The notes under the pieces are model-generated. The model saw nothing but the letters and a program-made list of their open reading frames with translations. It was not told the origin of the DNA and ran no database searches. This document shows, piece by piece, positions 1 through 64,000 of a stretch of 64,000 bases of DNA. The first letter of the stretch is position 1. Every line of letters starts with the position of its first letter. A program made the translations under genes and the position numbers. Source of the DNA: Stenotrophomonas maltophilia (GTDB lineage: Bacteria; Pseudomonadota; Gammaproteobacteria; Xanthomonadales; Xanthomonadaceae); contig NZ_CP033877.1 in the NCBI RefSeq assembly GCF_006970445.1, positions 3,046,750 through 3,110,749 on the forward strand. The letters are read 5' to 3'.

Positions 1-308
1 TCCACCTTGGCAATCAGGCGCTGCGCGATGTCGCGCACATCGCGCGCGATCGGCGCACTCGGATCCATCGGCCGTTCCTGCGACAGGATCTGCTGGTAGG
101 CCTGCAGCCCGAGCGCGGTCTCCTGGCGCGCGTCCAGGCTGCTGTCGATCATCACCTTCTCCCCGGTGTAAGGATCGACAGTGCGATTGGAGAACCAGTA
201 GAACACCGCATAACCTGCGGCCAGCAACAGCACCCACCAGCGGATGTTGCCGAACAGGCCGCGCCGCTGCGGGCCTTGCGGCGAGCGGGAAAAGGGATCG
301 TTGCGCAT
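1..308 (-). CDS. M48-family metalloprotease, N-terminal fragment (gene runs off the window)
   Basis: The first 102 codons of a gene whose 3' part lies left of the window. The product starts MRNDPFSRSP, has one hydrophobic segment at about residues 24-39, and continues with a soluble region containing ALGLQAYQQIL and IARDVRDIAQRLIAKV. That pattern, a membrane anchor followed by a helix ending in a V..I..RLI motif, resembles the start of LoiP/YcaL-like M48 proteases. The HExxH zinc site would lie outside the window, so the family is an inference. The same-strand gene upstream is the SUMF1-fold lipoprotein, 88 bases away. Confidence 0.55.
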   Translation of the reverse strand, partial: MRNDPFSRSPQGPQRRGLFGNIRWWVLLLAAGYAVFYWFSNRTVDPYTGEKVMIDSSLDARQETALGLQAYQQILSQERPMDPSAPIARDVRDIAQRLIAKV

Positions 309-396
309 CGGTGGTCTTCCAGCAGGCCCCGCCGGCCGGCGGGCACGGCGCAATCTTAGTGCGCGGACGCCAGTAGCGGGTGAAGCCCGATGCCGC

Positions 397-2289
397 TCAG
401 ATGCCCCGCACCAGCCGGAAGCCGATGCGCGCGTTGGTGGTATCCGAGTCCTGCGACTGCCGCCAGGCCGCGCGGGTCTGCTCGGGCGCGTTGGCCCAGT
501 TGCCGCCCCGGATCACCCGCGACCGGCAGCCCGGGTTGAACCAGGCGGCACCATCGGACGGCGCACGCCGGTAGCTGGCATGCCAGCAGTCGGCCACCCA
601 TTCGCTGAGATTGCCGGCCATATCGTGCAAGCCGAAGGCATTGGCCTGGAAGCTGGCCACTGGCGCTGGCCCCCACCAGCCATCGCCATAGCCAATGAAG
701 GCGTTGTGCCAGTGCCGCCCCGAGGGAGAAACATCCTTGCTGCCGGTGAAGTTACCGGTTCCGGGCGGCGGCGTGCCGGCGTCGCCCCACGGATAACGGC
801 CACTGCTGCCAGCACGCAGCGCATACTCGAATTCGGCCTCGCTGGGCAGCCGGTAGCTGCGTCCCGTCTGCTCGGACAGCCACGCCGCATAGTTCTCGGC
901 ATCACGCACACTCACATGCATTACCGGCGAGTTGCCCAGTGCGCGCGCGCCATCGTAATCGGAACGCCAGTCCACACCGCTGCGGCGGATGAAATTGCCG
1001 CTGCGCTCGTCATAGACCACAGAGTGGCCGCGCCGGGTCGCACGCGGCCGTGCATTGGTCGACTTCACATAGCGCTCGAAATCGCCGACGGTGACCTCGG
1101 TGATCGACATCGCGAAGCCGCGGTCAAAGCGCACGTAATGCGAGGGCCGCTCGGCATCGGTGGAACCGGGCTCGGTGTCACCGGCCCCCATCTGGAAGCC
1201 ACCATGCGGCACCACCACCATCTGCGGACCGCGCCCACCATCGCGCATCGCGTCGCTGAACACCTGCCCGGGGCGGAAGCTGCCGTAGTGGGTGGCCAGG
1301 TCGATGCGCTCGCGCAACTGGGCCACCACCGCATCGCCCGGCAAGGCGATGCGCAGGGCCTCGGCCAGCTTTTCGCGCGCCGGCTTCAGGCCCTGCGGCG
1401 TCGCCAGCTCGCGCAGGCCATCGTCGCGCAGCTGCAGCAGTGCGGCCGCACGGATCTGTTCGATGCGCTCGAAGGCATCGGCAATGGTCGGTGACGAGTC
1501 ACGGACCTTGCTGGCTTCGGCCAGCCAGGTGCCCGCGCTGGCGAAGTCACGCGCGCGCGCCGCGTCCTCGGCGCGGCGGATCAGGCCACTCTCGGCCGCC
1601 GCCAAGCCTTGCCGCGCCCGGCGGTTGTGTTCATCCAAGGCCAGCGCTTCACGGAAGTTGCCGATCGCACCGTCACCGTCCTCACCGATCCGTCCCGAAC
1701 GCAGGTCTTCCTCGCCGGCACGGTTGTAGGCCACCACGCGCTGGGCGAGCTCCACCCGGCCCTGCAGCGCGCGCACCTTCTCATCCTTCGGCGCCAGGGT
1801 CAGCAGCACCAGCGCCTGGCGGCTGGCCTCGGCCAGTGCCTCGCGCTGCTGCAGCGGCCGAACCAGCAGGGCGTCGGCCTGCTGCTGCAGGCGCTGGCGT
1901 GCGCGCTGCAGGCCGTTGCGGGCCTGGCGGTCATCCGGGTCTTCTTCCTGCACCGCCAGCCACAGCGGAACCGCCGCGTCGGCGTCCTCGTACAGGCGCC
2001 CTTCGCTGAAGGCCTTCTCGGCCGCGCGACGCAGCTGGGCCAGCGTGCGCCCCTGCCGATCAACCCGTGGCGGTGTCCACCGCTGCACATCCTCGGCGGC
2101 ATCCTCACCGGCAATGGTGACGCTGCCCTGCCCGGTCTCCGGGGTCGCGTCCGCCTGCGAACCTTCCTGCGGCCGCGCGTCTCCGCCAGCAGCCGGCCCC
2201 GGCTCCGGCGCCGCCGGGGGCGACGGCGTGCAACCGGCCAGGGCCACGGCCAGGGCGGTGCACAGCACGGACGACAGCGGAAAACGCAA
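397..2289 (-). CDS. SUMF1/formylglycine-enzyme-fold lipoprotein
   Basis: A 630-residue exported lipoprotein. The signal peptide ends in lipobox LAGC (Cys20), followed by a Pro/Ala/Gly-rich linker, an Arg/Gln-rich helical repeat region (about 70-340), and a C-terminal SUMF1/FGE-sulfatase domain from about 350. Family motifs include HGGFQMG, RLPSEAEFEYA, HDMAGNLSEWVAD, VIRGGNW and IGFRLVRG. The Cys pair that oxidises the sulfatase cysteine in true FGE should lie just before the GFR motif and is absent, so formylglycine-generating activity is unlikely; a structural or EgtB/PvdO-like role is possible. Start is TTG, chosen because AAGGAG sits correctly upstream and gives an intact signal peptide. 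Confidence 0.8.
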   Translation of the reverse strand: MRFPLSSVLCTALAVALAGCTPSPPAAPEPGPAAGGDARPQEGSQADATPETGQGSVTIAGEDAAEDVQRWTPPRVDRQGRTLAQLRRAAEKAFSEGRLYEDADAAVPLWLAVQEEDPDDRQARNGLQRARQRLQQQADALLVRPLQQREALAEASRQALVLLTLAPKDEKVRALQGRVELAQRVVAYNRAGEEDLRSGRIGEDGDGAIGNFREALALDEHNRRARQGLAAAESGLIRRAEDAARARDFASAGTWLAEASKVRDSSPTIADAFERIEQIRAAALLQLRDDGLRELATPQGLKPAREKLAEALRIALPGDAVVAQLRERIDLATHYGSFRPGQVFSDAMRDGGRGPQMVVVPHGGFQMGAGDTEPGSTDAERPSHYVRFDRGFAMSITEVTVGDFERYVKSTNARPRATRRGHSVVYDERSGNFIRRSGVDWRSDYDGARALGNSPVMHVSVRDAENYAAWLSEQTGRSYRLPSEAEFEYALRAGSSGRYPWGDAGTPPPGTGNFTGSKDVSPSGRHWHNAFIGYGDGWWGPAPVASFQANAFGLHDMAGNLSEWVADCWHASYRRAPSDGAAWFNPGCRSRVIRGGNWANAPEQTRAAWRQSQDSDTTNARIGFRLVRGI

Positions 2290-2373
2290 GCAGGATCTCC
2301 TTCGGCACGGATGCGGACCGACGTTAGGCTATTCTCCCCTGCCTGAGCAAACCCGAGTAGTAGGCCCTGACCC

Positions 2374-3453
2374 GTGGCAACCTGGATCACCACCCCCGCC
2401 GAGCTGGATCCGTACTTCCAGCAGCGTCCGGCCCGCATTGGCCTGGATACCGAATTCATCCGTGAACGCACCTTCTGGCCGCAGTTGGCCCTGGTGCAGA
2501 TGGCGGTCGGGCAGGACATCCTGCTGATCGATCCGCTGATTCCAGGGATGACCGAAGCATTGGCGCCCTGGCTGGCCGATGAATCGATCATCAAGGTGAT
2601 GCACAGCGCCAGCGAAGACCTGGTCGCCTTCAAGTGGGCCTGCGGCGTGTTGCCGCGACCGCTGTTCGACACCCAGATCGGCGCCTCGCTGGCCGGTATC
2701 GGTGGCGGCATGGGGTACCAGAAGCTGGTTGCGGAGATCACCGGGGTGGCGCTGGCCAAGGGCGAAACCCGTTCGGACTGGATGCGCCGTCCGCTCTCGG
2801 AATCGCAGCTGAAGTACGCCGCCGACGACGTCGAGCACCTGTTCGCGTTGCATGACGCCATCGATGCAAAGCTGCAGGCGTTGGGCCGCCAGCAGTGGCT
2901 GCACGACGACGGCGAGCGCCTGCTGGCCAGCGTCGCCAACGACGAAGACCGCTGGCCGCACCTGGCGATGCGCTCGGCGCAGTTCCTCGATGCCGCCGCA
3001 CAGCATCGCCTGCTGCGTCTGCTGCGCTGGCGCGATGTGCAGGCGCGCAGCAGCGACCGCCCCCGCAGCTGGATCCTGGACAACGAACTGGCCGCCACGC
3101 TGGCACGCACGCCACCGGCCGATGCCGCTGCGCTGGGCAAGCTGTTCGAACAGTTCCCGAAGGCACCGCGCAAGCTCGCTGGCGCTGTGTGGCAGGCGCT
3201 GGACACACCGCTGGCCGATGAGGCCGAGGCACCGCTGGCGCTGCCGGCCAACGACAGCAACAAGCAGGCACTGAAGAAGCTGCAGGATGCGGTCGCCGAG
3301 CGCAGCCGCGAACTGGGCCTGCCGGATGGCGTACTGGCCTCGCGCAAGCACCTGGAAAGCTATCTGGAACGTCGCCAGTGGCCCGCCGCGCTGGCCGGCT
3401 GGCGCCAGCAGGAACTGGAATCGCGACTGCAGGCCCTGCTGCCCGCAGCCTGA
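2374..3453 (+). CDS. rnd: Ribonuclease D
   Basis: 3'-5' exoribonuclease that trims tRNA and other small RNA 3' ends. The 359-residue product has the DEDD exonuclease motifs in order: GLDTEFIRE (Asp25, Glu27), MHSASEDLVAF (near residue 82) and YAADDVEHL (near 148), followed by HRDC-type helical modules at about 210-290 and in the C-terminus. Length matches the E. coli family. The start is GTG, giving MATWITTPAEL. It is divergent from the lipoprotein gene, with an 84-base intergenic region. Confidence 0.95.
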   Translation: MATWITTPAELDPYFQQRPARIGLDTEFIRERTFWPQLALVQMAVGQDILLIDPLIPGMTEALAPWLADESIIKVMHSASEDLVAFKWACGVLPRPLFDTQIGASLAGIGGGMGYQKLVAEITGVALAKGETRSDWMRRPLSESQLKYAADDVEHLFALHDAIDAKLQALGRQQWLHDDGERLLASVANDEDRWPHLAMRSAQFLDAAAQHRLLRLLRWRDVQARSSDRPRSWILDNELAATLARTPPADAAALGKLFEQFPKAPRKLAGAVWQALDTPLADEAEAPLALPANDSNKQALKKLQDAVAERSRELGLPDGVLASRKHLESYLERRQWPAALAGWRQQELESRLQALLPAA

Positions 3454-3574
3454 TATCACCGGGCGCCGAGGCATTGCTTCGGCCCCTGCGGCGCTGGAAT
3501 GAGCATCTGCCACGCTTGCCGGCGCGGGCGCAGGCCTGTCCAATAGCGGCCCCGCTACTGTTGGATGGCTTCAG

Positions 3575-5647
3575 ATGACAAATGGAATTGCGAAGGACGG
3601 CCTCTCCGTGGAGGACCTGGCCTGGCGCACGCAGGCGCGTACCGCGCTCCAGCAGAACGACCATGCAGCACTGGATGCATTGCTGGCCCCTCACGAACAA
3701 GCCTGGCTGGACGGCGCGCGTGCGCTGCCGGGCATCCGCTGGCGCCTGCGCAACCTGCAGGACAAGGTCCTGACCCTGGATGAGCGCCTGCAGCAGGCAC
3801 AGCGCTGGGTCGCCGCCGCACCACAGAGCTATTACGCCTGGCTGCGCCTGGGTGCGTGCTGGCAGGAGGCTGCCGGTGAGCTGCGCAGCGCCGACGTGGC
3901 CGCACTGGTGGAGGACAGTCAGTGGCTGGCCGCGCAGCTGGCCCGCGACCGCGCCGTGCATGCGTACCTGCAGGCGATCCCGCTGTCGTCGCGCCCGGCG
4001 CTGGCGCTGGATGGCATCAAGCGCGTTACCAGCTACCTGCGCGAGCCGAACTGGCTGCTCGCGCTGCAGGCCGGGCAGCCAGCGCAGTCTGACGAAGCTG
4101 CATTGGCTGAACATTATCCGCAGGCGTGGCCGCAGGCACTTCAGCTTCTGTCGCGCTTCGGTGCACCGCTGCAGGTCCTGCCCGACAGCCTGCCGACGCT
4201 GCTGCACGACCGCAGCCAGGACGACTTCGATGCACCGCTGGCGTACTGGATGCGCCTGGTGCTGGAACAGCGCCCCGACGACCTGAGCACGCTGGAAGAC
4301 ACCCTGTACTTCCTGTACCCGCGCTGGGGCGGCAGCCACGAAGCGATGGAAGACTTCATCGAAGGCAGCTGGTGCCGCGGCCTCGACCTGGCGCAGAGCA
4401 ATGCCCTGCGCTGGCGCAAGGCGCAGGACTGGCTGGCCGAGTCGCCGCAGCGCGATGACAGCGAAACCGTAGCCGCGCACGAGCGCGCATACGCGCAGAT
4501 TCTCGACTGGCACCTGGACCGCAACCTGCGCGCGGAGGTGCTGACCCAGCGTGCCGGACTGCGCTATCGGCTCGGCCGCGTCGAAGAGGTCGAAGACGAC
4601 GTGCAGTGGGATGCGCAGCACATGCAGGCGGTGTACGAGGACCTGCAGCAGGCCTGGGCGCTGGACCGCGACATGGTCCTGCACCAAGGCCTCAGCAATC
4701 TCGAGGCCTGCACCTGGTTTGCCCATGTTGATGGTGCCCAAGCGCTGTTCGCCCAGGTGGTGGACTACGCCGCGCGCGAAGGTGATTCGGCGATCGGCCT
4801 GCTCTGGGCCGCGACGGCCATCGAGCATGGGCTGCTTGGCCAGAGCGCCGATCCGGAACGCGCTGCGCCCCTGCTGCAGCGCGCATTGAAACTGGCACCG
4901 CAGGAGAACACGTCGGCAGTCACGTTCGCGGCCAACCTGTTCTGCGATGTCTCACAGGCAGCCGGCCTGTCGCTGCTGCTGCGGATGGCCGAAGCGGGCG
5001 ACGCCGGCGCGATGTCCGCACTCTGCGACCTGTACAAGGGCCGCCTGGGGGGACGCGACCAACCGCAGTTCGTTGATGCAGGGAAGGCAGCGTACTGGCA
5101 GGAGCGCGCCGTGGAAGGCGGCGACCTGATCGCCACCTACAACCTCGGCGTGCGCCTGGTCGCTGCCGGTGGCGCCGACAACGAAGCGCGTGCGCGCGAG
5201 CTGTACCTGCGCTGCCTGCAGGACGCCGAAGCCGGTGAGCGCGTATGGGGCCCGACCTGCCGCAACCTGGCCTGCCTGGCCCTGGACGGCCAGAACGACG
5301 CGCACAAGCGCGAAGCGGTCGAACGTGCATTGATCCCGCTGTGGTGGCGCGGTGACGACGATGACAAGCTGTGGGCCGCCGGCTATCTGGCCGACATCTA
5401 TCACTTCGGCAACGGCGTGCCGGCCAACGCCTTCCTGGCCCTGACCTGGCTGCAGCGCGCCATCGAGATCGATCCGGAGTACGTGGACGTGGTGCGCATG
5501 GCGCCGCTGATCAATGGCGAAGGCCGCTGGTTCGGCGCCAGCCGTGCGCGCAAGCAGCAGGCGCAGGACCGCCAGCAGGTGGACAGCGCAACCTGGGCCC
5601 TGACCTTCGGCCAGCGCAGCCAGGACAGCGACCTCACCGCGGTCTGA
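3575..5647 (+). CDS. DUF4034 / Sel1-like repeat protein
   Basis: A 690-residue protein without signal peptide or membrane segment, almost entirely helical and rich in Ala, Leu, Trp and Gln. The N-terminal half has the YYAWLRLGACWQEAAGELR pattern I associate with DUF4034. The C-terminal third has Sel1-type repeats (AGAMSALCDLYKGRLGG, ATYNLGVRLVAAGGADNEAR, AAGYLADIYHFGNGVPAN). Such proteins are usually scaffolds; no enzyme motif is visible. It follows rnd by 121 bases on the same strand and converges on the TonB receptor gene. The domain name comes from memory; the repeat architecture is visible. Confidence 0.65.
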   Translation: MTNGIAKDGLSVEDLAWRTQARTALQQNDHAALDALLAPHEQAWLDGARALPGIRWRLRNLQDKVLTLDERLQQAQRWVAAAPQSYYAWLRLGACWQEAAGELRSADVAALVEDSQWLAAQLARDRAVHAYLQAIPLSSRPALALDGIKRVTSYLREPNWLLALQAGQPAQSDEAALAEHYPQAWPQALQLLSRFGAPLQVLPDSLPTLLHDRSQDDFDAPLAYWMRLVLEQRPDDLSTLEDTLYFLYPRWGGSHEAMEDFIEGSWCRGLDLAQSNALRWRKAQDWLAESPQRDDSETVAAHERAYAQILDWHLDRNLRAEVLTQRAGLRYRLGRVEEVEDDVQWDAQHMQAVYEDLQQAWALDRDMVLHQGLSNLEACTWFAHVDGAQALFAQVVDYAAREGDSAIGLLWAATAIEHGLLGQSADPERAAPLLQRALKLAPQENTSAVTFAANLFCDVSQAAGLSLLLRMAEAGDAGAMSALCDLYKGRLGGRDQPQFVDAGKAAYWQERAVEGGDLIATYNLGVRLVAAGGADNEARARELYLRCLQDAEAGERVWGPTCRNLACLALDGQNDAHKREAVERALIPLWWRGDDDDKLWAAGYLADIYHFGNGVPANAFLALTWLQRAIEIDPEYVDVVRMAPLINGEGRWFGASRARKQQAQDRQQVDSATWALTFGQRSQDSDLTAV

Positions 5648-5650
5648 GGC

Positions 5651-5684
5651 AACGAAAAGGGCGACCCGGATCACCGGGCCGCCC
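5651..5684 (-). terminator. Rho-independent terminator of the TonB-receptor gene
   Basis: An 11-bp GC stem with one mismatch and ATCA loop (5659-5684), followed on the minus strand by TTTTCGTT. It lies 50 bases past the receptor stop and just after the convergent DUF4034 gene. Confidence 0.7.
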
Positions 5685-5735
5685 TCTGCGTTCAAGCCGT
5701 TCGCTGGCAGGACGGCCCGCCAGCGCGACAGTGCA

Positions 5736-8030
5736 TTACCAGTTCATGTTCAGCGAGACACCGACGGTGCGCGGTTCGTTGTAGACCGCGGCCATGTAGT
5801 TCTCGATCACACCCTTGAGGTTCTTCTCGTTGGTGATGTTGCGCGCGAACAGCGCCACTTCGTAGGCACCGTAGTTGCCCGAGTAGCCGATCTTCAGGCC
5901 GCCCTCGAAATCACCCTTGGAGTTGAACTCCTTGCTGTCATACAGCACGAAGCTGGTGTAACCCTGCTTGTTCCAGTCGGTGGACACGAACATGGTGCCG
6001 GCGTCGCTGACCGGGAAGTCGTAGCGGGCGGCCAGGTTGACGTTGTACTTCGGCGCGTTCGGCAGCGGGTTGCCGTCGATCTGGGCGAAGGTGTTGGCAC
6101 CGACCTTGATGGTCGGGTCGCCGACGGTGCACACCACCTGGCCATTGAGGCCGCAGACCTGTGCGTAGACGCGCTTGTCCTTGATCTCGCTGTGCAGCAG
6201 GCTCAAGCCGGCGGTCAGGGTCAGGTTCGGGATCGGACGCAGCTCCATGTCCGCTTCGAACCCGTAGGCCTTGGCCTTGTCGGCGTTGAACAGCACGCCG
6301 TTGCCGTCCGAATCGTTGCCGTTGAGCTGGATGTCGTTGACGGTGTAGGTGAACGCGGTGGCGTTCAGGCGCAGGCGGTTGTCCCACAGGCTGCTCTTCA
6401 CGCCCGCTTCCCAGGACAGGATCGTCTCGGAATCAGCGGTGGTGAAGTCGGCATTGAACACGGCCGAACGGCCCTGGATGGTCGGGCCGCGGAAGCCGCG
6501 TGCGACCTTGGCGTAGACGCTCACATCCGGCGTGATCTGATACATCGCGCTCAGATCCCAGCTCGGGGTGGTGTCGGACATCTTGACGTCGGTGCGGCCC
6601 TTGTAGGTCACCACGCCGGCGGCGGTGTCAGCGGTCTTCAGCAGGCGGGTGTGCTTCTCGTCCTTGGTCTGGCGCAGGCCGGCAGTGACGGTGAACTTGT
6701 CGGTGAAGGCGTAGCTCAGCTGGCCGAAGCCGGCCCACGAGGTGTTCTTGTTGCGCAGGCGCACCCAGTTGTTCGGGTTGCGTGCCGCGCCCTGCAGGAA
6801 CCAGGCGCGCTGGTAGAAGTCGGTGGTGTCGCTGCCGTTGAAGTAGAACGCACCGGCCTGCCACTGCAGCGCATTGTCGTCATGGCTGGCCAGGCGGAAT
6901 TCCTGGGTCCACTGGTCCAAGTCACGGATACGGCCCATCGACTGGCCATAGCCGTTCGGCACGCCGTTCACCGGGAAGTTCACCGCAGCGCCGCCGTCGG
7001 TGTCGCCGCGGCTGTAGCCGGAGGTGGTCTCGTAGGCGGTGATCGAGGTGAAGTCGATCGCACCGAAGTCGTAGCGTGCCTTCACCGAACCGCCGTAGGT
7101 CTTGTAGGCCTGCGGGTTGTTGTCGGCTTCGTCGTAGGCGACCTGGTCACGCGGCACGTCGGTCTTGTTCGAGCCCTTGGTCAGCGCACCGCGCAGGAAC
7201 AGGGTCGAGGTGCCTTCGTAGTCACGGGCGTGGGCCGAGGCAAGGATCGAGAACTGGTCGCTCGGGGTCAGCAGCAGCTGCGCGCGCACGTTGCGGTCAT
7301 CGAAGCCGCCCATGGCGTTCTTCTTCGGGCTGACCGTGCCGTCGGCACTCGGGCCCTTGTAGGTGTTGTCGACGTAGTCGTCGCGGTGCTGGTACAGCGC
7401 CGACACGCGGAACGAAGCGATGTCGTTGATCGGGCCGCCGAAGCCGCCGTCGATCGACACGCTGTTGTACGTCGCATAGCTGGCGCTGACGCGGCCGGTG
7501 TAGTCCTGGGTCGGCTTCAGCGTGTCGAACTTGATGATGCCGGCGGTGGTGTTGCGGCCGAACAGCGAGCCCTGCGGGCCGCGCAGCACTTCCACCTGGT
7601 CCACGTCATAGACCGGGTTGGACTTCAGCACCACGTGTTCCAGCACCACGTCGTCCTGGATGATCGACACCGGCTGCGAGGCACCCAGGTAGAAATCGAT
7701 GTTGCCCAGGCCGCGGATGTAGAAGCGCGGGAAGATGCGGCCGGTGGTGGTTTCCGCATACAGGCTCGGCACGCGGCCGGACAGCGCCAGCAGGGTGTCG
7801 TCGCCGCCGGCGGTGAAGTCGCGCATGCGCTCGCCCTGCACCACGCCGACCGAGACCGGCACTTCCTGCAGGTTCTGCTCACGGTGCTCGGCGGTCACGG
7901 TGATGGTGTCCAGCCCGGTCGGGGTCGGCGCGCTGTCCTGCGCGGCGGCACCGAAGCTGCCAACCAGGGCCAGGCCGGCACAGGCCAGGGCCAGCGGATG
8001 GCGGCGGAAGGAAACGAAGGAAGACGACAT
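5736..8030 (-). CDS. TonB-dependent outer-membrane receptor
   Basis: A 764-residue outer-membrane transporter taking a substrate across with TonB/ExbBD energy. Visible: signal peptide ending GSFGAAAQ, a TonB-box-like DTITVTAEHREQ, a plug domain (EVPVSVGVVQGERM, PRFYIRGLGNIDF, VDQVEVLRGPQGSLFGRNT), a long beta-barrel, and C-terminal NMNW with the terminal aromatic residue typical of BAM substrates. It resembles the iron-complex and catabolic receptors common in Xanthomonads; substrate unknown. The start at MSSSFVSFRR was chosen because the signal peptide follows at once; an in-frame ATG at 8066 would add 12 residues, and neither start has a strong ribosome site. The gene upstream on this strand encodes a TetR regulator. 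Confidence 0.9.
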   Translation of the reverse strand: MSSSFVSFRRHPLALACAGLALVGSFGAAAQDSAPTPTGLDTITVTAEHREQNLQEVPVSVGVVQGERMRDFTAGGDDTLLALSGRVPSLYAETTTGRIFPRFYIRGLGNIDFYLGASQPVSIIQDDVVLEHVVLKSNPVYDVDQVEVLRGPQGSLFGRNTTAGIIKFDTLKPTQDYTGRVSASYATYNSVSIDGGFGGPINDIASFRVSALYQHRDDYVDNTYKGPSADGTVSPKKNAMGGFDDRNVRAQLLLTPSDQFSILASAHARDYEGTSTLFLRGALTKGSNKTDVPRDQVAYDEADNNPQAYKTYGGSVKARYDFGAIDFTSITAYETTSGYSRGDTDGGAAVNFPVNGVPNGYGQSMGRIRDLDQWTQEFRLASHDDNALQWQAGAFYFNGSDTTDFYQRAWFLQGAARNPNNWVRLRNKNTSWAGFGQLSYAFTDKFTVTAGLRQTKDEKHTRLLKTADTAAGVVTYKGRTDVKMSDTTPSWDLSAMYQITPDVSVYAKVARGFRGPTIQGRSAVFNADFTTADSETILSWEAGVKSSLWDNRLRLNATAFTYTVNDIQLNGNDSDGNGVLFNADKAKAYGFEADMELRPIPNLTLTAGLSLLHSEIKDKRVYAQVCGLNGQVVCTVGDPTIKVGANTFAQIDGNPLPNAPKYNVNLAARYDFPVSDAGTMFVSTDWNKQGYTSFVLYDSKEFNSKGDFEGGLKIGYSGNYGAYEVALFARNITNEKNLKGVIENYMAAVYNEPRTVGVSLNMNW

Positions 8031-8228
8031 ACCCGACAGGCGGCGGGAATCGGAATGGGAGGGCATGGAATGCTCTGAGGAGGCGTCCGTGCGGCCTGCG
8101 CGAGCCGGGCGGCAAAAAGGAGGAGAACTGCGCAAGCCGCCATTATCCCCCAAATTGTTACGATTTCGTTGCGCAGCGCCCAAACCCGGCGAAACAAGCG
8201 GTTTCGGCACAGTCAGCGGGCATCGCCT

Positions 8229-8268
8229 GGGGTCAGATCCGGTTTCCAGGGAAAACGGATCTGACCCC
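8229..8268. repeat. GGGGTCAGATCC palindromic repeat, copy 1
   Basis: Inverted repeat whose outer arms GGGGTCAGATCC and GGATCTGACCCC pair perfectly; the inner part (GTTTCC/GGAAAAC) is near-perfect. It sits between tetR and the TonB-receptor gene. A second member with a perfect 19-bp stem is at 58107-58147, so this is a dispersed repeat family distinct from the GTAG elements. Confidence 0.8.
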
Positions 8269-8285
8269 GGTTGTGACCCTGGATA

Positions 8286-8867
8286 TCAGGGCAGCGGCCC
8301 CAACGCCACATCGACCATCGCCAGCAGGCGCTCGCGGCTGATGCCGTCACGGGCCTGCACCGAGATGCCGTGCAGCACCGTGGCGAAGTGATCGCCCAGC
8401 GCCTGTACCGCCACATCGTCGGCCAGCTGTCCTTCGGCCTGCGCCTGCTGCAGCCTCGCGATGATGGCCGCCGTGCGCTGGCGACGATGGCTGGCCAACC
8501 AGTCCCGCACGCCCTCGCCATCAGGCGACACGCTGCTGGCCGAGGACACCACCAGGCACCCATGCGGGCGCCCGCGCCGGGTGTAGGTCAGCACCGCGTC
8601 GCGCAGCATGGAGCCGATCGCCTCACGCAGCGCGGCCTGCTCCAGCGCGCGCGGCGCGAAGCCGCCCTCGCCTTCCTCGTACAGCGCAACGGCTTCGCGG
8701 AACAGCTGCTCCTTGCTGCCGAACGCGGCATAGATGCGCGCAGAGGCGATGCCCAGTGCCTCGACCAGTGCCGACATGGACGTGCCTTCATAGCCGTGCT
8801 GCCAGAACAGCAGCATCGCCTTGCGCAACGCCTGGTCCCTGTCGAATTCGCGCGGTCGCCCTGCCAT
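8286..8867 (-). CDS. TetR/AcrR-family transcriptional repressor
   Basis: A 193-residue one-component regulator. The N-terminal TetR domain begins MAGRPREFDRDQAL and has a helix-turn-helix (GTSMSALVEALGIASARIYAAFG, about residues 28-50, with the usual KEQLF after it). The remaining helices (LREAIGSMLRDAV, GCLVVSSASSV) form the ligand-binding domain. It is divergent from an isomerase/hydrolase/esterase operon, whose promoter carries a palindrome suited to a TetR dimer (8938-8953), so it probably represses that operon and responds to its substrate. The ligand cannot be read from sequence. Confidence 0.9.
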   Translation of the reverse strand: MAGRPREFDRDQALRKAMLLFWQHGYEGTSMSALVEALGIASARIYAAFGSKEQLFREAVALYEEGEGGFAPRALEQAALREAIGSMLRDAVLTYTRRGRPHGCLVVSSASSVSPDGEGVRDWLASHRRQRTAAIIARLQQAQAEGQLADDVAVQALGDHFATVLHGISVQARDGISRERLLAMVDVALGPLP

Positions 8868-8909
8868 CTGCCTGCCTGCTCCAGTGAGGCGCGCAGTGTA
8901 ACGCGGGTG

Positions 8910-8953
8910 TTGACCACCGCGAGGGTCGCGCCTATTCTTTGTCGACCGACAAA
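8910..8953 (+). promoter_or_regulatory. Catabolic-operon promoter with TetR operator
   Basis: A sigma-70-like promoter TTGACC, 17-base spacer, TATTCT (8910-8938). TTTGTCGACCGACAAA (8938-8953) begins at the last -10 base; its 7-base arms TTTGTCG/CGACAAA are perfectly symmetric around a 2-base centre. It lies between the divergent tetR and isomerase genes, so a repressor bound there would block polymerase. The match to this TetR protein is inferred from position. Confidence 0.75.
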
Positions 8954-8968
8954 CAATTGGAGCAACAC

Positions 8969-10024
8969 ATGCAGACCCTCAAGGGCCCCAGCCTGCACCT
9001 GGCGCAGTTCGCCGGCGACCAGGCCCCGTTCAACTCACTTGCCGGCATCGCCGAGTGGGCCGCAGGCCGCGGTTTCAAGGCACTGCAGATTCCCGCCTGG
9101 GATGCACGCCTGTTCGACCTGGCCACTGCCGCCGACAGCCAGGATTACTGCGACGACATCCGTGGCACGCTCGCCGAACACGGCCTGCAGGTCAGTGAGC
9201 TGACCACCCACATCCTTGGCCAGCTGGTGGCCGTGCATCCGGCCTACGATGAACTCTGCGATGGCTTCGCCCCCGAAGCACTGCGCGGCAATCCGAAAGC
9301 CCGCAGCGAATGGGCGCAGCAGCAGCTGCATCTTGCCGCCCGTGCCTCGCGTCGGCTGGGCCTGCAGGACATGGGCACCTTCTCCGGCTCGTTCGCGTGG
9401 CCCTACCTGTTTCCGTTCCCGCAGCGCCCGCCGGGCCTGATCGACGCGGCGTTCGACGAACTGGCACGACGCTGGCGGCCGATCCTCGATACCTGCGAGG
9501 ACAACGGCATCAACCTCTGCTACGAGATCCACCCCAGCGAAGACCTGCATGACGGCACCAGCTTCGAGCGCTTCTTCGAACGCGTCGGCCAACACGAGCG
9601 CTGCCGCATCCTGTTCGATCCCAGCCACTTCGTGCTGCAGCAGCTGGACTACCTGGAGTACCTGGACATCTATCACCCGCTGATCCGCATGTTCCACGTC
9701 AAGGATGCGGAGTTCCGCCCCAGCGGCCGCCAGGGCATCTATGGCGGGTATGCCGACTGGACCGAACGTGCGGGCCGCTTCCGCTCGCTGGGCGACGGCC
9801 AGGTCGACTTCAAGTCGATCTTCTCCAAGCTGGCCCAGTACGACTACCCGGGCTGGGCGACGCTGGAATGGGAGTGCTGCCTGAAGGACCAGGAAGCAGG
9901 CGCACGCGAGGGTGCCGCGTTCATCCGCGACCACATCATTCCGGTCACCGACAAGATTTTCGACGACTTCGCCGGTGCGCCCATCAGCACCGCACAGATG
10001 CAGCAGATGCTCGGCATCGCCTGA
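8969..10024 (+). CDS. Sugar phosphate isomerase/epimerase (xylose-isomerase-like TIM barrel)
   Basis: A 351-residue cytosolic protein of the AP-endonuclease-2/xylose isomerase-like barrel superfamily. Motifs: HLAQFAGDQAPFNSL at the start, GLQVSELTTHILGQL, INLCYEIHPSEDLHDG (metal-ligand Glu/His), CRILFDPSHF, PLIRMFHVKDAEF and YPGWATLEWECC. These match the sugar isomerase/dehydratase-type family, often tied to inositol or keto-sugar use. The ATG at 8969 was chosen for the upstream TTGGAG; a TTG ten codons earlier is less likely because it falls in the operator. First gene of a three-gene operon with two alpha/beta hydrolases. Confidence 0.85.
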   Translation: MQTLKGPSLHLAQFAGDQAPFNSLAGIAEWAAGRGFKALQIPAWDARLFDLATAADSQDYCDDIRGTLAEHGLQVSELTTHILGQLVAVHPAYDELCDGFAPEALRGNPKARSEWAQQQLHLAARASRRLGLQDMGTFSGSFAWPYLFPFPQRPPGLIDAAFDELARRWRPILDTCEDNGINLCYEIHPSEDLHDGTSFERFFERVGQHERCRILFDPSHFVLQQLDYLEYLDIYHPLIRMFHVKDAEFRPSGRQGIYGGYADWTERAGRFRSLGDGQVDFKSIFSKLAQYDYPGWATLEWECCLKDQEAGAREGAAFIRDHIIPVTDKIFDDFAGAPISTAQMQQMLGIA

Positions 10025-10045
10025 GCCCCAACGGAGCACTCCCCC

Positions 10046-10939
10046 ATGACCACTTCCCTTTCCGCTGGCGCTGCCGGCGACGCTTCCCTGCGCCACCATT
10101 ACCTGCGCATCGACGGCCAGCGCGTGCATTGCGTATCCGCCGGCCACGGTGAGCCGGTGCTGCTGATTCCCGGCTGGCCGCAGACCTGGTACGCCTGGCG
10201 CCACGTGCTGCACGCCCTGGCCGAGGCCGGCTTCGAAGCGATTGCCGTGGATCCGCCGGGCATCGGCGAATCCGATCGCCCCACCCACGGCTACGACACC
10301 GGCAGCGCCGCCACCGTCCTGCACCAGACGATGCAGGCGCTGGGCCACGACCGTTACCAGGTGGTCGGGCATGACATCGGCATGTGGATCGCCTATGCAC
10401 TGGCCAGCGACCAGCCGCAGGCGGTGCGCCAGCTGGCCGTCACCGAGGCGGTGATTCCCGGCCTGGCCCCGGAGCCGGGCATCTTTGCCGCGCCGGCCGA
10501 CAACATCTTCCTCTGGCACTTCATGTTCAACCAGGTGGCAGACCTGCCTGAGGCACTGATCAGTGGCCGCGAACGCGCCTACCTGGAATTCATGTTCGAC
10601 CGCTGGTCGTACCGACGCGATGCAGTGGCCGCCGACACCTACATCGCCGCCTACAGCCGTCCGGGCGCATTGCGCGCAGGTTTCGCCTGGTATCGCGCGA
10701 TTCCGGAAACGATCCGCCAGAACAAGCTGCGCGCGCAGCGCCGCCTGCCGATGCCGGTGCTGGCGATCGGTGCCGAGCACGCCACCGGCGATGCGCCGAT
10801 GCTGACCCTGCAGCCGCATGCCGACGATGTCCGCGGCAGCATCGTTCCGGGCTGCGGTCACTTCATCATGGAAGAAGCGCCGCAGGCGTTCCTCGCGCAG
10901 CTGCTGCCATTCCTGCAGGAGGCGCGCCATGCGGCTTGA
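10046..10939 (+). CDS. Alpha/beta hydrolase (epoxide hydrolase/dehalogenase-like)
   Basis: A 297-residue alpha/beta-hydrolase. The oxyanion-hole motif is HGEPVLLIPGWPQTWYAW (HGxP type). The nucleophile elbow is VVGHDIGMW, with Asp as nucleophile, which groups it with epoxide hydrolases and haloalkane dehalogenases rather than serine esterases. The catalytic His is in GCGHFIMEEAPQ near the C-terminus. No signal peptide. It starts 21 bases after the isomerase and its end overlaps the next gene by 11 bases, so the three genes are probably cotranscribed and translationally coupled. Substrate unknown. Confidence 0.88.
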   Translation: MTTSLSAGAAGDASLRHHYLRIDGQRVHCVSAGHGEPVLLIPGWPQTWYAWRHVLHALAEAGFEAIAVDPPGIGESDRPTHGYDTGSAATVLHQTMQALGHDRYQVVGHDIGMWIAYALASDQPQAVRQLAVTEAVIPGLAPEPGIFAAPADNIFLWHFMFNQVADLPEALISGRERAYLEFMFDRWSYRRDAVAADTYIAAYSRPGALRAGFAWYRAIPETIRQNKLRAQRRLPMPVLAIGAEHATGDAPMLTLQPHADDVRGSIVPGCGHFIMEEAPQAFLAQLLPFLQEARHAA

Positions 10940-11855
10940 ACCGGAACTGCAGCAGTTCGTCGACGCTGTGGCGTCGCAGCCATTACCCGACGATCTGCGG
11001 GAACTGCGTGCGATCAGCGAGGGTGCGCTGCCGACGCTGCAGGGTGCGCCGCAGCCGGTTGCGTGTGTGATCGAACACACGGTGATCGCACGCGACGGGC
11101 ATGCATTGGAGGTCCGCCTCTACACACCGCAAGGGCTGCGCGATGGCCCGGCGCCGGCCCTGCTGTTCGCGCATGGCGGCGGCTGGTTCCAGTGTTCGCT
11201 GGCGGTCTATGACGGCCCTTGTCGTGCATTGGCCAACGCCAGCGGCTGCGTGATCGCGGCAGTCGGCTACCGGCTCGCGCCGGAACATCCGTTCCCGGTG
11301 CCCCTGCACGACGTCACCGACGCCTGGCAGTGGCTGCAGGCCAACGCCGAGGGCCTGGGCCTGGACCCGCAGCGCCTGGCGATCGGTGGCGACAGCGCCG
11401 GTGGCAATCTCGCCGCCGCCTGCTGCCTGCTGCTGCGCGAGACTGGCACGCCGCAGCCGCGCCACCAGCTGCTGCTGTATCCGGCGCTGGATGCCGGCAT
11501 GGGAAGCGATTCCTACCGTGACTACGCGACTGGCTACTACCTCAGCGCCGAACTGATGCAGCGCTGCTGGCAGGCCTATCTGGGGGGGCAGGCTCCGCCG
11601 CCGGCCCTGGCCTCGCCCGCGCACGCAACCGACCTGCAGGGTCTGGCGCCAGCCTCCGTGCTCAGCTGCGAACACGACCCGCTGCGCGACGAAGCCGAGC
11701 AGTACGCGCATCGCCTGCAGACCGATGGCATCGACTGCACGCTGGAGCGGCTGCCCGGGATGATCCACGCCTGCATCCACCTGCAGGGAGTGGCCGCGTC
11801 CACCGGCATGGCGGTTCAGCGCGCGGGCGCCCTGCTGCGCCAGGCTCTGGCCTGA
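10929..11855 (+). CDS. Hormone-sensitive-lipase-family esterase
   Basis: A 308-residue serine esterase of the HSL (GDXG) family. Motifs: [13 protein letters not shown] (HGGG oxyanion hole), [24 protein letters not shown] (nucleophile Ser), [14 protein letters not shown] (Asp) and [10 protein letters not shown] (His). Start 10929 is inside the end of the preceding hydrolase, giving [11 protein letters not shown] and a standard family length. Last gene of the TetR-controlled operon; together with the isomerase and hydrolase it suggests breakdown of an esterified or glycosidic compound, which is inference. Confidence 0.9.
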
Positions 11856-11906
11856 ATCAGTGCAGGACGGTGGTGGCTCCACGCTGCCGCCGTCCCGGCC
11901 CGGCGC

Positions 11907-11935
11907 TTGGCAAGCCCGCCGGGCAGCGCTACACT
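11907..11935 (+). promoter_or_regulatory. Promoter of tRNA-Ala
   Basis: TTGGCA, 17-base spacer, TACACT, with the tRNA beginning 13 bases past the -10 element. Confidence 0.7.
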
Positions 11936-11948
11936 GAAACCCTGCCGT

Positions 11949-12024
<76 letters not shown>

Positions 12025-12037
12025 CTATTCGGAAAGA

Positions 12038-12069
12038 ACCCGTAGATCTCCGCGATCTGCGGGTTTTTT
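12038..12069 (+). terminator. Terminator of tRNA-Ala
   Basis: Ten-base stem ACCCGTAGAT/ATCTGCGGGT with one G-U pair, followed by a run of six T. Confidence 0.9.
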
Positions 12070-12087
12070 CTTTTCAGCACCCACGGC

Positions 12088-12258
12088 TCAGCCAGGCTCC
12101 TGGCCACCATCCTTACGCCGGGGACTGCGCGAATGCGCATCACGCACCTGTTGATCGCGCTGGCCCGGCCGCTGCTTGGCCACGTCGTCCTGCTTCCTGT
12201 CCTGGCGGCTTTCCTGGATGCCCTGCTTCGGGTCCTGATCCCTGTCTTGCTCGTTCAT
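12088..12258 (-). CDS. Small Arg/Gln/Asp-rich hypothetical protein
   Basis: A 56-residue highly charged protein beginning [17 protein letters not shown], with no hydrophobic segment and probably disordered. The start has a GAGGGAG ribosome site 7 bases upstream, which favours a real gene over a chance frame. It converges on the tRNA-Ala terminator. Function unknown. Confidence 0.55.
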
Positions 12259-12460
12259 CAAGAACTCCCTCGTCGGCGGCAGGCCAACGCTGTGCTCCAC
12301 GCTAGAGGCAGGCGGGTAATCCACGGGTCAGTCCCGCGGCAACAGCGTGTGCACAAACCTGCTTGCTGCGACGGTGAACACACGCCCAGAATCCGATGCA
12401 ACACCAAATCCGCGTACATCGATGCCCTCTTCCGCCCAGCACGCGGCGCACACCTTGCCG

Positions 12461-12907
12461 ATGAAGGTCAATCCGACCGACGGCAGCATCCAGCTCGGCA
12501 CTCTGCCGAGCCTGATCTGCCCATCACTCTCGCTGGACGAGGCGCGCATCGCCTTCGTCACGCTGATGCATGGCGAGCACGATGTTGGCACCGGCTATTA
12601 CTGGCTGAGCCTGCACCGGCTCAGCCTGGGCGGCGCGCCCGCTGGCATCAGCCTGTGCTTCCACGGGCAACGGCTCGACATGGTGACGATGAGCGTCGAT
12701 CTGCCCGGTGCAACACTGGAAGACGGCTGGCCGACCCAGGCAGCAATCGATGCTGAAGTCGCTTTCATGCGCCGCACCTTGGCTACGGCACTCGGGCGCA
12801 AACTGCCCGGCGGCCACGCCCGCTTCAACTGGGGCGAGGCCTGGGCCCGGTTCGACCCGAAGGGATTCATGGCCAGCAGCGGCATCCGCTACTCGCCACG
12901 CACGTGA
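12461..12907 (+). CDS. Hypothetical protein
   Basis: A 148-residue soluble protein of unrecognised family (MKVNPTDGSIQLG ... GIRYSPRT). It reads as one compact domain with alternating strands (LSLDEARIAFVTLMHGEH, GYYWLSLHRLSLGGAPAGISLCFHG) and a C-terminal helix (AAIDAEVAFMRRTLATALGR). In-frame starts also exist at 12347 (GTG) and 12422 (ATG); none has a good ribosome site, so the N-terminus is uncertain. It converges on the SDR gene 6 bases away. Confidence 0.6.
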   Translation: MKVNPTDGSIQLGTLPSLICPSLSLDEARIAFVTLMHGEHDVGTGYYWLSLHRLSLGGAPAGISLCFHGQRLDMVTMSVDLPGATLEDGWPTQAAIDAEVAFMRRTLATALGRKLPGGHARFNWGEAWARFDPKGFMASSGIRYSPRT

Positions 12908-12913
12908 CCGCGC

Positions 12914-13675
12914 TCAGGTACGGGTGATCGACACCCCACCTTCAACACGCATCGCGGTACCGGTAACGAAGCTGCTTTCATCGCTGGCCAGGAACAACGC
13001 CGCATTGGCGATCTCCTCCGGCTCAGCCATGCGCTTGAGCGCGTGCAGCGAGCGCACGAAGTCGCGGGCATCGCCGGTGGGTGCCGCTTGCCGGCCCATC
13101 TCGGTATCGGTGCCCCCGGGCAGCAGCACGTTGCTGCGCACGCCACGCGCCCCGTACTCGGCAGCGATCACCTGGCTCAGGCCGATCAGCCCGGCCTTGC
13201 TCGACGCATAGGCCACCATGCCCGGGAAGCCCACGGTATGGCCGACAAAGGTACCGACAAACACCAGCGAGCCACCGCCACGCGCCAGCAGGGCCGGCAA
13301 CTGCGCGCGGGCAGCATGGAAGGCGGCATCGAGATTGGTGGCCATCACCTCGCGCCACGCATCCGCCGGGAACTCCGCTGCCGGTACACCGGGGCCGAGC
13401 ATGCCAGCGTTGTTGAGCGCGATGTCCAACCCACCGAATGACTGCTGGGCCAGTTCCACCAGCGCTTGTGCCGTGCCCGGGTCAGCTACGTCGGCGGCAT
13501 GCACCACCACCTCGCCGCCGGCGGCACGGATCTGCTCGGCCAGTGCCTGCAGCGGTTGCGGCCGCCGCGCGTTGAGCACCAGTTTTGCGCCTTCGGCAGC
13601 AAAGCGCAGCGCGCTGGCGCGGCCAATGCCAGCGCTGGCACCGGTGATGAGAGCGATCTTGTTGTTCAGGCGCAT
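12914..13675 (-). CDS. Short-chain dehydrogenase/reductase
   Basis: A 253-residue classical SDR oxidoreductase: TGASAGIG nucleotide motif at residues 11-18, NNAG structural motif, catalytic Ser region and YASSK (Tyr-x-x-x-Lys), then PGGTDTEM and a C-terminal MRVEGGVSITRT. Residue Arg37-38 after strand 2 suggests NADP preference. Substrate not evident. It is divergent from the Ada-like gene with a 132-base gap, so the two may share a control region. Confidence 0.9.
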   Translation of the reverse strand: MRLNNKIALITGASAGIGRASALRFAAEGAKLVLNARRPQPLQALAEQIRAAGGEVVVHAADVADPGTAQALVELAQQSFGGLDIALNNAGMLGPGVPAAEFPADAWREVMATNLDAAFHAARAQLPALLARGGGSLVFVGTFVGHTVGFPGMVAYASSKAGLIGLSQVIAAEYGARGVRSNVLLPGGTDTEMGRQAAPTGDARDFVRSLHALKRMAEPEEIANAALFLASDESSFVTGTAMRVEGGVSITRT

Positions 13676-13807
13676 GGTGGCGGTACCGGTTGTGAAGTGG
13701 CCGCCACGATGCCGCGCCTTCGGCCCGCCAACACTCCGTTTCCGGGCCTCACAGATGGGTGCAGGAAACGGAGTTTCCGCAGCACCGGCACGTGCCAGAA
13801 TCCGGCC

Positions 13808-14650
13808 ATGGACAGTACCGCCACCACCGCCCTCGATGCCCGCGTCGAACGCGTCTGCCGCCACCTTCAGGCCAGCCTCGACGAACCCTCGCTGCAGGAG
13901 CTGGCCGACATCGCCGGCTGCAGCCCGACGCGCCTGCATCGCCTGTTCAAGCAGGCGACCGGGCTGACCCCCAAGCAGTACGCCGCCGCGCTGCGCGCCG
14001 ATCGCCTGCGCACCGGGCTTCAGCAGCAGGAACGCATCACCGATGCCTTCCACGATGCGGGCTTCGGCTCCAGCGGGCGCTTCTATGAGAACGCACCGAA
14101 GTTGCTGGGCATGACGCCGAAGCAATGGCGTGCCGGTGGACGCGGCGAAGTCATCCACTTCGCGCTTGCCGAGAGCTCGCTGGGCAGCGTGCTGGTGGCC
14201 AGCAGTGCCACCGGCGTGGTCGCGATCCTGCTCGGCGACGATCCGGAGACGCTGCTGCAGTCATTGCAGCAACGCTTCCGCCAGGCCGAACTGGTCGGCG
14301 CCGACCAGGGCTATGAGCAACTGGTGGCACAGGTGGTGGGCCTGGTCGAGGATCCCTCGCGAGGCGCCACGCTGCCGCTGGATATCCGCGGCACCGCCTT
14401 CCAGCAACGGGTATGGCAGGCACTGCAGCAGATTCCGCGCGGCCAGACGGCCTCGTATGCCGATATCGCCGCGCGCATCGGCGCGCCCCGATCGAGCCGC
14501 GCGGTGGCACGCGCCTGTGCAAGCAATCCGCTTGCCGTGGCGGTGCCCTGCCACCGGGTGGTGCGCCGCGACGGCGACCTGTCCGGCTATGCCTGGGGCG
14601 TGGCACGCAAGCGCGAACTCCTGCGCCGGGAAAAGGTCGCCACCGGCTGA
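13808..14650 (+). CDS. Ada-like AraC regulator/O6-methylguanine-DNA methyltransferase lacking the zinc domain
   Basis: A 280-residue fusion: AraC-type helix-turn-helix (residues about 12-105: LQELADIAGCSPTRLHRLFKQ, ITDAFHDAGFGSSGRFYENAP) followed by the methylguanine methyltransferase module with active-site PCHRVV (Cys near 248) and DNA-binding IPRGQTASYADIAARIG. E. coli Ada has an extra N-terminal zinc domain whose Cys accepts methyl from phosphotriesters and switches on transcription; it is absent here, and the upstream in-frame DNA encodes nothing like it. The protein should repair O6-methylguanine, but its regulatory trigger must differ or be lost. Confidence 0.9.
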   Translation: MDSTATTALDARVERVCRHLQASLDEPSLQELADIAGCSPTRLHRLFKQATGLTPKQYAAALRADRLRTGLQQQERITDAFHDAGFGSSGRFYENAPKLLGMTPKQWRAGGRGEVIHFALAESSLGSVLVASSATGVVAILLGDDPETLLQSLQQRFRQAELVGADQGYEQLVAQVVGLVEDPSRGATLPLDIRGTAFQQRVWQALQQIPRGQTASYADIAARIGAPRSSRAVARACASNPLAVAVPCHRVVRRDGDLSGYAWGVARKRELLRREKVATG

Positions 14651-14695
14651 TGCCACCCGGTAGCCGCCGCCCCTGGTCGGCACACCGAGCTTCCG

Positions 14696-14717
14696 GTAGT
14701 GGCCGACCTTGGTCGGC
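14696..14717 (+). repeat. GTAG-tipped palindrome (SMAG-like)
   Basis: GTAG followed by GCCGACC-TT-GGTCGGC. Lies between the convergent Ada-like and reductase genes. Confidence 0.75.
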
Positions 14718-14720
14718 GCA

Positions 14721-14754
14721 CCCGCCAAGCGCTCAATCCCGCCAAGCGCTCAAT
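14721..14754. repeat. 17-bp perfect tandem duplication
   Basis: CCCGCCAAGCGCTCAAT occurs twice with no spacer. The second copy covers the stop codon of the reductase gene, so the duplication sits exactly at its 3' end. Confidence 0.95.
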
Positions 14755-15775
14755 CCAGCTTCACCACCAGCTTGCCGAAGTTGTGCCCCTTCAGCAGCCC
14801 GAAGAACGCCTCCGGCGCCTTCTCCAGCCCTTCCACCACATCCTCGAGGTACTGGATGCGGCCCTCGCGCAGCCACTGCGGCATCTCGCGCTCGAAGTCC
14901 GGCCACAGGTGGTTGAAGTCGTGCACGATGAAACCGCGCACGGTCAGGCGCTGGCGCAGGATCTGGCTGAACAGTGACGGCAGGCGGTCCGGGCCAGGCT
15001 GCTCGACACCACGATCGTTGTAGGTGGCGATGGTGCCGCACACCGGAATGCGGGCGAAGTCGTTGAGCAAGGGCAGCACCGCATCCAGTACATGGCCCCC
15101 GACGTTCTCGAAGTACACGTCGATACCCGCAGGCACCGCCGCGCGCAGCTGCTCGGCAAAATCAGCAGCGCGATGATCCAGCGCCACGTCCACCCCCAGC
15201 GTCTGCAGGTAGGCGCGCTTGGCTTCACCACCGGCGATGGCGACCACGCGCGCGCCCTGCAGCTTGGCCAACTGCGCCACGGTTGCGCCGACCGGTCCCG
15301 TCGCGGCGGCCACCACCAGCGTCTCTCCCGGCTGCAGTCGGGCGATTTCATGCAGGCTGGAATAGGCGGTGAAGCCCGGCATGCCATACACACCCAGCGC
15401 GGTACTCAGCGGCAGTCCAGCCGGGTCCAGGCGGCGCCCCAACGCCTTGGCCGGCAGCACCGCGTGGGTCTGCCATCCGCCCGGCGCCAGCACCAGCTCA
15501 CCCACTGCGACACCCTGAGCATTGGACTGCAGCACCTCGGCCACGGTCTGGCCCTCCATCACCGCCCCCACCGCCACCGGCGCGGCATACGACGGGCCCT
15601 CATCCATGCGTCCACGCATGTACGGATCCAGCGAAAGATAGCGGTTGCGCAGCAGCACCTCGCCATCAGCCAATGCCGGCAGCGCGGCCTGCTCCAGGCG
15701 GAAGTTGGCTGCACCCGGTGCGCCCTGCGGACGCGACGCCAGCACGATGCGGGAGGTGATCGATGAGTCGGACAT
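14750..15775 (-). CDS. NADP-dependent zinc-less oxidoreductase (CurA/prostaglandin-reductase type)
   Basis: A 341-residue medium-chain reductase (MDR superfamily) without zinc ligands. Motifs: YLSLDPYMRGRM at the N-terminus, GMPGFTAYSSLHEI, the Rossmann glycine motif VAAATGPVGATVAQLAK, DVYFENVGGHVLDAV and GFIVHDF. These are hallmarks of the YncB/CurA group that reduces alpha,beta-unsaturated ketones and aldehydes. Start ATG gives MSDSSITSRIV, the usual start for the family. Likely a detoxification enzyme. Confidence 0.92.
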   Translation of the reverse strand: MSDSSITSRIVLASRPQGAPGAANFRLEQAALPALADGEVLLRNRYLSLDPYMRGRMDEGPSYAAPVAVGAVMEGQTVAEVLQSNAQGVAVGELVLAPGGWQTHAVLPAKALGRRLDPAGLPLSTALGVYGMPGFTAYSSLHEIARLQPGETLVVAAATGPVGATVAQLAKLQGARVVAIAGGEAKRAYLQTLGVDVALDHRAADFAEQLRAAVPAGIDVYFENVGGHVLDAVLPLLNDFARIPVCGTIATYNDRGVEQPGPDRLPSLFSQILRQRLTVRGFIVHDFNHLWPDFEREMPQWLREGRIQYLEDVVEGLEKAPEAFFGLLKGHNFGKLVVKLD

Positions 15776-16042
15776 GACGACGGTCTCTGCTGTTGCCAGC
15801 ATCAGGAAAGGAGTGCCGACACTACGCCGCAGCCATCCCCGATGGCGGCCACGAAAACAGCGTTCCATTGCCCGGACCGGCGCGGGTCCAGCGCAGCCCT
15901 TGCCCTTGCAGCTTTGGCGATCGCGGCGATCTGCTGATTTCCACCGCAGACGATGATCGACTGGCCACGCCCCGCCCCACGACGGAGGATCAAGCACTTG
16001 CGAGCGCGCAGACGGCAATGTGAAGAATTCTTGGCAAAACGC
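15776..16042. other. Intergenic region without recognised gene
   Basis: The stretch between the reductase start and the tRNA-Phe promoter. I see no convincing reading frame or RNA; it presumably holds the reductase promoter. Confidence 0.5.
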
Positions 16043-16071
16043 TTGCCGAAGGCAGCCGACCTCCGTAATAT
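16043..16071 (+). promoter_or_regulatory. Promoter of tRNA-Phe genes
   Basis: TTGCCG, 17-base spacer, TAATAT, followed by a GC-rich discriminator; the tRNA begins 40 bases downstream. Confidence 0.75.
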
Positions 16072-16110
16072 ACGCGTCCTTGGCAGCGACCTCGCTGCAA
16101 CGAAACATGT

Positions 16111-16186
16111 GGCCGAGTAGCTCAGTTGGTAGAGCAGGGGATTGAAAATCCCCGTGTCGGCGGTTCGATTCCGTCTTCGGCCACCA
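16111..16186 (+). tRNA. tRNA-Phe(GAA), copy 1
   Basis: A 76-base cloverleaf with acceptor GGCCGAG/TTCGGCC, anticodon stem GGGGA/TCCCC, loop TTGAAAA (GAA at 16144-16146) and encoded CCA. Confidence 0.97.
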
Positions 16187-16194
16187 CTTTCGAA

Positions 16195-16222
16195 GGCCTG
16201 CAGAAATGCGGGTCTTTTTTTT
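16195..16222 (+). terminator. Hairpin with T-run after tRNA-Phe copy 1
   Basis: GGCCTGCA-GAAA-TGCGGGTC stem containing G-U pairs, followed by eight T. Weaker than its homologue after copy 2. Confidence 0.75.
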
Positions 16223-16258
16223 CCGGAAACCGCATTCACCGCGGTCGCCACACAATTT

Positions 16259-16334
16259 GGCCGAGTAGCTCAGTTGGTAGAGCAGGGGATTGAAAATCCC
16301 CGTGTCGGCGGTTCGATTCCGTCTTCGGCCACCA
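16259..16334 (+). tRNA. tRNA-Phe(GAA), copy 2
   Basis: Identical in sequence to copy 1, starting 148 bases after it. Anticodon GAA at 16292-16294. No separate good promoter is visible, so it may depend on read-through past the first hairpin. Confidence 0.97.
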
Positions 16335-16342
16335 TCTTTCGA

Positions 16343-16369
16343 GACCTGCAGAAATGCAGGTCTTTTTTT
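16343..16369 (+). terminator. Terminator after tRNA-Phe copy 2
   Basis: Perfect 8-bp stem GACCTGCA-GAAA-TGCAGGTC with stable GAAA loop and seven T. Confidence 0.93.
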
Positions 16370-16383
16370 GTCCGCGAACCGCC

Positions 16384-16406
16384 ATCCACGCATGGCGTGG
16401 ATCTAC
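16384..16406 (-). repeat. GTAG-tipped palindrome (SMAG-like)
   Basis: ATCCACGC-ATG-GCGTGGAT followed by CTAC, that is GTAG on the minus strand. Same sequence type as the elements at 19814 and 22794. Confidence 0.8.
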
Positions 16407-16538
16407 CTGGCACTGACGCCTTCCGCCATCCACGCCTGGTGTCGATACATGCCAGGCCATCGCCGCCCGGTTGACGAAACATTTACACCGGCATGCGCGG
16501 CGGCACCTACGCTCCAGACTCCTGCCTGGAGCCTGCCG

Positions 16539-17090
16539 ATGCCTTTGCGCCCCGCCCTGCTCGCCTGCCTGCTGCTGGCCGCCTTTCCGGTGATCGCCGC
16601 CGAACCGGTGCGCGCGGTCGAAGCGCTGGACATCGACCGCTACGCAGGCCAGTGGCATGAAATCGCGCATCTTCCCGTCTCGTTCCAGAAGCAGTGCGTG
16701 GGCGAAATCACCGCCAACTATGGCCTGCGCCGCGACGGCCGCATCAGCGTCACCAACGCCTGCCGCAATGGTGACGGCGAGCGCGTGGTCGCCGAAGGCG
16801 TGGCTCGCCCGGTGGCCGGCCACCCCGGGCAACTGCAGGTGCGCTTCGTCCCCGACTGGCTGAGCTGGGCGCCCCTGGTCTGGGCCGACTACTGGGTGCT
16901 GGCACTGGACCCGGACTATCAATGGGCCCTGGTCGGCGAACCCGGCCGCAAGTATCTGTGGATCCTCTCGCGCCTGCCGGAGATGGAGCGCGACCGGTTC
17001 GAACAGTTGAAAGCCAAGGCCGAGTCGATGGGATACGACCTCGGGCCACTGCGCCTGATGGCCCCGTTGCGCGATACGCCCGCCGACTGA
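16539..17090 (+). CDS. Lipocalin family protein (Blc-like)
   Basis: A 183-residue exported protein. Signal peptide of about 20 residues (MPLRPALLACLLLAAFPVIAA) without a lipobox, so probably periplasmic rather than the outer-membrane lipoprotein form of E. coli Blc. The lipocalin motif YAGQWHEIAHLPVSFQ includes the invariant Gly-x-Trp; later YWVLALDPDYQWALVGEP and YLWILSR are family strands. It binds fatty acids or lysophospholipids in relatives. Start chosen for the GGAG just upstream. Confidence 0.9.
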   Translation: MPLRPALLACLLLAAFPVIAAEPVRAVEALDIDRYAGQWHEIAHLPVSFQKQCVGEITANYGLRRDGRISVTNACRNGDGERVVAEGVARPVAGHPGQLQVRFVPDWLSWAPLVWADYWVLALDPDYQWALVGEPGRKYLWILSRLPEMERDRFEQLKAKAESMGYDLGPLRLMAPLRDTPAD

Positions 17091-17254
17091 ACCACCCCGC
17101 ATCGGGGGCATCCGGCGCGCCCGATCCGGCGTTGCGCATGCCCGACCGCCATCTTCACGCGCTACCCTCTGCGACGGGTCGCCCCAGGCGATCCATAAAA
17201 CCATACGCCGTAGTATGCTTACCCCAACGCACCCCCTCCAGAGGACTTGCGCCC

Positions 17255-17731
17255 ATGCTCCACCGCTTCCGTACCGCCTTGATCGTCCTGTGCACCCTCG
17301 CCCTTGTTGCCTGCAACAACGGCATCGTCAAGCGTGTTTCGGAACCGGCGGCCAGCCTGCAGCAGCTGACCGTGCGTGCCGACGGCAACTGGACCGTGGC
17401 CCTGCGCCTGCAGAACTTCAGCTCGATGCCGATGACCTTCGATGACGTCTCGCTGGCGCTGACCGTCGGCGACAGTGCAGCCGGCACCCTGCAGGCCAAG
17501 CCCGGCATCTCCATTGGCGGCACCTCCGCCGACGTCATCAATGTCGAACTCGTGCCCAGCTCGGCCGCGCGCCTGGTGGTGGCCGACGCGCTGGCCAGCA
17601 ACCGCACCCTGGCCTACAGCCTGAAGGGAACGGTGGCGGCCACGCCGCAGGAAAAGAAGCAGCGCAGCTTCGACATCAGCAGCCGCAGCACCCTCAACCA
17701 GGCCCCCGGCCTGCCCGGCGTGCTGCGCTGA
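17255..17731 (+). CDS. LEA14/WHy-domain lipoprotein
   Basis: A 158-residue lipoprotein with lipobox LVAC (Cys20) after a hydrophobic signal. The mature part, VSEPAASLQQLTVRADGNW, LRLQNFSSMPMTFDDVSLALTV and LKGTVAATPQ, has the beta-sandwich pattern of LEA type 2 (water-stress/hypersensitive) domains. Role unknown in bacteria; stress protection is proposed for relatives. It precedes the acyl-CoA dehydrogenase gene by 65 bases on the same strand. Confidence 0.8.
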   Translation: MLHRFRTALIVLCTLALVACNNGIVKRVSEPAASLQQLTVRADGNWTVALRLQNFSSMPMTFDDVSLALTVGDSAAGTLQAKPGISIGGTSADVINVELVPSSAARLVVADALASNRTLAYSLKGTVAATPQEKKQRSFDISSRSTLNQAPGLPGVLR

Positions 17732-17796
17732 TTACCGACTTTCGTCGCGGCGCCTGGCGCCGCTCCCCCCTGCCCTGATCAAATCGAGACGTACCG

Positions 17797-19587
17797 ATGA
17801 GCAGCTACACCGCCCCGCTTTCCGACCTCCGTTTCGCCCTGCACGACGTGCTCAAGGTCGAACCCCTGTTCGCCCGCCTGGGCTTCACCGATGCCACCGC
17901 CGACGTGGTCGATGCCGTGCTGGAAGAAGCCGGCCGCTTCAGCGCCACCGTGCTGGCCCCGCTCAACAGCGTCGGCGACGAGATCGGCTGCGTGCTCGAC
18001 CAGGCCAGCGGTGAAGTGACCACCCCGCCCGGCTTCAAGCAGGCCTACGACCAGTTCGTCGATGGCGGCTGGACCGGCCTGACCGCCTCGCCGGAGCTGG
18101 GCGGCCAGGGCCTGCCGCACACCCTGGGCGTGCCGCTCAACGAAATGATCAACGCCGCCAACCTGGCCTGGGGCAACTTCCCGCTGCTCTCGCACGGCGC
18201 CATCGAAGCACTGAAGCAGCACGGCGAGGCCTGGCAGCACGAGGCCTTCCTCAAGCCGCTGATCGAGGGCCGCTGGACCGGCACCATGTGCCTGACCGAA
18301 CCGCACTGCGGCACCGACCTGGGCCTGCTCAAGACCAAGGCCGAGCCGAACGCCGATGGCAGCTATTCGATCACCGGCACCAAGATCTTCATCACCGCCG
18401 GCGAGCACGACCTGACCGGCAACATCGTGCACCTGGTGCTGGCCAAGCTGCCCGACGCCCCTCCGGGCGCCAAGGGCATCTCGCTGTTCGTCACCCCCAA
18501 GTTCAAGGTCGACCGCGAAGGCAACGTCGGCGAGCGCAACGCACTGCGCTGTGGCTCGATCGAGCACAAGATGGGCATCAAGGGTTCGGTCACCTGCGTG
18601 ATGAACTTCGATGGCGCACAGGGCTACCTGGTCGGCCAGCCGCACAAGGGCCTGCAGGCGATGTTCACCATGATGAACACCGCGCGCCTGGGCGTTGGCC
18701 TGCAGGGCATCGGCCTGTCCGAGCGCGCCTACCAGAACGCACTGAAGTACAGCCGTGAGCGCCTGCAGTCGCGCGCCCTGAGTGGTGCCAAGTTCCCGGA
18801 CAAGCCGGCCGACCCGATCCTGGTCCACCCGGATGTGCGACGCATGCTGCTCACGGTGAAGTCGCTGGTCGAAGGCAGCCGCCTGCTGGCGCTGCACGCC
18901 GCCACCCTGATCGACGTTGCCCACCATGCCGAGGATGCCGCCGAGCGCGAGCGCGCCGACACCCTGGTGAGCTTCCTGACCCCGATCTCCAAGGCCTGCC
19001 AGACCGAATGGGGCATCGAGAACACCTACAACGCCCTGCAGTGCTTCGGTGGCCACGGCTACATCCGCGAACACGGCATGGAACAGCTGGCCCGCGATGC
19101 CCGCATCACCACCCTGTATGAAGGCACCACCGGCATCCAGGCACTGGACCTGATCGGCCGCAAGACCGCGTCCAGCCAGGGCGCCGGCCTGAAGCTGATG
19201 CTGGCCGAGATCGAAGCCTTCGCCAAGGAACACGAGGGCAACGAAGCGCTGGCCGAGTTCATCGGCCCGCTGCGCGCCAAGGCCGCCGAATGGGGCAAGC
19301 TGACCATGGACGTGCTGCAGCGCGCGGCCGGCAATCCGGACGAACTGGGCGCAGCCAGCTACGACTACCTGTTCTATTCGGGCTACGTGGTACTGGCCTA
19401 CTGGTGGGCCCGCAGCGTGGCCGCCGCCCACGCCAGCGCGCACGGCGCCGCCTTCGCCCAGGGCAAGCGCGAAACCGCTCGCTTCTACTTCGCCCGTGTG
19501 CTGCCGCGCACGCTCAGCCACGCCGCCGCGATCCAGTCCGGCGCCGCTCCGCTGATGACGATGGACGACGAGCGCTTCGGCGCCTGA
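17797..19587 (+). CDS. Acyl-CoA dehydrogenase with C-terminal extension
   Basis: A 596-residue FAD enzyme that introduces the alpha,beta double bond in acyl-CoA. Motifs: CLTEPHCGTDLG (FAD/substrate), TGTKIFITAGEHDLTGN, MGIKGSVTC, LQCFGGHGYIREHGMEQLARDARI and YEGTTGIQALDLIGRK containing the catalytic Glu. The roughly 600-residue length and C-terminal helical domain place it with the DmdC/AcdA-type long dehydrogenases, often annotated as methylmercaptopropionyl-CoA dehydrogenase; substrate assignment is uncertain. No electron-transfer flavoprotein genes adjoin. Confidence 0.93.
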   Translation: MSSYTAPLSDLRFALHDVLKVEPLFARLGFTDATADVVDAVLEEAGRFSATVLAPLNSVGDEIGCVLDQASGEVTTPPGFKQAYDQFVDGGWTGLTASPELGGQGLPHTLGVPLNEMINAANLAWGNFPLLSHGAIEALKQHGEAWQHEAFLKPLIEGRWTGTMCLTEPHCGTDLGLLKTKAEPNADGSYSITGTKIFITAGEHDLTGNIVHLVLAKLPDAPPGAKGISLFVTPKFKVDREGNVGERNALRCGSIEHKMGIKGSVTCVMNFDGAQGYLVGQPHKGLQAMFTMMNTARLGVGLQGIGLSERAYQNALKYSRERLQSRALSGAKFPDKPADPILVHPDVRRMLLTVKSLVEGSRLLALHAATLIDVAHHAEDAAERERADTLVSFLTPISKACQTEWGIENTYNALQCFGGHGYIREHGMEQLARDARITTLYEGTTGIQALDLIGRKTASSQGAGLKLMLAEIEAFAKEHEGNEALAEFIGPLRAKAAEWGKLTMDVLQRAAGNPDELGAASYDYLFYSGYVVLAYWWARSVAAAHASAHGAAFAQGKRETARFYFARVLPRTLSHAAAIQSGAAPLMTMDDERFGA

Positions 19588-19612
19588 GCCGGGCTGCTGC
19601 CCGGCACCCGCG

Positions 19613-19635
19613 GTAGTGCCGGCCGCTGGCCGGCA
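19613..19635 (+). repeat. GTAG-tipped palindrome (SMAG-like)
   Basis: GTAG then TGCCGGCC-GCT-GGCCGGCA, 26 bases after the acyl-CoA dehydrogenase stop; may stabilise or end its mRNA. Confidence 0.85.
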
Positions 19636-19788
19636 ACCGCAACAGCCGGCTTCCTGCGGGATGGCAAGGTGGGTCCAATTGCGGGGGACGGCGCAAGTAC
19701 GTCCCTGTAGCCTCGGTCGCCGCATCCATGCGGCTCACGCCCCCGCAACCGGCCCCACCCTGCCCTCGACAGATTTCTGCTGCTGTTG

Positions 19789-19836
19789 GTAGATGTCGAC
19801 CTTGGTCGACACGGCAGATCCACGCCATGCGTGGAT
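19789..19836 (+). repeat. Two adjacent SMAG-like palindromes
   Basis: First unit 19789-19811: GTAG then TGTCGACC-TT-GGTCGACA. Second unit 19814-19836: GCAG (altered GTAG) then ATCCACGC-CAT-GCGTGGAT. The two stems differ in sequence but share the head, as in dimeric SMAG arrangements. Confidence 0.8.
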
Positions 19837-19861
19837 GAAAACCACCGAAATCCATCTGGAG

Positions 19862-19887
19862 AAAAGCCCCCCTTTGTTAAGGGGGGC
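19862..19887 (-). terminator. GC-only hairpin with T-run on the minus strand
   Basis: GCCCCCC/GGGGGGC stem with an 8-base loop, followed on the minus strand by TTTT. No minus-strand gene lies upstream within this interval, so what it would terminate is unclear. Confidence 0.4.
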
Positions 19888-19922
19888 GTGCCGACGGCGC
19901 AGGGGATAGGAGAAATGCGTGG

Positions 19923-19955
19923 GCATCCCAACCCGCCGACGGCGGGCTGGGATGC
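19923..19955. repeat. 15-bp-arm inverted repeat
   Basis: GCATCCCAACCCGCC and GGCGGGCTGGGATGC pair with one mismatch around a 3-base loop. Confidence 0.85.
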
Positions 19956-19966
19956 CGAATGCGCGG

Positions 19967-20028
19967 ACCTGAATGTTGACGATTTGTGTATCGCCGACAG
20001 GCGATACACAAATCGTCAACATTCAGGT
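19967..20028. repeat. Perfect 62-bp hairpin (29-bp arms)
   Basis: Two 29-base arms are exact reverse complements around the loop GACA. The left arm starts ACCTGAATGTTGACG and ends GTGTATCGCC. It ends 16 bases before the HNH gene start and must fold into its 5' leader or overlap its promoter. There is no T-run, so it is not a normal terminator. It is far longer and more perfect than the SMAG elements next to it. Confidence 0.95.
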
Positions 20029-20044
20029 ATAAGCTGTTCTCCCG

Positions 20045-20710
20045 ATGGAGACAGACACTACACGCTTGGGTCTGATCGAAGCCGGAGCTCCGTTTTCTGC
20101 TCCGGGCGCCGAAGCATCGCCCAACGCCACGACGCTGCATCGCCCCGGTTCGGTCCGGCTGCTCTCGCTTGATGCCCACGGACGCGTACTGGACTGGATC
20201 ACCTGGCAGGATGCGGCCTGCCTCTACGCCCGCGAGGCGGTGGCCTGGACGCTCGGCGATCCCTGCCTGCACATCCACGGCGGCACCAACCGCTTCAGCG
20301 GACTGCAGAGCGGCATGGACCTGCACCCGATCATCGCCGCCCGCGGCCACGCCCGCTCGCGCGCAATCGACCCGACGCCGAACCTGACCAACCAGGCCCT
20401 GTTCGCCCGCGACGCCCATCTGTGCATGTATTGCGGCCAGCAGTTCAGCCGCCCCACGCTCACCCGCGACCACGTCATGCCGCTGTCAAAGGGCGGGCTG
20501 GACTGCTGGGAAAACGTGGTCACCGCCTGCTTCCACTGCAATTCGCGCAAGAGCGACCGCACCCCGCAGCAGGCCGGCATGCCCCTGCTGGCGGTGCCCT
20601 ACCGGCCCAGCTGGATCGAGCACCTGATCCTGTCCAACCGCAACATCCTGGCCGACCAGATGGCCTTCCTGAAGGCGCAATTGCCCAAGCGCTCGAAACT
20701 GAGCACCTGA
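20045..20710 (+). CDS. HNH endonuclease
   Basis: A 221-residue protein with a C-terminal HNH nuclease domain: CMYCGQQF zinc knuckle, TRDHVMPLSKGG with the catalytic His, NVVTACFHCNSRKSDRTPQQ with the second Cys pair and Asn/His positions. The N-terminal 110 residues (SVRLLSLDAHGRVLDWITWQDAACLYAREAV) are an uncharacterised domain common to this stand-alone family in Xanthomonads. Not obviously a restriction or homing enzyme; no methylase, intron or phage gene adjoins. Start ATG follows a 62-bp perfect hairpin. Confidence 0.88.
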   Translation: METDTTRLGLIEAGAPFSAPGAEASPNATTLHRPGSVRLLSLDAHGRVLDWITWQDAACLYAREAVAWTLGDPCLHIHGGTNRFSGLQSGMDLHPIIAARGHARSRAIDPTPNLTNQALFARDAHLCMYCGQQFSRPTLTRDHVMPLSKGGLDCWENVVTACFHCNSRKSDRTPQQAGMPLLAVPYRPSWIEHLILSNRNILADQMAFLKAQLPKRSKLST

Positions 20711-20812
20711 ACGCCCGAAAATGCAACCCTCACCGTCCTGTCACGGACGGCGGCGTTTGCTTGCCCCACCCCCGTTTGAGGGCGAAAATGGGCGTTCAGA
20801 AAAAGTGCGAAC

Positions 20813-22723
20813 ATGATGATCGACTCTGCCCGCTATCCCCGCCTCGCGCGCATCCAGACACCGGATGACCTGCGCACGTTCGACGAATCCGAAATGAGGG
20901 CGGTTGCTGACGAACTGCGCGCCTACCTCATCGAATCGGTGGGCAAGAGCGGCGGCCACTTCGCCGCCGGCCTGGGCGTGATCGAGCTCACCGTGGCCCT
21001 GCACTACCTGTACCAGACGCCGCACGACCAGCTGGTCTGGGACGTCGGTCACCAGACCTACCCGCACAAGATCCTGACCGGCCGCCGCGACGAGATCCAC
21101 ACCGTCAAGCAGAAGGACGGCGTCGCACCGTTCCCGAAGCGCGAGGAAAGCGAATACGACACCTTCGGCGTCGGCCACTCCTCGACCTCGATCTCGGCCG
21201 CACTCGGCATGGCCATCGCCCGCCAGTCCGAAGGCGACGATCGCAAGGTCGTGGCGGTGATCGGTGACGGCGCGATGACCGCCGGCATGGCCTTTGAAGC
21301 GCTGATGCACGCCGGCGGCATGGAGCCGGAGCCGAACCTGCTGGTGATCCTCAACGACAACAACATGTCGATCTCCGAGGCGGTCGGCGGCCTGACCAAG
21401 ATGCTGGGCCGCGCCACCGGCAGCCGCACGCTCAACGCGCTGCGCGAAGGGGGCAAGAAGATCCTCGGTGACAAGAAGAACAATCCGGCGCGTTTCGTGA
21501 AGCGCTGGGAAGAGCACTGGAAGGGCATGTTCGTGCCCTCCACGATGTTCGAGGAAATGGGTTTCCACTACACCGGCCCGATCGACGGCCACGACATGCC
21601 GGCCCTGTTGTCCACGCTGAAGACGCTGCGCGCCTCCAAGGGCCCCAAGCTGCTGCATGTGATGACCACCAAGGGCAAGGGCTACGAGCCGGCCGAAGGC
21701 GATCAGATCGGTTACCACGCCGTGGGCCCGTTCGATCCGGACAAGGGCCTGGTGGCCAAGGCCGGGGCCAAGAAGCCGACCTATACCGATGTATTCAGCG
21801 ACTGGCTGTGCGATGCCGCCGCCGCCGAGCCGCGCCTGTACGGCATCACCCCGGCGATGCGCGAAGGCTCAGGCCTGGTGCGCTTCAGCAAGGAATACCC
21901 GCAGCGCTATTTCGACGTGGCGATCGCCGAGCAGCACGCGGTCACCCTCGCCGCAGGCATGGCCACCCAGGGTGGCAAGCCAGTGGTGGCGATCTATTCG
22001 ACCTTCCTGCAGCGCGCGTACGACCAGCTGGTGCACGACGTGGCGATCCAGGACCTGGATGTGCTGTTTGCGATCGACCGCGCTGGCGTGGTCGGCCCGG
22101 ACGGCGCAACCCACGCCGGCAACCTCGACCTGAGCTTCCTGCGCTGCGTGCCAAACCTGGTGGTGATGGCGCCGTCCAATGAAGCGGAGTGCCGGCAGAT
22201 GCTCAGCACCGGCCTGCAGCACCCGGGCCCGGCCGCCGTACGCTACCCGCGTGGCACTGGCACCGGCGTTGCAGCCGGTACCGACCTGTCGACCCTGCCG
22301 ATCGGCAAGGGCGAGCTGCGCCTGCAGGGCAGCCGCATCGCCCTGCTCGCCTTCGGCAGCACCGTGGCCGCCGCTGAGCAGGTCGGCCGCGAACTGGGCC
22401 TGAGCGTGGTCAACATGCGCTTCATCAAGCCTCTGGATCGCGAACTGGTGCTGGCCGTGGCCGCCCAGCACGAGGGCCTGGTCACGATCGAAGACAACGT
22501 GGTGGCCGGTGGCGCCGGTTCCGGCGTCGGTGAACTGCTCAATGCCGAAGGCGTGCTGCGTCCGATCCTGCACCTGGGCCTGCCCGACAGCTACCAGCAC
22601 CACGCCAGCCGCGAGGACCTGCTGGCCGAAGCCGGCATTGATGCGGCCGGCATCCGCGCCGCTGTGCTCAAGCGTTGGCCGCAGCTGGCCACAGGCACCC
22701 CGCCGCTGAGCGCAGCGGGCTGA
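20813..22723 (+). CDS. dxs: 1-deoxy-D-xylulose-5-phosphate synthase
   Basis: A 636-residue thiamine-diphosphate enzyme joining pyruvate and glyceraldehyde-3-phosphate, first step of the MEP isoprenoid pathway. Motifs: [49 protein letters not shown], the ThDP motif [14 protein letters not shown]...NDNNMSIS (about 150-185), [13 protein letters not shown] and [23 protein letters not shown], then the transketolase C-terminal domain. Starts with two Met codons. Length is typical. Confidence 0.97.
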
Positions 22724-22752
22724 GGCCGATCAGGCACCCACGCATGACGGGG

Positions 22753-22778
22753 AAGGTGCGGCCAAGGGCCCGCACCTT
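22753..22778 (+). terminator. Hairpin downstream of dxs
   Basis: AAGGTGCG/CGCACCTT stem extended by GGCC pairing; no T-run follows, so it may be a transcript-stabilising end rather than an intrinsic terminator. Confidence 0.45.
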
Positions 22779-22793
22779 CTATGGCGGAAGCAG

Positions 22794-22816
22794 GTAGATC
22801 CACGCCACGCGTGGAT
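22794..22816 (+). repeat. GTAG-tipped palindrome (SMAG-like)
   Basis: GTAG then ATCCACGC-CAC-GCGTGGAT. Confidence 0.8.
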
Positions 22817-22856
22817 GCTGGAACTCCGCAGGCCTGCCTCGGCAGGCACCCCACGC

Positions 22857-23060
22857 TCAGCCGTAACTGACGGCTTCGACGAATGCGCCGCTGGCTTCCA
22901 CGCGCACGGCGGCACGCTGCCCGGTATCGACGAAGTGCAGGCGGGCCAGGGTCTCGGCGAAGTCATAGGCACGGGCGCCATCGCGGAACTCGATCGGCTC
23001 CGGCCGGTCCGGATGCAGCACGCGCCACTGGCGCTGTTCGCATTGCAGGCGGATCAACAT
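22857..23060 (-). CDS. Small conserved protein, paralogue of the 29107-29364 product
   Basis: A 67-residue soluble protein: MLIRLQCEQRQWRVLHPD, then FRDGARAYDFAETLARLH and a C-terminal TGQRAAVRVEASGAFVEAV. The ending matches the 29107-29364 product (TGQRSTVRVEALGSSVDAV), and both have a W-x-(V/L)-L-(H/D)-P strand near the start, so the two are paralogues. The strand-helix-strand layout resembles DUF2188-type proteins. Start supported by AAGGAG 8 bases upstream. Function unknown. Confidence 0.75.
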   Translation of the reverse strand: MLIRLQCEQRQWRVLHPDRPEPIEFRDGARAYDFAETLARLHFVDTGQRAAVRVEASGAFVEAVSYG

Positions 23061-23234
23061 GCAGCTCACTCCTTGAGGCAGCGTATCGATGGCGGCACGA
23101 TGCTGATGCCGGCTACGGCACACGACATCGCAGGGAATCAGGGCACGCAAGGTGTCCTGATCACAGACGATACGGCGTTCAAAATGTGAGCTGTATCAGA
23201 TTATTCTGATTTTCACGGGCTGAACCCGTAAAGC

Positions 23235-23798
23235 TCAGTTCACCTGGAACTGCGCCCGGCAGCCATCACTCACCCAGATGCCGCGGCGATCCCAGCCCCA
23301 GCTCTGGCCTTCGATGCAGGCGCTGCGCGAATCCTGGCGGATCAGGCGCACACCCCGGCGGATGCGCGCATCGCAGTACTCCTGCCGATGACCATTGGAA
23401 TGGCAGGTGACCACATCGCCGCCGCCCCATCCGTTGCCATTGCCATTGCCCCAGCCGCCACCGTTGCCGCCCCAGCCACCACCCCGGCGGTATTCACCCA
23501 CGAATTCGGCACGGCACCCCTGTGTGACCCAGACGCCGTTGCGCGACTGGCCCCAGGTCTCACCTTCCACACAGGGCGAACCGGACAACTGGCGGATCAA
23601 CCGCGCGCGGCCGTCCAGGCGGCACTCGTTGCTGCGGTTCTTGACCGACTCGCAGCGCACGATGCCATTGCCATCGCGGCCGCCATAGCGGTCGTCGTCA
23701 TAGCCGTAGCCATAGCTCTGCGCCTGGGCGCCGCCGGCAGCCGCCAGCATCGGCAACAGGGTGCAGGCCAGAGTGCGCCAGGTGAGTGCCTTGCCCAT
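23235..23798 (-). CDS. DUF3011 exported protein, copy 1
   Basis: A 187-residue secreted or periplasmic protein with signal peptide ending AAGGAQAQ. Two DUF3011 repeats: VRCESVKNRSNECRLDGR...GQSRNGVWVTQGCRAEFVGEY and VTCHSNGHRQEYCDARIRR...WGWDRRGIWVSDGCRAQFQ, each with paired Cys and a W-x2-(R/N)x-G-(V/I)-WV core. A Gly/Asn/Trp-rich linker (about 30 residues) joins them. A paralogue with a charged Arg/Asp linker is at 33735-34250. Function unknown; cell-envelope location is likely. Confidence 0.85.
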   Translation of the reverse strand: MGKALTWRTLACTLLPMLAAAGGAQAQSYGYGYDDDRYGGRDGNGIVRCESVKNRSNECRLDGRARLIRQLSGSPCVEGETWGQSRNGVWVTQGCRAEFVGEYRRGGGWGGNGGGWGNGNGNGWGGGDVVTCHSNGHRQEYCDARIRRGVRLIRQDSRSACIEGQSWGWDRRGIWVSDGCRAQFQVN

Positions 23799-23896
23799 CG
23801 AGATCTCCAGATGAATACGATGGCGCAAGCATCCGGGATTCACGGCCCGCCGCACAGAGGGATGCGCAATGGCAGTTTTTCCCCCATTCAAACAAC

Positions 23897-24598
23897 TCAA
23901 CCGGACCTGACTGGTCCAACGCCGCCCGAGTGGCTGCCGGCTGCCACACCACGGACCATGCCGTCGGCGTTTCCCAGCCGCTCCTCGAACGCGTAGGCGA
24001 ACAGCTCTGCGTCATTGCTGATGCCGAGCTTCCTCATCGCAGAGATGCGTTGCCGGCTGATGGTACTGACGGTACGCCGCAACTGCGCGGCGATCTCGGT
24101 GATCGAAGGACCCGACACATACAACCGCAACACTTCCAGCTCCTTGGGCGACAGCACTGAAAGCGACCGCTCGCGCCCGCAGTCCTGCAGGCAGGGCGCC
24201 AGCTCGGGGTCCAGGTAGATCCCGCCACTCAGTACGGTATCGACCGCCTTGCGGGCGCCATCCACGCCACTGCTTTTGCACACCAGTCCCCGCACACCCG
24301 TGCGCATGGCCATGTTCAAGGTCGTGGCATTGGTGACCATCGTGACCAGGATCACCGGCACCTTGGGGTAATTGCGACTCAACGACTGCAGCATCGCCTG
24401 GCCATCCGAGCGACCACCATTGGGCATCGAAAAATCAGTCACTACCAGATCAACGACTTCTTCGGCCAGGATCGACATAAGGCTTTCTGCACACCGCGCC
24501 TCTGCCACCACGCGATGGCGCCCACCGGCCTCGATCACGATGCGCGTGCCAAGCAGGACCAGGGGATGGTCGTCCGCGATGGCAATTCGAGTGAGCAT
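23897..24598 (-). CDS. LuxR/NarL-type response regulator (RcsB/FimZ-like)
   Basis: A 233-residue two-component regulator. Receiver domain: acidic pair Asp9-Asp10 in IAIADDHPLVL, phosphoacceptor Asp55 in VVTDFSMPNGG, Lys108 in GLVCKSSG. The LuxR helix-turn-helix is at about 148-195 (VLSPKELEVLRLYVSG, EIAAQLRRTVSTISRQR). No histidine kinase adjoins. It is divergent from the GTPase/roadblock/pilin gene run across a 250-base AT-richer gap and is its obvious candidate controller. ATG at 24598 chosen because the receiver starts at once; an in-frame ATG ten codons upstream exists. Confidence 0.9.
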   Translation of the reverse strand: MLTRIAIADDHPLVLLGTRIVIEAGGRHRVVAEARCAESLMSILAEEVVDLVVTDFSMPNGGRSDGQAMLQSLSRNYPKVPVILVTMVTNATTLNMAMRTGVRGLVCKSSGVDGARKAVDTVLSGGIYLDPELAPCLQDCGRERSLSVLSPKELEVLRLYVSGPSITEIAAQLRRTVSTISRQRISAMRKLGISNDAELFAYAFEERLGNADGMVRGVAAGSHSGGVGPVRSG

Positions 24599-24848
24599 GC
24601 TGATTACCCGTAAATAGTCACGCTGCAATGCGCAGCGAAAACCCTAGTAATCATTCCGGGCAACGTCAACTTAACAATGGCCCACTGCAATTGATTTCAT
24701 TCAAGCCAAATCGCCAGCCCGTTTCCATTATTTGCATTCGCGACAACAAACGCACGCCGCGCATAAACTTTCCCAATAGTTTCATTCCAGAAATCCGGAA
24801 AGGCCGTTTACATAGCCATCTCCGATCACTCGCTGCGCTGGACACCCC
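24599..24848. promoter_or_regulatory. Divergent, AT-richer control region of the GTPase/pilin locus
   Basis: About 250 non-coding bases between the response-regulator gene and the first gene of the GTPase run, visibly richer in A/T than the flanking genes (for example CAACTTAACAATGG and TTTCCATTATTTGC). I could not pick one convincing promoter. Position and composition suggest it holds promoters for both directions and perhaps regulator sites. Confidence 0.5.
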
Positions 24849-25556
24849 ATGGTCCGATTCCGTCGTCAATCATTTGAGGATCTGCAAGGACCACTTGAAC
24901 CAGCTCCGCTGGCACCGGCAACACTGCCGACGGCAGCATTGCCGTTCGTACAGCAATTGCGCCTGCACCTGGCGAGCGACAGTACGCCGTCGCGGTGGCC
25001 GGCCCATGCCGCGATCATCCATGGCGAGGCCCCGGTGTGCTGGCTGGATGCCAGGAACGACCAGATGATGACCACTGCGCCAGCGCCGATCACCCTGACG
25101 CTGCTGCAGAGGCTGCTGCGCGATGAGGATCCCCCGCTGAGCCTGGTGCCGGTAACCCAGGATGTGTTCGTGCAGCGCGCGACGGTGTCCAGCAACATCC
25201 CGCTGCGCCCGACCTTGTGGAACGTCGGCCTGGCCACGGCTGATCACAACGCGCCGATGCCTACCCTGCACGAGAGCGCGAAGCTGCGCCTTCGTCGCTG
25301 GCCGGATTTCCGCATCCTGGCCCATCGTCCCGATCACTTCCGACTGTGCGCGCTGCTGATCAAGCAGGGCGCGTCCGTGCAGGCGTGCTGCGACGTCCTC
25401 GACCTGCCGCACCATACCGTGCAGTCGTTCTTCAATGCGGCGTTTCTCACCGCCTATGCCTTTCCCGTCGTAGGCGAGGACGCACCCGTGCGCCCCTCGC
25501 CCACCGATGGCCTCGTCAACCTGTGGCGACAACTTCGTATCCGCTGGAGTGCATGA
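24849..25556 (+). CDS. Unknown protein, first gene of the GTPase/roadblock run
   Basis: A 235-residue soluble protein I do not recognise. It has a Pro/Ala-rich start, a middle region with AHAAIIHGEAPVCWLD, and a C-terminal part (LRLRRWPDFRILAHRPDHFRLCALLIKQ, then SVQACCDVLDLPHHTVQSFF) that could form a helix-turn-helix. Its stop overlaps the GTPase start by 4 bases, so the two are translationally coupled and probably act together. By analogy with GTPase/roadblock modules it could be an adaptor or effector; that is inference. No strong ribosome site precedes the ATG, so the true start may differ. Confidence 0.75.
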   Translation: MVRFRRQSFEDLQGPLEPAPLAPATLPTAALPFVQQLRLHLASDSTPSRWPAHAAIIHGEAPVCWLDARNDQMMTTAPAPITLTLLQRLLRDEDPPLSLVPVTQDVFVQRATVSSNIPLRPTLWNVGLATADHNAPMPTLHESAKLRLRRWPDFRILAHRPDHFRLCALLIKQGASVQACCDVLDLPHHTVQSFFNAAFLTAYAFPVVGEDAPVRPSPTDGLVNLWRQLRIRWSA

Positions 25557-26104
25557 CCGTGCGTGAGCACAAGATCGTAGTGATGGGCCCACTTGGCGCG
25601 GGCAAGTCCACCCTCGTGCAGACCCTGACCCGGGGCAAGGCCGTAGTGACCGAAGCTCGCAATACCGACCCTTCCGTGGGCAAGCAATTCACCACCGTCG
25701 CCATGGACTATGGCGACATCGACCTACCGGGTGGCGACCGCCTGCGCCTGTATGGATCCCCCGGACAGGAGCGCTTCTCCTACATCTGGCCGATCCTGCT
25801 GGCCGGTGCTGAAGGCGCCATCGTCCTGATCGACGGCAGCGCCAGCATGGACAGCACGCTGGCGGGGCAGCACCTGAAGGCCATCGCAGACAGCGCACCG
25901 GGCCTGCCCGTCGTCATCGGCTTCACCCGATGCGGCAGCACCGATGACCCGGTACAGCCGCACTGGCAGAACTGGTTGCAGGACCATGCACCGCACCTGC
26001 CGGCATTGCCGCTGGACCCGCGCGACATGGCGCAGGCCATCACTACGATGGATCTGCTGATGAGCCAGATCGAATGCAATGCCATGGTGGTCACCCATGA
26101 ATGA
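25553..26104 (+). CDS. Ras-like small GTPase of the MglA/Srb (COG2229) type
   Basis: A 183-residue GTP-binding protein. P-loop GPLGAGKST (residues 12-20); switch II/G3 region LYGSPGQERFSYIW (about 65-79), the PGQERF form found in bacterial MglA-like and conservon GTPases; G4, normally NKxD, is replaced by IGFTRCGSTDD, so guanine recognition is atypical. Start overlaps the upstream unknown gene; its stop overlaps the roadblock gene by 8 bases. Roadblock proteins typically bind or regulate such GTPases (MglB with MglA), so this is probably a GTPase switch with its own partners. Confidence 0.88.
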   Translation: MTVREHKIVVMGPLGAGKSTLVQTLTRGKAVVTEARNTDPSVGKQFTTVAMDYGDIDLPGGDRLRLYGSPGQERFSYIWPILLAGAEGAIVLIDGSASMDSTLAGQHLKAIADSAPGLPVVIGFTRCGSTDDPVQPHWQNWLQDHAPHLPALPLDPRDMAQAITTMDLLMSQIECNAMVVTHE

Positions 26105-26468
26105 CATCGGCCACACTTCGGCACTGGATGCCTTGGCACGCGACGTCACCGGCATCCAGGCCCTCGTCGTTGCCAGCACCGATGGCTTTGCGCTGGCCCA
26201 GGCCGGCCAGCAAGGCCACGTCGCCGATCGCTTGGCCGCGATGACCAGTTCGATGCTAGGCCTGGCCAGCGCGCTGGGCCGCGAACTGCACTTCGGCGAA
26301 CTCGACACACTGATCCTCGATGCCGCCAACGGCAAGGTACTGATGCTCGCCATTCCAGGAAATCAACCGCGCCTGCTGATGACCGCATGCGACCACAGCT
26401 GCGTCATCGGCAACGTGTTGTGGCATGCCAAACAATGCGTGCGTGCCCTGGCCGACAGCCCGAACTGA
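26097..26468 (+). CDS. Roadblock/LC7-domain protein 1
   Basis: A 123-residue protein of the roadblock/LC7 fold: LDALARDVTGIQALVVASTDGFALAQ (helix and first strands), ADRLAAMTSSMLGLASALGRELHFGELDTLILDAANGKVLMLAIPG and a C-terminal helix. Such proteins dimerise and act on Ras-like GTPases as GAP or scaffold. It overlaps the GTPase gene, which supports direct partnership. Confidence 0.88.
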   Translation: MNDIGHTSALDALARDVTGIQALVVASTDGFALAQAGQQGHVADRLAAMTSSMLGLASALGRELHFGELDTLILDAANGKVLMLAIPGNQPRLLMTACDHSCVIGNVLWHAKQCVRALADSPN

Positions 26469-26531
26469 TGCATGCCCCTCTCACTGCTCAGACGACTTTT
26501 CACCCCCCCACACCCGCAACGGACGACTGAA

Positions 26532-26894
26532 ATGAATATCGCCATCAATAAATGCCTGGACACGCTCATGCAGATCAATGGCGCGCAAGCCGTTGCCCTG
26601 GTCGACTACGAAAGCGGCATGCTTCTGGGTGAAGCCGGTTCGGGCGTGGACATGGAACTGGCGGCCGCCGGAAACACCGAGGTGCTGCGCGCCAAGATGA
26701 AAACGGCCGAAACGCTGAAGCTCAACGACAACATCGAAGACGTGCTGATCACCCTGGGTCGTGCGTACCACGTGCTGCGCCCGGTGTCGGCCAAGAAGGG
26801 CCTGTTCTTCTATGTGGTACTGGATCGGCAAAAGGCCAATCTTGCTCTCGCCCGGCGCATGGTACTGGACGTGGAAAGCTCGCTGGCGCTGTAG
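26532..26894 (+). CDS. Roadblock/LC7-like protein 2
   Basis: A 120-residue protein: MNIAINKCLDTLMQINGAQAVALVDYESGMLLGEAG, then VLRAKMKTAETLKLNDNIEDVLITLGRAYHVLRPV and KKGLFFYVVLDRQKANLALARRMV. The helix-strand-strand-helix-strand order matches roadblock/LC7, and it is more divergent than its neighbour. It begins 63 bases after roadblock 1. Two different roadblock proteins beside one GTPase could form a heterodimer or give separate activating and scaffolding roles. Confidence 0.82.
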   Translation: MNIAINKCLDTLMQINGAQAVALVDYESGMLLGEAGSGVDMELAAAGNTEVLRAKMKTAETLKLNDNIEDVLITLGRAYHVLRPVSAKKGLFFYVVLDRQKANLALARRMVLDVESSLAL

Positions 26895-26923
26895 CGCGGC
26901 AACGATAGACAGGGGATGCGAAT

Positions 26924-26955
26924 GCCGGGGCTGCTCTGGGGAGAGCAGCCCCGGC
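26924..26955 (+). repeat. Perfect 14-bp hairpin after the roadblock genes
   Basis: GCCGGGGCTGCTCT-GGGG-AGAGCAGCCCCGGC, 29 bases past the roadblock-2 stop, without a T-run. It may separate expression of the signalling genes from the pilin genes or protect mRNA ends. Confidence 0.8.
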
Positions 26956-27001
26956 CTGTAGTTGCGCCGCGCGCCCTTCTCAACCGCAGGAGCTGCCGTC
27001 C

Positions 27002-27439
27002 ATGCGGCCTCGATCAACCACACAGGCAACACGTCGCCCACCACACTACCGGCCTTGGGCGTCGGCCAGCATCGCCGCCGGACTGACGGCCGTCTACGCG
27101 CTGCTGTTGTGTGCGCCCCGCTTGGATGTCGGTGCCAGCCGCACCTCGCTGCGCGACGCGGCCAGCGTGCTGGGCGGCGCTATCGCCGCCGTGGAAAACA
27201 GTTACGCCGAAAGCGATCTCACCGTGACTGACCAGCACCTCGGCCTGCCTGCCAGCGCCGCACACTGCGCGCGCCTGCGCGCATCGCTGCCCGATAGCGG
27301 CCGCGCAGTGCTGACCTGTGACCTGCGCCAGGACGGCCGCGTGCAGTGGTGGCGAACCCCCGCAGGAGAATGGCGATGCAACGCAAGCATGGCCGAAGCG
27401 CCGGCGCCATGCCCCACGGAATTACGGCCCACGTTCTGA
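27002..27439 (+). CDS. Membrane-anchored pilin-like protein without prepilin leader
   Basis: A 145-residue protein with one membrane segment (about residues 20-39) and an extracytoplasmic domain. There is no G/FSLIE prepilin cleavage site, but the C-terminal part follows the layout of the next two prepilins: LGLPxSxxxC, then a Cys in a strand (VLTCDLRQDG), then GEWRC, then a final Cys near the end (PCPTEL). In the prepilins these read LGLPESSERC, IDCLL, HEWRC and KGC. It looks like a pilin-fold relative with a new membrane anchor. Good ribosome site GCAGGAG 9 bases before the ATG. The kinship is my own reading by eye. Confidence 0.75.
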   Translation: MRPRSTTQATRRPPHYRPWASASIAAGLTAVYALLLCAPRLDVGASRTSLRDAASVLGGAIAAVENSYAESDLTVTDQHLGLPASAAHCARLRASLPDSGRAVLTCDLRQDGRVQWWRTPAGEWRCNASMAEAPAPCPTELRPTF

Positions 27440-27592
27440 TTATTCGCAAAACCACCGCAAAACCACTTAATAAGGTCGACTTTACCAATTATTGAATATA
27501 CGCACCGCTGTGCACGTGATTTTCTATCACTGCGCCACGAATCATCGTTTCGCAGCCAAACCAACGAAACCGCCACGTCACAGAGGATTACC
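27440..27592. promoter_or_regulatory. AT-rich leader/promoter region of the prepilin genes
   Basis: A 153-base gap with AT-rich stretches (for example CACTTAATAAGG, ACCAATTATTGAATATACG), likely a separate promoter for the prepilins. No clear sigma-54 element was found. Confidence 0.45.
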
Positions 27593-28048
27593 ATGAATAC
27601 CGCATTCGGCCGCACATCCCGCGCAGGCAAAAGCGCATCCCGGCAGAAGGGCTTTTCCCTTATTGAACTCATGGTAGTGGTAGCGATCATCGGGATTCTG
27701 GCGATGATTGCCCTGCCGCAGTATCAGCGGTTCTCGGCCAAGGCAAAGCTGGCGGGCGCGCTCGCGGAGGTCGCCGGCGGGAAAGTTGGCGTCGAATCAC
27801 TCTTGGCTGAGGGCAGCGATATCACAACGCCTGCATCGATTGGCCTGCCCGAATCCAGTTCCCGCTGCGATGCGATTGCGGTAACGACCGATGTCACCAA
27901 CGGAGCTACGAGCATTGACTGTCAGCTCAAGAGTGACGCCATGTTTGGCAATGGCAGCCTGACCCTGGATCGCGACTCGGAGGGCGTCTGGCTCTGCAGG
28001 AGCGACATCTCGGACCAGAGCCTGCTTCCCCAGGGCTGCCAAGCCTGA
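27593..28048 (+). CDS. Type IV prepilin 1
   Basis: A 151-residue prepilin. A 20-residue basic leader ends SRQKG, cut before FSLIELMVVVAIIGILAMIA with the essential Glu at +5, the class III signal for PilD peptidase. The mature alpha-1 helix continues PQYQRFSAKAKLAGALAEV; the globular part has GLPESSSRC, IDCQLK, VWLCRSD and a final GC, probably two disulfides. Ribosome site AGAGGA. No assembly ATPase, secretin or platform gene is nearby, so it must use machinery encoded elsewhere. Confidence 0.9.
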   Translation: MNTAFGRTSRAGKSASRQKGFSLIELMVVVAIIGILAMIALPQYQRFSAKAKLAGALAEVAGGKVGVESLLAEGSDITTPASIGLPESSSRCDAIAVTTDVTNGATSIDCQLKSDAMFGNGSLTLDRDSEGVWLCRSDISDQSLLPQGCQA

Positions 28049-28158
28049 TCACGGGCGCATGCCACTGTGCGGACTACCCAACCTGCCCACAGTCGCATGC
28101 GCCTTTCCATTGCGTGCGCCATCCACGATTCAACGTTGATTTCCTGATGTAGGAGCCG

Positions 28159-28641
28159 ATGAAAAAGAAAATATCAAAGGCTGGCTGCGCATCGAATCAC
28201 GCACACCACCAGCGCGGATTCTCTCTGATCGAACTCATGGTGGTCCTGGCCATCATCATGGTTCTCTCGCTGATCGCAGTCCCGCAATACAAGAAGTTCT
28301 CTACCCGGTCCAAGCTGGCGGCGGCCCTGGCCGAATTGGCCAGCGGGAAGGCTGGAGTGGAGGCGTGGCTGGCCGAACGGGGTGATCTCTATGGCTCAGA
28401 CAACCGCAAGCTGGGACTACCGGAGAGCAGTGAGCGCTGTGAAACCATCGCAACACGTATTCGTGCGGATGGCGGCCTCGAGATCGATTGCCTGCTGCGA
28501 TTCGACACTGGCTACAACGTGGGGACATGGCGAAACAACCTGGTGCTGATCAGGGACTCGGGCAGCCATGAATGGCGCTGCTGGACTGCCATCCCCTATT
28601 ACGACCTCCTGCCCAAAGGCTGCGGCCCCGACAATCCGTAG
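28159..28641 (+). CDS. Type IV prepilin 2
   Basis: A 160-residue prepilin paralogous to prepilin 1. It also has a 20-residue leader (ending HHQRG) before FSLIELMVVLAIIMVLSLIA, Glu at +5, then PQYKKFSTRSKLAAALAELASGKAGVEAW. C-terminal markers are LGLPESSERC, IDCLLRFD, HEWRCW and LPKGCG. Ribosome site AGGAG. Two adjacent, clearly diverged prepilins could be major and minor subunits or alternative subunits. Confidence 0.9.
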   Translation: MKKKISKAGCASNHAHHQRGFSLIELMVVLAIIMVLSLIAVPQYKKFSTRSKLAAALAELASGKAGVEAWLAERGDLYGSDNRKLGLPESSERCETIATRIRADGGLEIDCLLRFDTGYNVGTWRNNLVLIRDSGSHEWRCWTAIPYYDLLPKGCGPDNP

Positions 28642-28646
28642 CCTGC

Positions 28647-29138
28647 ATGCACACACTTCAAGCAGTTGACGCTTCGCCGCTCCATTCAGGCAGCGGCGCC
28701 CGCGAAAGCCGGTCATCCGCGGCCCCCACCCTCGTCATCGCCGATGCAAATCCCTGGGTCCGACGAGAACTGATACACAGCGCCCTCCCCTACCTGGGCG
28801 GCAAAGCCCTCGGCGAAGCACGCTCGCCCGCAGAGGTCCTGAGCCAGATCGCCAGCCCGCGATGCAAGGCACTGATCATCGATCCCTGCATGCCGACTGT
28901 AGGCCAGGTTGACGGCATGCCACTGCTGCGCCGCATCTGCTGCCTGCGCAGGGATCTGCTCATCCTCGTCCTGGCCCAGCAACCCTTGCGCGTATTGCAG
29001 GACCGCGCCCTGCCGGCGCAGATCGGTCATGTCTATGCCAAGACGGTCAATCCATCGTGGCTGAGCCATTTCGTAAGCCAGGCAGTACGCGGGAGGGCAC
29101 CCGGCGTTACAGCACCGGCGCAGGATGCAGCCCGGTAA
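28647..29138 (+). CDS. Stand-alone receiver domain, probably atypical
   Basis: A 163-residue protein with a receiver domain and no output domain. IADANPWVRREL aligns with IADDHPLVLLGT of the divergent response regulator; the acidic pair is reduced to Asp33-Ala34. IIDPCMPTVGQVDG keeps phosphoacceptor Asp79 and the MP-x-G pattern, and YAKT gives Lys132. Missing one metal-binding acid, it may phosphorylate poorly or act as a phosphorylation-independent partner. It begins 5 bases after prepilin 2, so it is part of that transcript. Its end overlaps the converging small gene by 32 bases. Confidence 0.78.
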   Translation: MHTLQAVDASPLHSGSGARESRSSAAPTLVIADANPWVRRELIHSALPYLGGKALGEARSPAEVLSQIASPRCKALIIDPCMPTVGQVDGMPLLRRICCLRRDLLILVLAQQPLRVLQDRALPAQIGHVYAKTVNPSWLSHFVSQAVRGRAPGVTAPAQDAAR

Positions 29139-29364
29139 CCGGTCCGGAGGCGGTCGCCAACGCCTCGAAGTGCACGGCATCCACGCTGCTGCCCAGCGCC
29201 TCCACGCGCACCGTGCTGCGCTGGCCGGTCCGGCGATGGTGGGCGCTGGCCCGGCCAACCGCGGCGTCGAACGCTGCGGCGCCGGTGTTGAATGCTTCGG
29301 CCAGGCCCGCAGCGGGGTCCAACAGGGACCACTGCGCGGCACTGCACTTGACGGTAATGACCAT
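29107..29364 (-). CDS. Small conserved protein, paralogue of the 22857-23060 product
   Basis: An 85-residue soluble protein: MVITVKCSAAQWSLLDPAAG, then AFNTGAAAFDAAVGRASAHH and TGQRSTVRVEALGSSVDAV, ending in an extra LHPAPVL tail. The 67-residue paralogue at 22857 shares the strand-helix-strand order and the TGQR...VRVEA ending. AAGGAG ribosome site upstream supports the start. Overlaps the end of the receiver gene in antisense. Confidence 0.75.
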   Translation of the reverse strand: MVITVKCSAAQWSLLDPAAGLAEAFNTGAAAFDAAVGRASAHHRRTGQRSTVRVEALGSSVDAVHFEALATASGPVTGLHPAPVL

Positions 29365-29594
29365 GGGAGGCTCCTTGTGGGAAAAGGCGCAGGGCGCTTG
29401 CCCTTCTGCTGATGACGTCACCCTAGCCAGCCCATCAGGGTGGTCCCATCAGATAAGTACGAAAAACCCGCGCCAGTGCGTCAGAACCCCGCCCTCGTCA
29501 CATCCCTGAGCCCGTTTAGCCCGTTCATTTCGTGATCCTTGTCACGGAGTCAGCCTGGCTTCACACTACCGTCATCAACAGGGGCCCCTTCCAC

Positions 29595-29699
29595 ATGCGC
29601 ACCTTCTTCTCACAGCAGCGCTGGACGTTGCTGAAGTTCTATTTCGTGGCCAGCTATCTGATCCTGATCGAAGAGCTGTTCCGCGCCGCCGTGCACTGA
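29595..29699 (+). CDS. Small single-span membrane protein
   Basis: A 34-residue frame (MRTFFSQQRWTLLKFYF ... EELFRAAVH) with one hydrophobic helix and a basic N-terminus. It stands alone between the small paralogue gene and the lipoprotein gene and lacks a strong ribosome site. It reads like a genuine membrane microprotein, but conservation is untested. Confidence 0.45.
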   Translation: MRTFFSQQRWTLLKFYFVASYLILIEELFRAAVH

Positions 29700-29758
29700 A
29701 CGCTTGCCGCTAGGGTATTTGCGACACAAACTGTCGCTTTAGGCACGGAGCCAGCCCG

Positions 29759-30046
29759 ATGAAAGCGCTATTTCTGATTCCCGCCCTGCTGGTGCTGTCC
29801 GCCTGTGCCAGCCCGGACAAGGCGGCGACCGCGCGTGCCGATGCCAGCGCGACGTCGACGGCCATACCCGTGGTAGGTGGTGATCGCGATGCGCATGGCT
29901 GCATCGGTTCGGCCGGCTACCAGTGGTGCGAGCACAGCCAGCGCTGCGAGCGTCCCTGGGAGCTGGCACAGGCACAGGGCCTGGCCAACACTGCCGAGGC
30001 CATCGACGCGTATTGCGCCACACCCGCCAGCCCGGCGCGCAAGTGA
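29759..30046 (+). CDS. Small Cys-rich lipoprotein
   Basis: A 95-residue lipoprotein: signal peptide and lipobox LSAC (Cys16), low-complexity Ala/Thr linker, then a compact domain GCIGSAGYQWCEHSQRC, RPWELAQ and AIDAYC with four Cys that could form two disulfides. The GYxWC...RC.RPWE pattern recurs in small exported proteins of unknown role. Followed 12 bases later by the DUF1653 gene. Confidence 0.78.
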   Translation: MKALFLIPALLVLSACASPDKAATARADASATSTAIPVVGGDRDAHGCIGSAGYQWCEHSQRCERPWELAQAQGLANTAEAIDAYCATPASPARK

Positions 30047-30058
30047 GCACGCTCCGTC

Positions 30059-30292
30059 ATGGCTGAGCTGAGTCCCCTGCCCGACCTCGCCCGTGGCCGG
30101 TATCGCCACTTCAAGGGCGGCGAATACGAAGTGATCGACATCGTCCGCAGCAGCGAGACGCTGGAGCCGCTGGTGCTCTACCGCGCACTCTATGGCGAAG
30201 GTGGCCTGTGGGTACGCCCCTACCCGATGTTCGTCGAGCAGGTCCCAGGCGAACACGGCCCGCAGGCGCGTTTCGCACGCATCGGCGATTGA
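30059..30292 (+). CDS. DUF1653 protein
   Basis: A 77-residue protein matching DUF1653 throughout: RGRYRHFKGGEYEVIDIVRSS, LVLYRALYGEGGLWVRPYPMF and a short tail. A small SH3-like beta barrel is likely. Function unknown, though such proteins often lie by metabolic genes. Probably cotranscribed with the lipoprotein. Confidence 0.85.
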   Translation: MAELSPLPDLARGRYRHFKGGEYEVIDIVRSSETLEPLVLYRALYGEGGLWVRPYPMFVEQVPGEHGPQARFARIGD

Positions 30293-30302
30293 GCCGGTCA
30301 CC

Positions 30303-30331
30303 ACCGACGGCGGCCGATGGCCCCCGTCGGT
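30303..30331 (+). terminator. Hairpin after the DUF1653 gene
   Basis: ACCGACGGCGGCC-GAT-GGCCCCCGTCGGT stem with one mismatch, 10 bases past the stop; no T-run. Confidence 0.5.
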
Positions 30332-30349
30332 GACGCGATCCGGCTGCGC

Positions 30350-30372
30350 TACAATCGTACCGTCCAGTCGGT
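30350..30372 (+). promoter_or_regulatory. -10 element and possible TetR operator before the efflux regulator
   Basis: TACAAT at 30350-30355, then imperfect palindrome ACCGTCCAGTCGGT (30359-30372; outer ACCG/CGGT exact) at the expected transcription start. Autorepression by the TetR protein encoded 12 bases downstream would fit. The -35 element is weak. Confidence 0.45.
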
Positions 30373-30383
30373 TTCTTCCCATC

Positions 30384-30953
30384 ATGTCCTCGACCCCTCC
30401 CCGCTCGCGCCGCAAGGCGCCCGACAGCGTGCGCCAGTCATTGCTGCAGGCCACCATCACCGTGATCGGCCAGCACGGGCTGGCGGCACTGACCGTGCAG
30501 GATGTCGCGCGCGTGGCCGGGGTCAGCAAGGGCGCGTTGTTCCACCATTTCAGCAGCAAGCAGGTGCTGGTCGATGAAGCCATCGCCACACTCATCGCCG
30601 ACTTCGAAGCGCGGGTGCGCGGCCTGATGGAAGGCAGCCCCCGCCATGGCTGCTTCAGCCGCGCCTACGTACGCGCCAACTTCGATCATCTGCTGCAGCA
30701 GGAGCGGGACAACGACATCGGCCTGACCCTGGGCAACATGCTCGAACCCGCCCTGCTTGCCCAGTGGGGCGCATGGCTGCGACGCATGCTGGCTGAATTC
30801 CCTGATGAAGCCTCCGATCCGCGCCTGTACGCGGCGCGTTGCGCGGCCGATGGCTATTGGGCTACCGCCTATGGTCGTCCGCTGGACGAAGAAGAGCGCC
30901 TCAACGCACTGGCGATGGCCGAGCAGGCCCTCAAGCTGTGCGACCCGCAGTGA
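30384..30953 (+). CDS. TetR-family regulator of the SMR pump
   Basis: A 189-residue TetR repressor: basic start MSSTPPRSRRKAPDSVRQ, helix-turn-helix LTVQDVARVAGVSKGALFHHFSSKQVLVDEA (about 35-65), and a ligand-binding domain (DNDIGLTLGNMLEPALLAQW, RCAADGYWATAYGRPL). It is followed after 13 bases by an SMR efflux gene on the same strand, the usual layout for a repressor of a quaternary-ammonium pump released by the pump's own substrates. Confidence 0.9.
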   Translation: MSSTPPRSRRKAPDSVRQSLLQATITVIGQHGLAALTVQDVARVAGVSKGALFHHFSSKQVLVDEAIATLIADFEARVRGLMEGSPRHGCFSRAYVRANFDHLLQQERDNDIGLTLGNMLEPALLAQWGAWLRRMLAEFPDEASDPRLYAARCAADGYWATAYGRPLDEEERLNALAMAEQALKLCDPQ

Positions 30954-30966
30954 CCCGGAGCCCACG

Positions 30967-31299
30967 ATGAACCCCTATATCTACCTGGCCGCCGCCATCG
31001 TGCTGGAAGTGATTGCCACGTCGCTGCTGAAAGCCTCGGACGGCATGAGCCGGCTGTGGCCGACACTTGGCGCACTGGTCGGCTACGGACTGTGCTTCTA
31101 CCTGCTGTCAGTCACCATGAAATCGATACCGACCGGCATTGCCTATGCCATCTGGTCCGGCGTCGGCATCGTGCTGATCTCGCTGATCGGCCTGGTGGTG
31201 TTCAAGCAGCGCCTGGATGCACCGGCGCTGATCGGCATCGGCCTGATCTGTGCCGGCGTGCTGGTAATCAACCTGTTCTCGCGCAGCAGCGCGCACTGA
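30967..31299 (+). CDS. SMR-family multidrug efflux protein (EmrE/Qac-like)
   Basis: A 110-residue inner-membrane protein with four membrane helices, the size of all SMR pumps. It starts MNPYIYLAAAIVLEVIATSLLKASDG; Glu14 in VLEVI is the conserved proton/substrate-coupling residue. YAIWSGVGIVLISLIG is the GxG-type signature of the EmrE subgroup. It exports lipophilic cations in exchange for protons and acts as an antiparallel dimer. Operon with the TetR gene. Confidence 0.93.
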   Translation: MNPYIYLAAAIVLEVIATSLLKASDGMSRLWPTLGALVGYGLCFYLLSVTMKSIPTGIAYAIWSGVGIVLISLIGLVVFKQRLDAPALIGIGLICAGVLVINLFSRSSAH

Positions 31300-31321
31300 A
31301 CACGCTGCGGCGCGACAGCTA

Positions 31322-31495
31322 CTAGCTGACCTTCTTCGCCACGCTCATGCCGATCAGGAACAGCACCACGGCGATGATGATGCCGGCCCAGAACAGGAAC
31401 TTGGCGATACCCACGGCGGCACCGGCGATGCCGCCGAAGCCCAGCACGCCGGCGATGATGCCGATGATGGCGAAGATGATGGCCCACTTGATCAT
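31322..31495 (-). CDS. DUF1328-type small membrane protein
   Basis: A 57-residue protein ([20 protein letters not shown] ... MSVAKKVS) with two membrane helices joined by [12 protein letters not shown]. Matches the YtjA/DUF1328 family of tiny inner-membrane proteins with unknown role, seen as stress or osmotically induced in enterics. Confidence 0.85.
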
Positions 31496-31589
31496 GTCAG
31501 TCCTTCCCCCGCAGGGAATGCAAACGGTGTGATCAGGCTAGGCCGCAGCCGATGCGGCAGTCGTGAACAGGCCGCGTGTGCGGCGTGAA

Positions 31590-32231
31590 TCAGCGCGGCC
31601 GGAAGCGCAGCAGAGCCACCGCGAAGGCCAGGAACACGCTTCCCACCAGCCGCTCGAACCAGCGCCGTGCGAATGGCTTTGCGAGCCAACGGCGCAGGCC
31701 GTGGCCACCGGCCGCATACATCACGTACCAGAACAGTTCGCAGGCCGCGAAGGTCGCCACCAGCACGCTGTACTGCACGGCCTGGCTGCGCGACGGGTCG
31801 ACGAACTGCGGCAGGAACGCCGCAGCGAACAACAACAGCTTGGGGTTGCTCAGGCCAACCCACAGGCCGCCACGGAACACCGTCCCTGCGCCATGCACCG
31901 GCGCCAGTACGACCTCGCTATCGTTGGTCACCGGCGGTGCCGGCCGGGTGCTGTCACGCCACGCCTTGATGCCCAGCCAGGCCAGGTAGGCCACGCCGAG
32001 ATAGCGCAGCACCTCGAACAGCATCGGCGAAGAATGCAGCAATGCGCTCAGGCCCGCAGCGGATGCCGCCAGCACCAGCAGCATCGCCAGCAGGCAGCCG
32101 GCCATGGCCGGCACGCTGCCACGAAACCCCAGCCCGACGCTGCGACCAAGGATATGCAGCATGTTCGGCCCGGGCGTCCCGCACAGCACGAAGACCGTGG
32201 CCAGGAACCACCACCAGGTATGCAGGGCCAT
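31590..32231 (-). CDS. LysE/RhtB-family exporter
   Basis: A 213-residue inner-membrane exporter of amino acids or related metabolites. Six predicted helices; family motif TPGPNMLHILGRSVGLGFRGSVPA near the N-terminus, VAYLAWLGIKAWRD in the middle, FRGGLWVGLSNPKLLLFAAAFLPQF in the second half. The start at MALHTWWWF gives the normal length; an ATG four codons upstream is possible. Divergent from the racemase gene. Confidence 0.9.
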   Translation of the reverse strand: MALHTWWWFLATVFVLCGTPGPNMLHILGRSVGLGFRGSVPAMAGCLLAMLLVLAASAAGLSALLHSSPMLFEVLRYLGVAYLAWLGIKAWRDSTRPAPPVTNDSEVVLAPVHGAGTVFRGGLWVGLSNPKLLLFAAAFLPQFVDPSRSQAVQYSVLVATFAACELFWYVMYAAGGHGLRRWLAKPFARRWFERLVGSVFLAFAVALLRFRPR

Positions 32232-32392
32232 GCCGGTTTCCATTTCAGAAGACGGCACCAGCATAGGGCACCCATGCAGGACGCGGCACATACAGCGTGC
32301 GGTGGATGCGACGGTTACAGATGCCGGCGCCCGTGCACGGCATCGCCACCGCCATCTGTGCTGCAATGGCCGTCTCTGGCATGGAGCAGTGC

Positions 32393-33085
32393 ATGAAGAC
32401 CCTCGGCCTGATCGGCGGCATGAGCTGGGAAAGCTCGGCGCAGTACTACCGGCTCATCAACGAGGCGGTGCGGCAGCGCCTCGGTGGCGCGCACTCGGCG
32501 CAGCTGCTGCTGTGGTCGGTGGATTTCGCCGGCATCAAGCAGCTGCAGCACGACGGCCACTGGGATGCGCTGGGCAACCACATGCTCGATGCTGCACGAC
32601 GACTGCAGGCCGGTGGCGCCGAGCTGCTGGTGATCTGCACCAACACCATGCACACGCTGGCCGGCCGGATAGAAGCCGAATGCCCGCTGCCACTGCTGCA
32701 TATCGCCGACCCGACCGCCACGGCGATCCTCCAGGCCGGCATCCGCAAGGTGGGACTGCTCGGCACCGCCTTCACCATGGAGCAGGCGTTCTACCGCGAC
32801 CGGCTGCAGGACCGCTTCGGGTTGCAGGTACTGGTTCCGGAGGCCGATGACCGGCGCTGCGTACACGACATCATCTACCAGGAGCTGATCGCCGGCGTGG
32901 TCAGCGAGCACTCGCGGCAGGCCTACGCTGGCGTGATCGCGCGCCTGGTCGCGCGCGGTGCCGAAGCGATCATCCTCGGCTGTACCGAGATCATGCTGCT
33001 GGTGCGCCCCGAAGACAGTGCGGTGCCGCTGTTCGACACCACCACCCTGCACGCGCTTGCGGCGGTGGACGCGGCGTTGGACTGA
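32393..33085 (+). CDS. Aspartate/glutamate racemase family protein
   Basis: A 230-residue cofactor-independent racemase fold. It starts MKTLGLIGGMSWESSAQYY, a signature of the YgeA-type amino acid racemases. The two catalytic cysteines are in LLVICTNTMHTLA and AIILGCTEIMLLV. ATG at 32393 has GGAG 7 bases upstream; an alternative start four codons earlier is less likely. Confidence 0.92.
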   Translation: MKTLGLIGGMSWESSAQYYRLINEAVRQRLGGAHSAQLLLWSVDFAGIKQLQHDGHWDALGNHMLDAARRLQAGGAELLVICTNTMHTLAGRIEAECPLPLLHIADPTATAILQAGIRKVGLLGTAFTMEQAFYRDRLQDRFGLQVLVPEADDRRCVHDIIYQELIAGVVSEHSRQAYAGVIARLVARGAEAIILGCTEIMLLVRPEDSAVPLFDTTTLHALAAVDAALD

Positions 33086-33097
33086 CCCTGCGCGCGG

Positions 33098-33460
33098 TCA
33101 GCCTTCGCCCTGCACTTCCAGTGCGGTGATCAGCCAGTCGACCACGGCCTGCGAATCACACAGGAAGAAGATGGCATCGCCCGAACGCGCCTCGGTCAGC
33201 AGCCGATAGACGGTAATCGCCACCGCTGACTGGTTGGCGATGAACACCTCCGGGCTGCGCGGCCCCTCGCTGTGGCCGGCCACGGCTTGCAGCGCCTTGC
33301 GCGCAGCCACAGTGGCAGGCGGGTCCGCGCTGCGGGTCAGTTCCGGCCCGCGCAGGCCCCACGCAATGAACACATGCTTGCCCTTGAACGTGGTGTCCAG
33401 GACACGCACCTGCCCGGCCTCTGCGCCAGCCGAGCGATGAATGACGGTACTGCTGATCAA
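33098..33460 (-). CDS. Hypothetical protein with no ATG/GTG start
   Basis: About 120 residues. LISSTVIHRSAG, VRVLDTTFKGKHVFIAWGLRGPEL, EVFIANQSAVAITVYRLLTEARSGDAIFFLCDSQAVVDWLITAL reads like a compact alpha/beta protein. The frame contains no Met at all, so the start is presumably the TTG at 33458-33460, with AGGGGG upstream; a longer N-terminus cannot be excluded. Family not recognised. Confidence 0.5.
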   Translation of the reverse strand: MISSTVIHRSAGAEAGQVRVLDTTFKGKHVFIAWGLRGPELTRSADPPATVAARKALQAVAGHSEGPRSPEVFIANQSAVAITVYRLLTEARSGDAIFFLCDSQAVVDWLITALEVQGEG

Positions 33461-33734
33461 CGCAACCCCCTGTGGTCGTCGTGGTCCGCGCATCCTCCTC
33501 CACAAGCCGGCTGCACGCCAGTGACGGCAGCCACAGGCTGGGCCGGCAAGCGTGGGAGACATGTAAGAAGGTGTAAGCCGATGCGATCGGATGTGCCGCG
33601 ATGATAAGGGATGTAAGGCTCTGCATGGGCCCGTGCGCACTACTAAATCCCCACTGAGCCAACGCCGGAACGATCCGTTCCGATGGCCTCGGGCTGGTCC
33701 ATTCTTGCGGCCCGTTCCCCTGCCGAGGCTTCCC

Positions 33735-34250
33735 ATGACCCATCGCCTGCTGTTGCCGATTGCCATCTCCTCCCTGGCCCTGCTGCTGGCCGCCACCACG
33801 GTGGCAGCCCAGGATTACGACAGCGATCACATTCCACCGCTGCGCTGCGAGTCGCAGTTCAACAAGACCCAGCAGTGCCCGATCGAAGGCCGCATGCGCC
33901 TGGCCAGGCAGCTGTCGGTCACCCGCTGCGTCGAGGACCAGAACTGGGGCCAGAACCGCCGCATGCTCTGGGTCACCGACGGCTGTCGCGCCGAGTTCGT
34001 GGCCGACGGACAGGGACGCGGTCGCTGGCCGGGGCGCGGGCGGGACCGTGACCGGGATGACGATGGCGAGCGCCTGGTCTGCGAGTCCTACGAGCAGAAG
34101 GACAAGGAATGCCGCATCCGTGTGCGTCACGAGGTGCGCCTGGTCAAGCAGAAGTCGGTGACACCGTGCGTCGAGGATCGCAACTGGGGTTGGGACCGCC
34201 GCGGCGTGTGGGTCAGCGATGGCTGCCGTGCCGAGTTCCGTGTGTATTGA
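33735..34250 (+). CDS. DUF3011 exported protein, copy 2
   Basis: A 171-residue exported protein; signal peptide ends TTVAAQ. Two DUF3011 repeats: LRCESQFNKTQQCPIEGR...NWGQNRRMLWVTDGCRAEF and LVCESYEQKDKECRIRVRH...NWGWDRRGVWVSDGCRAEF. The linker is Arg/Asp/Gly-rich, whereas copy 1 at 23235 has a Gly/Asn/Trp-rich one. The repeats within each protein are more regular than the linkers, as expected after duplication. Confidence 0.85.
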   Translation: MTHRLLLPIAISSLALLLAATTVAAQDYDSDHIPPLRCESQFNKTQQCPIEGRMRLARQLSVTRCVEDQNWGQNRRMLWVTDGCRAEFVADGQGRGRWPGRGRDRDRDDDGERLVCESYEQKDKECRIRVRHEVRLVKQKSVTPCVEDRNWGWDRRGVWVSDGCRAEFRVY

Positions 34251-34336
34251 CTGCCGACCACACGCTGGCTGTGGCGGATACGCAGACACGGCCGACGTGA
34301 TCGATAGACTGGGCGCACCCAGCCCAGGAGCCTGCG

Positions 34337-34786
34337 ATGGCACCACCCGATCCCTCCTCGACGATGCTGCATATCCGCGAGGCGATGCTCGCCGACGTTC
34401 CCGCGTTGATCGCGCTCGACAGCGTTGCGGTCCATGATCCACAACGCGCACGACAGATCACCGACTGGCAGGCCAGCGGTGGCGTGCACGTGGCCGAACG
34501 GGCCGGCCAGCTGGCCGGTTACCTGGTCATCCACCATCACTTCTTCGGCGAAGCTTTCGTCGAGATGCTGATGGTGGCGCGCGAACAACGCAGCCAGGGC
34601 GTCGGCGCCGCCCTGCTGCGCCATGCCATCGCGCTGCAGGGGCAAGGCAGGCTGTTCACTTCGACCAATGCTTCCAATACCGGCATGCAACGCCTGCTCG
34701 CCGCCTCGGGTTTCATCGACAGCGGCATCGTGCATGGATTGGACGAAGGCGATCCGGAGCTGATCTACCGCTTTGCCGGCAGCTGA
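34337..34786 (+). CDS. GNAT-family N-acetyltransferase
   Basis: A 149-residue acetyl-CoA-dependent acetyltransferase. HIREAMLADVPALIALD is the first strand-helix; VEMLMVAREQRSQGVGAALLRHAIA contains the acetyl-CoA pyrophosphate loop (Q/RxxGxG/A); STNASNTGMQRLLAASGF is the C-terminal motif. AGGAG ribosome site upstream. Substrate unknown. Overlaps the converging phosphatase gene by 22 bases. Confidence 0.88.
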   Translation: MAPPDPSSTMLHIREAMLADVPALIALDSVAVHDPQRARQITDWQASGGVHVAERAGQLAGYLVIHHHFFGEAFVEMLMVAREQRSQGVGAALLRHAIALQGQGRLFTSTNASNTGMQRLLAASGFIDSGIVHGLDEGDPELIYRFAGS

Positions 34787-35106
34787 TCGAGATACGTGGC
34801 CACCTTGGCGTCCAGCAGGTCCATCAACAGCGGATCCATGCAGCGATAGTCGTCGGGGATATCCAGGCAATGCAGGCGCTTGTGTTCCAGCAGGCGCGCG
34901 TACGCGGCCTGCAGGCGGTGCTGGTGCTTGGCCTCCATCACGAAGATGACATCGGCCCAGCGGATGTCCGCCGGGCCGATGGGGCGTCGTGCGTGCGGGC
35001 TGGTGCCGGCCGACAGCGCAGCGAAGCCGGGCCGCCGTCGCCACATGGCTTCGGCGGTCGGGCTGCGCAGCTGGTTGCGGCTGCAGACGAACAGCAGGTT
35101 GATCAT
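34765..35106 (-). CDS. Low-molecular-weight protein-tyrosine-phosphatase-like protein
   Basis: A 113-residue protein with the CX5R phosphatase loop at the N-terminus: MINLLFVCSRNQLRSPTAEA (Cys8, Arg14). DIRWADVIFVMEAKHQ is the conserved middle strand of the family. It is shorter than classical LMW-PTPs (about 150), and the usual DP general acid could be in CMDPLL. The ATG overlaps the stop of the small upstream gene. Confidence 0.82.
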   Translation of the reverse strand: MINLLFVCSRNQLRSPTAEAMWRRRPGFAALSAGTSPHARRPIGPADIRWADVIFVMEAKHQHRLQAAYARLLEHKRLHCLDIPDDYRCMDPLLMDLLDAKVATYLDQLPAKR

Positions 35107-35303
35107 TCCTGTTCCTGCAGTTGGCGAGGGCTGAGGACCGGATAGGTGAAGCCCAGCTGGCGTGCACGCGCGAGCTTGGCATCGCGCGTATACAGCAGCT
35201 TCCAGTTCTTCTCGGGCTTGTAGCTGTAGGCGGTCGTGGCGCGGTCGCCACCACGGTTGCGGGCCTGGCTGCGACGCCAGGCACGGTTTCTTGCAGATTC
35301 CAT
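35103..35303 (-). CDS. Small basic hypothetical protein
   Basis: A 66-residue Arg/Lys/Tyr-rich protein (MESARNRAWRRSQARNRGG ... FTYPVLSPRQLQEQE). Its stop overlaps the phosphatase start (ATGA), implying one operon. Function unknown; the charge suggests nucleic-acid or protein binding. Confidence 0.7.
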   Translation of the reverse strand: MESARNRAWRRSQARNRGGDRATTAYSYKPEKNWKLLYTRDAKLARARQLGFTYPVLSPRQLQEQE

Positions 35304-35375
35304 GATGTGTTCTCGTGAGTACCGGGTTCAGCAGCCGCGGTAGTACGAGTGGCGCGCAGCATACACCGCGCGCAC

Positions 35376-35403
35376 AAAAAAGCCCACGCATCGCTGCGCA
35401 GGC
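35376..35403 (-). terminator. Terminator of tRNA-Pro
   Basis: Nine-base stem GCCTGCGCA-GCGA-TGCGTGGGC with G-U pairs, then six T on the minus strand. Confidence 0.85.
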
Positions 35404-35420
35404 TTCTTGATTCATCACAG

Positions 35421-35497
35421 TGGTCGGGACGGCCGGATTCGAACCGACGACCCTCTGCCCCCCAGGCAGATGCGCTACCAGGCTGCGCTACGCCCCG
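35421..35497 (-). tRNA. tRNA-Pro(GGG)
   Basis: A 77-base cloverleaf: acceptor CGGGGCG/CGTCCCG, D arm GCGCAGCCTGGTAGCGC, anticodon loop CTGGGGG (anticodon GGG), T arm with GGTTCGAATCC and encoded CCA. Confidence 0.97.
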
Positions 35498-35565
35498 ACT
35501 GATGCTGCGATGTGCCCGCCAGTGCGGCGGGCCGTGAAGTATAGCGGATTACGATGGAAATGGGA

Positions 35566-35922
35566 TCAGCGGCGCAGCAACTGCAGCACTTCTTCCAGCT
35601 CCATGCGCACCTGCTTGATGATCTGGTTGCTCAGCGCCGATTCCTCGCGGGCATCGGGACCATCCAGACGCAGGCGTGCACCACCGATGGTGTAGCCCTG
35701 TTCGTACAGCAGGCTGCGGATCTGCCGCACCATCAGCACGTCATGGCGCTGGTAGTAGCGGCGGTTGCCTCGGCGCTTGGCCGGCTCAAGGCTGGGAAAC
35801 TCGGTTTCCCAGTAGCGCAGGACGTGCGGCTTGACGTCGCACAGCTCGCTGACCTCACCGATGGTGAAGTAGCGCTTGGCCGGGATCGGCGGTAGTTCGC
35901 GGTTACTGCCCGGATCCAGCAT
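35566..35922 (-). CDS. MerR-family regulator downstream of ihfA
   Basis: A 118-residue MerR-type protein: [30 protein letters not shown] (winged helix-turn-helix), [30 protein letters not shown], then a short coiled-coil helix. The start overlaps the end of ihfA by 20 bases. It lacks Cys metal-binding pairs. This gene at the end of the pheST-ihfA operon is conserved in many Proteobacteria; its target is unknown to me. Confidence 0.92.
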
Positions 35923-36202
35923 AAGCTTCCACCCTCTCCTTGAGCTTCTGGCCCGGACGGAAGGTGACCACCGTACGGGCGGAAATCGGAATTTCCTCGC
36001 CGGTCTTGGGGTTGCGACCCGGGCGCTGGTTCTTGCGCCGCAGATCGAAGTTACCGAAGCCCGACAGCTTCACCTGACGTCCCTGTTCCAATGCTTCACG
36101 CAGCACATCGAAAAACGCGTCGACGAATTCCTTGGCTTCCCGCTTGTTCAGACCGACTTCGTCGAACAGCTTTTCCGCCATCTCCGCCTTGGTCAATGCC
36201 AT
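35903..36202 (-). CDS. ihfA: Integration host factor subunit alpha
   Basis: A 99-residue DNA-bending protein, heterodimer with Ihf[32 protein letters not shown], then [30 protein letters not shown] with the Pro at the intercalating arm tip. It sits after pheT as in E. coli. Confidence 0.98.
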
Positions 36203-36229
36203 TGCCTGCTACCCCCGAGTGCTGCCCGC

Positions 36230-38611
36230 TCAGCCGCGGATCCGGGCGTGGTGTTCACGCTCGATGGCAGTGACCGCCTCGGCCACCACCGCATCCACGT
36301 CGCGGTCCGTCAGAGTGCGCGACTTGTCCTGCAAAATCAAGCCCATAGCGAGACTCTTGAATCCCGGCTCGACGCCCTGGCCGACGTAACGGTCGAACAG
36401 GTTCAGGTCGCGCAGCAGCGGGCCGGCGGCCTGGCGGACGGTGGCCGCCAGATCGGCCCAGGCCACCTGTTCAGGCACCAGGAACGCCAGGTCGCGACGC
36501 ACCGCCGGGAAGCGCGACAGCTCGCCGGCACGCGGCAGGCGGCGGGCGGTCAGCGGCTCCAGGTCCAGCTCGAAGGCATAGACGTCGGCTTCGATCTCCA
36601 TCGCCCTGGCCAGGCGCGGGTGGATCTGGCCAATCCAGCCGATCGACACGCCATCGCGGAATACCTCGGCCGAACGTGCCGGGTGGCCGTAGGCACGGGC
36701 CGACGGGCGGAACTCCAGTACCGCACCACTGGCAGCCGCCAGCGATTCCAGGTCGCCCTTCAGGTCATGGAAATCGACCTTGCGGGTCGGCAGGCCCCAC
36801 TGCATCGCCTGCGCATCACCGCAGACCGCCGCGGCCACGCGCGGGGTTTCCAGCGGCGCCGGCTGGCCGTCTCCGGCCTGCTGGGCGAACACGCGGCCGA
36901 GCTCGAACAGGCGCACGCGGCCGAGCTGGCGGGCGGCGTTGCGGCCCAACGTGGCGACCAGGCCCGGCAGCAGCGACGGGCGCATCACCGCCAGTTCGGC
37001 CGACAGCGGGTTGGCCAACGGCACCAGGCCGTCGCGCAGCTGCCACTGGGTCAACAGCGCGTCGTCGACGAAAGCGAAATTGACGGTTTCCTGCTGGTCA
37101 CGGGCGATCAGCTGGCGGCGCACGCTCAGCGCGTCCAGCTGGGTCTCGCTCGGCATCGCCACACGCGAGGCACCGCCCGGCAGCGTGGTCGGGATCTGCT
37201 CGTACCCGTGGATGCGAGCCAGTTCTTCGATCAGGTCTTCTTCGATGGCGATGTCGAAGCGGCGGCTCGGCGCGACCACCTGCCAGCCGTCGGCGGTGGC
37301 GACCACGTCCATGCCCAGCGCGCGCAGGATGCGCTCGACTTCAGCATCCTCGATGGTGATGCCGAGCACGCGGGTGATGCGGGCGCGGCGCAGCACGATG
37401 GTTGCCGGCTGCGGCAGATCGGCTTCACGCACGGCCTCGGTAACCGGCGCCGGGGTACCGCCAGCCAGGTCCAGCACCAGGCGGGTGGCGTACTCGATCG
37501 CGGTACGCGGCAGCGCCGGATCGACGCCGCGCTCGAAGCGGTGGCCGGCATCGGTGTGCAGGCCCAGCTTGCGGCCACGGCCCATGATCGCGGCCGGCGC
37601 AAAGTGCGCAGCTTCCAGGAACACGGCGGTGGTCGCGTCGGTGACACGAGTGTCGAAGCCGCCCATCAGGCCAGCCAGGCCGACCGCACGATCAGCGTCG
37701 GTGATCACCAGGAAGCTGTCGTCCAGCGCAGCATCGCGGCCGTCCAGCAGCTTCAGCGTCTCGCCAGCGCGCGAGCGACGCACGGCGATGCTGCCCTGCA
37801 GGGTACCCAGGTCGTAGGCATGCATCGGCTGGCCGAGCTCGAGCATCACGTACTGGGTGATGTCGACCAGCAGCGAAACCGGGCGCACACCGCTGCGGCG
37901 CAGGCGTTCGGCCATCCACAACGGCGTCTTGGCAGTGGCGTTGACACCTTCGATGACACGGCCCAGGTAACGCGGCGCTTCGGCACCAGCGTCAAGCTGG
38001 ATGGCGAGCTCACGGCTGCCGACCGCCGGAATGGCCTCGGCGGCGAAATCCAGCACTTCGCTGCGGGTGGCCGCGGCGACGTCGTAGGCGATGCCGCGCA
38101 GGCTGAAGCAGTCGGCGCGGTTCGGGGTCAGCTTGATCTCGATGCTGGCATCCGGCAGGCCCAGGTACTCGACCAGGGTCTGGCCGACCGGGGCGTCATC
38201 GGGCAGTTCCAGCAGGCCGGAGGCATCGTTGTCCAGGCCCAGCTCCTTGGCCGAGCACAGCATGCCGTTGGACTCGACGCCGCGCAGCTTGGCCGGCTTG
38301 ATCTTCAGCTCGCCGATCTGCGCACCGACCATCGCCAGCGGTGCGACCAGGCCCGGGCGCGCGTTCGGGGCGCCGCAGACGATCTGCAGCAGTTCGCCCC
38401 GCCCTGCATCGACACTGCACACCTGCAGGCGATCCGCTTCCGGATGGCGCACGGCGTCGACGATGCGTGCCACGACCACGTGCTCGAGGCCTTCGCCCAG
38501 CGCGGTCACTTCTTCCACTTCCAGGCCGATGGCGGTCAGCACTGCACTCAGTTCATCGCGCGAGGCGCCGGTCGGGACGTGGCTGCGCAGCCAGTTTTCG
38601 GAGAATTTCAT
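36230..38611 (-). CDS. pheT: Phenylalanyl-tRNA synthetase beta subunit
   Basis: A 793-residue subunit of the alpha2-beta2 synthetase. N-terminal MKFSENWLRSHV, EMAP/tRNA-binding domain (VVVARIVDAVRHPEADRLQVC), B3/B4 editing region (TPNRADCFSLRGIAYDVAA), B5 domain, and C-terminal ferredoxin-fold anticodon-binding domain (RFPAVRRDLAFLVPEQ, SLAMGLILQDKSRTLTD). Length is standard. Second of the pheST pair, 85 bases after pheS. Confidence 0.98.
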   Translation of the reverse strand: MKFSENWLRSHVPTGASRDELSAVLTAIGLEVEEVTALGEGLEHVVVARIVDAVRHPEADRLQVCSVDAGRGELLQIVCGAPNARPGLVAPLAMVGAQIGELKIKPAKLRGVESNGMLCSAKELGLDNDASGLLELPDDAPVGQTLVEYLGLPDASIEIKLTPNRADCFSLRGIAYDVAAATRSEVLDFAAEAIPAVGSRELAIQLDAGAEAPRYLGRVIEGVNATAKTPLWMAERLRRSGVRPVSLLVDITQYVMLELGQPMHAYDLGTLQGSIAVRRSRAGETLKLLDGRDAALDDSFLVITDADRAVGLAGLMGGFDTRVTDATTAVFLEAAHFAPAAIMGRGRKLGLHTDAGHRFERGVDPALPRTAIEYATRLVLDLAGGTPAPVTEAVREADLPQPATIVLRRARITRVLGITIEDAEVERILRALGMDVVATADGWQVVAPSRRFDIAIEEDLIEELARIHGYEQIPTTLPGGASRVAMPSETQLDALSVRRQLIARDQQETVNFAFVDDALLTQWQLRDGLVPLANPLSAELAVMRPSLLPGLVATLGRNAARQLGRVRLFELGRVFAQQAGDGQPAPLETPRVAAAVCGDAQAMQWGLPTRKVDFHDLKGDLESLAAASGAVLEFRPSARAYGHPARSAEVFRDGVSIGWIGQIHPRLARAMEIEADVYAFELDLEPLTARRLPRAGELSRFPAVRRDLAFLVPEQVAWADLAATVRQAAGPLLRDLNLFDRYVGQGVEPGFKSLAMGLILQDKSRTLTDRDVDAVVAEAVTAIEREHHARIRG

Positions 38612-38696
38612 GGTGTCACCCTGGTGGGCCCGGCGCATGCGCCTGGGCCTGCGAATTTAGAAGCAGTCGAGCAAGCTCGACTCTACGGACCGGCGC

Positions 38697-39866
<1,170 letters not shown>

Positions 39867-39885
39867 TTACGGCATCGGGAAGGAC

Positions 39886-40245
39886 TTATGCCGCCAGCGC
39901 GCCCTTGGCCTTTTCGGCCAGCGCAGCAAAACCGGCTGCGTCGTGCACGGCGATGTCAGCCAGGACCTTGCGATCCAGGGTGATGCCGGCCTTCAGCAGA
40001 CCGTTCATGAAGCGGCTGTAGCTCAGGCCGTTGATGCGGGCAGCCGCATTGATACGGGTGATCCACAGCGAACGGAAGTTGCGCTTCTTCTGCTTACGGC
40101 CGATGTAGGCGTACTGCTGTGCCTTGATGACCGCCTGCTTGGCGACGCGGAAGACCTTGCGACGGGCGTTGTAATAGCCCTTGGCGAGATCCAGAATCTT
40201 CTTGTGGCGGCGACGCGCCTGTACGCCACGCTTAACTCGTGCCAT
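39886..40245 (-). CDS. rplT: 50S ribosomal protein L20
   Basis: A 119-residue L20: [33 protein letters not shown], then [23 protein letters not shown]. Binds 23S rRNA early in assembly and in relatives represses its own operon. Eleven bases after rpmI. Confidence 0.99.
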
Positions 40246-40256
40246 TTTTCAGTTCC

Positions 40257-40454
40257 TCAGAGGTAAGGGAGCATGCGGTCCAGACGGCCTGCGTCTTCTG
40301 CACGGACATGGCCCGTCTGACGCAGATTACGCTTACGCTTGGTCGCTTTCTTCGTGAGGATGTGGCTACGGTTGGCGTGGCCGCACTTGTACTTGCCCGA
40401 GGCGGTCTTGCGGAAACGCTTGGCCGCTGCCCGGTTGGTCTTGATCTTGGGCAT
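40257..40454 (-). CDS. rpmI: 50S ribosomal protein L35
   Basis: A 65-residue L35: [41 protein letters not shown]. Start follows a 266-base leader downstream of infC that contains a hairpin. Confidence 0.99.
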
Positions 40455-40642
40455 TGCAATGTCCTTGATGGGATATGACCCTGGTTTCTGACTGATCTGG
40501 CGGCGGCCTGGGCCGCTCTTTCCGTCCTGCCATGATCGGCGTACGACCCGTCCTGGGTGGGTCGAGCCGGGCATGATACAGGCAAAACCGCCCTGTCACC
40601 AGCCCCTGCAACCCTTTCGCCGGCAATTCACCGGCCTGCTGC

Positions 40643-40670
40643 AAAAGCAAAGGGACGCCAGCGGCGTCCC
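40643..40670 (-). terminator. Hairpin with T-rich tail between infC and rpmI
   Basis: GGGACGCC-GCT-GGCGTCCC stem followed on the minus strand by TTTGCTTTTG. It lies in the leader of rpmI-rplT, where L20 autoregulation acts in relatives, so it could be a partial terminator or attenuator. Confidence 0.7.
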
Positions 40671-40720
40671 CTTACCCTGAACCATTCAGCCAGGCGCCCC
40701 GAAAGGCGGCCCGTCAGGCC

Positions 40721-41248
40721 TCAGGTCTTCTTCTTCGGCGCGATCATCATGACCATCTGACGCCCTTCCAGGCGCGGACGGGATTCAATGACGATGTCCT
40801 CGCCCAGATCGGTCTCGATCCGGTTGGCCATTTCGCGACCCAGTTCCTGGTGGCTCATTTCACGGCCACGGAAACGGATGTTGACCTTGATCTTGTCGCC
40901 CTCTTCGAGGAACCCGCGCATCTTGCGCAGCTTGATCTGGTAGTCGCCCTCGTCCGTGACCGGACGGAACTTCACTTCCTTGATCTCGACCTGCTTGGTC
41001 TTCTTCTTGGCCTCGCTGGCCTTCTTCTGCGCTTCGAACTTGAACTTGCCGAAGTCCATGATCTTGCAGACCGGCGGATCGGCCTGCGGCTGGATTTCGA
41101 CCAGGTCCAGGCCTTCATCTTCGGCCATGGACAGCGCTTCGTCGCGCGACAACACGCCGATCATTTCTCCGTCACTGCCGATCACGCGGACGCGCGGCAC
41201 ACGGATTTCCTGATTCTTGCGGTTCTGTTTGTTGTCAGGGGTGCTGAT
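40721..41248 (-). CDS. infC: Translation initiation factor IF-3 with an ATC start
   Basis: A 175-residue IF-3 ([24 protein letters not shown] ... [11 protein letters not shown]): N-domain [23 protein letters not shown], basic linker ([22 protein letters not shown]), C-domain [16 protein letters not shown]. There is no ATG, GTG or TTG at a sensible distance behind a ribosome site. GGGAG lies 8 bases before an ATC codon, fitting the rare AUU/AUC/AUA starts of infC through which IF-3 represses its own translation. A TTG five codons upstream has no ribosome site. Confidence 0.95.
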
Positions 41249-41311
41249 ATTACGTTCTCCCAAGGGTATCGAACCGGTCCGGGTGCCTGTGCCCCCGGAC
41301 CGGACCTTTGC

Positions 41312-43213
41312 TTACGCGCCCTCGGCCTGGAGCCGCTCGATGAAGGCCTGCAGGCTCATGCTGCCCAGGTCTTCGCCAGAACGCGTACGCACCGCCACAG
41401 CCCCATTTTCCTTCTCGCGGTCACCAATGACCAGCAGGTAGGGCACGCGCTGCAACGTATGCTCGCGGATTTTATAGCCGATCTTCTCGTTACGCAAATC
41501 CGAGCTGACGCGGAAGCCTTGCTCCGCAAGGGTTTTGGTCACGCCCGAGACGTAGTCGGCCTGGGCGTCGGTGATGTTGGCCACCACCACCTGGGTCGGC
41601 GCCAGCCAGGCCGGGAACTGGCCGGCATGGTGCTCGATCAGGATGCCCAGGAAGCGCTCCATCGAGCCGACGATGGCGCGGTGCAGCATGACCGGGTGCT
41701 TCTTCTGGCTGTTCTCGTCCACGTACTCGGCGCCGAGGCGGCCCGGCATCATGAAGTCGACCTGCATGGTGCCCAGCTGCCAGGTACGGCCGATGGCGTC
41801 CTTCAGGTGGTACTCGATCTTCGGGCCGTAGAAGGCGCCCTCGCCCGGCAGCTCCTGCCACTCCACCCCATTGCTGGACAGTGCCGAGCGCAGTGCGCCT
41901 TCGGCCTTGTCCCAGGTGGCGTCGTCGCCCAGGCGCGATTCCGGGCGCAGCGCGATCTTGACCTGAATCTCATCGAAGCCGAAGTGCTGGTAGACCGCCA
42001 GTGCCTGCTGGTGGAACGCGGTTACTTCCGCCTCGACCTGGTTTTCGGTGCAGAACACATGGCCGTCGTCCTGGGTGAAACCACGCACACGCAGGATGCC
42101 GTGCAGCGCGCCGGACGGCTCGTTGCGGTGGCAGGCACCGAACTCACCATAGCGGATCGGCAGGTCGCGGTAGCTGTGCAGGCCCTGGTTGAACACCTGC
42201 ACGTGGCCCGGGCAGTTCATCGGCTTGAGCGCGTAGGTGCGCTTCTCCGATTCGGTGAAGAACATCGCGTCCTGGTAGTTGTCCCAGTGGCCGGATTTCT
42301 GCCACAGGCTCACGTCCAGGATCTGCGGGCAGCGCACTTCGCCGTAGCCGGTCTTGCGGTAGACCTTGCGCATGTACTGCTCGACCACCTGCCACAGCGC
42401 CCAGCCCTTGGGGTGCCAGAACACCAGGCCCGGCGCCTCTTCCTGCAGATGGAACAGGTCCTGCTGCTTGCCGATGCGGCGGTGGTCGCGCATTTCAGCT
42501 TCTTCGATGCGCTTGATGTACGCCTCGAGCTGCTTCTTGTCGGCCCAGGCGGTGCCGTAGATGCGCTGCAGCTGCTCGTTCTGCGCGTCGCCGCGCCAGT
42601 AGGCGCCGGAGATGCGGGTCAGCTTGAAGGCCTTCAGGAAGCGCGTGTTCGGCACGTGCGGGCCACGGCACATGTCCACGTATTCCTGGTGGTAGTACAT
42701 GCCCATCGCCTGGATGTCGTCGGACATGTCCTCGATCAGGCGCAGCTTGTAGTCCTCGCCACGGGCCTTGAAGATCTCGATCACTTCGGCGCGCGGCGTC
42801 ACCTTCTTGATGACGTCGTAGTCCTGGGCGATCAGTTCACCCATGCGCTTTTCGATCGCCGCCATGTCGTCCGGGGTGAACGGGCGCTCGGAGTAGATGT
42901 CGTAGTAGAAGCCCTCGGCGATCACCGGGCCGATCACCATCTTCACGTCCGGGTACAGTTGCTTGACGGCGTGGCCGACCAGGTGGGCACAGGAGTGGCG
43001 GATGATCTCCACGCCCTCCTCGTCCTTGGCGGTGATGATGCGCAGGCTGGCATCGTGATCGATGACGTCGCTGGCATCGACCAGCACGCCATCGACCGAA
43101 CCGGCGATGGTGGCCTTGGCCAGGCCGGCACCGATCGACTGGGCAACGTCCATGACGCTGACGGGGTTTTCGAACTCGCGGCGGCTGCCGTCGGGAAGGG
43201 TAATGTTGATCAT
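41312..43213 (-). CDS. thrS: Threonyl-tRNA synthetase
   Basis: A 633-residue class II synthetase. TGS domain [25 protein letters not shown], editing domain with [17 protein letters not shown], catalytic domain with [10 protein letters not shown] (zinc Cys) and [25 protein letters not shown]-terminal anticodon domain. Length matches the E. coli enzyme. First gene of thrS-infC-rpmI-rplT-pheST-ihfA. Its leader holds a promoter, a short Thr-rich reading frame and a terminator. Confidence 0.98.
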
Positions 43214-43280
43214 CGCATTGGCTTCGTGCGGGGCCCGCGAGGCGGGCTGGAAAGCGTTCCCGGGCCGTTGCCCGGGCAAT

Positions 43281-43303
43281 AAAAAAGCGCCTCGAGGGCG
43301 CCT
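43281..43303 (-). terminator. Leader terminator of thrS
   Basis: AGGCGCC-CTCGA-GGCGCTT stem followed by T-run on the minus strand, 68 bases before the thrS ATG. No minus-strand gene lies between it and the upstream promoter except the short leader frame, so it can only end leader transcripts. Confidence 0.85.
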
Positions 43304-43328
43304 GGAACACAGGGCCTTCGGGGGCAGG

Positions 43329-43355
43329 TCAACAGTGGGCGGTGGTAGTGCTCAT
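43329..43355 (-). CDS. Putative thrS leader peptide (MSTTTAHC)
   Basis: Nine codons, ATG AGC ACT ACC ACC GCC CAC TGT TGA, encoding MSTTTAHC with three consecutive Thr codons. It lies between a sigma-70-like promoter and the terminator upstream of thrS. Ribosome stalling at the Thr codons when charged tRNA-Thr is scarce would be expected to block terminator formation, as for classic amino-acid operon leaders. Ribosome site is weak (GAGCG). E. coli thrS is controlled differently, by ThrRS binding its own mRNA. Confidence 0.65.
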
Positions 43356-43416
43356 GTCGCACGCTCGGCCGGCGCTGGGCGCGGGCCACCTTGTTCCAGT
43401 CAGGGGTTCTGCGATG

Positions 43417-43445
43417 ATCTTAAACCAGCGCACCGGAAAGCCCAA
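43417..43445 (-). promoter_or_regulatory. thrS promoter
   Basis: On the minus strand TTGGGC, 17-base spacer, TAAGAT. Predicted transcript starts near 43410, giving a leader of about 200 bases. Confidence 0.65.
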
Positions 43446-43643
43446 GGGCTACCGTACGGTACGCTGAATGGCCTTCGCTGGCGGCGTGAAAACGCAATGA
43501 TTACCATGTCCGCGCAGCCCGCCCCGTGCCAGCCTGCCCGCTTCCCCCCAGGACCTCGTGATGCGCCACCCGCTCCGACCGGCTCCCGCCGGCCCCGCCC
43601 GTGCCCCGCGTTCGCTGGCCCGCTGCCACGGCGGCCGCCCGCA

Positions 43644-43940
43644 ATGATCACCGTCGGCCTTTCGACCCTTGGCTTCTGCAGCCTGGGCATGCTGGCAGCG
43701 ATGTTCTCCGCACTGGCCTTCTATGCCGCCTCGCCGCACTGCCGCTGGCCCCGCCTGCGCCGCGCCGGCCGCCTCGGCCACCAGATCGGCCTGGTCGCCG
43801 CGGCTGCCGCATTGTGGCTGTGGATGGCCGAACTCGGCTTTGCCGCTGGCCTGGTGGCGATGCTGTGCACCTGGATGCTGGCCGCGATGCTGCTGCCGGC
43901 ACTGGCCGCCTGGCATCGTCCGGGCACGGAGTCGCCCTGA
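43644..43940 (+). CDS. DUF3325-like membrane protein
   Basis: A 98-residue membrane protein with three helices (GFCSLGMLAAMFSALAFYAAS, IGLVAAAAALWLWMAELG, LVAMLCTWMLAAMLLPALAAW). Size and order with the next two genes fit DUF3325. Stop and next start overlap (ATGA). The frame is open upstream for many codons, so an earlier start cannot be excluded. Confidence 0.75.
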   Translation: MITVGLSTLGFCSLGMLAAMFSALAFYAASPHCRWPRLRRAGRLGHQIGLVAAAAALWLWMAELGFAAGLVAMLCTWMLAAMLLPALAAWHRPGTESP

Positions 43941-44203
43941 TGTGGCCGCGCGCTTTCGCCGGCATCATCGCGGGCTTCCTGCTTGCGGCCGCCGTTACCG
44001 GCCTGCTGGCCTGGCTGCCACCCGGCCCGTGGCAGCGTGCGCTGGTGCCGACCCTGATCGCCTTCATCCCGTTATGGATGCTGTCCGCCCTGTGGGCGTT
44101 CAGCTTCCGCAGCGCACTGCGCGCCTGGCTGGTACTGGGTGGCAGCGCCGCGGCCGGCTTCGCCGCGCTCGGGCTGCTGCGCCTGACCGGCGCGGTGCAA
44201 TGA
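43940..44203 (+). CDS. DUF3649-like membrane protein
   Basis: An 87-residue protein with three membrane helices. MWPRAFAGIIAGFLLAAAVTG, LIAFIPLWMLSALWAFSFRSALRAW matches the DUF3649 pattern, in which the WAF..RSALRAW stretch is typical. Translationally coupled to the gene before and 10 bases from the PepSY gene. Confidence 0.78.
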   Translation: MWPRAFAGIIAGFLLAAAVTGLLAWLPPGPWQRALVPTLIAFIPLWMLSALWAFSFRSALRAWLVLGGSAAAGFAALGLLRLTGAVQ

Positions 44204-44213
44204 GAGCTACCCC

Positions 44214-45773
44214 ATGAAGTTCAGTTCGCAGACCCTGCGCACATTCACCACCCTGCACACCTGGGTCGGCCTGGTCGCCGGCTTCGGCCTGTTCGTGGCC
44301 TTCTATGCAGGCGCGCTGACCCTGTTCCATCACGACCTGCCGCTGTGGCAGACCCCGGGCGCAGCCACCGCGCTGCCAGCGGGCCTGGACGACGCGCAGT
44401 ACCTGCTGGAAGACGTGCTGGCGACACACCCGGAAGCCCGCCGCCACGTCGGCATGACCTTCCCTGGCGCCGAGCATCCACAACCACTGGCCTATTGGCA
44501 GGCCGATGACGGCAGCTGGCGCTATGCCTGGCCGGGCCAGATCGCCGGCAGCCCGACGCCGCCACAGACCGGGCTGGCCGAACTGGTCAACGAACTGCAT
44601 TACAGCCTCGGCCTGCCGGTGGCCGGCATCTACGTGATGGGCATCGTCAGCCTGCTGTATGGCATGGCGCTGCTGAGCGGCCTGGTGATCCACCTGCCGA
44701 AGCTGTTTGGCGACCTGTTCGCGCTGCGTCCGGGCCGCAACCTTAAGCAGCTGTGGCAGGACGCGCACAACGTGATCGGTGTGCTCAGCCTGCCCTTCCA
44801 CCTGATGTTCGCAGTGACGGGCGCCCTGCTGTGCCTGGTGTTCGTACAGATGGCCCTGCTCAATCCACTGATCTACGACGGCAAGGCCCTGCAGGCGGTA
44901 CCGACCGCAATGGACACCGCGCCGGTGCGCGATGCCAGCGGGATTCCGGCGCCACCGGGCAGCCTGCGCGTGCTGCATGCGCGCGCGCTCGAAGTGGCCC
45001 GCGCACAGGGCGTGGCGAACTTTGAACCGGCCTACCTGAAGCTGGCCAACGCCGGCGATGCCAACGCCACCATCGAAATCACCGGTGAAGCCAGCGGCAC
45101 GCTGGGGCCGCTCGGCGCGGTGGCGCTGGACGTGGCCACAGGCAACCTGCTGGCCTCCCAGCTGCCGGGCCAGCGCGATGCCAACCACGCCACGCTCAGC
45201 GCGGCCTACGCATTGCACTTTGGCGAGTTCGGCAACGGCGTGGTGGTCTGGCTGTACTTCCTGCTAGGCCTCGGCGGTGCATTCCTGTTCTACTCCGGCA
45301 ACCTGTTGTGGATCGAGTCGCGGCGCAAGCGTCGCCAGCCGCAGCAGCCACGCGCCGGTGTGAACATGGCGCGGGCCACGGTCGGCGTGTGCATCGGCCT
45401 GTGCGTGGCGATCTCGGTCGCGTTCGTCACCGCGCTGGTGCTGGAGCGGCTGGCACCGTCGGCAGTCGACCACGGCATCCGATGGGCGTGCTTCGGCAGC
45501 TGGGGCGCTTGTGCGCTGTGGGCTGCGCTGCGTCGCCCTGCACAGGCCGCACGCGAACTGCTGTGGGCCGCAGCGATCAGCACTGCGCTGGTGCCGGTCC
45601 TGCACGGCGCACTCAATGGTGACTGGCTATGGCGCGCCGCCGCGCGTGGTCACTGGCCGCTGTTCTGGGTCGATGCCATCGCGCTGGCCATGGCCTTCGG
45701 CTTCGCTCGCCTGGCCGTCGCCAGCCAGCGTCGCGCCCGCAGCGGCGACCCCAACAGTGTCTGGGCCAACTGA
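44214..45773 (+). CDS. PepSY-associated transmembrane protein
   Basis: A 519-residue inner-membrane protein. First helix with HTWVGLVAGFGLFVAFYAGALTL, periplasmic PepSY domains, DAHNVIGVLSLPFHLMFAVTGALL (His-containing helix), AAYALHFGEFGNGVVVWLYFLLGLGGAFLF, then four more helices. Members lie beside ferric-siderophore receptors and are thought to be iron reductases or uptake helpers. With DUF3325 and DUF3649 it forms a well-known trio, but no receptor gene adjoins here. Signature His residues in helices 1 and 4 could ligate haem. Confidence 0.88.
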   Translation: MKFSSQTLRTFTTLHTWVGLVAGFGLFVAFYAGALTLFHHDLPLWQTPGAATALPAGLDDAQYLLEDVLATHPEARRHVGMTFPGAEHPQPLAYWQADDGSWRYAWPGQIAGSPTPPQTGLAELVNELHYSLGLPVAGIYVMGIVSLLYGMALLSGLVIHLPKLFGDLFALRPGRNLKQLWQDAHNVIGVLSLPFHLMFAVTGALLCLVFVQMALLNPLIYDGKALQAVPTAMDTAPVRDASGIPAPPGSLRVLHARALEVARAQGVANFEPAYLKLANAGDANATIEITGEASGTLGPLGAVALDVATGNLLASQLPGQRDANHATLSAAYALHFGEFGNGVVVWLYFLLGLGGAFLFYSGNLLWIESRRKRRQPQQPRAGVNMARATVGVCIGLCVAISVAFVTALVLERLAPSAVDHGIRWACFGSWGACALWAALRRPAQAARELLWAAAISTALVPVLHGALNGDWLWRAAARGHWPLFWVDAIALAMAFGFARLAVASQRRARSGDPNSVWAN

Positions 45774-45797
45774 GTCTTCGCCGGGCATCGCCCGGCG

Positions 45798-46202
45798 CTA
45801 CCGCTGCGGGTGTTCTTCGCCCGGGTAACGACTCACTTCGATCAGGTTGCCATCCGGGTCGCGGAAGTACACCGATTCGATCGGCCCCAGCGCACCGGTG
45901 CGTGCCACCGGCCCCTCCTCCACCGCAATGGCCTGCGCCTGCAGGTGCGCCAGCACATCGACCGTTGCTGTTCGCGTGACCAGGCACAGGTCGGCACTGC
46001 CCGGCGTGGGTCGCAGCGCATGCGGCTGCAGTGGCGCGCTGGCCGGATGCAGATTGATTTTCTGCTGGCCGAACTGCAGCGCGGTACGGCCCGCGCCGAA
46101 GCGCACGACCTGCATGCCGAGCACGCGCTGGTAGAAATCACAGCTGCGTTCGATGTCGGCGACGGTGAGGACCAGGTGGTCCAGGCGTTCGAGATGGATC
46201 AT
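45798..46202 (-). CDS. VOC-family (glyoxalase/bleomycin-resistance-like) protein
   Basis: A 134-residue dioxygenase-fold protein: LERLDHLVLTVADIERSCDFYQRVLGMQVVRFG, ALQFGQQKINLHPAS, GPIESVYFRDPDGNLIEVSRY. Metal ligands at His9, His52 and the C-terminal Glu are consistent with the virulence-protein STM3117-like group. Substrate unknown. Confidence 0.9.
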   Translation of the reverse strand: MIHLERLDHLVLTVADIERSCDFYQRVLGMQVVRFGAGRTALQFGQQKINLHPASAPLQPHALRPTPGSADLCLVTRTATVDVLAHLQAQAIAVEEGPVARTGALGPIESVYFRDPDGNLIEVSRYPGEEHPQR

Positions 46203-46292
46203 GCCCGCAGCGTAACGTTGCGGGCATGGACATGCTGTGCGGCGTTCGGCCGATGGCGTTGCGGCATTGCGCCGGACATCGCCTGATGCCGC

Positions 46293-47483
46293 TCAATCGC
46301 CGATGCGTGCCTTCTGCCAGGGGCCCAGCATGGCGTTGAGCAGGCTGGCCTGTTCGTCGTCGCCGGTCAGCTCCCACATGAACACCCCGGCCAGGCCCTG
46401 CTCGCGGGCGAACTGGGCACGCAGGCCGATCGAGCGCGGGTCTTCATAGCTGATGAAGATTTTCTGCCCGGCGTTGTACAGCCACGGGCTCTGCGCCTGC
46501 GGCTGCCAGTGCTTGGTCCAACCCGGCTGGTCGAGATAGCGCGCCTTGATCACCCGCCAGTCGCCGGCGTCGGCCGGTGCGCTGTAGGACTGGTACAGGC
46601 CATCCGCTGCATCGCCGGTGACCTTGAAGCCGCGTCCGTAGAACGGCACGCCCAGCACCAGCTTGTCGGCCGGCACGCCATGCTCGCGGTAGTACTGCAC
46701 GGCGCCGGCCACGTTGTTCCAGCGCCGCAGCTCCGGCGCCAGCGGATCGGCCGGCACTTCCTGCAGGGGCGCATTGAAGGTCGACACCGAAGAGAAACCG
46801 GTGCCCATGTCGTAGCTCATCAGGTTGATGAAATCGAATACCTTGGCCAGCGCCAGCAGGTCGTAGCTCGCCGCCGGATCATAGGGACCGTCGGTCTGCA
46901 GGCGACCGGCGGCCAGTGCGGCGGTCAACAGCATCGGCTGCCCCGCCTTGCGGCCATGCGCATCAAGGGCCACGCGGAACGCCTGCGCGAGCCGGGTCAG
47001 ATTGGCGCGGTCCTGCGGGCGGTGTGCCAGCTCCTTCGGTCCGCCACTGACCGGGAACTCCCAGTCGATGTCCACGCCATCGAAACTGCCAGCATGACGA
47101 TCGAAGAACAGCGCCATGCATGAGTCGACCAGGCGCTTGCGGCTGCCCTCGGTCAGCGCTGCATCGGAGAATCCACCTGCGCCCCAGCCACCGATCGAAA
47201 TCAACGTGCGCAGATGCGGGTGCGCCTTCTTCAGCTCGGCCAGCGCCGCGAAGTTCTTCGGCGCTTCCGCACCGATCGTGCAGCGCCCGTCCTCGATGGT
47301 GGAGAACGCGTAGAACAGGTGGGTGAGGCGCTCGGCCGGAATGCTCGACACCGGGTAGCGCTCGGCCGAACCACCGGGGTAGTAGGCACCGAAGATCGGC
47401 GGCTGCGCGGGTGCCGCATGCACGGCTATGGGCAAGGCACCGGCAATCAGCACGGCAAGGGCAACCACAGTCTGGCGGAACAT
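46293..47483 (-). CDS. GH18 chitinase, secreted
   Basis: A 396-residue exported glycoside hydrolase. Signal peptide ends AVHAA. GH18 barrel with catalytic FDGVDIDWEFP (DxxDxDxE, Glu near 144), SIGGWGAGGFSDA, INLMSYDMGTGFS, LVLGVPFYGRGFKV and FMWELTGDDEQASLLNA. No chitin-binding or fibronectin module, so a single-domain enzyme. It hydrolyses beta-1,4 GlcNAc chains; S. maltophilia is known for chitinolysis. Confidence 0.95.
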   Translation of the reverse strand: MFRQTVVALAVLIAGALPIAVHAAPAQPPIFGAYYPGGSAERYPVSSIPAERLTHLFYAFSTIEDGRCTIGAEAPKNFAALAELKKAHPHLRTLISIGGWGAGGFSDAALTEGSRKRLVDSCMALFFDRHAGSFDGVDIDWEFPVSGGPKELAHRPQDRANLTRLAQAFRVALDAHGRKAGQPMLLTAALAAGRLQTDGPYDPAASYDLLALAKVFDFINLMSYDMGTGFSSVSTFNAPLQEVPADPLAPELRRWNNVAGAVQYYREHGVPADKLVLGVPFYGRGFKVTGDAADGLYQSYSAPADAGDWRVIKARYLDQPGWTKHWQPQAQSPWLYNAGQKIFISYEDPRSIGLRAQFAREQGLAGVFMWELTGDDEQASLLNAMLGPWQKARIGD

Positions 47484-47699
47484 GGGATCTCCCGGTTCGA
47501 AGGCGCAGCCACGTTAGCAAACGGATGGGGCTGTGGGACGGTTGTCGTGGCATGTCGTCCAGTGGACAAGTGCATCCCGCCGGATGACGACAACGCGCCA
47601 GTCATGCAACGACCCTCATGCACTGCAGCAGGACACACGCCGACGCTGCGTTCGCGGGCTCGCGCATCGGCTAAGGTAGCCGCGGACCTTCAACCGCGC

Positions 47700-48692
47700 A
47701 TGGACATGAGCACCGACCACGACAGCCTCGACGACGGCGACCTGCTGGACGACGAAACCCTCGACGAATGCCAGGCCCTGGAGGCACGCGCCTACGCCGC
47801 CTTCCGAGAGGGCGACCTGCAGCAGGCGGTGGCGCTGTTCGGCGAGCTGATCGCACTCGCCCCCGAAGTGCCGTACCTGCATTACATGCGCGGATTGGCG
47901 CACAAGTACCTGCGCGACTGGGCTGCCTCACTGCAGGACAACCTGCAATCGGAGCAGCTGCGTGGGGAATTCGATGTCGCCACTGCCTGGAATGCCGGCA
48001 TCGCCGCCACCGGCATGGCGGACTGGGCCGAAGCACGACGCCAGTGGACCCGCTGTGGCATCACCCTGCCCGAAGGCGAGGGCCCGATCGAGGGCCACTT
48101 CGGCGTGGCCTGCGTGCGCCTGGCACCGTGGTCGGATGCCGAAGTGGTGTATATGAGCCGCATTGATCCGGTGCGTGCACGCATCGACAACGTACCGCTG
48201 CCCGAAAGCGGCTTCCGCTTCGGCGACATCGTGCTGCACGACGGCGCCTCGACCGGCCGCCGTACGTACAGCGAACACGAGGTGCCGGTGTTCAATGCAA
48301 TGCAGCACCTGCAGGCATCGGACATGGCGACCTTCACCGTGTTCGTGCAGTGCGATTCGGCCGATGACATCGCTGCGCTGGAGGCAATCACCCTGCCCGG
48401 CATCGGCATGGTCGAGGACTGGACGGCTACCGTGCGCCGGCTGTGCCGCCGCTGCAGCTACGGCACGCCGCACCAGCATGGTGATGAGGCGCCAGATGAA
48501 GACCAATGGAGACGCGAACGTGACCTCGGCGTGGCCGCACAGGGCCGGGCTGCGGTGGAAAAGCTCATGGCGGTGTGGGTCGCTGCAGCCCCCGGCCGGG
48601 TGCTGGAGGCCATCGAACAGCGCGAGCACCCGATGAGCGACCCGGAGCCAGGCCAGGTCTGGTGGCTGGGGGAGGACGAAGAAGACGCGTAA
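47700..48692 (+). CDS. TPR-containing hypothetical protein
   Basis: A 330-residue acidic soluble protein. An Asp-rich start (MDMSTDHDSLDDGDLLDDE) leads to TPR-like helices (AYAAFREGDLQQAVALFGELIALAPEV, YMRGLAHKYLRDWAASLQDNLQSEQ, AWNAGIAATGMADWAEARRQWTRCG), then an alpha/beta domain (VVYMSRIDPVRARIDNVPLPESGFRFGDIVLHDG) and a C-terminal CRRCSYGTPHQHGDE with possible zinc ligands. Function unknown. ATG at 47700 or two codons later. Confidence 0.75.
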   Translation: MDMSTDHDSLDDGDLLDDETLDECQALEARAYAAFREGDLQQAVALFGELIALAPEVPYLHYMRGLAHKYLRDWAASLQDNLQSEQLRGEFDVATAWNAGIAATGMADWAEARRQWTRCGITLPEGEGPIEGHFGVACVRLAPWSDAEVVYMSRIDPVRARIDNVPLPESGFRFGDIVLHDGASTGRRTYSEHEVPVFNAMQHLQASDMATFTVFVQCDSADDIAALEAITLPGIGMVEDWTATVRRLCRRCSYGTPHQHGDEAPDEDQWRRERDLGVAAQGRAAVEKLMAVWVAAAPGRVLEAIEQREHPMSDPEPGQVWWLGEDEEDA

Positions 48693-48735
48693 GTGCAAGG
48701 ACCAACGGTCCTCATCCACAGGATTCCAGGCAAAG

Positions 48736-48761
48736 AAAAAGCGGGCCGAAGCCCGCTTTTT
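48736..48761. terminator. Bidirectional terminator
   Basis: AAAAA-GCGGGC-CGAA-GCCCGC-TTTTT. It can end the TPR gene on plus and pnp read-through on minus. Confidence 0.93.
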
Positions 48762-48783
48762 CATTTCAGCGATTCCAGAAGCG

Positions 48784-48828
48784 TGTCAACCAAGGTTGAC
48801 ACCTACCGTAATCGACCGGAGGTCGATT
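48784..48828 (-). repeat. SMAG-like palindrome plus adjoining hairpin
   Basis: 48784-48806: TGTCAACC-AA-GGTTGACA then CTAC (GTAG on minus). 48810-48828: AATCGACC-GGA-GGTCGATT, overlapping the pnp stop codon. Both sit at the pnp mRNA 3' end. Confidence 0.75.
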
Positions 48829-50935
48829 ATTCGGCGCTGGCGGCTTCGCCTTCTTCAACGGCCTTCATCGACAGGCGGATACGGCCCTGCTTGTCGACTT
48901 CCAGCACCTTGACCTTGACCACATCGCCTTCCTTCAGCACGTCGCCGACCTTCTCGACGCGATCGCTGGAGATCTGCGACACGTGGACCAGACCGTCCTT
49001 GCCCGGCAGGATCGTGACGAACGCACCGAAGTCCATGATCTTGGCGACCTTGCCTTCGTAGATGCGGCCCGGCTCGACGTCCGAGGTGATCTGCTCGATG
49101 CGGGCCTTGGCAGCCTGGGCAGCGATGGCATTGACCGAAGCGATGACGATGGTGCCGTCATCCTGGATATCGATCTGGGTGCCGGTTTCCTTGGTGATGG
49201 CCTGGATGGTCGAACCACCCTTGCCGATCACTTCGCGGATCTTGTCCGGGTGGATCTTGATGGTCAGCAGGCGCGGCGCGTAGTCCGACAGCTCTTCACG
49301 CGGAGCGGTCAGGCCGTGGGCCATCTCGCCCAGGATGTGCAGACGGCCAGCCTTGGCCTGCTGCAGAGCCTGCTTCATGATCTCTTCGGTGATGCCTTCG
49401 ATCTTGATGTCCATCTGCAGGGCGGAAATGCCCTCAGCGGTACCAGCCACCTTGAAGTCCATGTCGCCCAGGTGATCTTCGTCACCCAGGATGTCGGACA
49501 GGACGACGAAGCGCTCGCCTTCCTTGACCAGGCCCATGGCGATACCGGCCACCGGCGCCTTCACCGGCACGCCGGCGTCCATCAGGGCCAGCGACGAGCC
49601 GCAGACCGATGCCATCGACGAGGAACCGTTCGACTCGGTGATTTCCGAGACGACGCGGATGGTGTACGGGAAGGATTCCAGCGACGGCATGACAGCCAGC
49701 ACGCCGCGCTTGGCCAGGCGACCGTGGCCGATTTCGCGGCGCTTCGGGCCCATCATGCGGCCGCACTCACCCACCGAGAACGGAGGGAAGTTGTAGTGGA
49801 ACAGGAAGTTTTCCTTGTACTCACCGGCAACGGCATCGATGACCTGGCCATCACGGGCAGTGCCCAGGGTGATGGTCACGATGGCCTGGGTTTCGCCACG
49901 GGTGAACAGCGAGGAACCGTGGGTACGCGGCAGCACGCCGGTCTTCACGGCGATCGGGCGGACGGTGTCCAGCGCACGGCCATCGATACGGACCTTGGTG
50001 TCCAGCACCGAGTCACGCATGGTGCGGTATTCCAGCTCGCCGAATTCCTTCGACAGCTCAGCCGGGTTCCAGCCTTCAGCGGCCACGCGGCCAGCCAGGG
50101 TTTCGACCACGTCCTTCTTGATCGCCGAGATGGCGTCACGGCGCTGCAGCTTGTCACGCACCTGGAAGGCTTCGCCCAGGCGCGGGCCGATGGCTTCCTT
50201 CAGGGCGGAGATCAGCACGTCGTTCTTGGCCGGGGCTTCCCAGGTCGACGGCTTGGTGCCGGCTTCGACGGTCAGCTCGTTGATCGCGTTGATGACCTTC
50301 TGCATTTCGCGGTGACCGAAGGTCACGGCGCCCAGCATCACTTCTTCGGACAGCAGCGCGGCTTCGGATTCAACCATCAGCACGGCGTTGGAGGTACCGG
50401 CGACGACCAGTTCCAGCTGCGAGTCAGCCAGTTCGCTGACGGTCGGGTTCAGGATGTACTCGCCGTTCTTGTAGCCGACCTTGGCAGCGCCGATCGGGCC
50501 CATGAACGGGGTGCCGGCCAGGGACAGGGCGGCCGAGGCACCGATCAGGGCAGCGATGTCGCCGTCCACGTCCGGGTTCAGCGACATGACCGTGGCGATG
50601 ATCTGCACTTCGTTCTTGTAGTCTTCCGGGAACAGCGGACGGATCGGACGGTCGATCAGACGCGAGATCAGGGTTTCCTTCTCGGTCGCACGGCCTTCAC
50701 GCTTGAAGAAACCACCCGGGATGCGGCCGCCGGCGTAGAACTTTTCCTGATAATCGACGGTCAGCGGGAAGAAGTCCTGGCCTTCGCGCGCGCTCTTGGC
50801 GGCGACGGCGGTGACCAGCAGTACGGTGTCGTCCATCTTGACGATGACGGCACCGCTGGCCTGACGGGCGACTTCGCCGGTCTCAAGCGTGACGGTGTGC
50901 TTGCCGTACTGGAAGGTTTTGGTGATTTTTGCCAC
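48827..50935 (-). CDS. pnp: Polyribonucleotide nucleotidyltransferase
   Basis: A 702-residue 3'-5' phosphorolytic exoribonuclease, part of the RNA degradosome. Two RNase PH domains ([58 protein letters not shown] with the phosphate-binding Ser/GSS), KH domain ([20 protein letters not shown]) and S1 domain ([32 protein letters not shown]). The start is GTG. A terminator and a hairpin separate it from rpsO, as in E. coli, where RNase III cuts the leader. Confidence 0.98.
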
Positions 50936-51000
50936 GGAGGGTGTCCTTGGGGATGCTGTCTGCGAATTTGGACCGTCGGCGACCCTTGCCGCCAGCGGGT

Positions 51001-51018
51001 GGCCGGATCGTTCCGGCC
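51001..51018 (-). promoter_or_regulatory. Leader hairpin of pnp
   Basis: GGCCGGA-TCGT-TCCGGCC, between the rpsO terminator and pnp. The position matches the RNase III-processed leader hairpin of E. coli pnp, but the stem is short. Confidence 0.4.
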
Positions 51019-51039
51019 TGAATCGGGGATTGCGGTGCT

Positions 51040-51074
51040 ACAAAACAAAACCGCGGCGCATCGCTGCGCCGCGG
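51040..51074 (-). terminator. Terminator of rpsO
   Basis: CCGCGGCGCA-TCGC-TGCGCCGCGG perfect stem with TTTTGTTTTGT on the minus strand, 13 bases past the rpsO stop. Partial read-through would feed pnp. Confidence 0.93.
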
Positions 51075-51086
51075 GGGATTCGTTGC

Positions 51087-51347
51087 TTAGCGACGCAGGC
51101 CAAGCTTCTCGATCAGGGCCTTGTAACGCTCGACGTCCTTCTTCTTCAGGTAGTCGAGCAGGCTGCGACGGCGGTTGACCATCTGCAGCAGGCCGCGGCG
51201 GCTGTGGTGATCCTTCTTGTGGGTCTTGAAGTGGCCGGTCAGCAGTTCGATGCGGGCGGTCAGCAGTGCAACCTGGACTTCCGGGGAGCCGGTGTCAGCC
51301 GAGCTGCGCTTGTTGTCTTCAATGACCTTCTGGGTGTCGATCGACAT
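51087..51347 (-). CDS. rpsO: 30S ribosomal protein S15
   Basis: An 86-residue S15: [52 protein letters not shown]. Binds 16S rRNA and in relatives represses its own mRNA. Between truB and pnp as usual. Confidence 0.99.
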
Positions 51348-51521
51348 TTTCTTTTTTCTCTGTGATGCGTGGCCGGCAGGAACGCGCTTCGCGCACCGCC
51401 AGGCTCGCCGTGGACTACGAGGATGAAACCTGCGCGAGGCAGGTTGCCGGAAAACGGCCGCGAAATTGTAACGGCCAGGGGCTTCCGGGACAAGGACCGG
51501 GGCTGAACCACCCTGCCCCGG

Positions 51522-52430
51522 TCAGAGGTTGAAACGGCGTTGCGGGGCCAGCAGGCCACTGTCGTCGACCTGGCCCAGGCCCTGGACAGCATCGTCCGGA
51601 CCGAACACGGCCACCAGGCCATGCGGCCAGGACGCGCCACGCTGGCGCTGACCCACGCAGAAGCGGTGGATCTGCTCGGCATCGAGGTCGACCCGCGGGT
51701 ATTCAGCCAGGCCGGCTGCCAGCGGCAGCAGCAGCGCGTCCATGCCCGCCTCGTCGCCCGCCTCGACCATCGCCCGCAACTGGTCCAGGGTGACCATCGC
51801 CGGCTCGCGGAACGGCTCGACCCACAGCCGGCGCAGGGCGCTGATGTGGGCGCCACAGCCCAGGCTTTCGCCGAGATCGCGGGCCAGGCTGCGGATATAG
51901 GTGCCGGAGCCACAGGTCACGCGCAGCCGCAGCCGTTCCGGCTGCTGCTCCAGCACCTCGATGGCCTGCACCTGGACCTCGCGCTCGGGCGCTTCGATGG
52001 CATCACCGCGGCGCGCCTTCACATACAGCGGTTCACCGCCCTGCTTCAGCGCCGAATAGATCGGGGCACGCTGGCGGATGTTGCCGGTCAGTGGCGCCAG
52101 CGCAGCCTGCAGGGCTTCGGCGCTGATCGCCGGCACCGGGCGCTGCAGCAGCACCTGGCCTTCGGCATCATCGGTATCCGTGGTCTGGCCAAGCACGATC
52201 TCGGCGTCGTAGGCCTTGGCCGAACCCAACAGCAGGCCGGCGATCTTGGTCGCCTCGCCGAAGCACAGCGGCAGCAGACCGGTGGCCAACGGGTCGAGGC
52301 TGCCAGTGTGGCCACCCTTCTCGGCACGGAACAGGCGGCGTGCCACCTGCAGGGCGGAGTTGGAGCTCATGCCGGTCGACTTGTCGAGCAGCAGGATGCC
52401 ATCCAGACGGCGGAACTGAATTCGGGTCAT
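51522..52430 (-). CDS. truB: tRNA pseudouridine(55) synthase
   Basis: A 302-residue enzyme making pseudouridine 55 in the tRNA T-loop. [43 protein letters not shown] with the catalytic Asp, [36 protein letters not shown]-terminal PUA-like tail. ATG at [11 protein letters not shown] chosen; upstream in-frame starts would add a non-conserved tail. Confidence 0.97.
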
Positions 52431-52510
52431 GACAGGAAAGTGTTGAGCCGAGCCGTGCTCGGCTGCCGCAGCGCGGTCTGTATCAGACATCGCGCAGCCG
52501 GAATGCAACA

Positions 52511-52530
52511 ACGCCGGGCATGCCCGGCGT
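52511..52530 (-). terminator. Perfect 20-bp palindrome after rbfA
   Basis: ACGCCGGGCATGCCCGGCGT, 7 bases past the rbfA stop, followed on minus by TTGTTGCATT. Probably a weak terminator or processing hairpin. Confidence 0.6.
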
Positions 52531-52537
52531 CGCGCGG

Positions 52538-52921
52538 TTATTCTTCGTCGCTCTCGCGACGCTTCTCGGCGGCCAGCGTATCGGGCAGGTCGCGCAGGAT
52601 GTTGTCGATGTGCTCACCACGGTCGACCGAGTCGTCGTAGTGGAAATGCAGCTCCGGCACGTGGCGCAGCTTCATCGCACGGGCCAGGTCCATGCGCAGG
52701 CGGTAGCCCAGCTCCTTCAGGCCGGCCACGGCTTCAGCCGAACGTTCCGGCATCAGCGCGGTGACGAACACCTTGGCATGGGCCATGTCGCGGGTGATTT
52801 CCACGTCGGACACGCTCACCGAGGGCAACCCGTGCTCGCGCACGGCGTTGTGCACCAGGGTGCCGAGTTCACGGCGCAGCTGGGCGGAGACACGGTCGGT
52901 TCGATGGAAAGTCTTGGGCAC
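52538..52921 (-). CDS. rbfA: 30S ribosome-binding factor A
   Basis: A 127-residue assembly factor for the small subunit. [63 protein letters not shown] is the KH-like domain. GTG start. Between infB and truB. Confidence 0.97.
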
Positions 52922-52961
52922 GCGTCAGGCTCGTATGGGTTGCGTTGTTGCAGTTTACGGG

Positions 52962-52993
52962 ATGAAACAGGACCGGCCCGTGAGGGCCGGTCC
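52962..52993 (-). terminator. Hairpin between infB and rbfA
   Basis: GGACCGGCCC/GGGCCGGTCC perfect 10-bp stem, then TGTTTCAT on minus. Moderate terminator inside the operon. Confidence 0.7.
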
Positions 52994-53002
52994 AGTGCAG
53001 CA

Positions 53003-55654
53003 TTACAGGGTGCGCGGCACTTCGATACGCTCGAAGCACTCGATCTGGTCACCCGGCTTGACGTCGTTGTAGGCCTTCACCGCGATACCGCATTCGGTAC
53101 CGTTGCGGACTTCCTCGACGTTCTCCTTGAAGCGACGCAGCGATTCCAGCTCACCCTCGAAGATCACCACGCTGTCGCGCAGCACGCGGATCGGCTTGTT
53201 GCGCTTGACCACGCCCTCGATGACCATCGAACCGGCGACGGCGCCCAGCTTGGAGCTGCGGAAGACGTCGCGGACCTCGGCGATACCGATGATCTCTTCG
53301 CGGATCTCCACGCCCAGCAGACCGGAAGCCACCTGCTTCACCTGATCGATCACGTCATAGATGATCGAGAAGTAACGCAGGTCGACGCCGTTGGATTCAA
53401 TGATGCGACGGGCCGAAGCATCCGCACGCACGTTGAAGCCGATGACGGTGGCCTTCGAAGCGGCCGCCGAGTTGGCGTCCGATTCGGTGATGCCGCCCAC
53501 GCCGGAGTGGATCACGTTGATGCGGATGTCTTCGTTGGACAGCGCGACCAGTGCCTGGCTCAGGGCCTGCACCGAACCCTGCACGTCGGCCTTGATGACC
53601 AGGTTGAGGACCTGCTGGCCCTCGCCCTTGCCCAGGGTCGCCATGATGTCTTCCATGCGGCTGCCAGCGGTGGCGACCAGGCGCGATTCACGACGCTTGG
53701 TCTCGCGCTGCTGGGCAACGTCCTTGGCCAGGCGCTCGTCCTCGACCACCACGAAGTCGTCACCGGCTTCCGGCACACCGGACAGGCCCAGGACCTGCAC
53801 CGGGATCGACGGGCCGGCGAACTCCGGCTGCTTGCCGGTTTCGTCGAACAGCGCACGCACGCGGCCGTACTGGATGCCGCACACCAGGTAGTCGCCCTTC
53901 TTCAGGCGGCCCTGCTGCACCAGCACGGTAGCGACCGGGCCGCGGCCCTTGTCCAGCGACGATTCGATCACCACGCCCGAGGCGCGGCCTTCGTCAACGG
54001 CCTTCAGTTCCAGCAGTTCGGCCTGCACCGACACCGCGTCCAGCAGGTCGTCGATGCCCAGGCCGGTCTTGGCCGAGATCTCCACCATCTGGATGTCACC
54101 ACCGAAGTCTTCGGCCACGACCTGCTCGGAGAGCAGCTCGTTCTTGACCCGCATCGGGTCGGCGCCGGACTTGTCGATCTTGTTGATCGCCACGATCAGC
54201 GGCACACCCGCCGAACGGGCGTGCTGGATCGCTTCCTTGGTCTGCGGCATGACGCCGTCGTCGGCAGCCACCACCAGCACCACGATGTCGGTCAGCTTGG
54301 CACCGCGGGCACGCATCGAGGTGAACGCGGCGTGGCCCGGGGTATCCAGGAAGCTGATGACGCCCTTGGGCGTCTCGACGTGGTAGGCACCGATGTGCTG
54401 GGTAATGCCGCCGGCTTCGCCGTGGGCGACCTTGGTGCGGCGGATGTAATCCAGCAGCGAGGTCTTGCCGTGGTCGACGTGACCCATGATGGTGACCACC
54501 GGCGGGCGCTGCACGGCTTCGCCCTGGTTTTCACCGGTCGAGGCCAGCAGTGCGTCTTCGGCGTCGTTGTCGTTGGCACGGATCGCCTTGTGGCCGAGTT
54601 CTTCGGTCACCAGCGCAGCGGTGTCGTGGTCGATGGACTGGGTGATGGTCGCCATCACGCCCATCTTGAACAGCGCCTTCACCACCTCGCCGCCCTTCAG
54701 CGCGAGCTTCTGCGCCAGGTCGGCCACGGTGATGGTCTCGCCGATCGCCACTTCACGCACGACCGGTGCGGTCGGACGCTCGAAGGCGTGCGGACCGGCG
54801 TTGTTGCCACCACGCGACATGTCGCGACGGCCACCGCTCTGGTTGCGGCCACCCGGACGACCACGGTTGTTGCTGTTGTTGCTGTTGCCACGACGCGCAC
54901 GGTCGGCAGCCGACAGATGCATCTGGCCGGCGAAACGGTCGCCCGGGCCACGCTCGTTGCGCGGCGCGCTGCGGTTGTTGCGGTCGTCGCTGCGCGGCGG
55001 CGGCGGCGGAGCACCACGCGGCGCAGCCGGGGCGGCAGCCGGGGCGCGCGGCGGGCGCGGCGCGGTTTCGTCGATCGGAGCGCGCACCTTGGGCTTGCTG
55101 GCAGCCAGCGCCTCGGCAGCCTTGGCAGCAGCCGCAGCTTCCTCGGCCGCCTTCTTCTCGGCTTCAGCACGCTCCTTGGCGGCAACCTCTTCCTCACGGG
55201 CACGGACGATGGCCTCGTCGCGCAGCCGATCCTTCTCGGCCAGGGCCTGCTGTTCGGCAAGGTTGCGGGCACGCGACTCTTCCAGCTTGCGCAGGATGTC
55301 GGCGCGCTCTTCGTCCGGAGTCATGGCGCGAGCACCATCCTTGACGTAGGTACGCTTCTGGCGCACCTCGACATTCACGGTCGTCTTGCTACGACCGGAA
55401 TTGACCGTCACTTCCTGCTGCTTCCGGCGGTTGAGCGTGATCTTCTTTGCAGACTGATCGGTCTCTTCCGGGGCCTGCTCGGGCTTGCCGTGCGAACGAC
55501 GAAGGAAGCCCAGGAGCTTTACCTTCTCGGAGCTGGTCACGACCTGGTCGGGACCGCTGAACTTCATGCCGGCACCGGCCAGCTGTTCCAGCAGTTTTTC
55601 GACCGGCGTGTTGACCAGTTCGGCAAGCTTGCGGATGGTGGTTTGCTGCGACAT
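53003..55654 (-). CDS. infB: Translation initiation factor IF-2
   Basis: An 883-residue GTPase that brings initiator tRNA to the 30S subunit. N-terminal IF2_N ([25 protein letters not shown]), a long charged and coiled region ([20 protein letters not shown]) and an Arg/Asn/Gly-rich stretch, second IF2_N, G domain ([26 protein letters not shown]) near residues 380-550, domains II to IV. Length is normal for the family. Confidence 0.98.
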
Positions 55655-55746
55655 TCGGATCCTATGATCTTGTGGGCGCCCCCCCGCATGTGGAGGTGGC
55701 GCGGATTCTACGCCCTGAGCGGCTCAGGGCCCTGTTCATTGCCGGC

Positions 55747-57258
55747 TCATTCGCCGCGTTCCAGTCGGGCGATCTCCTCGGCACGGGCGGCCAGGATCAG
55801 CGCAGCGGCGCGCGCCTGATCCAGTCCTTCGATGCCGAAGTCCATGACCTCGTCGGCGGCCAGGTCGGACAGGTCCTCACTGGTACGCACGCCGTGGCCG
55901 GCCAGCGCATATGCGGTGGCTTCGTCCATGCCCTTCAGGGACAGCAGGTCCTGCGCCGGCTGGCCGTCTTCAAGGCCTTCCTCGACTGCCAGGGCCTCAT
56001 TGAGCAGCGCATCGCGGGCACGAGCGCGCAGCTCTTCGACGATGTCCTCGTCGAAACCTTCCACGGCCAGCAGTTCGCCGACCGGGACATATGCGATTTC
56101 CTCGACGGTGCCGAAGCCTTCGCTGACCAGGATGCCGGCGATCTCTTCGTCCACTTCCAGCTTGTCCATGAACAGCTGGCGGGCCGAAGCCTGCTCGGCC
56201 TCCGACTTGGCGGTGACCTGGTCCTGGGTCATCACGTTGAGCTGCCAGCCGGTCAGGCGGCTGGCCAGGCGCACGTTCTGGCCACCCTTGCCGATCGCCT
56301 GGGCCAGGCGGTCTTCGGCGACGGCCAGGTCCATCGAGTGCTTGTCTTCATCGACGATGATCGACTGCACTTCGGCCGGCGCCATCGCGTTGATGACGAA
56401 GTTGGCCGGGTTGTCATTCCACAGCACGATGTCCACGCGCTCGCCATTGAGCTCGTTGGACACGGCCTGCACGCGCGAACCGCGCATGCCGATGCAGGCA
56501 CCGATCGGATCGGTGCGCTGGTCGTGGGCCAGCACGGCGATCTTGGCGCGGTCGCCCGGATCGCGGGCGCAGGCCTTGATTTCCACCAGGCCCTGGCCGA
56601 CTTCCGGCACTTCCAGCTTGAACAGCTCGATCATGAATTCCGGGGCGGCACGGCTGATGAACAGCTGCGGGCCACGCGGCTCCGAGCGCACTTCGGCCAG
56701 GTAGCCGCGCACGCGGTCACCGGCGCGCAGCACGTCGCGCGGAATGCCCTTGTCCTTCGGAATGAAGCCTTCGGCGTTGCCACCGAGGTCGACATAGATG
56801 TTGCCGCGCTCGGCGCGCTTGACCACGCCGGTGATCAACTCACCCACGCGATCCTTCCACGCATCCACGACCTGCTGGCGCTCGGCTTCGCGCACGCGCT
56901 GGACGATGACCTGCTTGGCGGCCTGGGCAGCGATGCGGCCGAAATCCGGGTTCTCGATCTGCTCTTCGATGTAGTCGCCGACGTCCACGCCCTCGGCTTC
57001 ATCGACGGCGTCCATCAGGCGGATCTGACGGTCCGGCGATTCCATGACCACGTCATCGGCCACCACTTCCCAGCGGCGGAAGGTTTCGTAGCTGCCATCC
57101 TTGTGGTCGATGACCACGCGGGTCAGCACTTCCTCGTCGGGATAGCGCTTCTTCGCTGCCGAGGCCAGGGCGGCCTCGATGGCATCGAAGATCACTTCAC
57201 GCGGCACGCCCTTCTCGTTGGCGACTGCGTCGACTACCAGCAACAGTTCCTTGCTCAT
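55747..57258 (-). CDS. nusA: Transcription termination/antitermination factor NusA
   Basis: A 503-residue RNA-polymerase-binding protein. N-terminal domain (MSKELLLVVDAVANEKGVPREVIFDAIEAAL), S1 domain (GELITGVVKRAERGNIYVDLGGNAEGFIP), two KH domains (ACIGMRGSRVQAVSNELNGERVDIV; AIGKGGQNVRLASRLTGW), and two acidic C-terminal repeats (LLAVEGFDEDIVEELRARARDALL, LLSLKGMDEATAYALAGHGV). Four bases after rimP. Confidence 0.98.
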   Translation of the reverse strand: MSKELLLVVDAVANEKGVPREVIFDAIEAALASAAKKRYPDEEVLTRVVIDHKDGSYETFRRWEVVADDVVMESPDRQIRLMDAVDEAEGVDVGDYIEEQIENPDFGRIAAQAAKQVIVQRVREAERQQVVDAWKDRVGELITGVVKRAERGNIYVDLGGNAEGFIPKDKGIPRDVLRAGDRVRGYLAEVRSEPRGPQLFISRAAPEFMIELFKLEVPEVGQGLVEIKACARDPGDRAKIAVLAHDQRTDPIGACIGMRGSRVQAVSNELNGERVDIVLWNDNPANFVINAMAPAEVQSIIVDEDKHSMDLAVAEDRLAQAIGKGGQNVRLASRLTGWQLNVMTQDQVTAKSEAEQASARQLFMDKLEVDEEIAGILVSEGFGTVEEIAYVPVGELLAVEGFDEDIVEELRARARDALLNEALAVEEGLEDGQPAQDLLSLKGMDEATAYALAGHGVRTSEDLSDLAADEVMDFGIEGLDQARAAALILAARAEEIARLERGE

Positions 57259-57262
57259 TGGC

Positions 57263-57868
<606 letters not shown>

Positions 57869-57923
57869 CTATGGTTGGGTGCCGGCCTTGGCCGGCGTGG
57901 AAACATGACGCCCCGGAAACGAC

Positions 57924-57947
57924 AAAGGGCCCGTTGGGCCCCTTTTC
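57924..57947 (-). terminator. GGGCCC hairpin upstream of rimP
   Basis: GGGCCC-AAC-GGGCCC flanked by AAGG/CCTTT; on minus followed by TTTGTCGTTT. It lies about 70 bases before the rimP start and could attenuate read-through from the tRNA genes. Confidence 0.55.
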
Positions 57948-58106
57948 CGGAAAGACTCCGGTGACTGGATTCCGGTTGCAACCTGCATTGCCTGCCGGTT
58001 GCGGCCCTCCTTCCGGGTCCGGACTCCCGCTGGGAGGCCGCCTTCAGGGGTACTGCTAGGCCGCTGATGATAGCGACTGCACCGCGCTGGTGCAAGGTGC
58101 GGACCC

Positions 58107-58147
58107 GGGGTCAGATCCCTTTTCCACGGGAAAAGGGATCTGACCCC
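58107..58147. repeat. GGGGTCAGATCC palindromic repeat, copy 2
   Basis: Perfect 19-bp inverted repeat with loop ACG; arm starts GGGGTCAGATCCC and ends TTTTCC. Related to 8229-8268. Located between the initiator tRNA genes and rimP. Confidence 0.95.
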
Positions 58148-58173
58148 AATCACTCGGAAACGACGCAGACCCC

Positions 58174-58209
58174 AAAGAAAAACGCCTTCGAAGCAGGACT
58201 TCGAAGGCG
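58174..58209 (-). terminator. Terminator of the tRNA-fMet genes
   Basis: CGCCTTCGAAG-TCCTG-CTTCGAAGGCG perfect 11-bp stem, then TTTTTCTTT on minus, 11 bases past the tRNA end. Confidence 0.95.
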
Positions 58210-58220
58210 ATTTCTTTACT

Positions 58221-58297
58221 TGGTAGCGGGGGCAGGATTTGAACCTGCGACCTTCGGGTTATGAGCCCGACGAGCTGCCAGACTGCTCCACCCCGCA
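58221..58297 (-). tRNA. Initiator tRNA-fMet(CAT), copy 2
   Basis: A 77-base cloverleaf with GCGGGG/CCCCGC acceptor pairs; positions 1 and 72 are T and T, unpaired as required for initiators. Anticodon stem TCGGG/CCCGA (three G-C pairs), loop CTCATAA. Encoded CCA. Confidence 0.97.
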
Positions 58298-58379
58298 TCA
58301 GAAGCGGAATTATGAGTGAATGCTTCAAAACATGCAAGCCTTCCCTCATTCATCAAACCGGTTGGCGCCGATATGAAGT

Positions 58380-58456
58380 TGGTAGCGGGGGCAGGATTTG
58401 AACCTGCGACCTTCGGGTTATGAGCCCGACGAGCTGCCAGACTGCTCCACCCCGCA
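58380..58456 (-). tRNA. Initiator tRNA-fMet(CAT), copy 1
   Basis: Same 77-base sequence as the downstream copy, 159 bases apart. Directly downstream of a near-consensus promoter. Also T1 and T72. Confidence 0.97.
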
Positions 58457-58551
58457 CCGGAAGTGTTTGAACTGCTGCCCTGCTCTTTCGAGGAGGGCTA
58501 CCGCAACGATGTTCTGGCTGAACCGCTGCAGTGACAACTCAGGCTGCGCAT

Positions 58552-58580
58552 ATTACACGAATCGCGCAGCTTTGTGTCAA
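58552..58580 (-). promoter_or_regulatory. Promoter of the tRNA-fMet genes
   Basis: On the minus strand TTGACA, 17-base spacer, TGTAAT. The -35 is a perfect consensus. Lies just after the nuoN stop codon, so initiator tRNA synthesis is independent of nuo. Confidence 0.88.
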
Positions 58581-58583
58581 CTT

Positions 58584-60050
58584 TTATGCAAGATGCGCAA
58601 ATGCCTGCTGGCACCAGACCATGATCGGGTTCCAGGCCAGGCCCAGGGCCAGCAGTGCCAGCGCGTTCACGCCCAGCACCACGCCCAGCACGCGGTCGTT
58701 GCTGCGCGGCATGGCCTCGCCCACCGGCTCATCGAAGTACATGACCTTGATGACACGCAGGTAGTAGAAGCAGCCGACCACGGCGCACAGCACGCCGAGG
58801 ATGGCCAGCCACAGCAGGCCGCCGTTGACGGCCGCGCCCAGCACCGCCAGCTTGGTCCAGAAGCCCAGGAACGGCGGGATGCCGGCCAGCGACGCCATGA
58901 TGCACAGCACCAGGCCGGCCATCCACGGGTTGCGGGCATTCAGGCCCTTGAAGTCTTCGATGTTCTCGGCTTCGAAGCCGGCACGCGACAGCGCGATGAT
59001 CGCACCGAAGGCGGCGGTCGACATGATGGCGTAGGCCAGTGCGTAGAACAGTGCGGCGGCATAGCCCTGCGAACCGCCACCGGCGATGCCCATCAGCAGG
59101 AAGCCGATGTGCGAGACGGTGGAGAACGCCAGCATGCGCTTGAGGTTGCTCTGCGCGATGGCCATCAGGTTGCCGATGACCAGCGAGACCGCGGCCAGGC
59201 CGGCGATCAGCAGCTGCAGTTCGGTCGACAGCGGGCCCACGCCCATTTCCAGCAGGCGGTACGCCATGCCAAAGGCGGCCAGCTTCGGCGCCGAGCTGAT
59301 GAACAGTGCGATCGGTGCCGGGGCACCCTGGTACACGTCCGGCAGCCACATGTGGAACGGCGCGGCACCCAGCTTGAAGGCGACACCGGCGATCATGAAC
59401 ACCGCACCGGTGATCAGCAGCACGCGCTCTTCAGAGTGCGGGATGGCCTCGCGGATGACGTCCAGGTGCAGGCTGCCGGTGGCGCCGTAGATCAGCGACA
59501 TGCCGTACAGCAGCAGGCCCGAGGCCAGCGAACCGAGCACGATGTACTTCATCGCCGCTTCCGAGGCCAGGCCGTTCTCGCGGTTGCTGGCGACCAGGGC
59601 GTAGGAGCACAGCGCCAGCAGTTCCAGGCCCAGGTAGACCATCAGCAGGCTGCCGGCCGAGACCAGGATCATCATGCCGGCGGTGCCGAACAGGATCAGC
59701 ACCGGGATCTCGCCCTGGAACAGGTTGCGGTCACGCAGGTAGCGCCAGCCGTAGACCAGGGTCAGGCCGCTGAGGAGCACGATCCCGGTCTTCATCACGT
59801 CCGCGGCGGTATCGCGCACGAACATGCCATGGAAGACCTCCCCCTGCCCGCCCACGCCGGTGGCCAGCATGAACAGCACCACGGCCAGCGCAGCGAGCGA
59901 GAACAGGTGGGTGACGATCTTGTTCCGGTTGCTGACGAACAGGTCGAGGATCATCAGGGCGAAGGCGCTGCCGATCAGCACCAGCTCGGGAGCGAGCGGT
60001 GGCAGGTCAGCGGCGGTCAATGGCAGCAGCGGCGAGGTGGTCATCATCAA
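58584..60050 (-). CDS. nuoN: NADH-quinone oxidoreductase subunit N
   Basis: A 488-residue antiporter-like subunit of complex I with about 14 membrane helices. LLMVYLGLELLALCSYALVA, GAAPFHMWLPDVYQGAPAPIALFISSAPKLAAFGMAYR (conserved Lys in the proton path), NLKRMLAFSTVSHIGFLLMG. Last gene of the nuo operon, 9 bases after nuoM. Confidence 0.98.
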   Translation of the reverse strand: MMMTTSPLLPLTAADLPPLAPELVLIGSAFALMILDLFVSNRNKIVTHLFSLAALAVVLFMLATGVGGQGEVFHGMFVRDTAADVMKTGIVLLSGLTLVYGWRYLRDRNLFQGEIPVLILFGTAGMMILVSAGSLLMVYLGLELLALCSYALVASNRENGLASEAAMKYIVLGSLASGLLLYGMSLIYGATGSLHLDVIREAIPHSEERVLLITGAVFMIAGVAFKLGAAPFHMWLPDVYQGAPAPIALFISSAPKLAAFGMAYRLLEMGVGPLSTELQLLIAGLAAVSLVIGNLMAIAQSNLKRMLAFSTVSHIGFLLMGIAGGGSQGYAAALFYALAYAIMSTAAFGAIIALSRAGFEAENIEDFKGLNARNPWMAGLVLCIMASLAGIPPFLGFWTKLAVLGAAVNGGLLWLAILGVLCAVVGCFYYLRVIKVMYFDEPVGEAMPRSNDRVLGVVLGVNALALLALGLAWNPIMVWCQQAFAHLA

Positions 60051-60059
60051 ATCCTGGAA

Positions 60060-61568
60060 TTACAGCAGCTTGCTGGATGCGATCTGCATCGCCAGCTTCG
60101 CGATCGAGGGCTCCATCAGGTCGGTCAGCGGCTTGGGATAGATGCCCAGCGCCAGCACGCCAATGGCGAACACGCCCAGCACCAGCCATTCGCGGCCGTT
60201 GATGTCCTTCAGTTCGGCAACATGGCTGTTGGCCACTTCACCGAAGAAGATGCGCTTGTACAGCCACAGGGTGTAGGCGGCGCCGATGATCAGGGTGGTG
60301 GCCGCGCCCAGTGCGATCCACGGATTACGCTGGAAGGCCGACAGGATGACCATGAACTCGCCGACGAAACCGCTGGTACCCGGCAGGCCCGCATTGGCCA
60401 TGAAGAACAGCATGGCGAAGGTGGCGAACCACGGCATCACGTTGACCACGCCGCCGTAATCGGCGATGCGGCGGCTGTGCATGCGGTCGTACAGCACGCC
60501 GACGCAGGAGAACATCGCGCCGGACACGAAGCCGTGCGAGATCATCTGCACCATGGCGCCCTGCAGGCCCAGGCGGGCGGCATCGGCGTTGCCGGCTTCA
60601 CGCACCAGCCACAGGGCGATGAAGGTGCCCAGGGTGACGAAGCCCATGTGCGCGATCGACGAATAGGCGATCAGCTTCTTCATGTCGTCCTGCACCAGGG
60701 CGACCAGGCCGACGTAGATCACCGCGATCAGCGACAGCGCGATCACCAGCCAGGCCCATTCCTGCGATGCGTCCGGGACGATCGGCAGGTTGAAGCGCAG
60801 GAAGCCGTAGCCACCGATCTTCAGGGCGATGGCGGCCAGGATCACCGAACCGGCGGTCGGCGCCTCCACGTGGGCATCCGGCAGCCAGGTGTGGACCGGG
60901 AACATCGGCACCTTGACCGCGAAGGCGATCAGGAAGGCGAAGAAGATCCAGGTCTGTTCCTTGGCCGACAGCGGCAGCGCGTACAGGTCGGCCAGCTGGA
61001 AGCTGCCGCCCTTCATGTACAGGTAGATCAGCGCCACCAGCATCAGCACCGAGCCGAGGAAGGTGTACAGGAAGAACTTCAGCGCAGCATAGATGCGGCG
61101 CGGGCCACCCCAGACACCGATGATCAGGAACATCGGGATCAGCATCGCCTCGAAGAACACGTAGAACAGCATCGCGTCCGTCGCCGAGAAGATACCGACC
61201 GTGACGCCTTCCAGGATCAGGAAGGCCGCCACGTACTGGTTCACGCGCTTGTCGATGGCGCTCCAGGCGCCGATCAGGGCAAGCACGCTGACCAGGGTGG
61301 TCAGCAGGATCAGCGCCACGGCAATGCCGTCCACGCCCAGGTTGTAGCCGATCTTGTACGCCGGGATCCAGGCATGGGTCTCGACGAACTGCAGACCGTC
61401 GATGCCCGCGTTGTAGCCGCTCAGCAGCGAGAGGCTCGCCACGAACGTCAGCACCGCTACGCCCAGCGACGCCCAGCGGGCGGTCTGCGCATCACGGATC
61501 GCAAGGATCAGGGCGCCACCGAGGATCGGCAGCCAGATGAGGACACTGAGTAGAGGCCAGTTCGACAC
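60060..61568 (-). CDS. nuoM: NADH-quinone oxidoreductase subunit M
   Basis: A 502-residue proton-pumping subunit of complex I. FYVFFEAMLIPMFLIIGVWGG (key Glu), FAVKVPMFPVHTWLPDAHVEAPTAGSVILAAIALKIGGYGFLRF, DDMKKLIAYSSIAHMGFVTLG. Between nuoL and nuoN. Confidence 0.98.
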   Translation of the reverse strand: MSNWPLLSVLIWLPILGGALILAIRDAQTARWASLGVAVLTFVASLSLLSGYNAGIDGLQFVETHAWIPAYKIGYNLGVDGIAVALILLTTLVSVLALIGAWSAIDKRVNQYVAAFLILEGVTVGIFSATDAMLFYVFFEAMLIPMFLIIGVWGGPRRIYAALKFFLYTFLGSVLMLVALIYLYMKGGSFQLADLYALPLSAKEQTWIFFAFLIAFAVKVPMFPVHTWLPDAHVEAPTAGSVILAAIALKIGGYGFLRFNLPIVPDASQEWAWLVIALSLIAVIYVGLVALVQDDMKKLIAYSSIAHMGFVTLGTFIALWLVREAGNADAARLGLQGAMVQMISHGFVSGAMFSCVGVLYDRMHSRRIADYGGVVNVMPWFATFAMLFFMANAGLPGTSGFVGEFMVILSAFQRNPWIALGAATTLIIGAAYTLWLYKRIFFGEVANSHVAELKDINGREWLVLGVFAIGVLALGIYPKPLTDLMEPSIAKLAMQIASSKLL

Positions 61569-61591
61569 GTCTTCTTATTCCGTACAGGTCA

Positions 61592-63757
61592 TCAACGCAG
61601 GTAATGCATCAGCACGCCCAGCAGGGCAATCAGGCCGATGATCATCGCGAAGGCGTAGTGATAGAGGAAACCGGATTGGGTGCGACGCAGCACGCCGGCT
61701 GCAACGTCCACAACACGTGCCGAGAGATTGACCACGCCGTCGACGATGTTGCTGTCGATCCAGCGCGAGACCTTGCCCAGCTTGACGCTGCCACCGGCAA
61801 AGCCATCGATCCACAGCTTGTCGAAGCCGTACTTGTTTTCCAGCACCGACACCAGCGGAGCGAAGGTCTTGCGAGCCTTGCCCGACAGGTCCGGCTTCCA
61901 CAGGTAGAACAGTGCGGCCAGCAGGAAGCCCGCAACGGTCAGCATGAACGCCGGAGCCATCATGCCGTGCAGCGCGAAGGCAACCGGGCCGTGGAACTCT
62001 TCACCCAGGAAGCCGATGGTGTTCTTGGCCGGATCGTAGAAATCGACGACGCCGGTGAAGAACGTATGCGCCTGGCCCTTGATGGCATCGTGCGCGTGGT
62101 TGCCGGCCCAGTCGGTGCCGTACAGCATCGGACCGATGCTGAAGAAACCGATGGCGATCGACGGGATGGCCAGCAGGATCAGCGGCAGGGTCACCACCCA
62201 CGGGGTTTCGTGCGGCTCATGCGGACCGTGGCCATGGCCGTGGTCATCGTGATGCGCATCGCCGTGGTGGGCGTCGGCGGCGTGGTGATCGTCATGGCCG
62301 TGACCATGATCGTCATGATGCGCGTCGCGGAAACGCTCCTTGCCGTGGAAGGTCAGGAACAGCAGGCGGAAGCTGTAGAAGCTGGTGACGATCACGCCCC
62401 CCAGCACCGCCCAGTAGCCATAGGTGGCCACCCAGTTGTTGGACAGGTGCGCGTGCAGCTCGGCGGCCTCGATGATGGTGTCCTTCGAGTAGAAGCCGGA
62501 GAAGAACGGCGTACCGACCAGTGCCAGGGTACCGATCCACATGGTGATGAAGGTGATCGGCATGTACTTGCGCAGGCCGCCCATCTTGCGCATGTCCTGC
62601 TCGTGGTGCATCGCGATGATGACCGAGCCGGCACCCAGGAACAGCAGCGCCTTGAAGAAGGCGTGGGTCATCAGGTGGAACACGGCGGCCGAGTAGGCCG
62701 ACACGCCCAGGGCGACGGTCATGTAGCCCAGCTGCGACAGCGTCGAGTACGCAACGACGCGCTTGATGTCGTTCTGCACGATGCCGATCAGGCCGGTGAA
62801 GAACGCGGTGGTGGCACCGATGAACAGCACGAAGTTCAGCGCGGTCTGCGACAGCTCGAACAGCGGCGACATGCGGGTGACCATGAAGATACCCGCGGTC
62901 ACCATCGTCGCGGCGTGGATCAGTGCCGAGATCGGGGTCGGGCCTTCCATCGAGTCCGGCAGCCACACGTGCAGCGGGACCTGGGCCGACTTGCCCATGG
63001 CACCGATGAACAGGCAGATGCAGATGACGGTGGCGATCGACCAGATCACCGGCTCGTTCAGCAGCTGCATGCCCAGGATCGTGCCGTCCCAGATCTGCAG
63101 CTGGGCACGCGGGTCAGCCAGCATGCCGGCCTGAGAGAACACCTGCGAGTAGTCCAGGGTGCCGAACACCCACAGCACGCCGGCGATGCCCAGCAGGAAG
63201 CCGAAGTCACCGACGCGATTGACCAGGAACGCCTTCATGTTGGCGAAGATCGCGGTCGGGCGCTTGAACCAGAAGCCGATCAGCAGGTACGACACCAGGC
63301 CCACCGCTTCCCAGCCGAAGAACAGCTGCAGGAAGTTGTTGCTCATCACCAGGGTGAGCATCGAGAAGGTGAACAGCGAGATGTAGCTGAAGAACCGCTG
63401 GTAGCCCGGATCGTCCTGCATGTAGCCGATCGTGTAGATGTGGACCAGCAGCGACACGAAGGTCACCACCACCATCATCATCGCGGTCAGCTTGTCGACC
63501 ATGAAGCCGACATGCGCGGAGTACTGGCCAACTTCGAAGAACGTGTAGATGTTCTGGTTGAACGGCTGTGCGCCACCCCAGATCAGCTGGTAGAGCGTGT
63601 ACATCGACAGGCCGCAGGCAACCGCGACGCCGAGGATGGTGATGGTCTGCGCGCCGAAGCGCTTGACCTGGCGACCGAACAGGCCGGCGATGATGCTGCC
63701 GAACAGCGGTGCAAGCACCACTGCGATCAACAGACTCTTGGAGAGAGTGATTTCCAT
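61592..63757 (-). CDS. nuoL: NADH-quinone oxidoreductase subunit L with His-rich loop
   Basis: A 721-residue complex I subunit, the largest antiporter-like one, with a C-terminal lateral helix. LQLFFGWEAVGLVSYLLIGFWF, KSAQVPLHVWLPDSMEGPTPISALIHAATMVTAGIFMV, NDIKRVVAYSTLSQLGYMTVALG. Between about residues 478 and 520 a loop carries 16 His among Asp, Gly and Ala (HHDDHGHGHDDHH and similar), longer than in E. coli NuoL. The loop should lie outside the membrane core. Normal size otherwise. Confidence 0.97.
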   Translation of the reverse strand: MEITLSKSLLIAVVLAPLFGSIIAGLFGRQVKRFGAQTITILGVAVACGLSMYTLYQLIWGGAQPFNQNIYTFFEVGQYSAHVGFMVDKLTAMMMVVVTFVSLLVHIYTIGYMQDDPGYQRFFSYISLFTFSMLTLVMSNNFLQLFFGWEAVGLVSYLLIGFWFKRPTAIFANMKAFLVNRVGDFGFLLGIAGVLWVFGTLDYSQVFSQAGMLADPRAQLQIWDGTILGMQLLNEPVIWSIATVICICLFIGAMGKSAQVPLHVWLPDSMEGPTPISALIHAATMVTAGIFMVTRMSPLFELSQTALNFVLFIGATTAFFTGLIGIVQNDIKRVVAYSTLSQLGYMTVALGVSAYSAAVFHLMTHAFFKALLFLGAGSVIIAMHHEQDMRKMGGLRKYMPITFITMWIGTLALVGTPFFSGFYSKDTIIEAAELHAHLSNNWVATYGYWAVLGGVIVTSFYSFRLLFLTFHGKERFRDAHHDDHGHGHDDHHAADAHHGDAHHDDHGHGHGPHEPHETPWVVTLPLILLAIPSIAIGFFSIGPMLYGTDWAGNHAHDAIKGQAHTFFTGVVDFYDPAKNTIGFLGEEFHGPVAFALHGMMAPAFMLTVAGFLLAALFYLWKPDLSGKARKTFAPLVSVLENKYGFDKLWIDGFAGGSVKLGKVSRWIDSNIVDGVVNLSARVVDVAAGVLRRTQSGFLYHYAFAMIIGLIALLGVLMHYLR

Positions 63758-63764
63758 CTGTGGA

Positions 63765-64000
63765 TCAGCCCTTCAACGAATCGACTTCGCCGACATTGAT
63801 CGTGCGGCGGGTGCGGAACAGGGTCACCAGGATCGCCAGGCCGATGGCGGCTTCCGCGGCGGCGACGGTCAGGATGAAGAACACGAACAGCTGGCCGGAC
63901 GGATCGCCCAGCTGACGCGAGAAGCCGACGAAGTTGATGTTCACCGACAGCAGCATCAGTTCGATCGACATCAGCAGGACGATGACGTTCTTCCGGTTGA
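63765..64000 (-). CDS. nuoK: NADH-quinone oxidoreductase subunit K (5' end outside the window)
   Basis: The C-terminal 77 residues of a roughly 100-residue subunit. [23 protein letters not shown] contains the conserved Glu of helix 2; [23 protein letters not shown] contains the second Glu region; C-terminal basic tail ends DSLKG. Seven bases before nuoL. Confidence 0.96.

What the first reader, a model, noticed from the sequence alone, without database searches (positions are those of the whole stretch)
23897..29138. A GTPase/roadblock/pilin locus with two related receiver domains
Seen: one divergent RcsB-like response regulator, then same-strand genes for an unknown protein, a Ras-like GTPase (start and stop overlapping its neighbours), two roadblock proteins, a pilin-like protein, two prepilins and a stand-alone receiver. 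The two receivers align (IADDHPLVL/IADANPWVR; VVTDFSMPNGG/IIDPCMPTVGQ). Known: MglA/MglB and Streptomyces conservons pair a small GTPase with roadblock proteins, and MglA-type switches control type IV pili. Inference: a dedicated switch controlling deployment of this pilin set under the response regulator. No kinase, secretin, ATPase or platform gene adjoins. I know no named system with this gene set.
Basis: partly seen in the sequence, partly recalled or inferred. Interest (0 to 1): 0.8.

Follow-up and report, generated by a model that had tools for sequence, protein, structure and literature searches.

The report
Pilin cassette with a GTPase switch
Some Stenotrophomonas bacteria carry a removable nine-gene block that joins a Ras-like on/off switch and a gene regulator to extra pilus-building proteins, and a DNA tag that is rare elsewhere in the genome suggests the switch and the pilins are turned on together.

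Summary
The four-gene core (UNK, GTPase, two roadblock proteins) resembles the published 'Group 3 MglA system' (PMC4316618); a copy without pilins lies elsewhere in this genome. New here: (1) The window version is a distinct branch, 14 loci in 13 of 91 Stenotrophomonas genomes; its UNK lacks the receiver-like N-terminus, and its response regulator occurs in exactly those 13 genomes. (2) The block is present or absent as a unit: 12 of 12 readable empty sites (17 fetched) have 115-209 bp where the window has 5,308 bp. (3) Prepilins adjoin 12 of 14 such loci, 0 of 48 other relatives within 9 kb. (4) A 17-bp box lies before both UNK and the first prepilin; outside the block its pattern occurs once in 20 whole genomes. 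(5) One relative carries an EvgS/BvgS-like hybrid kinase beside the regulator; all 25 genomes tested have a homologue.

A new variant of a known kind.

The parts
23897..24598 (-). RR: LuxR/NarL-type response regulator, 233 aa, with the usual receiver residues (DD, D, T, K read by eye)
   Evidence: Pfam Response_reg + GerE; alignment; orthologue above 185 bits in 13 of 91 genus genomes, the same 13 that hold this GTPase branch
24721..24737 (+). second copy of the promoter box, 48 bp upstream of the first
   Evidence: motif score 20.1, second best in the 64-kb window; a copy above 9 bits at this spacing in 5 of 10 dxs-site loci
24769..24785 (+). promoter box before UNK (TTTCCCAATAGTTTCAT)
   Evidence: intergenic alignment of ten loci; matrix; whole-genome pattern
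24849..25556 (+). UNK: 235 aa; middle domain plus C-terminal winged-helix-like domain; lacks the receiver-like N-terminus of its paralogues
   Evidence: alignment of 30 sequences; AlphaFold models and fold comparison
25553..26104 (+). GTPase: small Ras/MglA-like GTPase, 183 aa
   Evidence: Pfam; profile against PDB, best row a Rab GTPase E 1.8e-11; alignment
26097..26468 (+). RB1: first roadblock (MglB-like) protein, 123 aa
   Evidence: Pfam Robl_LC7 E 9e-11; 59% identical over 100 aa to the own-genome paralogue
26532..26894 (+). RB2: second roadblock-like protein, 120 aa, the most conserved gene of the block
   Evidence: 90-98% identity in nine other dxs-site loci; profile hit 7yh1 E 0.0022
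27002..27439 (+). PILL: pilin-headed protein with a hydrophobic segment but no G-F-x-x-x-E cleavage motif
   Evidence: Pfam Pilin borderline; the eight full-length homologues found also lack the motif, read by eye
27433..27449 (+). weak partner box 48 bp upstream of the pilin box (overlaps the last bases of PILL)
   Evidence: positive score at this spacing in 8 of 10 loci, above 10 bits in only 3; weak in the window (5.7)
27481..27497 (+). promoter box before PIL1 (TTTACCAATTATTGAAT)
27593..28048 (+). PIL1: type IV prepilin, 151 aa
   Evidence: Pfam Pilin E 1.5e-17 + N_methyl
28159..28641 (+). PIL2: type IV prepilin, 160 aa
   Evidence: Pfam Pilin E 4.9e-10 + N_methyl
28647..29138 (+). REC: stand-alone receiver; keeps phospho-acceptor D and the K, lost one acidic residue and the T/S (read by eye)
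23914..29165 (.). the presence/absence block as bounded by comparison with empty sites (approximate edges)

Best explanation
A self-contained, dispensable pilin cassette run by a variant of the Group 3 MglA (GTPase/roadblock) switch. Proposed working: the response regulator, phosphorylated by an EvgS/BvgS-like hybrid kinase encoded elsewhere, binds the paired 17-bp boxes and turns on the UNK-GTPase-RB1-RB2 operon and the prepilin genes together. The prepilins are assembled by the ordinary chromosomal type IV pilus machine. RB1 and RB2 act on the GTPase as a two-part activator of GTP hydrolysis, and the GTP-bound form decides when or where the cassette's pili are built; REC may couple phosphorylation to the switch. 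Shown: the unit, its co-inheritance, the pilin association, the shared box that is rare elsewhere. Inferred: which protein binds the box, which kinase feeds the regulator, that RB1/RB2 act on this GTPase, that the output is pilus deployment, and any role of REC and PILL.
For: Block present/absent as a unit. Regulator in 13 of 91 genomes, identical to the 13 with this GTPase branch. REC in exactly the ten dxs-site genomes, 10 of 91 at 1e-6. Prepilins beside 12 of 14 type I loci, in two arrangements and at different chromosomal sites, against 0 of 48 and 0 of 20 other relatives; tblastn with the window pilins agrees. Box: a matrix trained on RR-UNK intergenic copies only has its best site at a corresponding place before PIL1 in 9 of 10 dxs-site loci (second best in the tenth, G256, after its 48-bp partner); dinucleotide shuffles reach the best score in at most 5 of 1000 for 8 of the 10. 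Over 20 whole genomes the pattern has one exact hit outside the block. Boxes also precede pilins in L077 and L079, at 0 to 4 of 1000 shuffles. Kinase: L079 carries an SBP_bac_3/PAS/HisKA/HATPase/receiver hybrid kinase next to the RR; all 25 genomes tested have a homologue above 1000 bits, and the own one (G000:C1:184898-188350) lies head to head with the nearest RR paralogue. Pilus machine: pilS-, pilR- and pilB-like frames by two tandem PilA-type genes at 3.53 Mb, named by me from sequence, no family search. A report on a bee symbiont ties an unlinked mglB of a Group 3 locus to type IV pilus-dependent behaviour (PMC11112851).
Against: Two of 14 type I loci (L078, L080) have no prepilin within 9 kb, so the switch can exist without them. 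In 2 of 10 loci the pre-pilin box is not convincing alone (48 and 120 of 1000 shuffles); the -48 partner is absent in 2 of 10 and weak in 5 more. The window's pilin box scores 15.8, and matches above 15 occur about once per 82 kb in other GTPase loci (16 in 1.32 Mb). The ten loci share ancestry, so their boxes are not independent. The pattern was written after seeing the boxes of the window and its relatives, so the 17 hits inside the block are largely by construction; only the near-absence elsewhere informs. With one mismatch allowed the own genome has five sites outside the block: one inside a frame (L189), one inside pilA coding sequence by my reading, three undetermined. Nothing shows that the RR rather than UNK binds the box. 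RB2's roadblock fold rests on one weak profile hit. No Hpt domain was found in the L079 kinase at E 0.01, though the core homologue of that genome has one. Relatives of the switch mostly lack pilins, so pili are not its general neighbour.
Confidence: 0.48

Rival explanations
1. The switch controls transcription, not pilus assembly: UNK's winged helix binds the box and the GTPase/roadblock proteins gate UNK, so the module is a G-protein-controlled transcription switch and the pilins are merely its targets.
For: Wuichet and Sogaard-Andersen proposed that Group 3 systems may regulate transcription because of the receiver-like plus winged-helix partner (PMC4316618, section 18). The UNK model has a winged-helix-like C-terminus. 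The box lies before UNK and PIL1.
Against: Loci of the UNK relatives without this RR (types II/III and class loci) show only scattered box matches: 16 above 15 bits in 1.32 Mb (their places were not checked gene by gene). The box tracks the RR branch. The UNK fold match is weak (Foldseek E 0.38 or worse).
Confidence: 0.25
2. The four-gene switch and the pilin genes are independent passengers of one variable locus; common inheritance, not common function, keeps them together.
For: The block sits in one site flanked by conserved genes and comes and goes as a unit. Most GTPase/roadblock relatives examined have no pilins.
Against: Prepilins also adjoin the same branch at other sites in another order (L077, L079), and both promoters carry a box that is rare elsewhere.
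Confidence: 0.2
3. An ordinary accessory pilin locus under a two-component regulator in which the GTPase module is decaying or repurposed (receiver-like half of UNK lost, G4 and G3 motifs altered).
For: UNK lacks its receiver-like half; GTPase G3 reads GSPGQ and G4 TRCG; L078 lacks RB2.
Against: RB2 is 90-98% and the GTPase 70-97% identical in nine other dxs-site loci while PIL1 falls to 52%, which speaks against decay of the switch.
Confidence: 0.07

Closest known systems
Group 3 MglA systems (Wuichet and Sogaard-Andersen 2014, PMC4316618; sections 14, 15, 18 read, other passages by term search)
   Same: Unknown protein, MglA-like GTPase and two MglB-like genes in a row, in Stenotrophomonas among others; the unknown protein's C-terminus predicted winged helix; Thr rather than Arg in G2; G4 without the usual lysine
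   Different: UNK lacks the receiver-like N-terminus; G3 is GSPGQ not GTPGQ; a response regulator, a stand-alone receiver, two prepilins and a pilin-headed protein are added in one block
Myxococcus xanthus MglA/MglB/RomR polarity module (PMC9481161: abstract, outline and passages seen)
   Same: Small GTPase with roadblock GAP linked to type IV pili, with a response regulator (RomR) in the module
   Different: Different MglA group; no pilin genes beside it in what I read; no sequence relation of REC to RomR was tested
Actinobacterial conservons (Cvn; PMC13343842 abstract, PMC4316618 section 18)
   Same: Four-gene GTPase/roadblock/unknown-protein operon tied to two-component signalling
   Different: Conservons carry their own histidine kinase and one roadblock gene; no kinase is in the window locus and it has two roadblock genes
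EvgAS/BvgAS two-component systems (search listing only; the architecture is recalled)
   Same: The L079 kinase has periplasmic binding domains, PAS, HisKA, HATPase and receiver; the RR is LuxR-type
   Different: The window's RR has no adjacent kinase; no Hpt hit in the L079 kinase; no binding-site identity with BvgA or EvgA was tested
Mgl locus of Snodgrassella (PMC11112851; section 18 and passages read)
   Same: Same MglA group; a mutation in an unlinked mglB altered colony-edge (soft-agar) behaviour that the authors link to type IV pili
   Different: No pilin cassette or response regulator described in what I read

Membership tests
Group 3 MglA system | Neighbourhood: unknown protein + MglA homologue + one or two MglB homologues | tested here: met
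   RB2's roadblock assignment itself is weak
Group 3 MglA system | Unknown protein with receiver-like N-terminal and winged-helix C-terminal regions (paper: 'typically') | tested here: not met
Group 3 MglA system | G3 motif GTPGQ and no Arg next to the G2 Thr | tested here: not met
   G2 reads TT, no Arg (met), but G3 is GSPGQ in the window, L062 and L063, and GTPGQ or GVPGQ in the other 12 rows
Group 3 MglA system | Falls in the Group 3 clade of an MglA-family tree | not tested
   No tree with the five published groups was built; filed as a variant, not a member
Roadblock/MglB family | RB1 matches Robl_LC7 above the curated cut-off | tested here: met
   41.8 against 23 bits
Roadblock/MglB family | RB2 matches Robl_LC7 above the curated cut-off | tested here: inconclusive
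   No Pfam Robl hit up to E 1, but a family profile hits 7yh1, a roadblock protein, at E 0.0022
Type IV prepilins | Class III signal G-F-x-x-x-E plus hydrophobic segment, and Pilin domain | tested here: met
   PIL1 and PIL2; PILL lacks the signal motif
Phosphorylatable receivers | Two acidic residues, phospho-acceptor D, T/S, K | tested here: inconclusive
   RR complete by eye; REC keeps D and K but not the second acid or T/S in the ten loci, by eye

The most novel reading that the evidence does not exclude
A closed-loop pilin-swapping cassette: one private operator drives a G-protein switch and a replaceable set of pilins; PILL, a pilin head that cannot be cleaved, sits in the inner membrane as a gauge of the pilin pool; and the receiver lost from UNK has been replaced in trans by RR and REC, so a phosphorelay input was moved from inside the switch protein to separate, tunable parts. 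The winged helix of UNK would be a bacterial counterpart of the one in GATOR1 (Npr2/Npr3), next to a Ras-like GTPase and two roadblock proteins.
Probability: 0.12. Interest if true: 0.85.

Novelty: new variant of a known kind. Interest (0 to 1): 0.6.

Why it matters
What Group 3 GTPase systems control is barely known in what I read: a suggestion of transcription control (PMC4316618) and one report tying an unlinked mglB to type IV pilus-dependent behaviour (PMC11112851). A natural cassette that ties one of them to two pilin genes through a shared promoter box, and that is simply absent from close relatives, makes the question testable with a handful of gene removals and reporters. It also shows a switch protein without its built-in receiver where a separate regulator has joined, a case of rewiring between two-component and GTPase signalling.
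Full report
What is there. The window (24 to 29 kb) holds one divergent LuxR-type response regulator (RR) and eight same-strand genes: UNK, a small GTPase, RB1, RB2, PILL, PIL1, PIL2 and REC. The GTPase start overlaps the UNK stop, and RB1 starts inside the GTPase gene. RB1 is a Pfam roadblock protein; RB2 has no Pfam roadblock hit and is called roadblock-like from one profile match (7yh1, E 0.0022). PIL1 and PIL2 are type IV prepilins; PILL has a pilin head and a hydrophobic segment but no cleavage motif, as is true of the eight full-length homologues found. REC is a degenerate receiver: by eye it keeps the phospho-acceptor and the lysine but not the second acidic residue or the T/S.

Which genome. 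The nearest named relatives are Stenotrophomonas maltophilia D457 (GTPase 97%) and E301 (91%), so the window is taken to be from the S. maltophilia complex; this is inference.

Three kinds of module. The GTPase was searched in 198 family genomes (53 with a match), 91 genus genomes (76 with a match) and 369 class genomes (63 with a match at 1e-12). In the genus the matches fall into bands: 14 loci in 13 genomes above 200 bits (type I, the window's kind), a band of 140-168 bits in 69 of 91 genomes by my count (type II, own copy at G000:C1:4101239), and a third near 62-86 bits (type III), plus two fragments near 20 bits. Gene maps of the loci fetched show UNK-GTPase-RB1-RB2 in types I and II and, in most type III loci read, RB1-RB2-(UNK-like)-GTPase; three loci (L082, L086, L102) differ. 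So the four-gene core is a recurring unit and the pilins are not part of it in general.

The type I additions travel together. REC occurs in 10 of 91 at 1e-6, exactly the ten genomes whose type I locus is at the dxs site. In 12 of 12 genomes where both flanking genes were found (17 fetched), the site is empty: 115-209 bp separate genes that lie 5,308 bp apart in the window. Similarity to eight empty sites ends at 23,911-23,935 and resumes at 29,166 in six, at 29,177 and 29,192 in two. The GTPase tree has the same branching order as the flank tree for the ten occupied genomes, with empty ones interleaved.

Pilins. A prepilin motif scan within 9 kb (less where a locus ended) found prepilins at 12 of 14 type I loci: ten at the dxs site downstream of RB2, and L077 and L079 upstream of UNK at other sites. 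L078 and L080 have none. Of 48 other GTPase loci scanned none has one, and tblastn with the window pilins agrees; nor do 20 class-level loci, taken from the hits in 63 genomes (looser motif, whole locus, one of them only 5.8 kb). The scan misses some second pilins. In nine other dxs-site loci RB2 is 90-98% identical to the window's, the GTPase 70-97%, PIL1 52-85%: a conserved switch with variable pilins. The genome has two further PilA-type genes beside pilS-, pilR- and pilB-like frames at 3.53 Mb, and one more pilin-domain hit at 4.015 Mb; those gene names are mine, from sequence.

Shared promoter box. The RR-UNK intergenic region of the ten dxs-site loci contains a conserved TTTCCCAATAGTTTCAT-like block. 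A matrix built only from RR-UNK intergenic copies (seven instances) has its best site before PIL1 at a corresponding place in 9 of 10 loci; in G256 that place is second best, after its partner 48 bp upstream. Dinucleotide shuffles reach the best score in at most 5 of 1000 for eight loci, 48 for G255 and 120 for G269 (first look, where G235 was read at the wrong pilin). A partner with positive score lies 48 bp upstream in 8 of 10 pre-pilin regions (above 10 bits in 3), and above 9 bits at 48 bp in 5 of 10 UNK promoters. In the 64-kb window the three best matches are these sites (31.0, 20.1, 15.8; next 12.5). Control: 16 matches above 15 in 1.32 Mb of other GTPase loci, 1 in 0.26 Mb of empty-site and own-genome stretches, so a score of 15.8 alone is not rare across megabases. 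An IUPAC pattern, written after seeing these boxes, has 18 exact matches in 20 whole genomes: 17 in the cassette of the ten occupied genomes (seven have both sites, three have one; largely by construction) and one outside, in G272, an empty-site genome; the reversed control has none. With one mismatch the own genome has five outside sites: one in a frame, one in pilA coding sequence by my reading, three unresolved. Boxes also precede the pilins of L077 and L079 (0 to 4 of 1000 shuffles).

Kinase. L079 carries a 1192-aa hybrid kinase convergent with the RR; no Hpt domain was found in it at E 0.01. All 25 genomes tested have a homologue above 1000 bits; the own one lies head to head with the nearest RR paralogue. 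This makes it the best candidate to phosphorylate the window's RR; no specificity test was made. 'EvgS/BvgS-like' rests on domain order and recall.

Conclusion. The cassette is real, bounded and co-inherited, and its two promoters share a box that is rare elsewhere. The simplest account is a regulator-driven, GTPase-switched pilin cassette. What the GTPase does to pili is not shown. Literature: eight full-text searches listed no description of the nine-gene set; some listings were cut (15 of 74, 12 of 45), and the library lacks most subscription papers. On checking I lowered the main confidence from 0.50 to 0.48 and interest from 0.62 to 0.60, because the pattern is partly circular and one-mismatch sites exist.

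Noticed in passing
window 23235-23798 (-) and 33735-34250 (+): Two related small secreted-looking proteins lie either side of the region; in relatives the second is about 46% identical to the first.
   Followed up: no
L077 3730 and 14618; L079 16245 and 16733: Box-like sites lie upstream of an autotransporter gene, an outer-membrane usher operon and other genes near two type I loci, so the box family may have wider targets in those strains.
   Followed up: no
L082, L086, L102: Three loci carry the GTPase with other partner genes (clusters c65-c71) in a conserved order that was not identified.
   Followed up: no
L107 11463-11810: A second RB2-like gene lies upstream of UNK in one type II locus.
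   Followed up: no
L078 against L077 (one genome, G220): One genome has two type I loci that complement each other: L078 has RR but no RB2 or pilin, L077 has pilin and RB2 but no RR.
   Followed up: partly
window 20045-20710: An HNH-type nuclease-like frame (named by eye) sits directly before dxs and stays with it in relatives.
   Followed up: no
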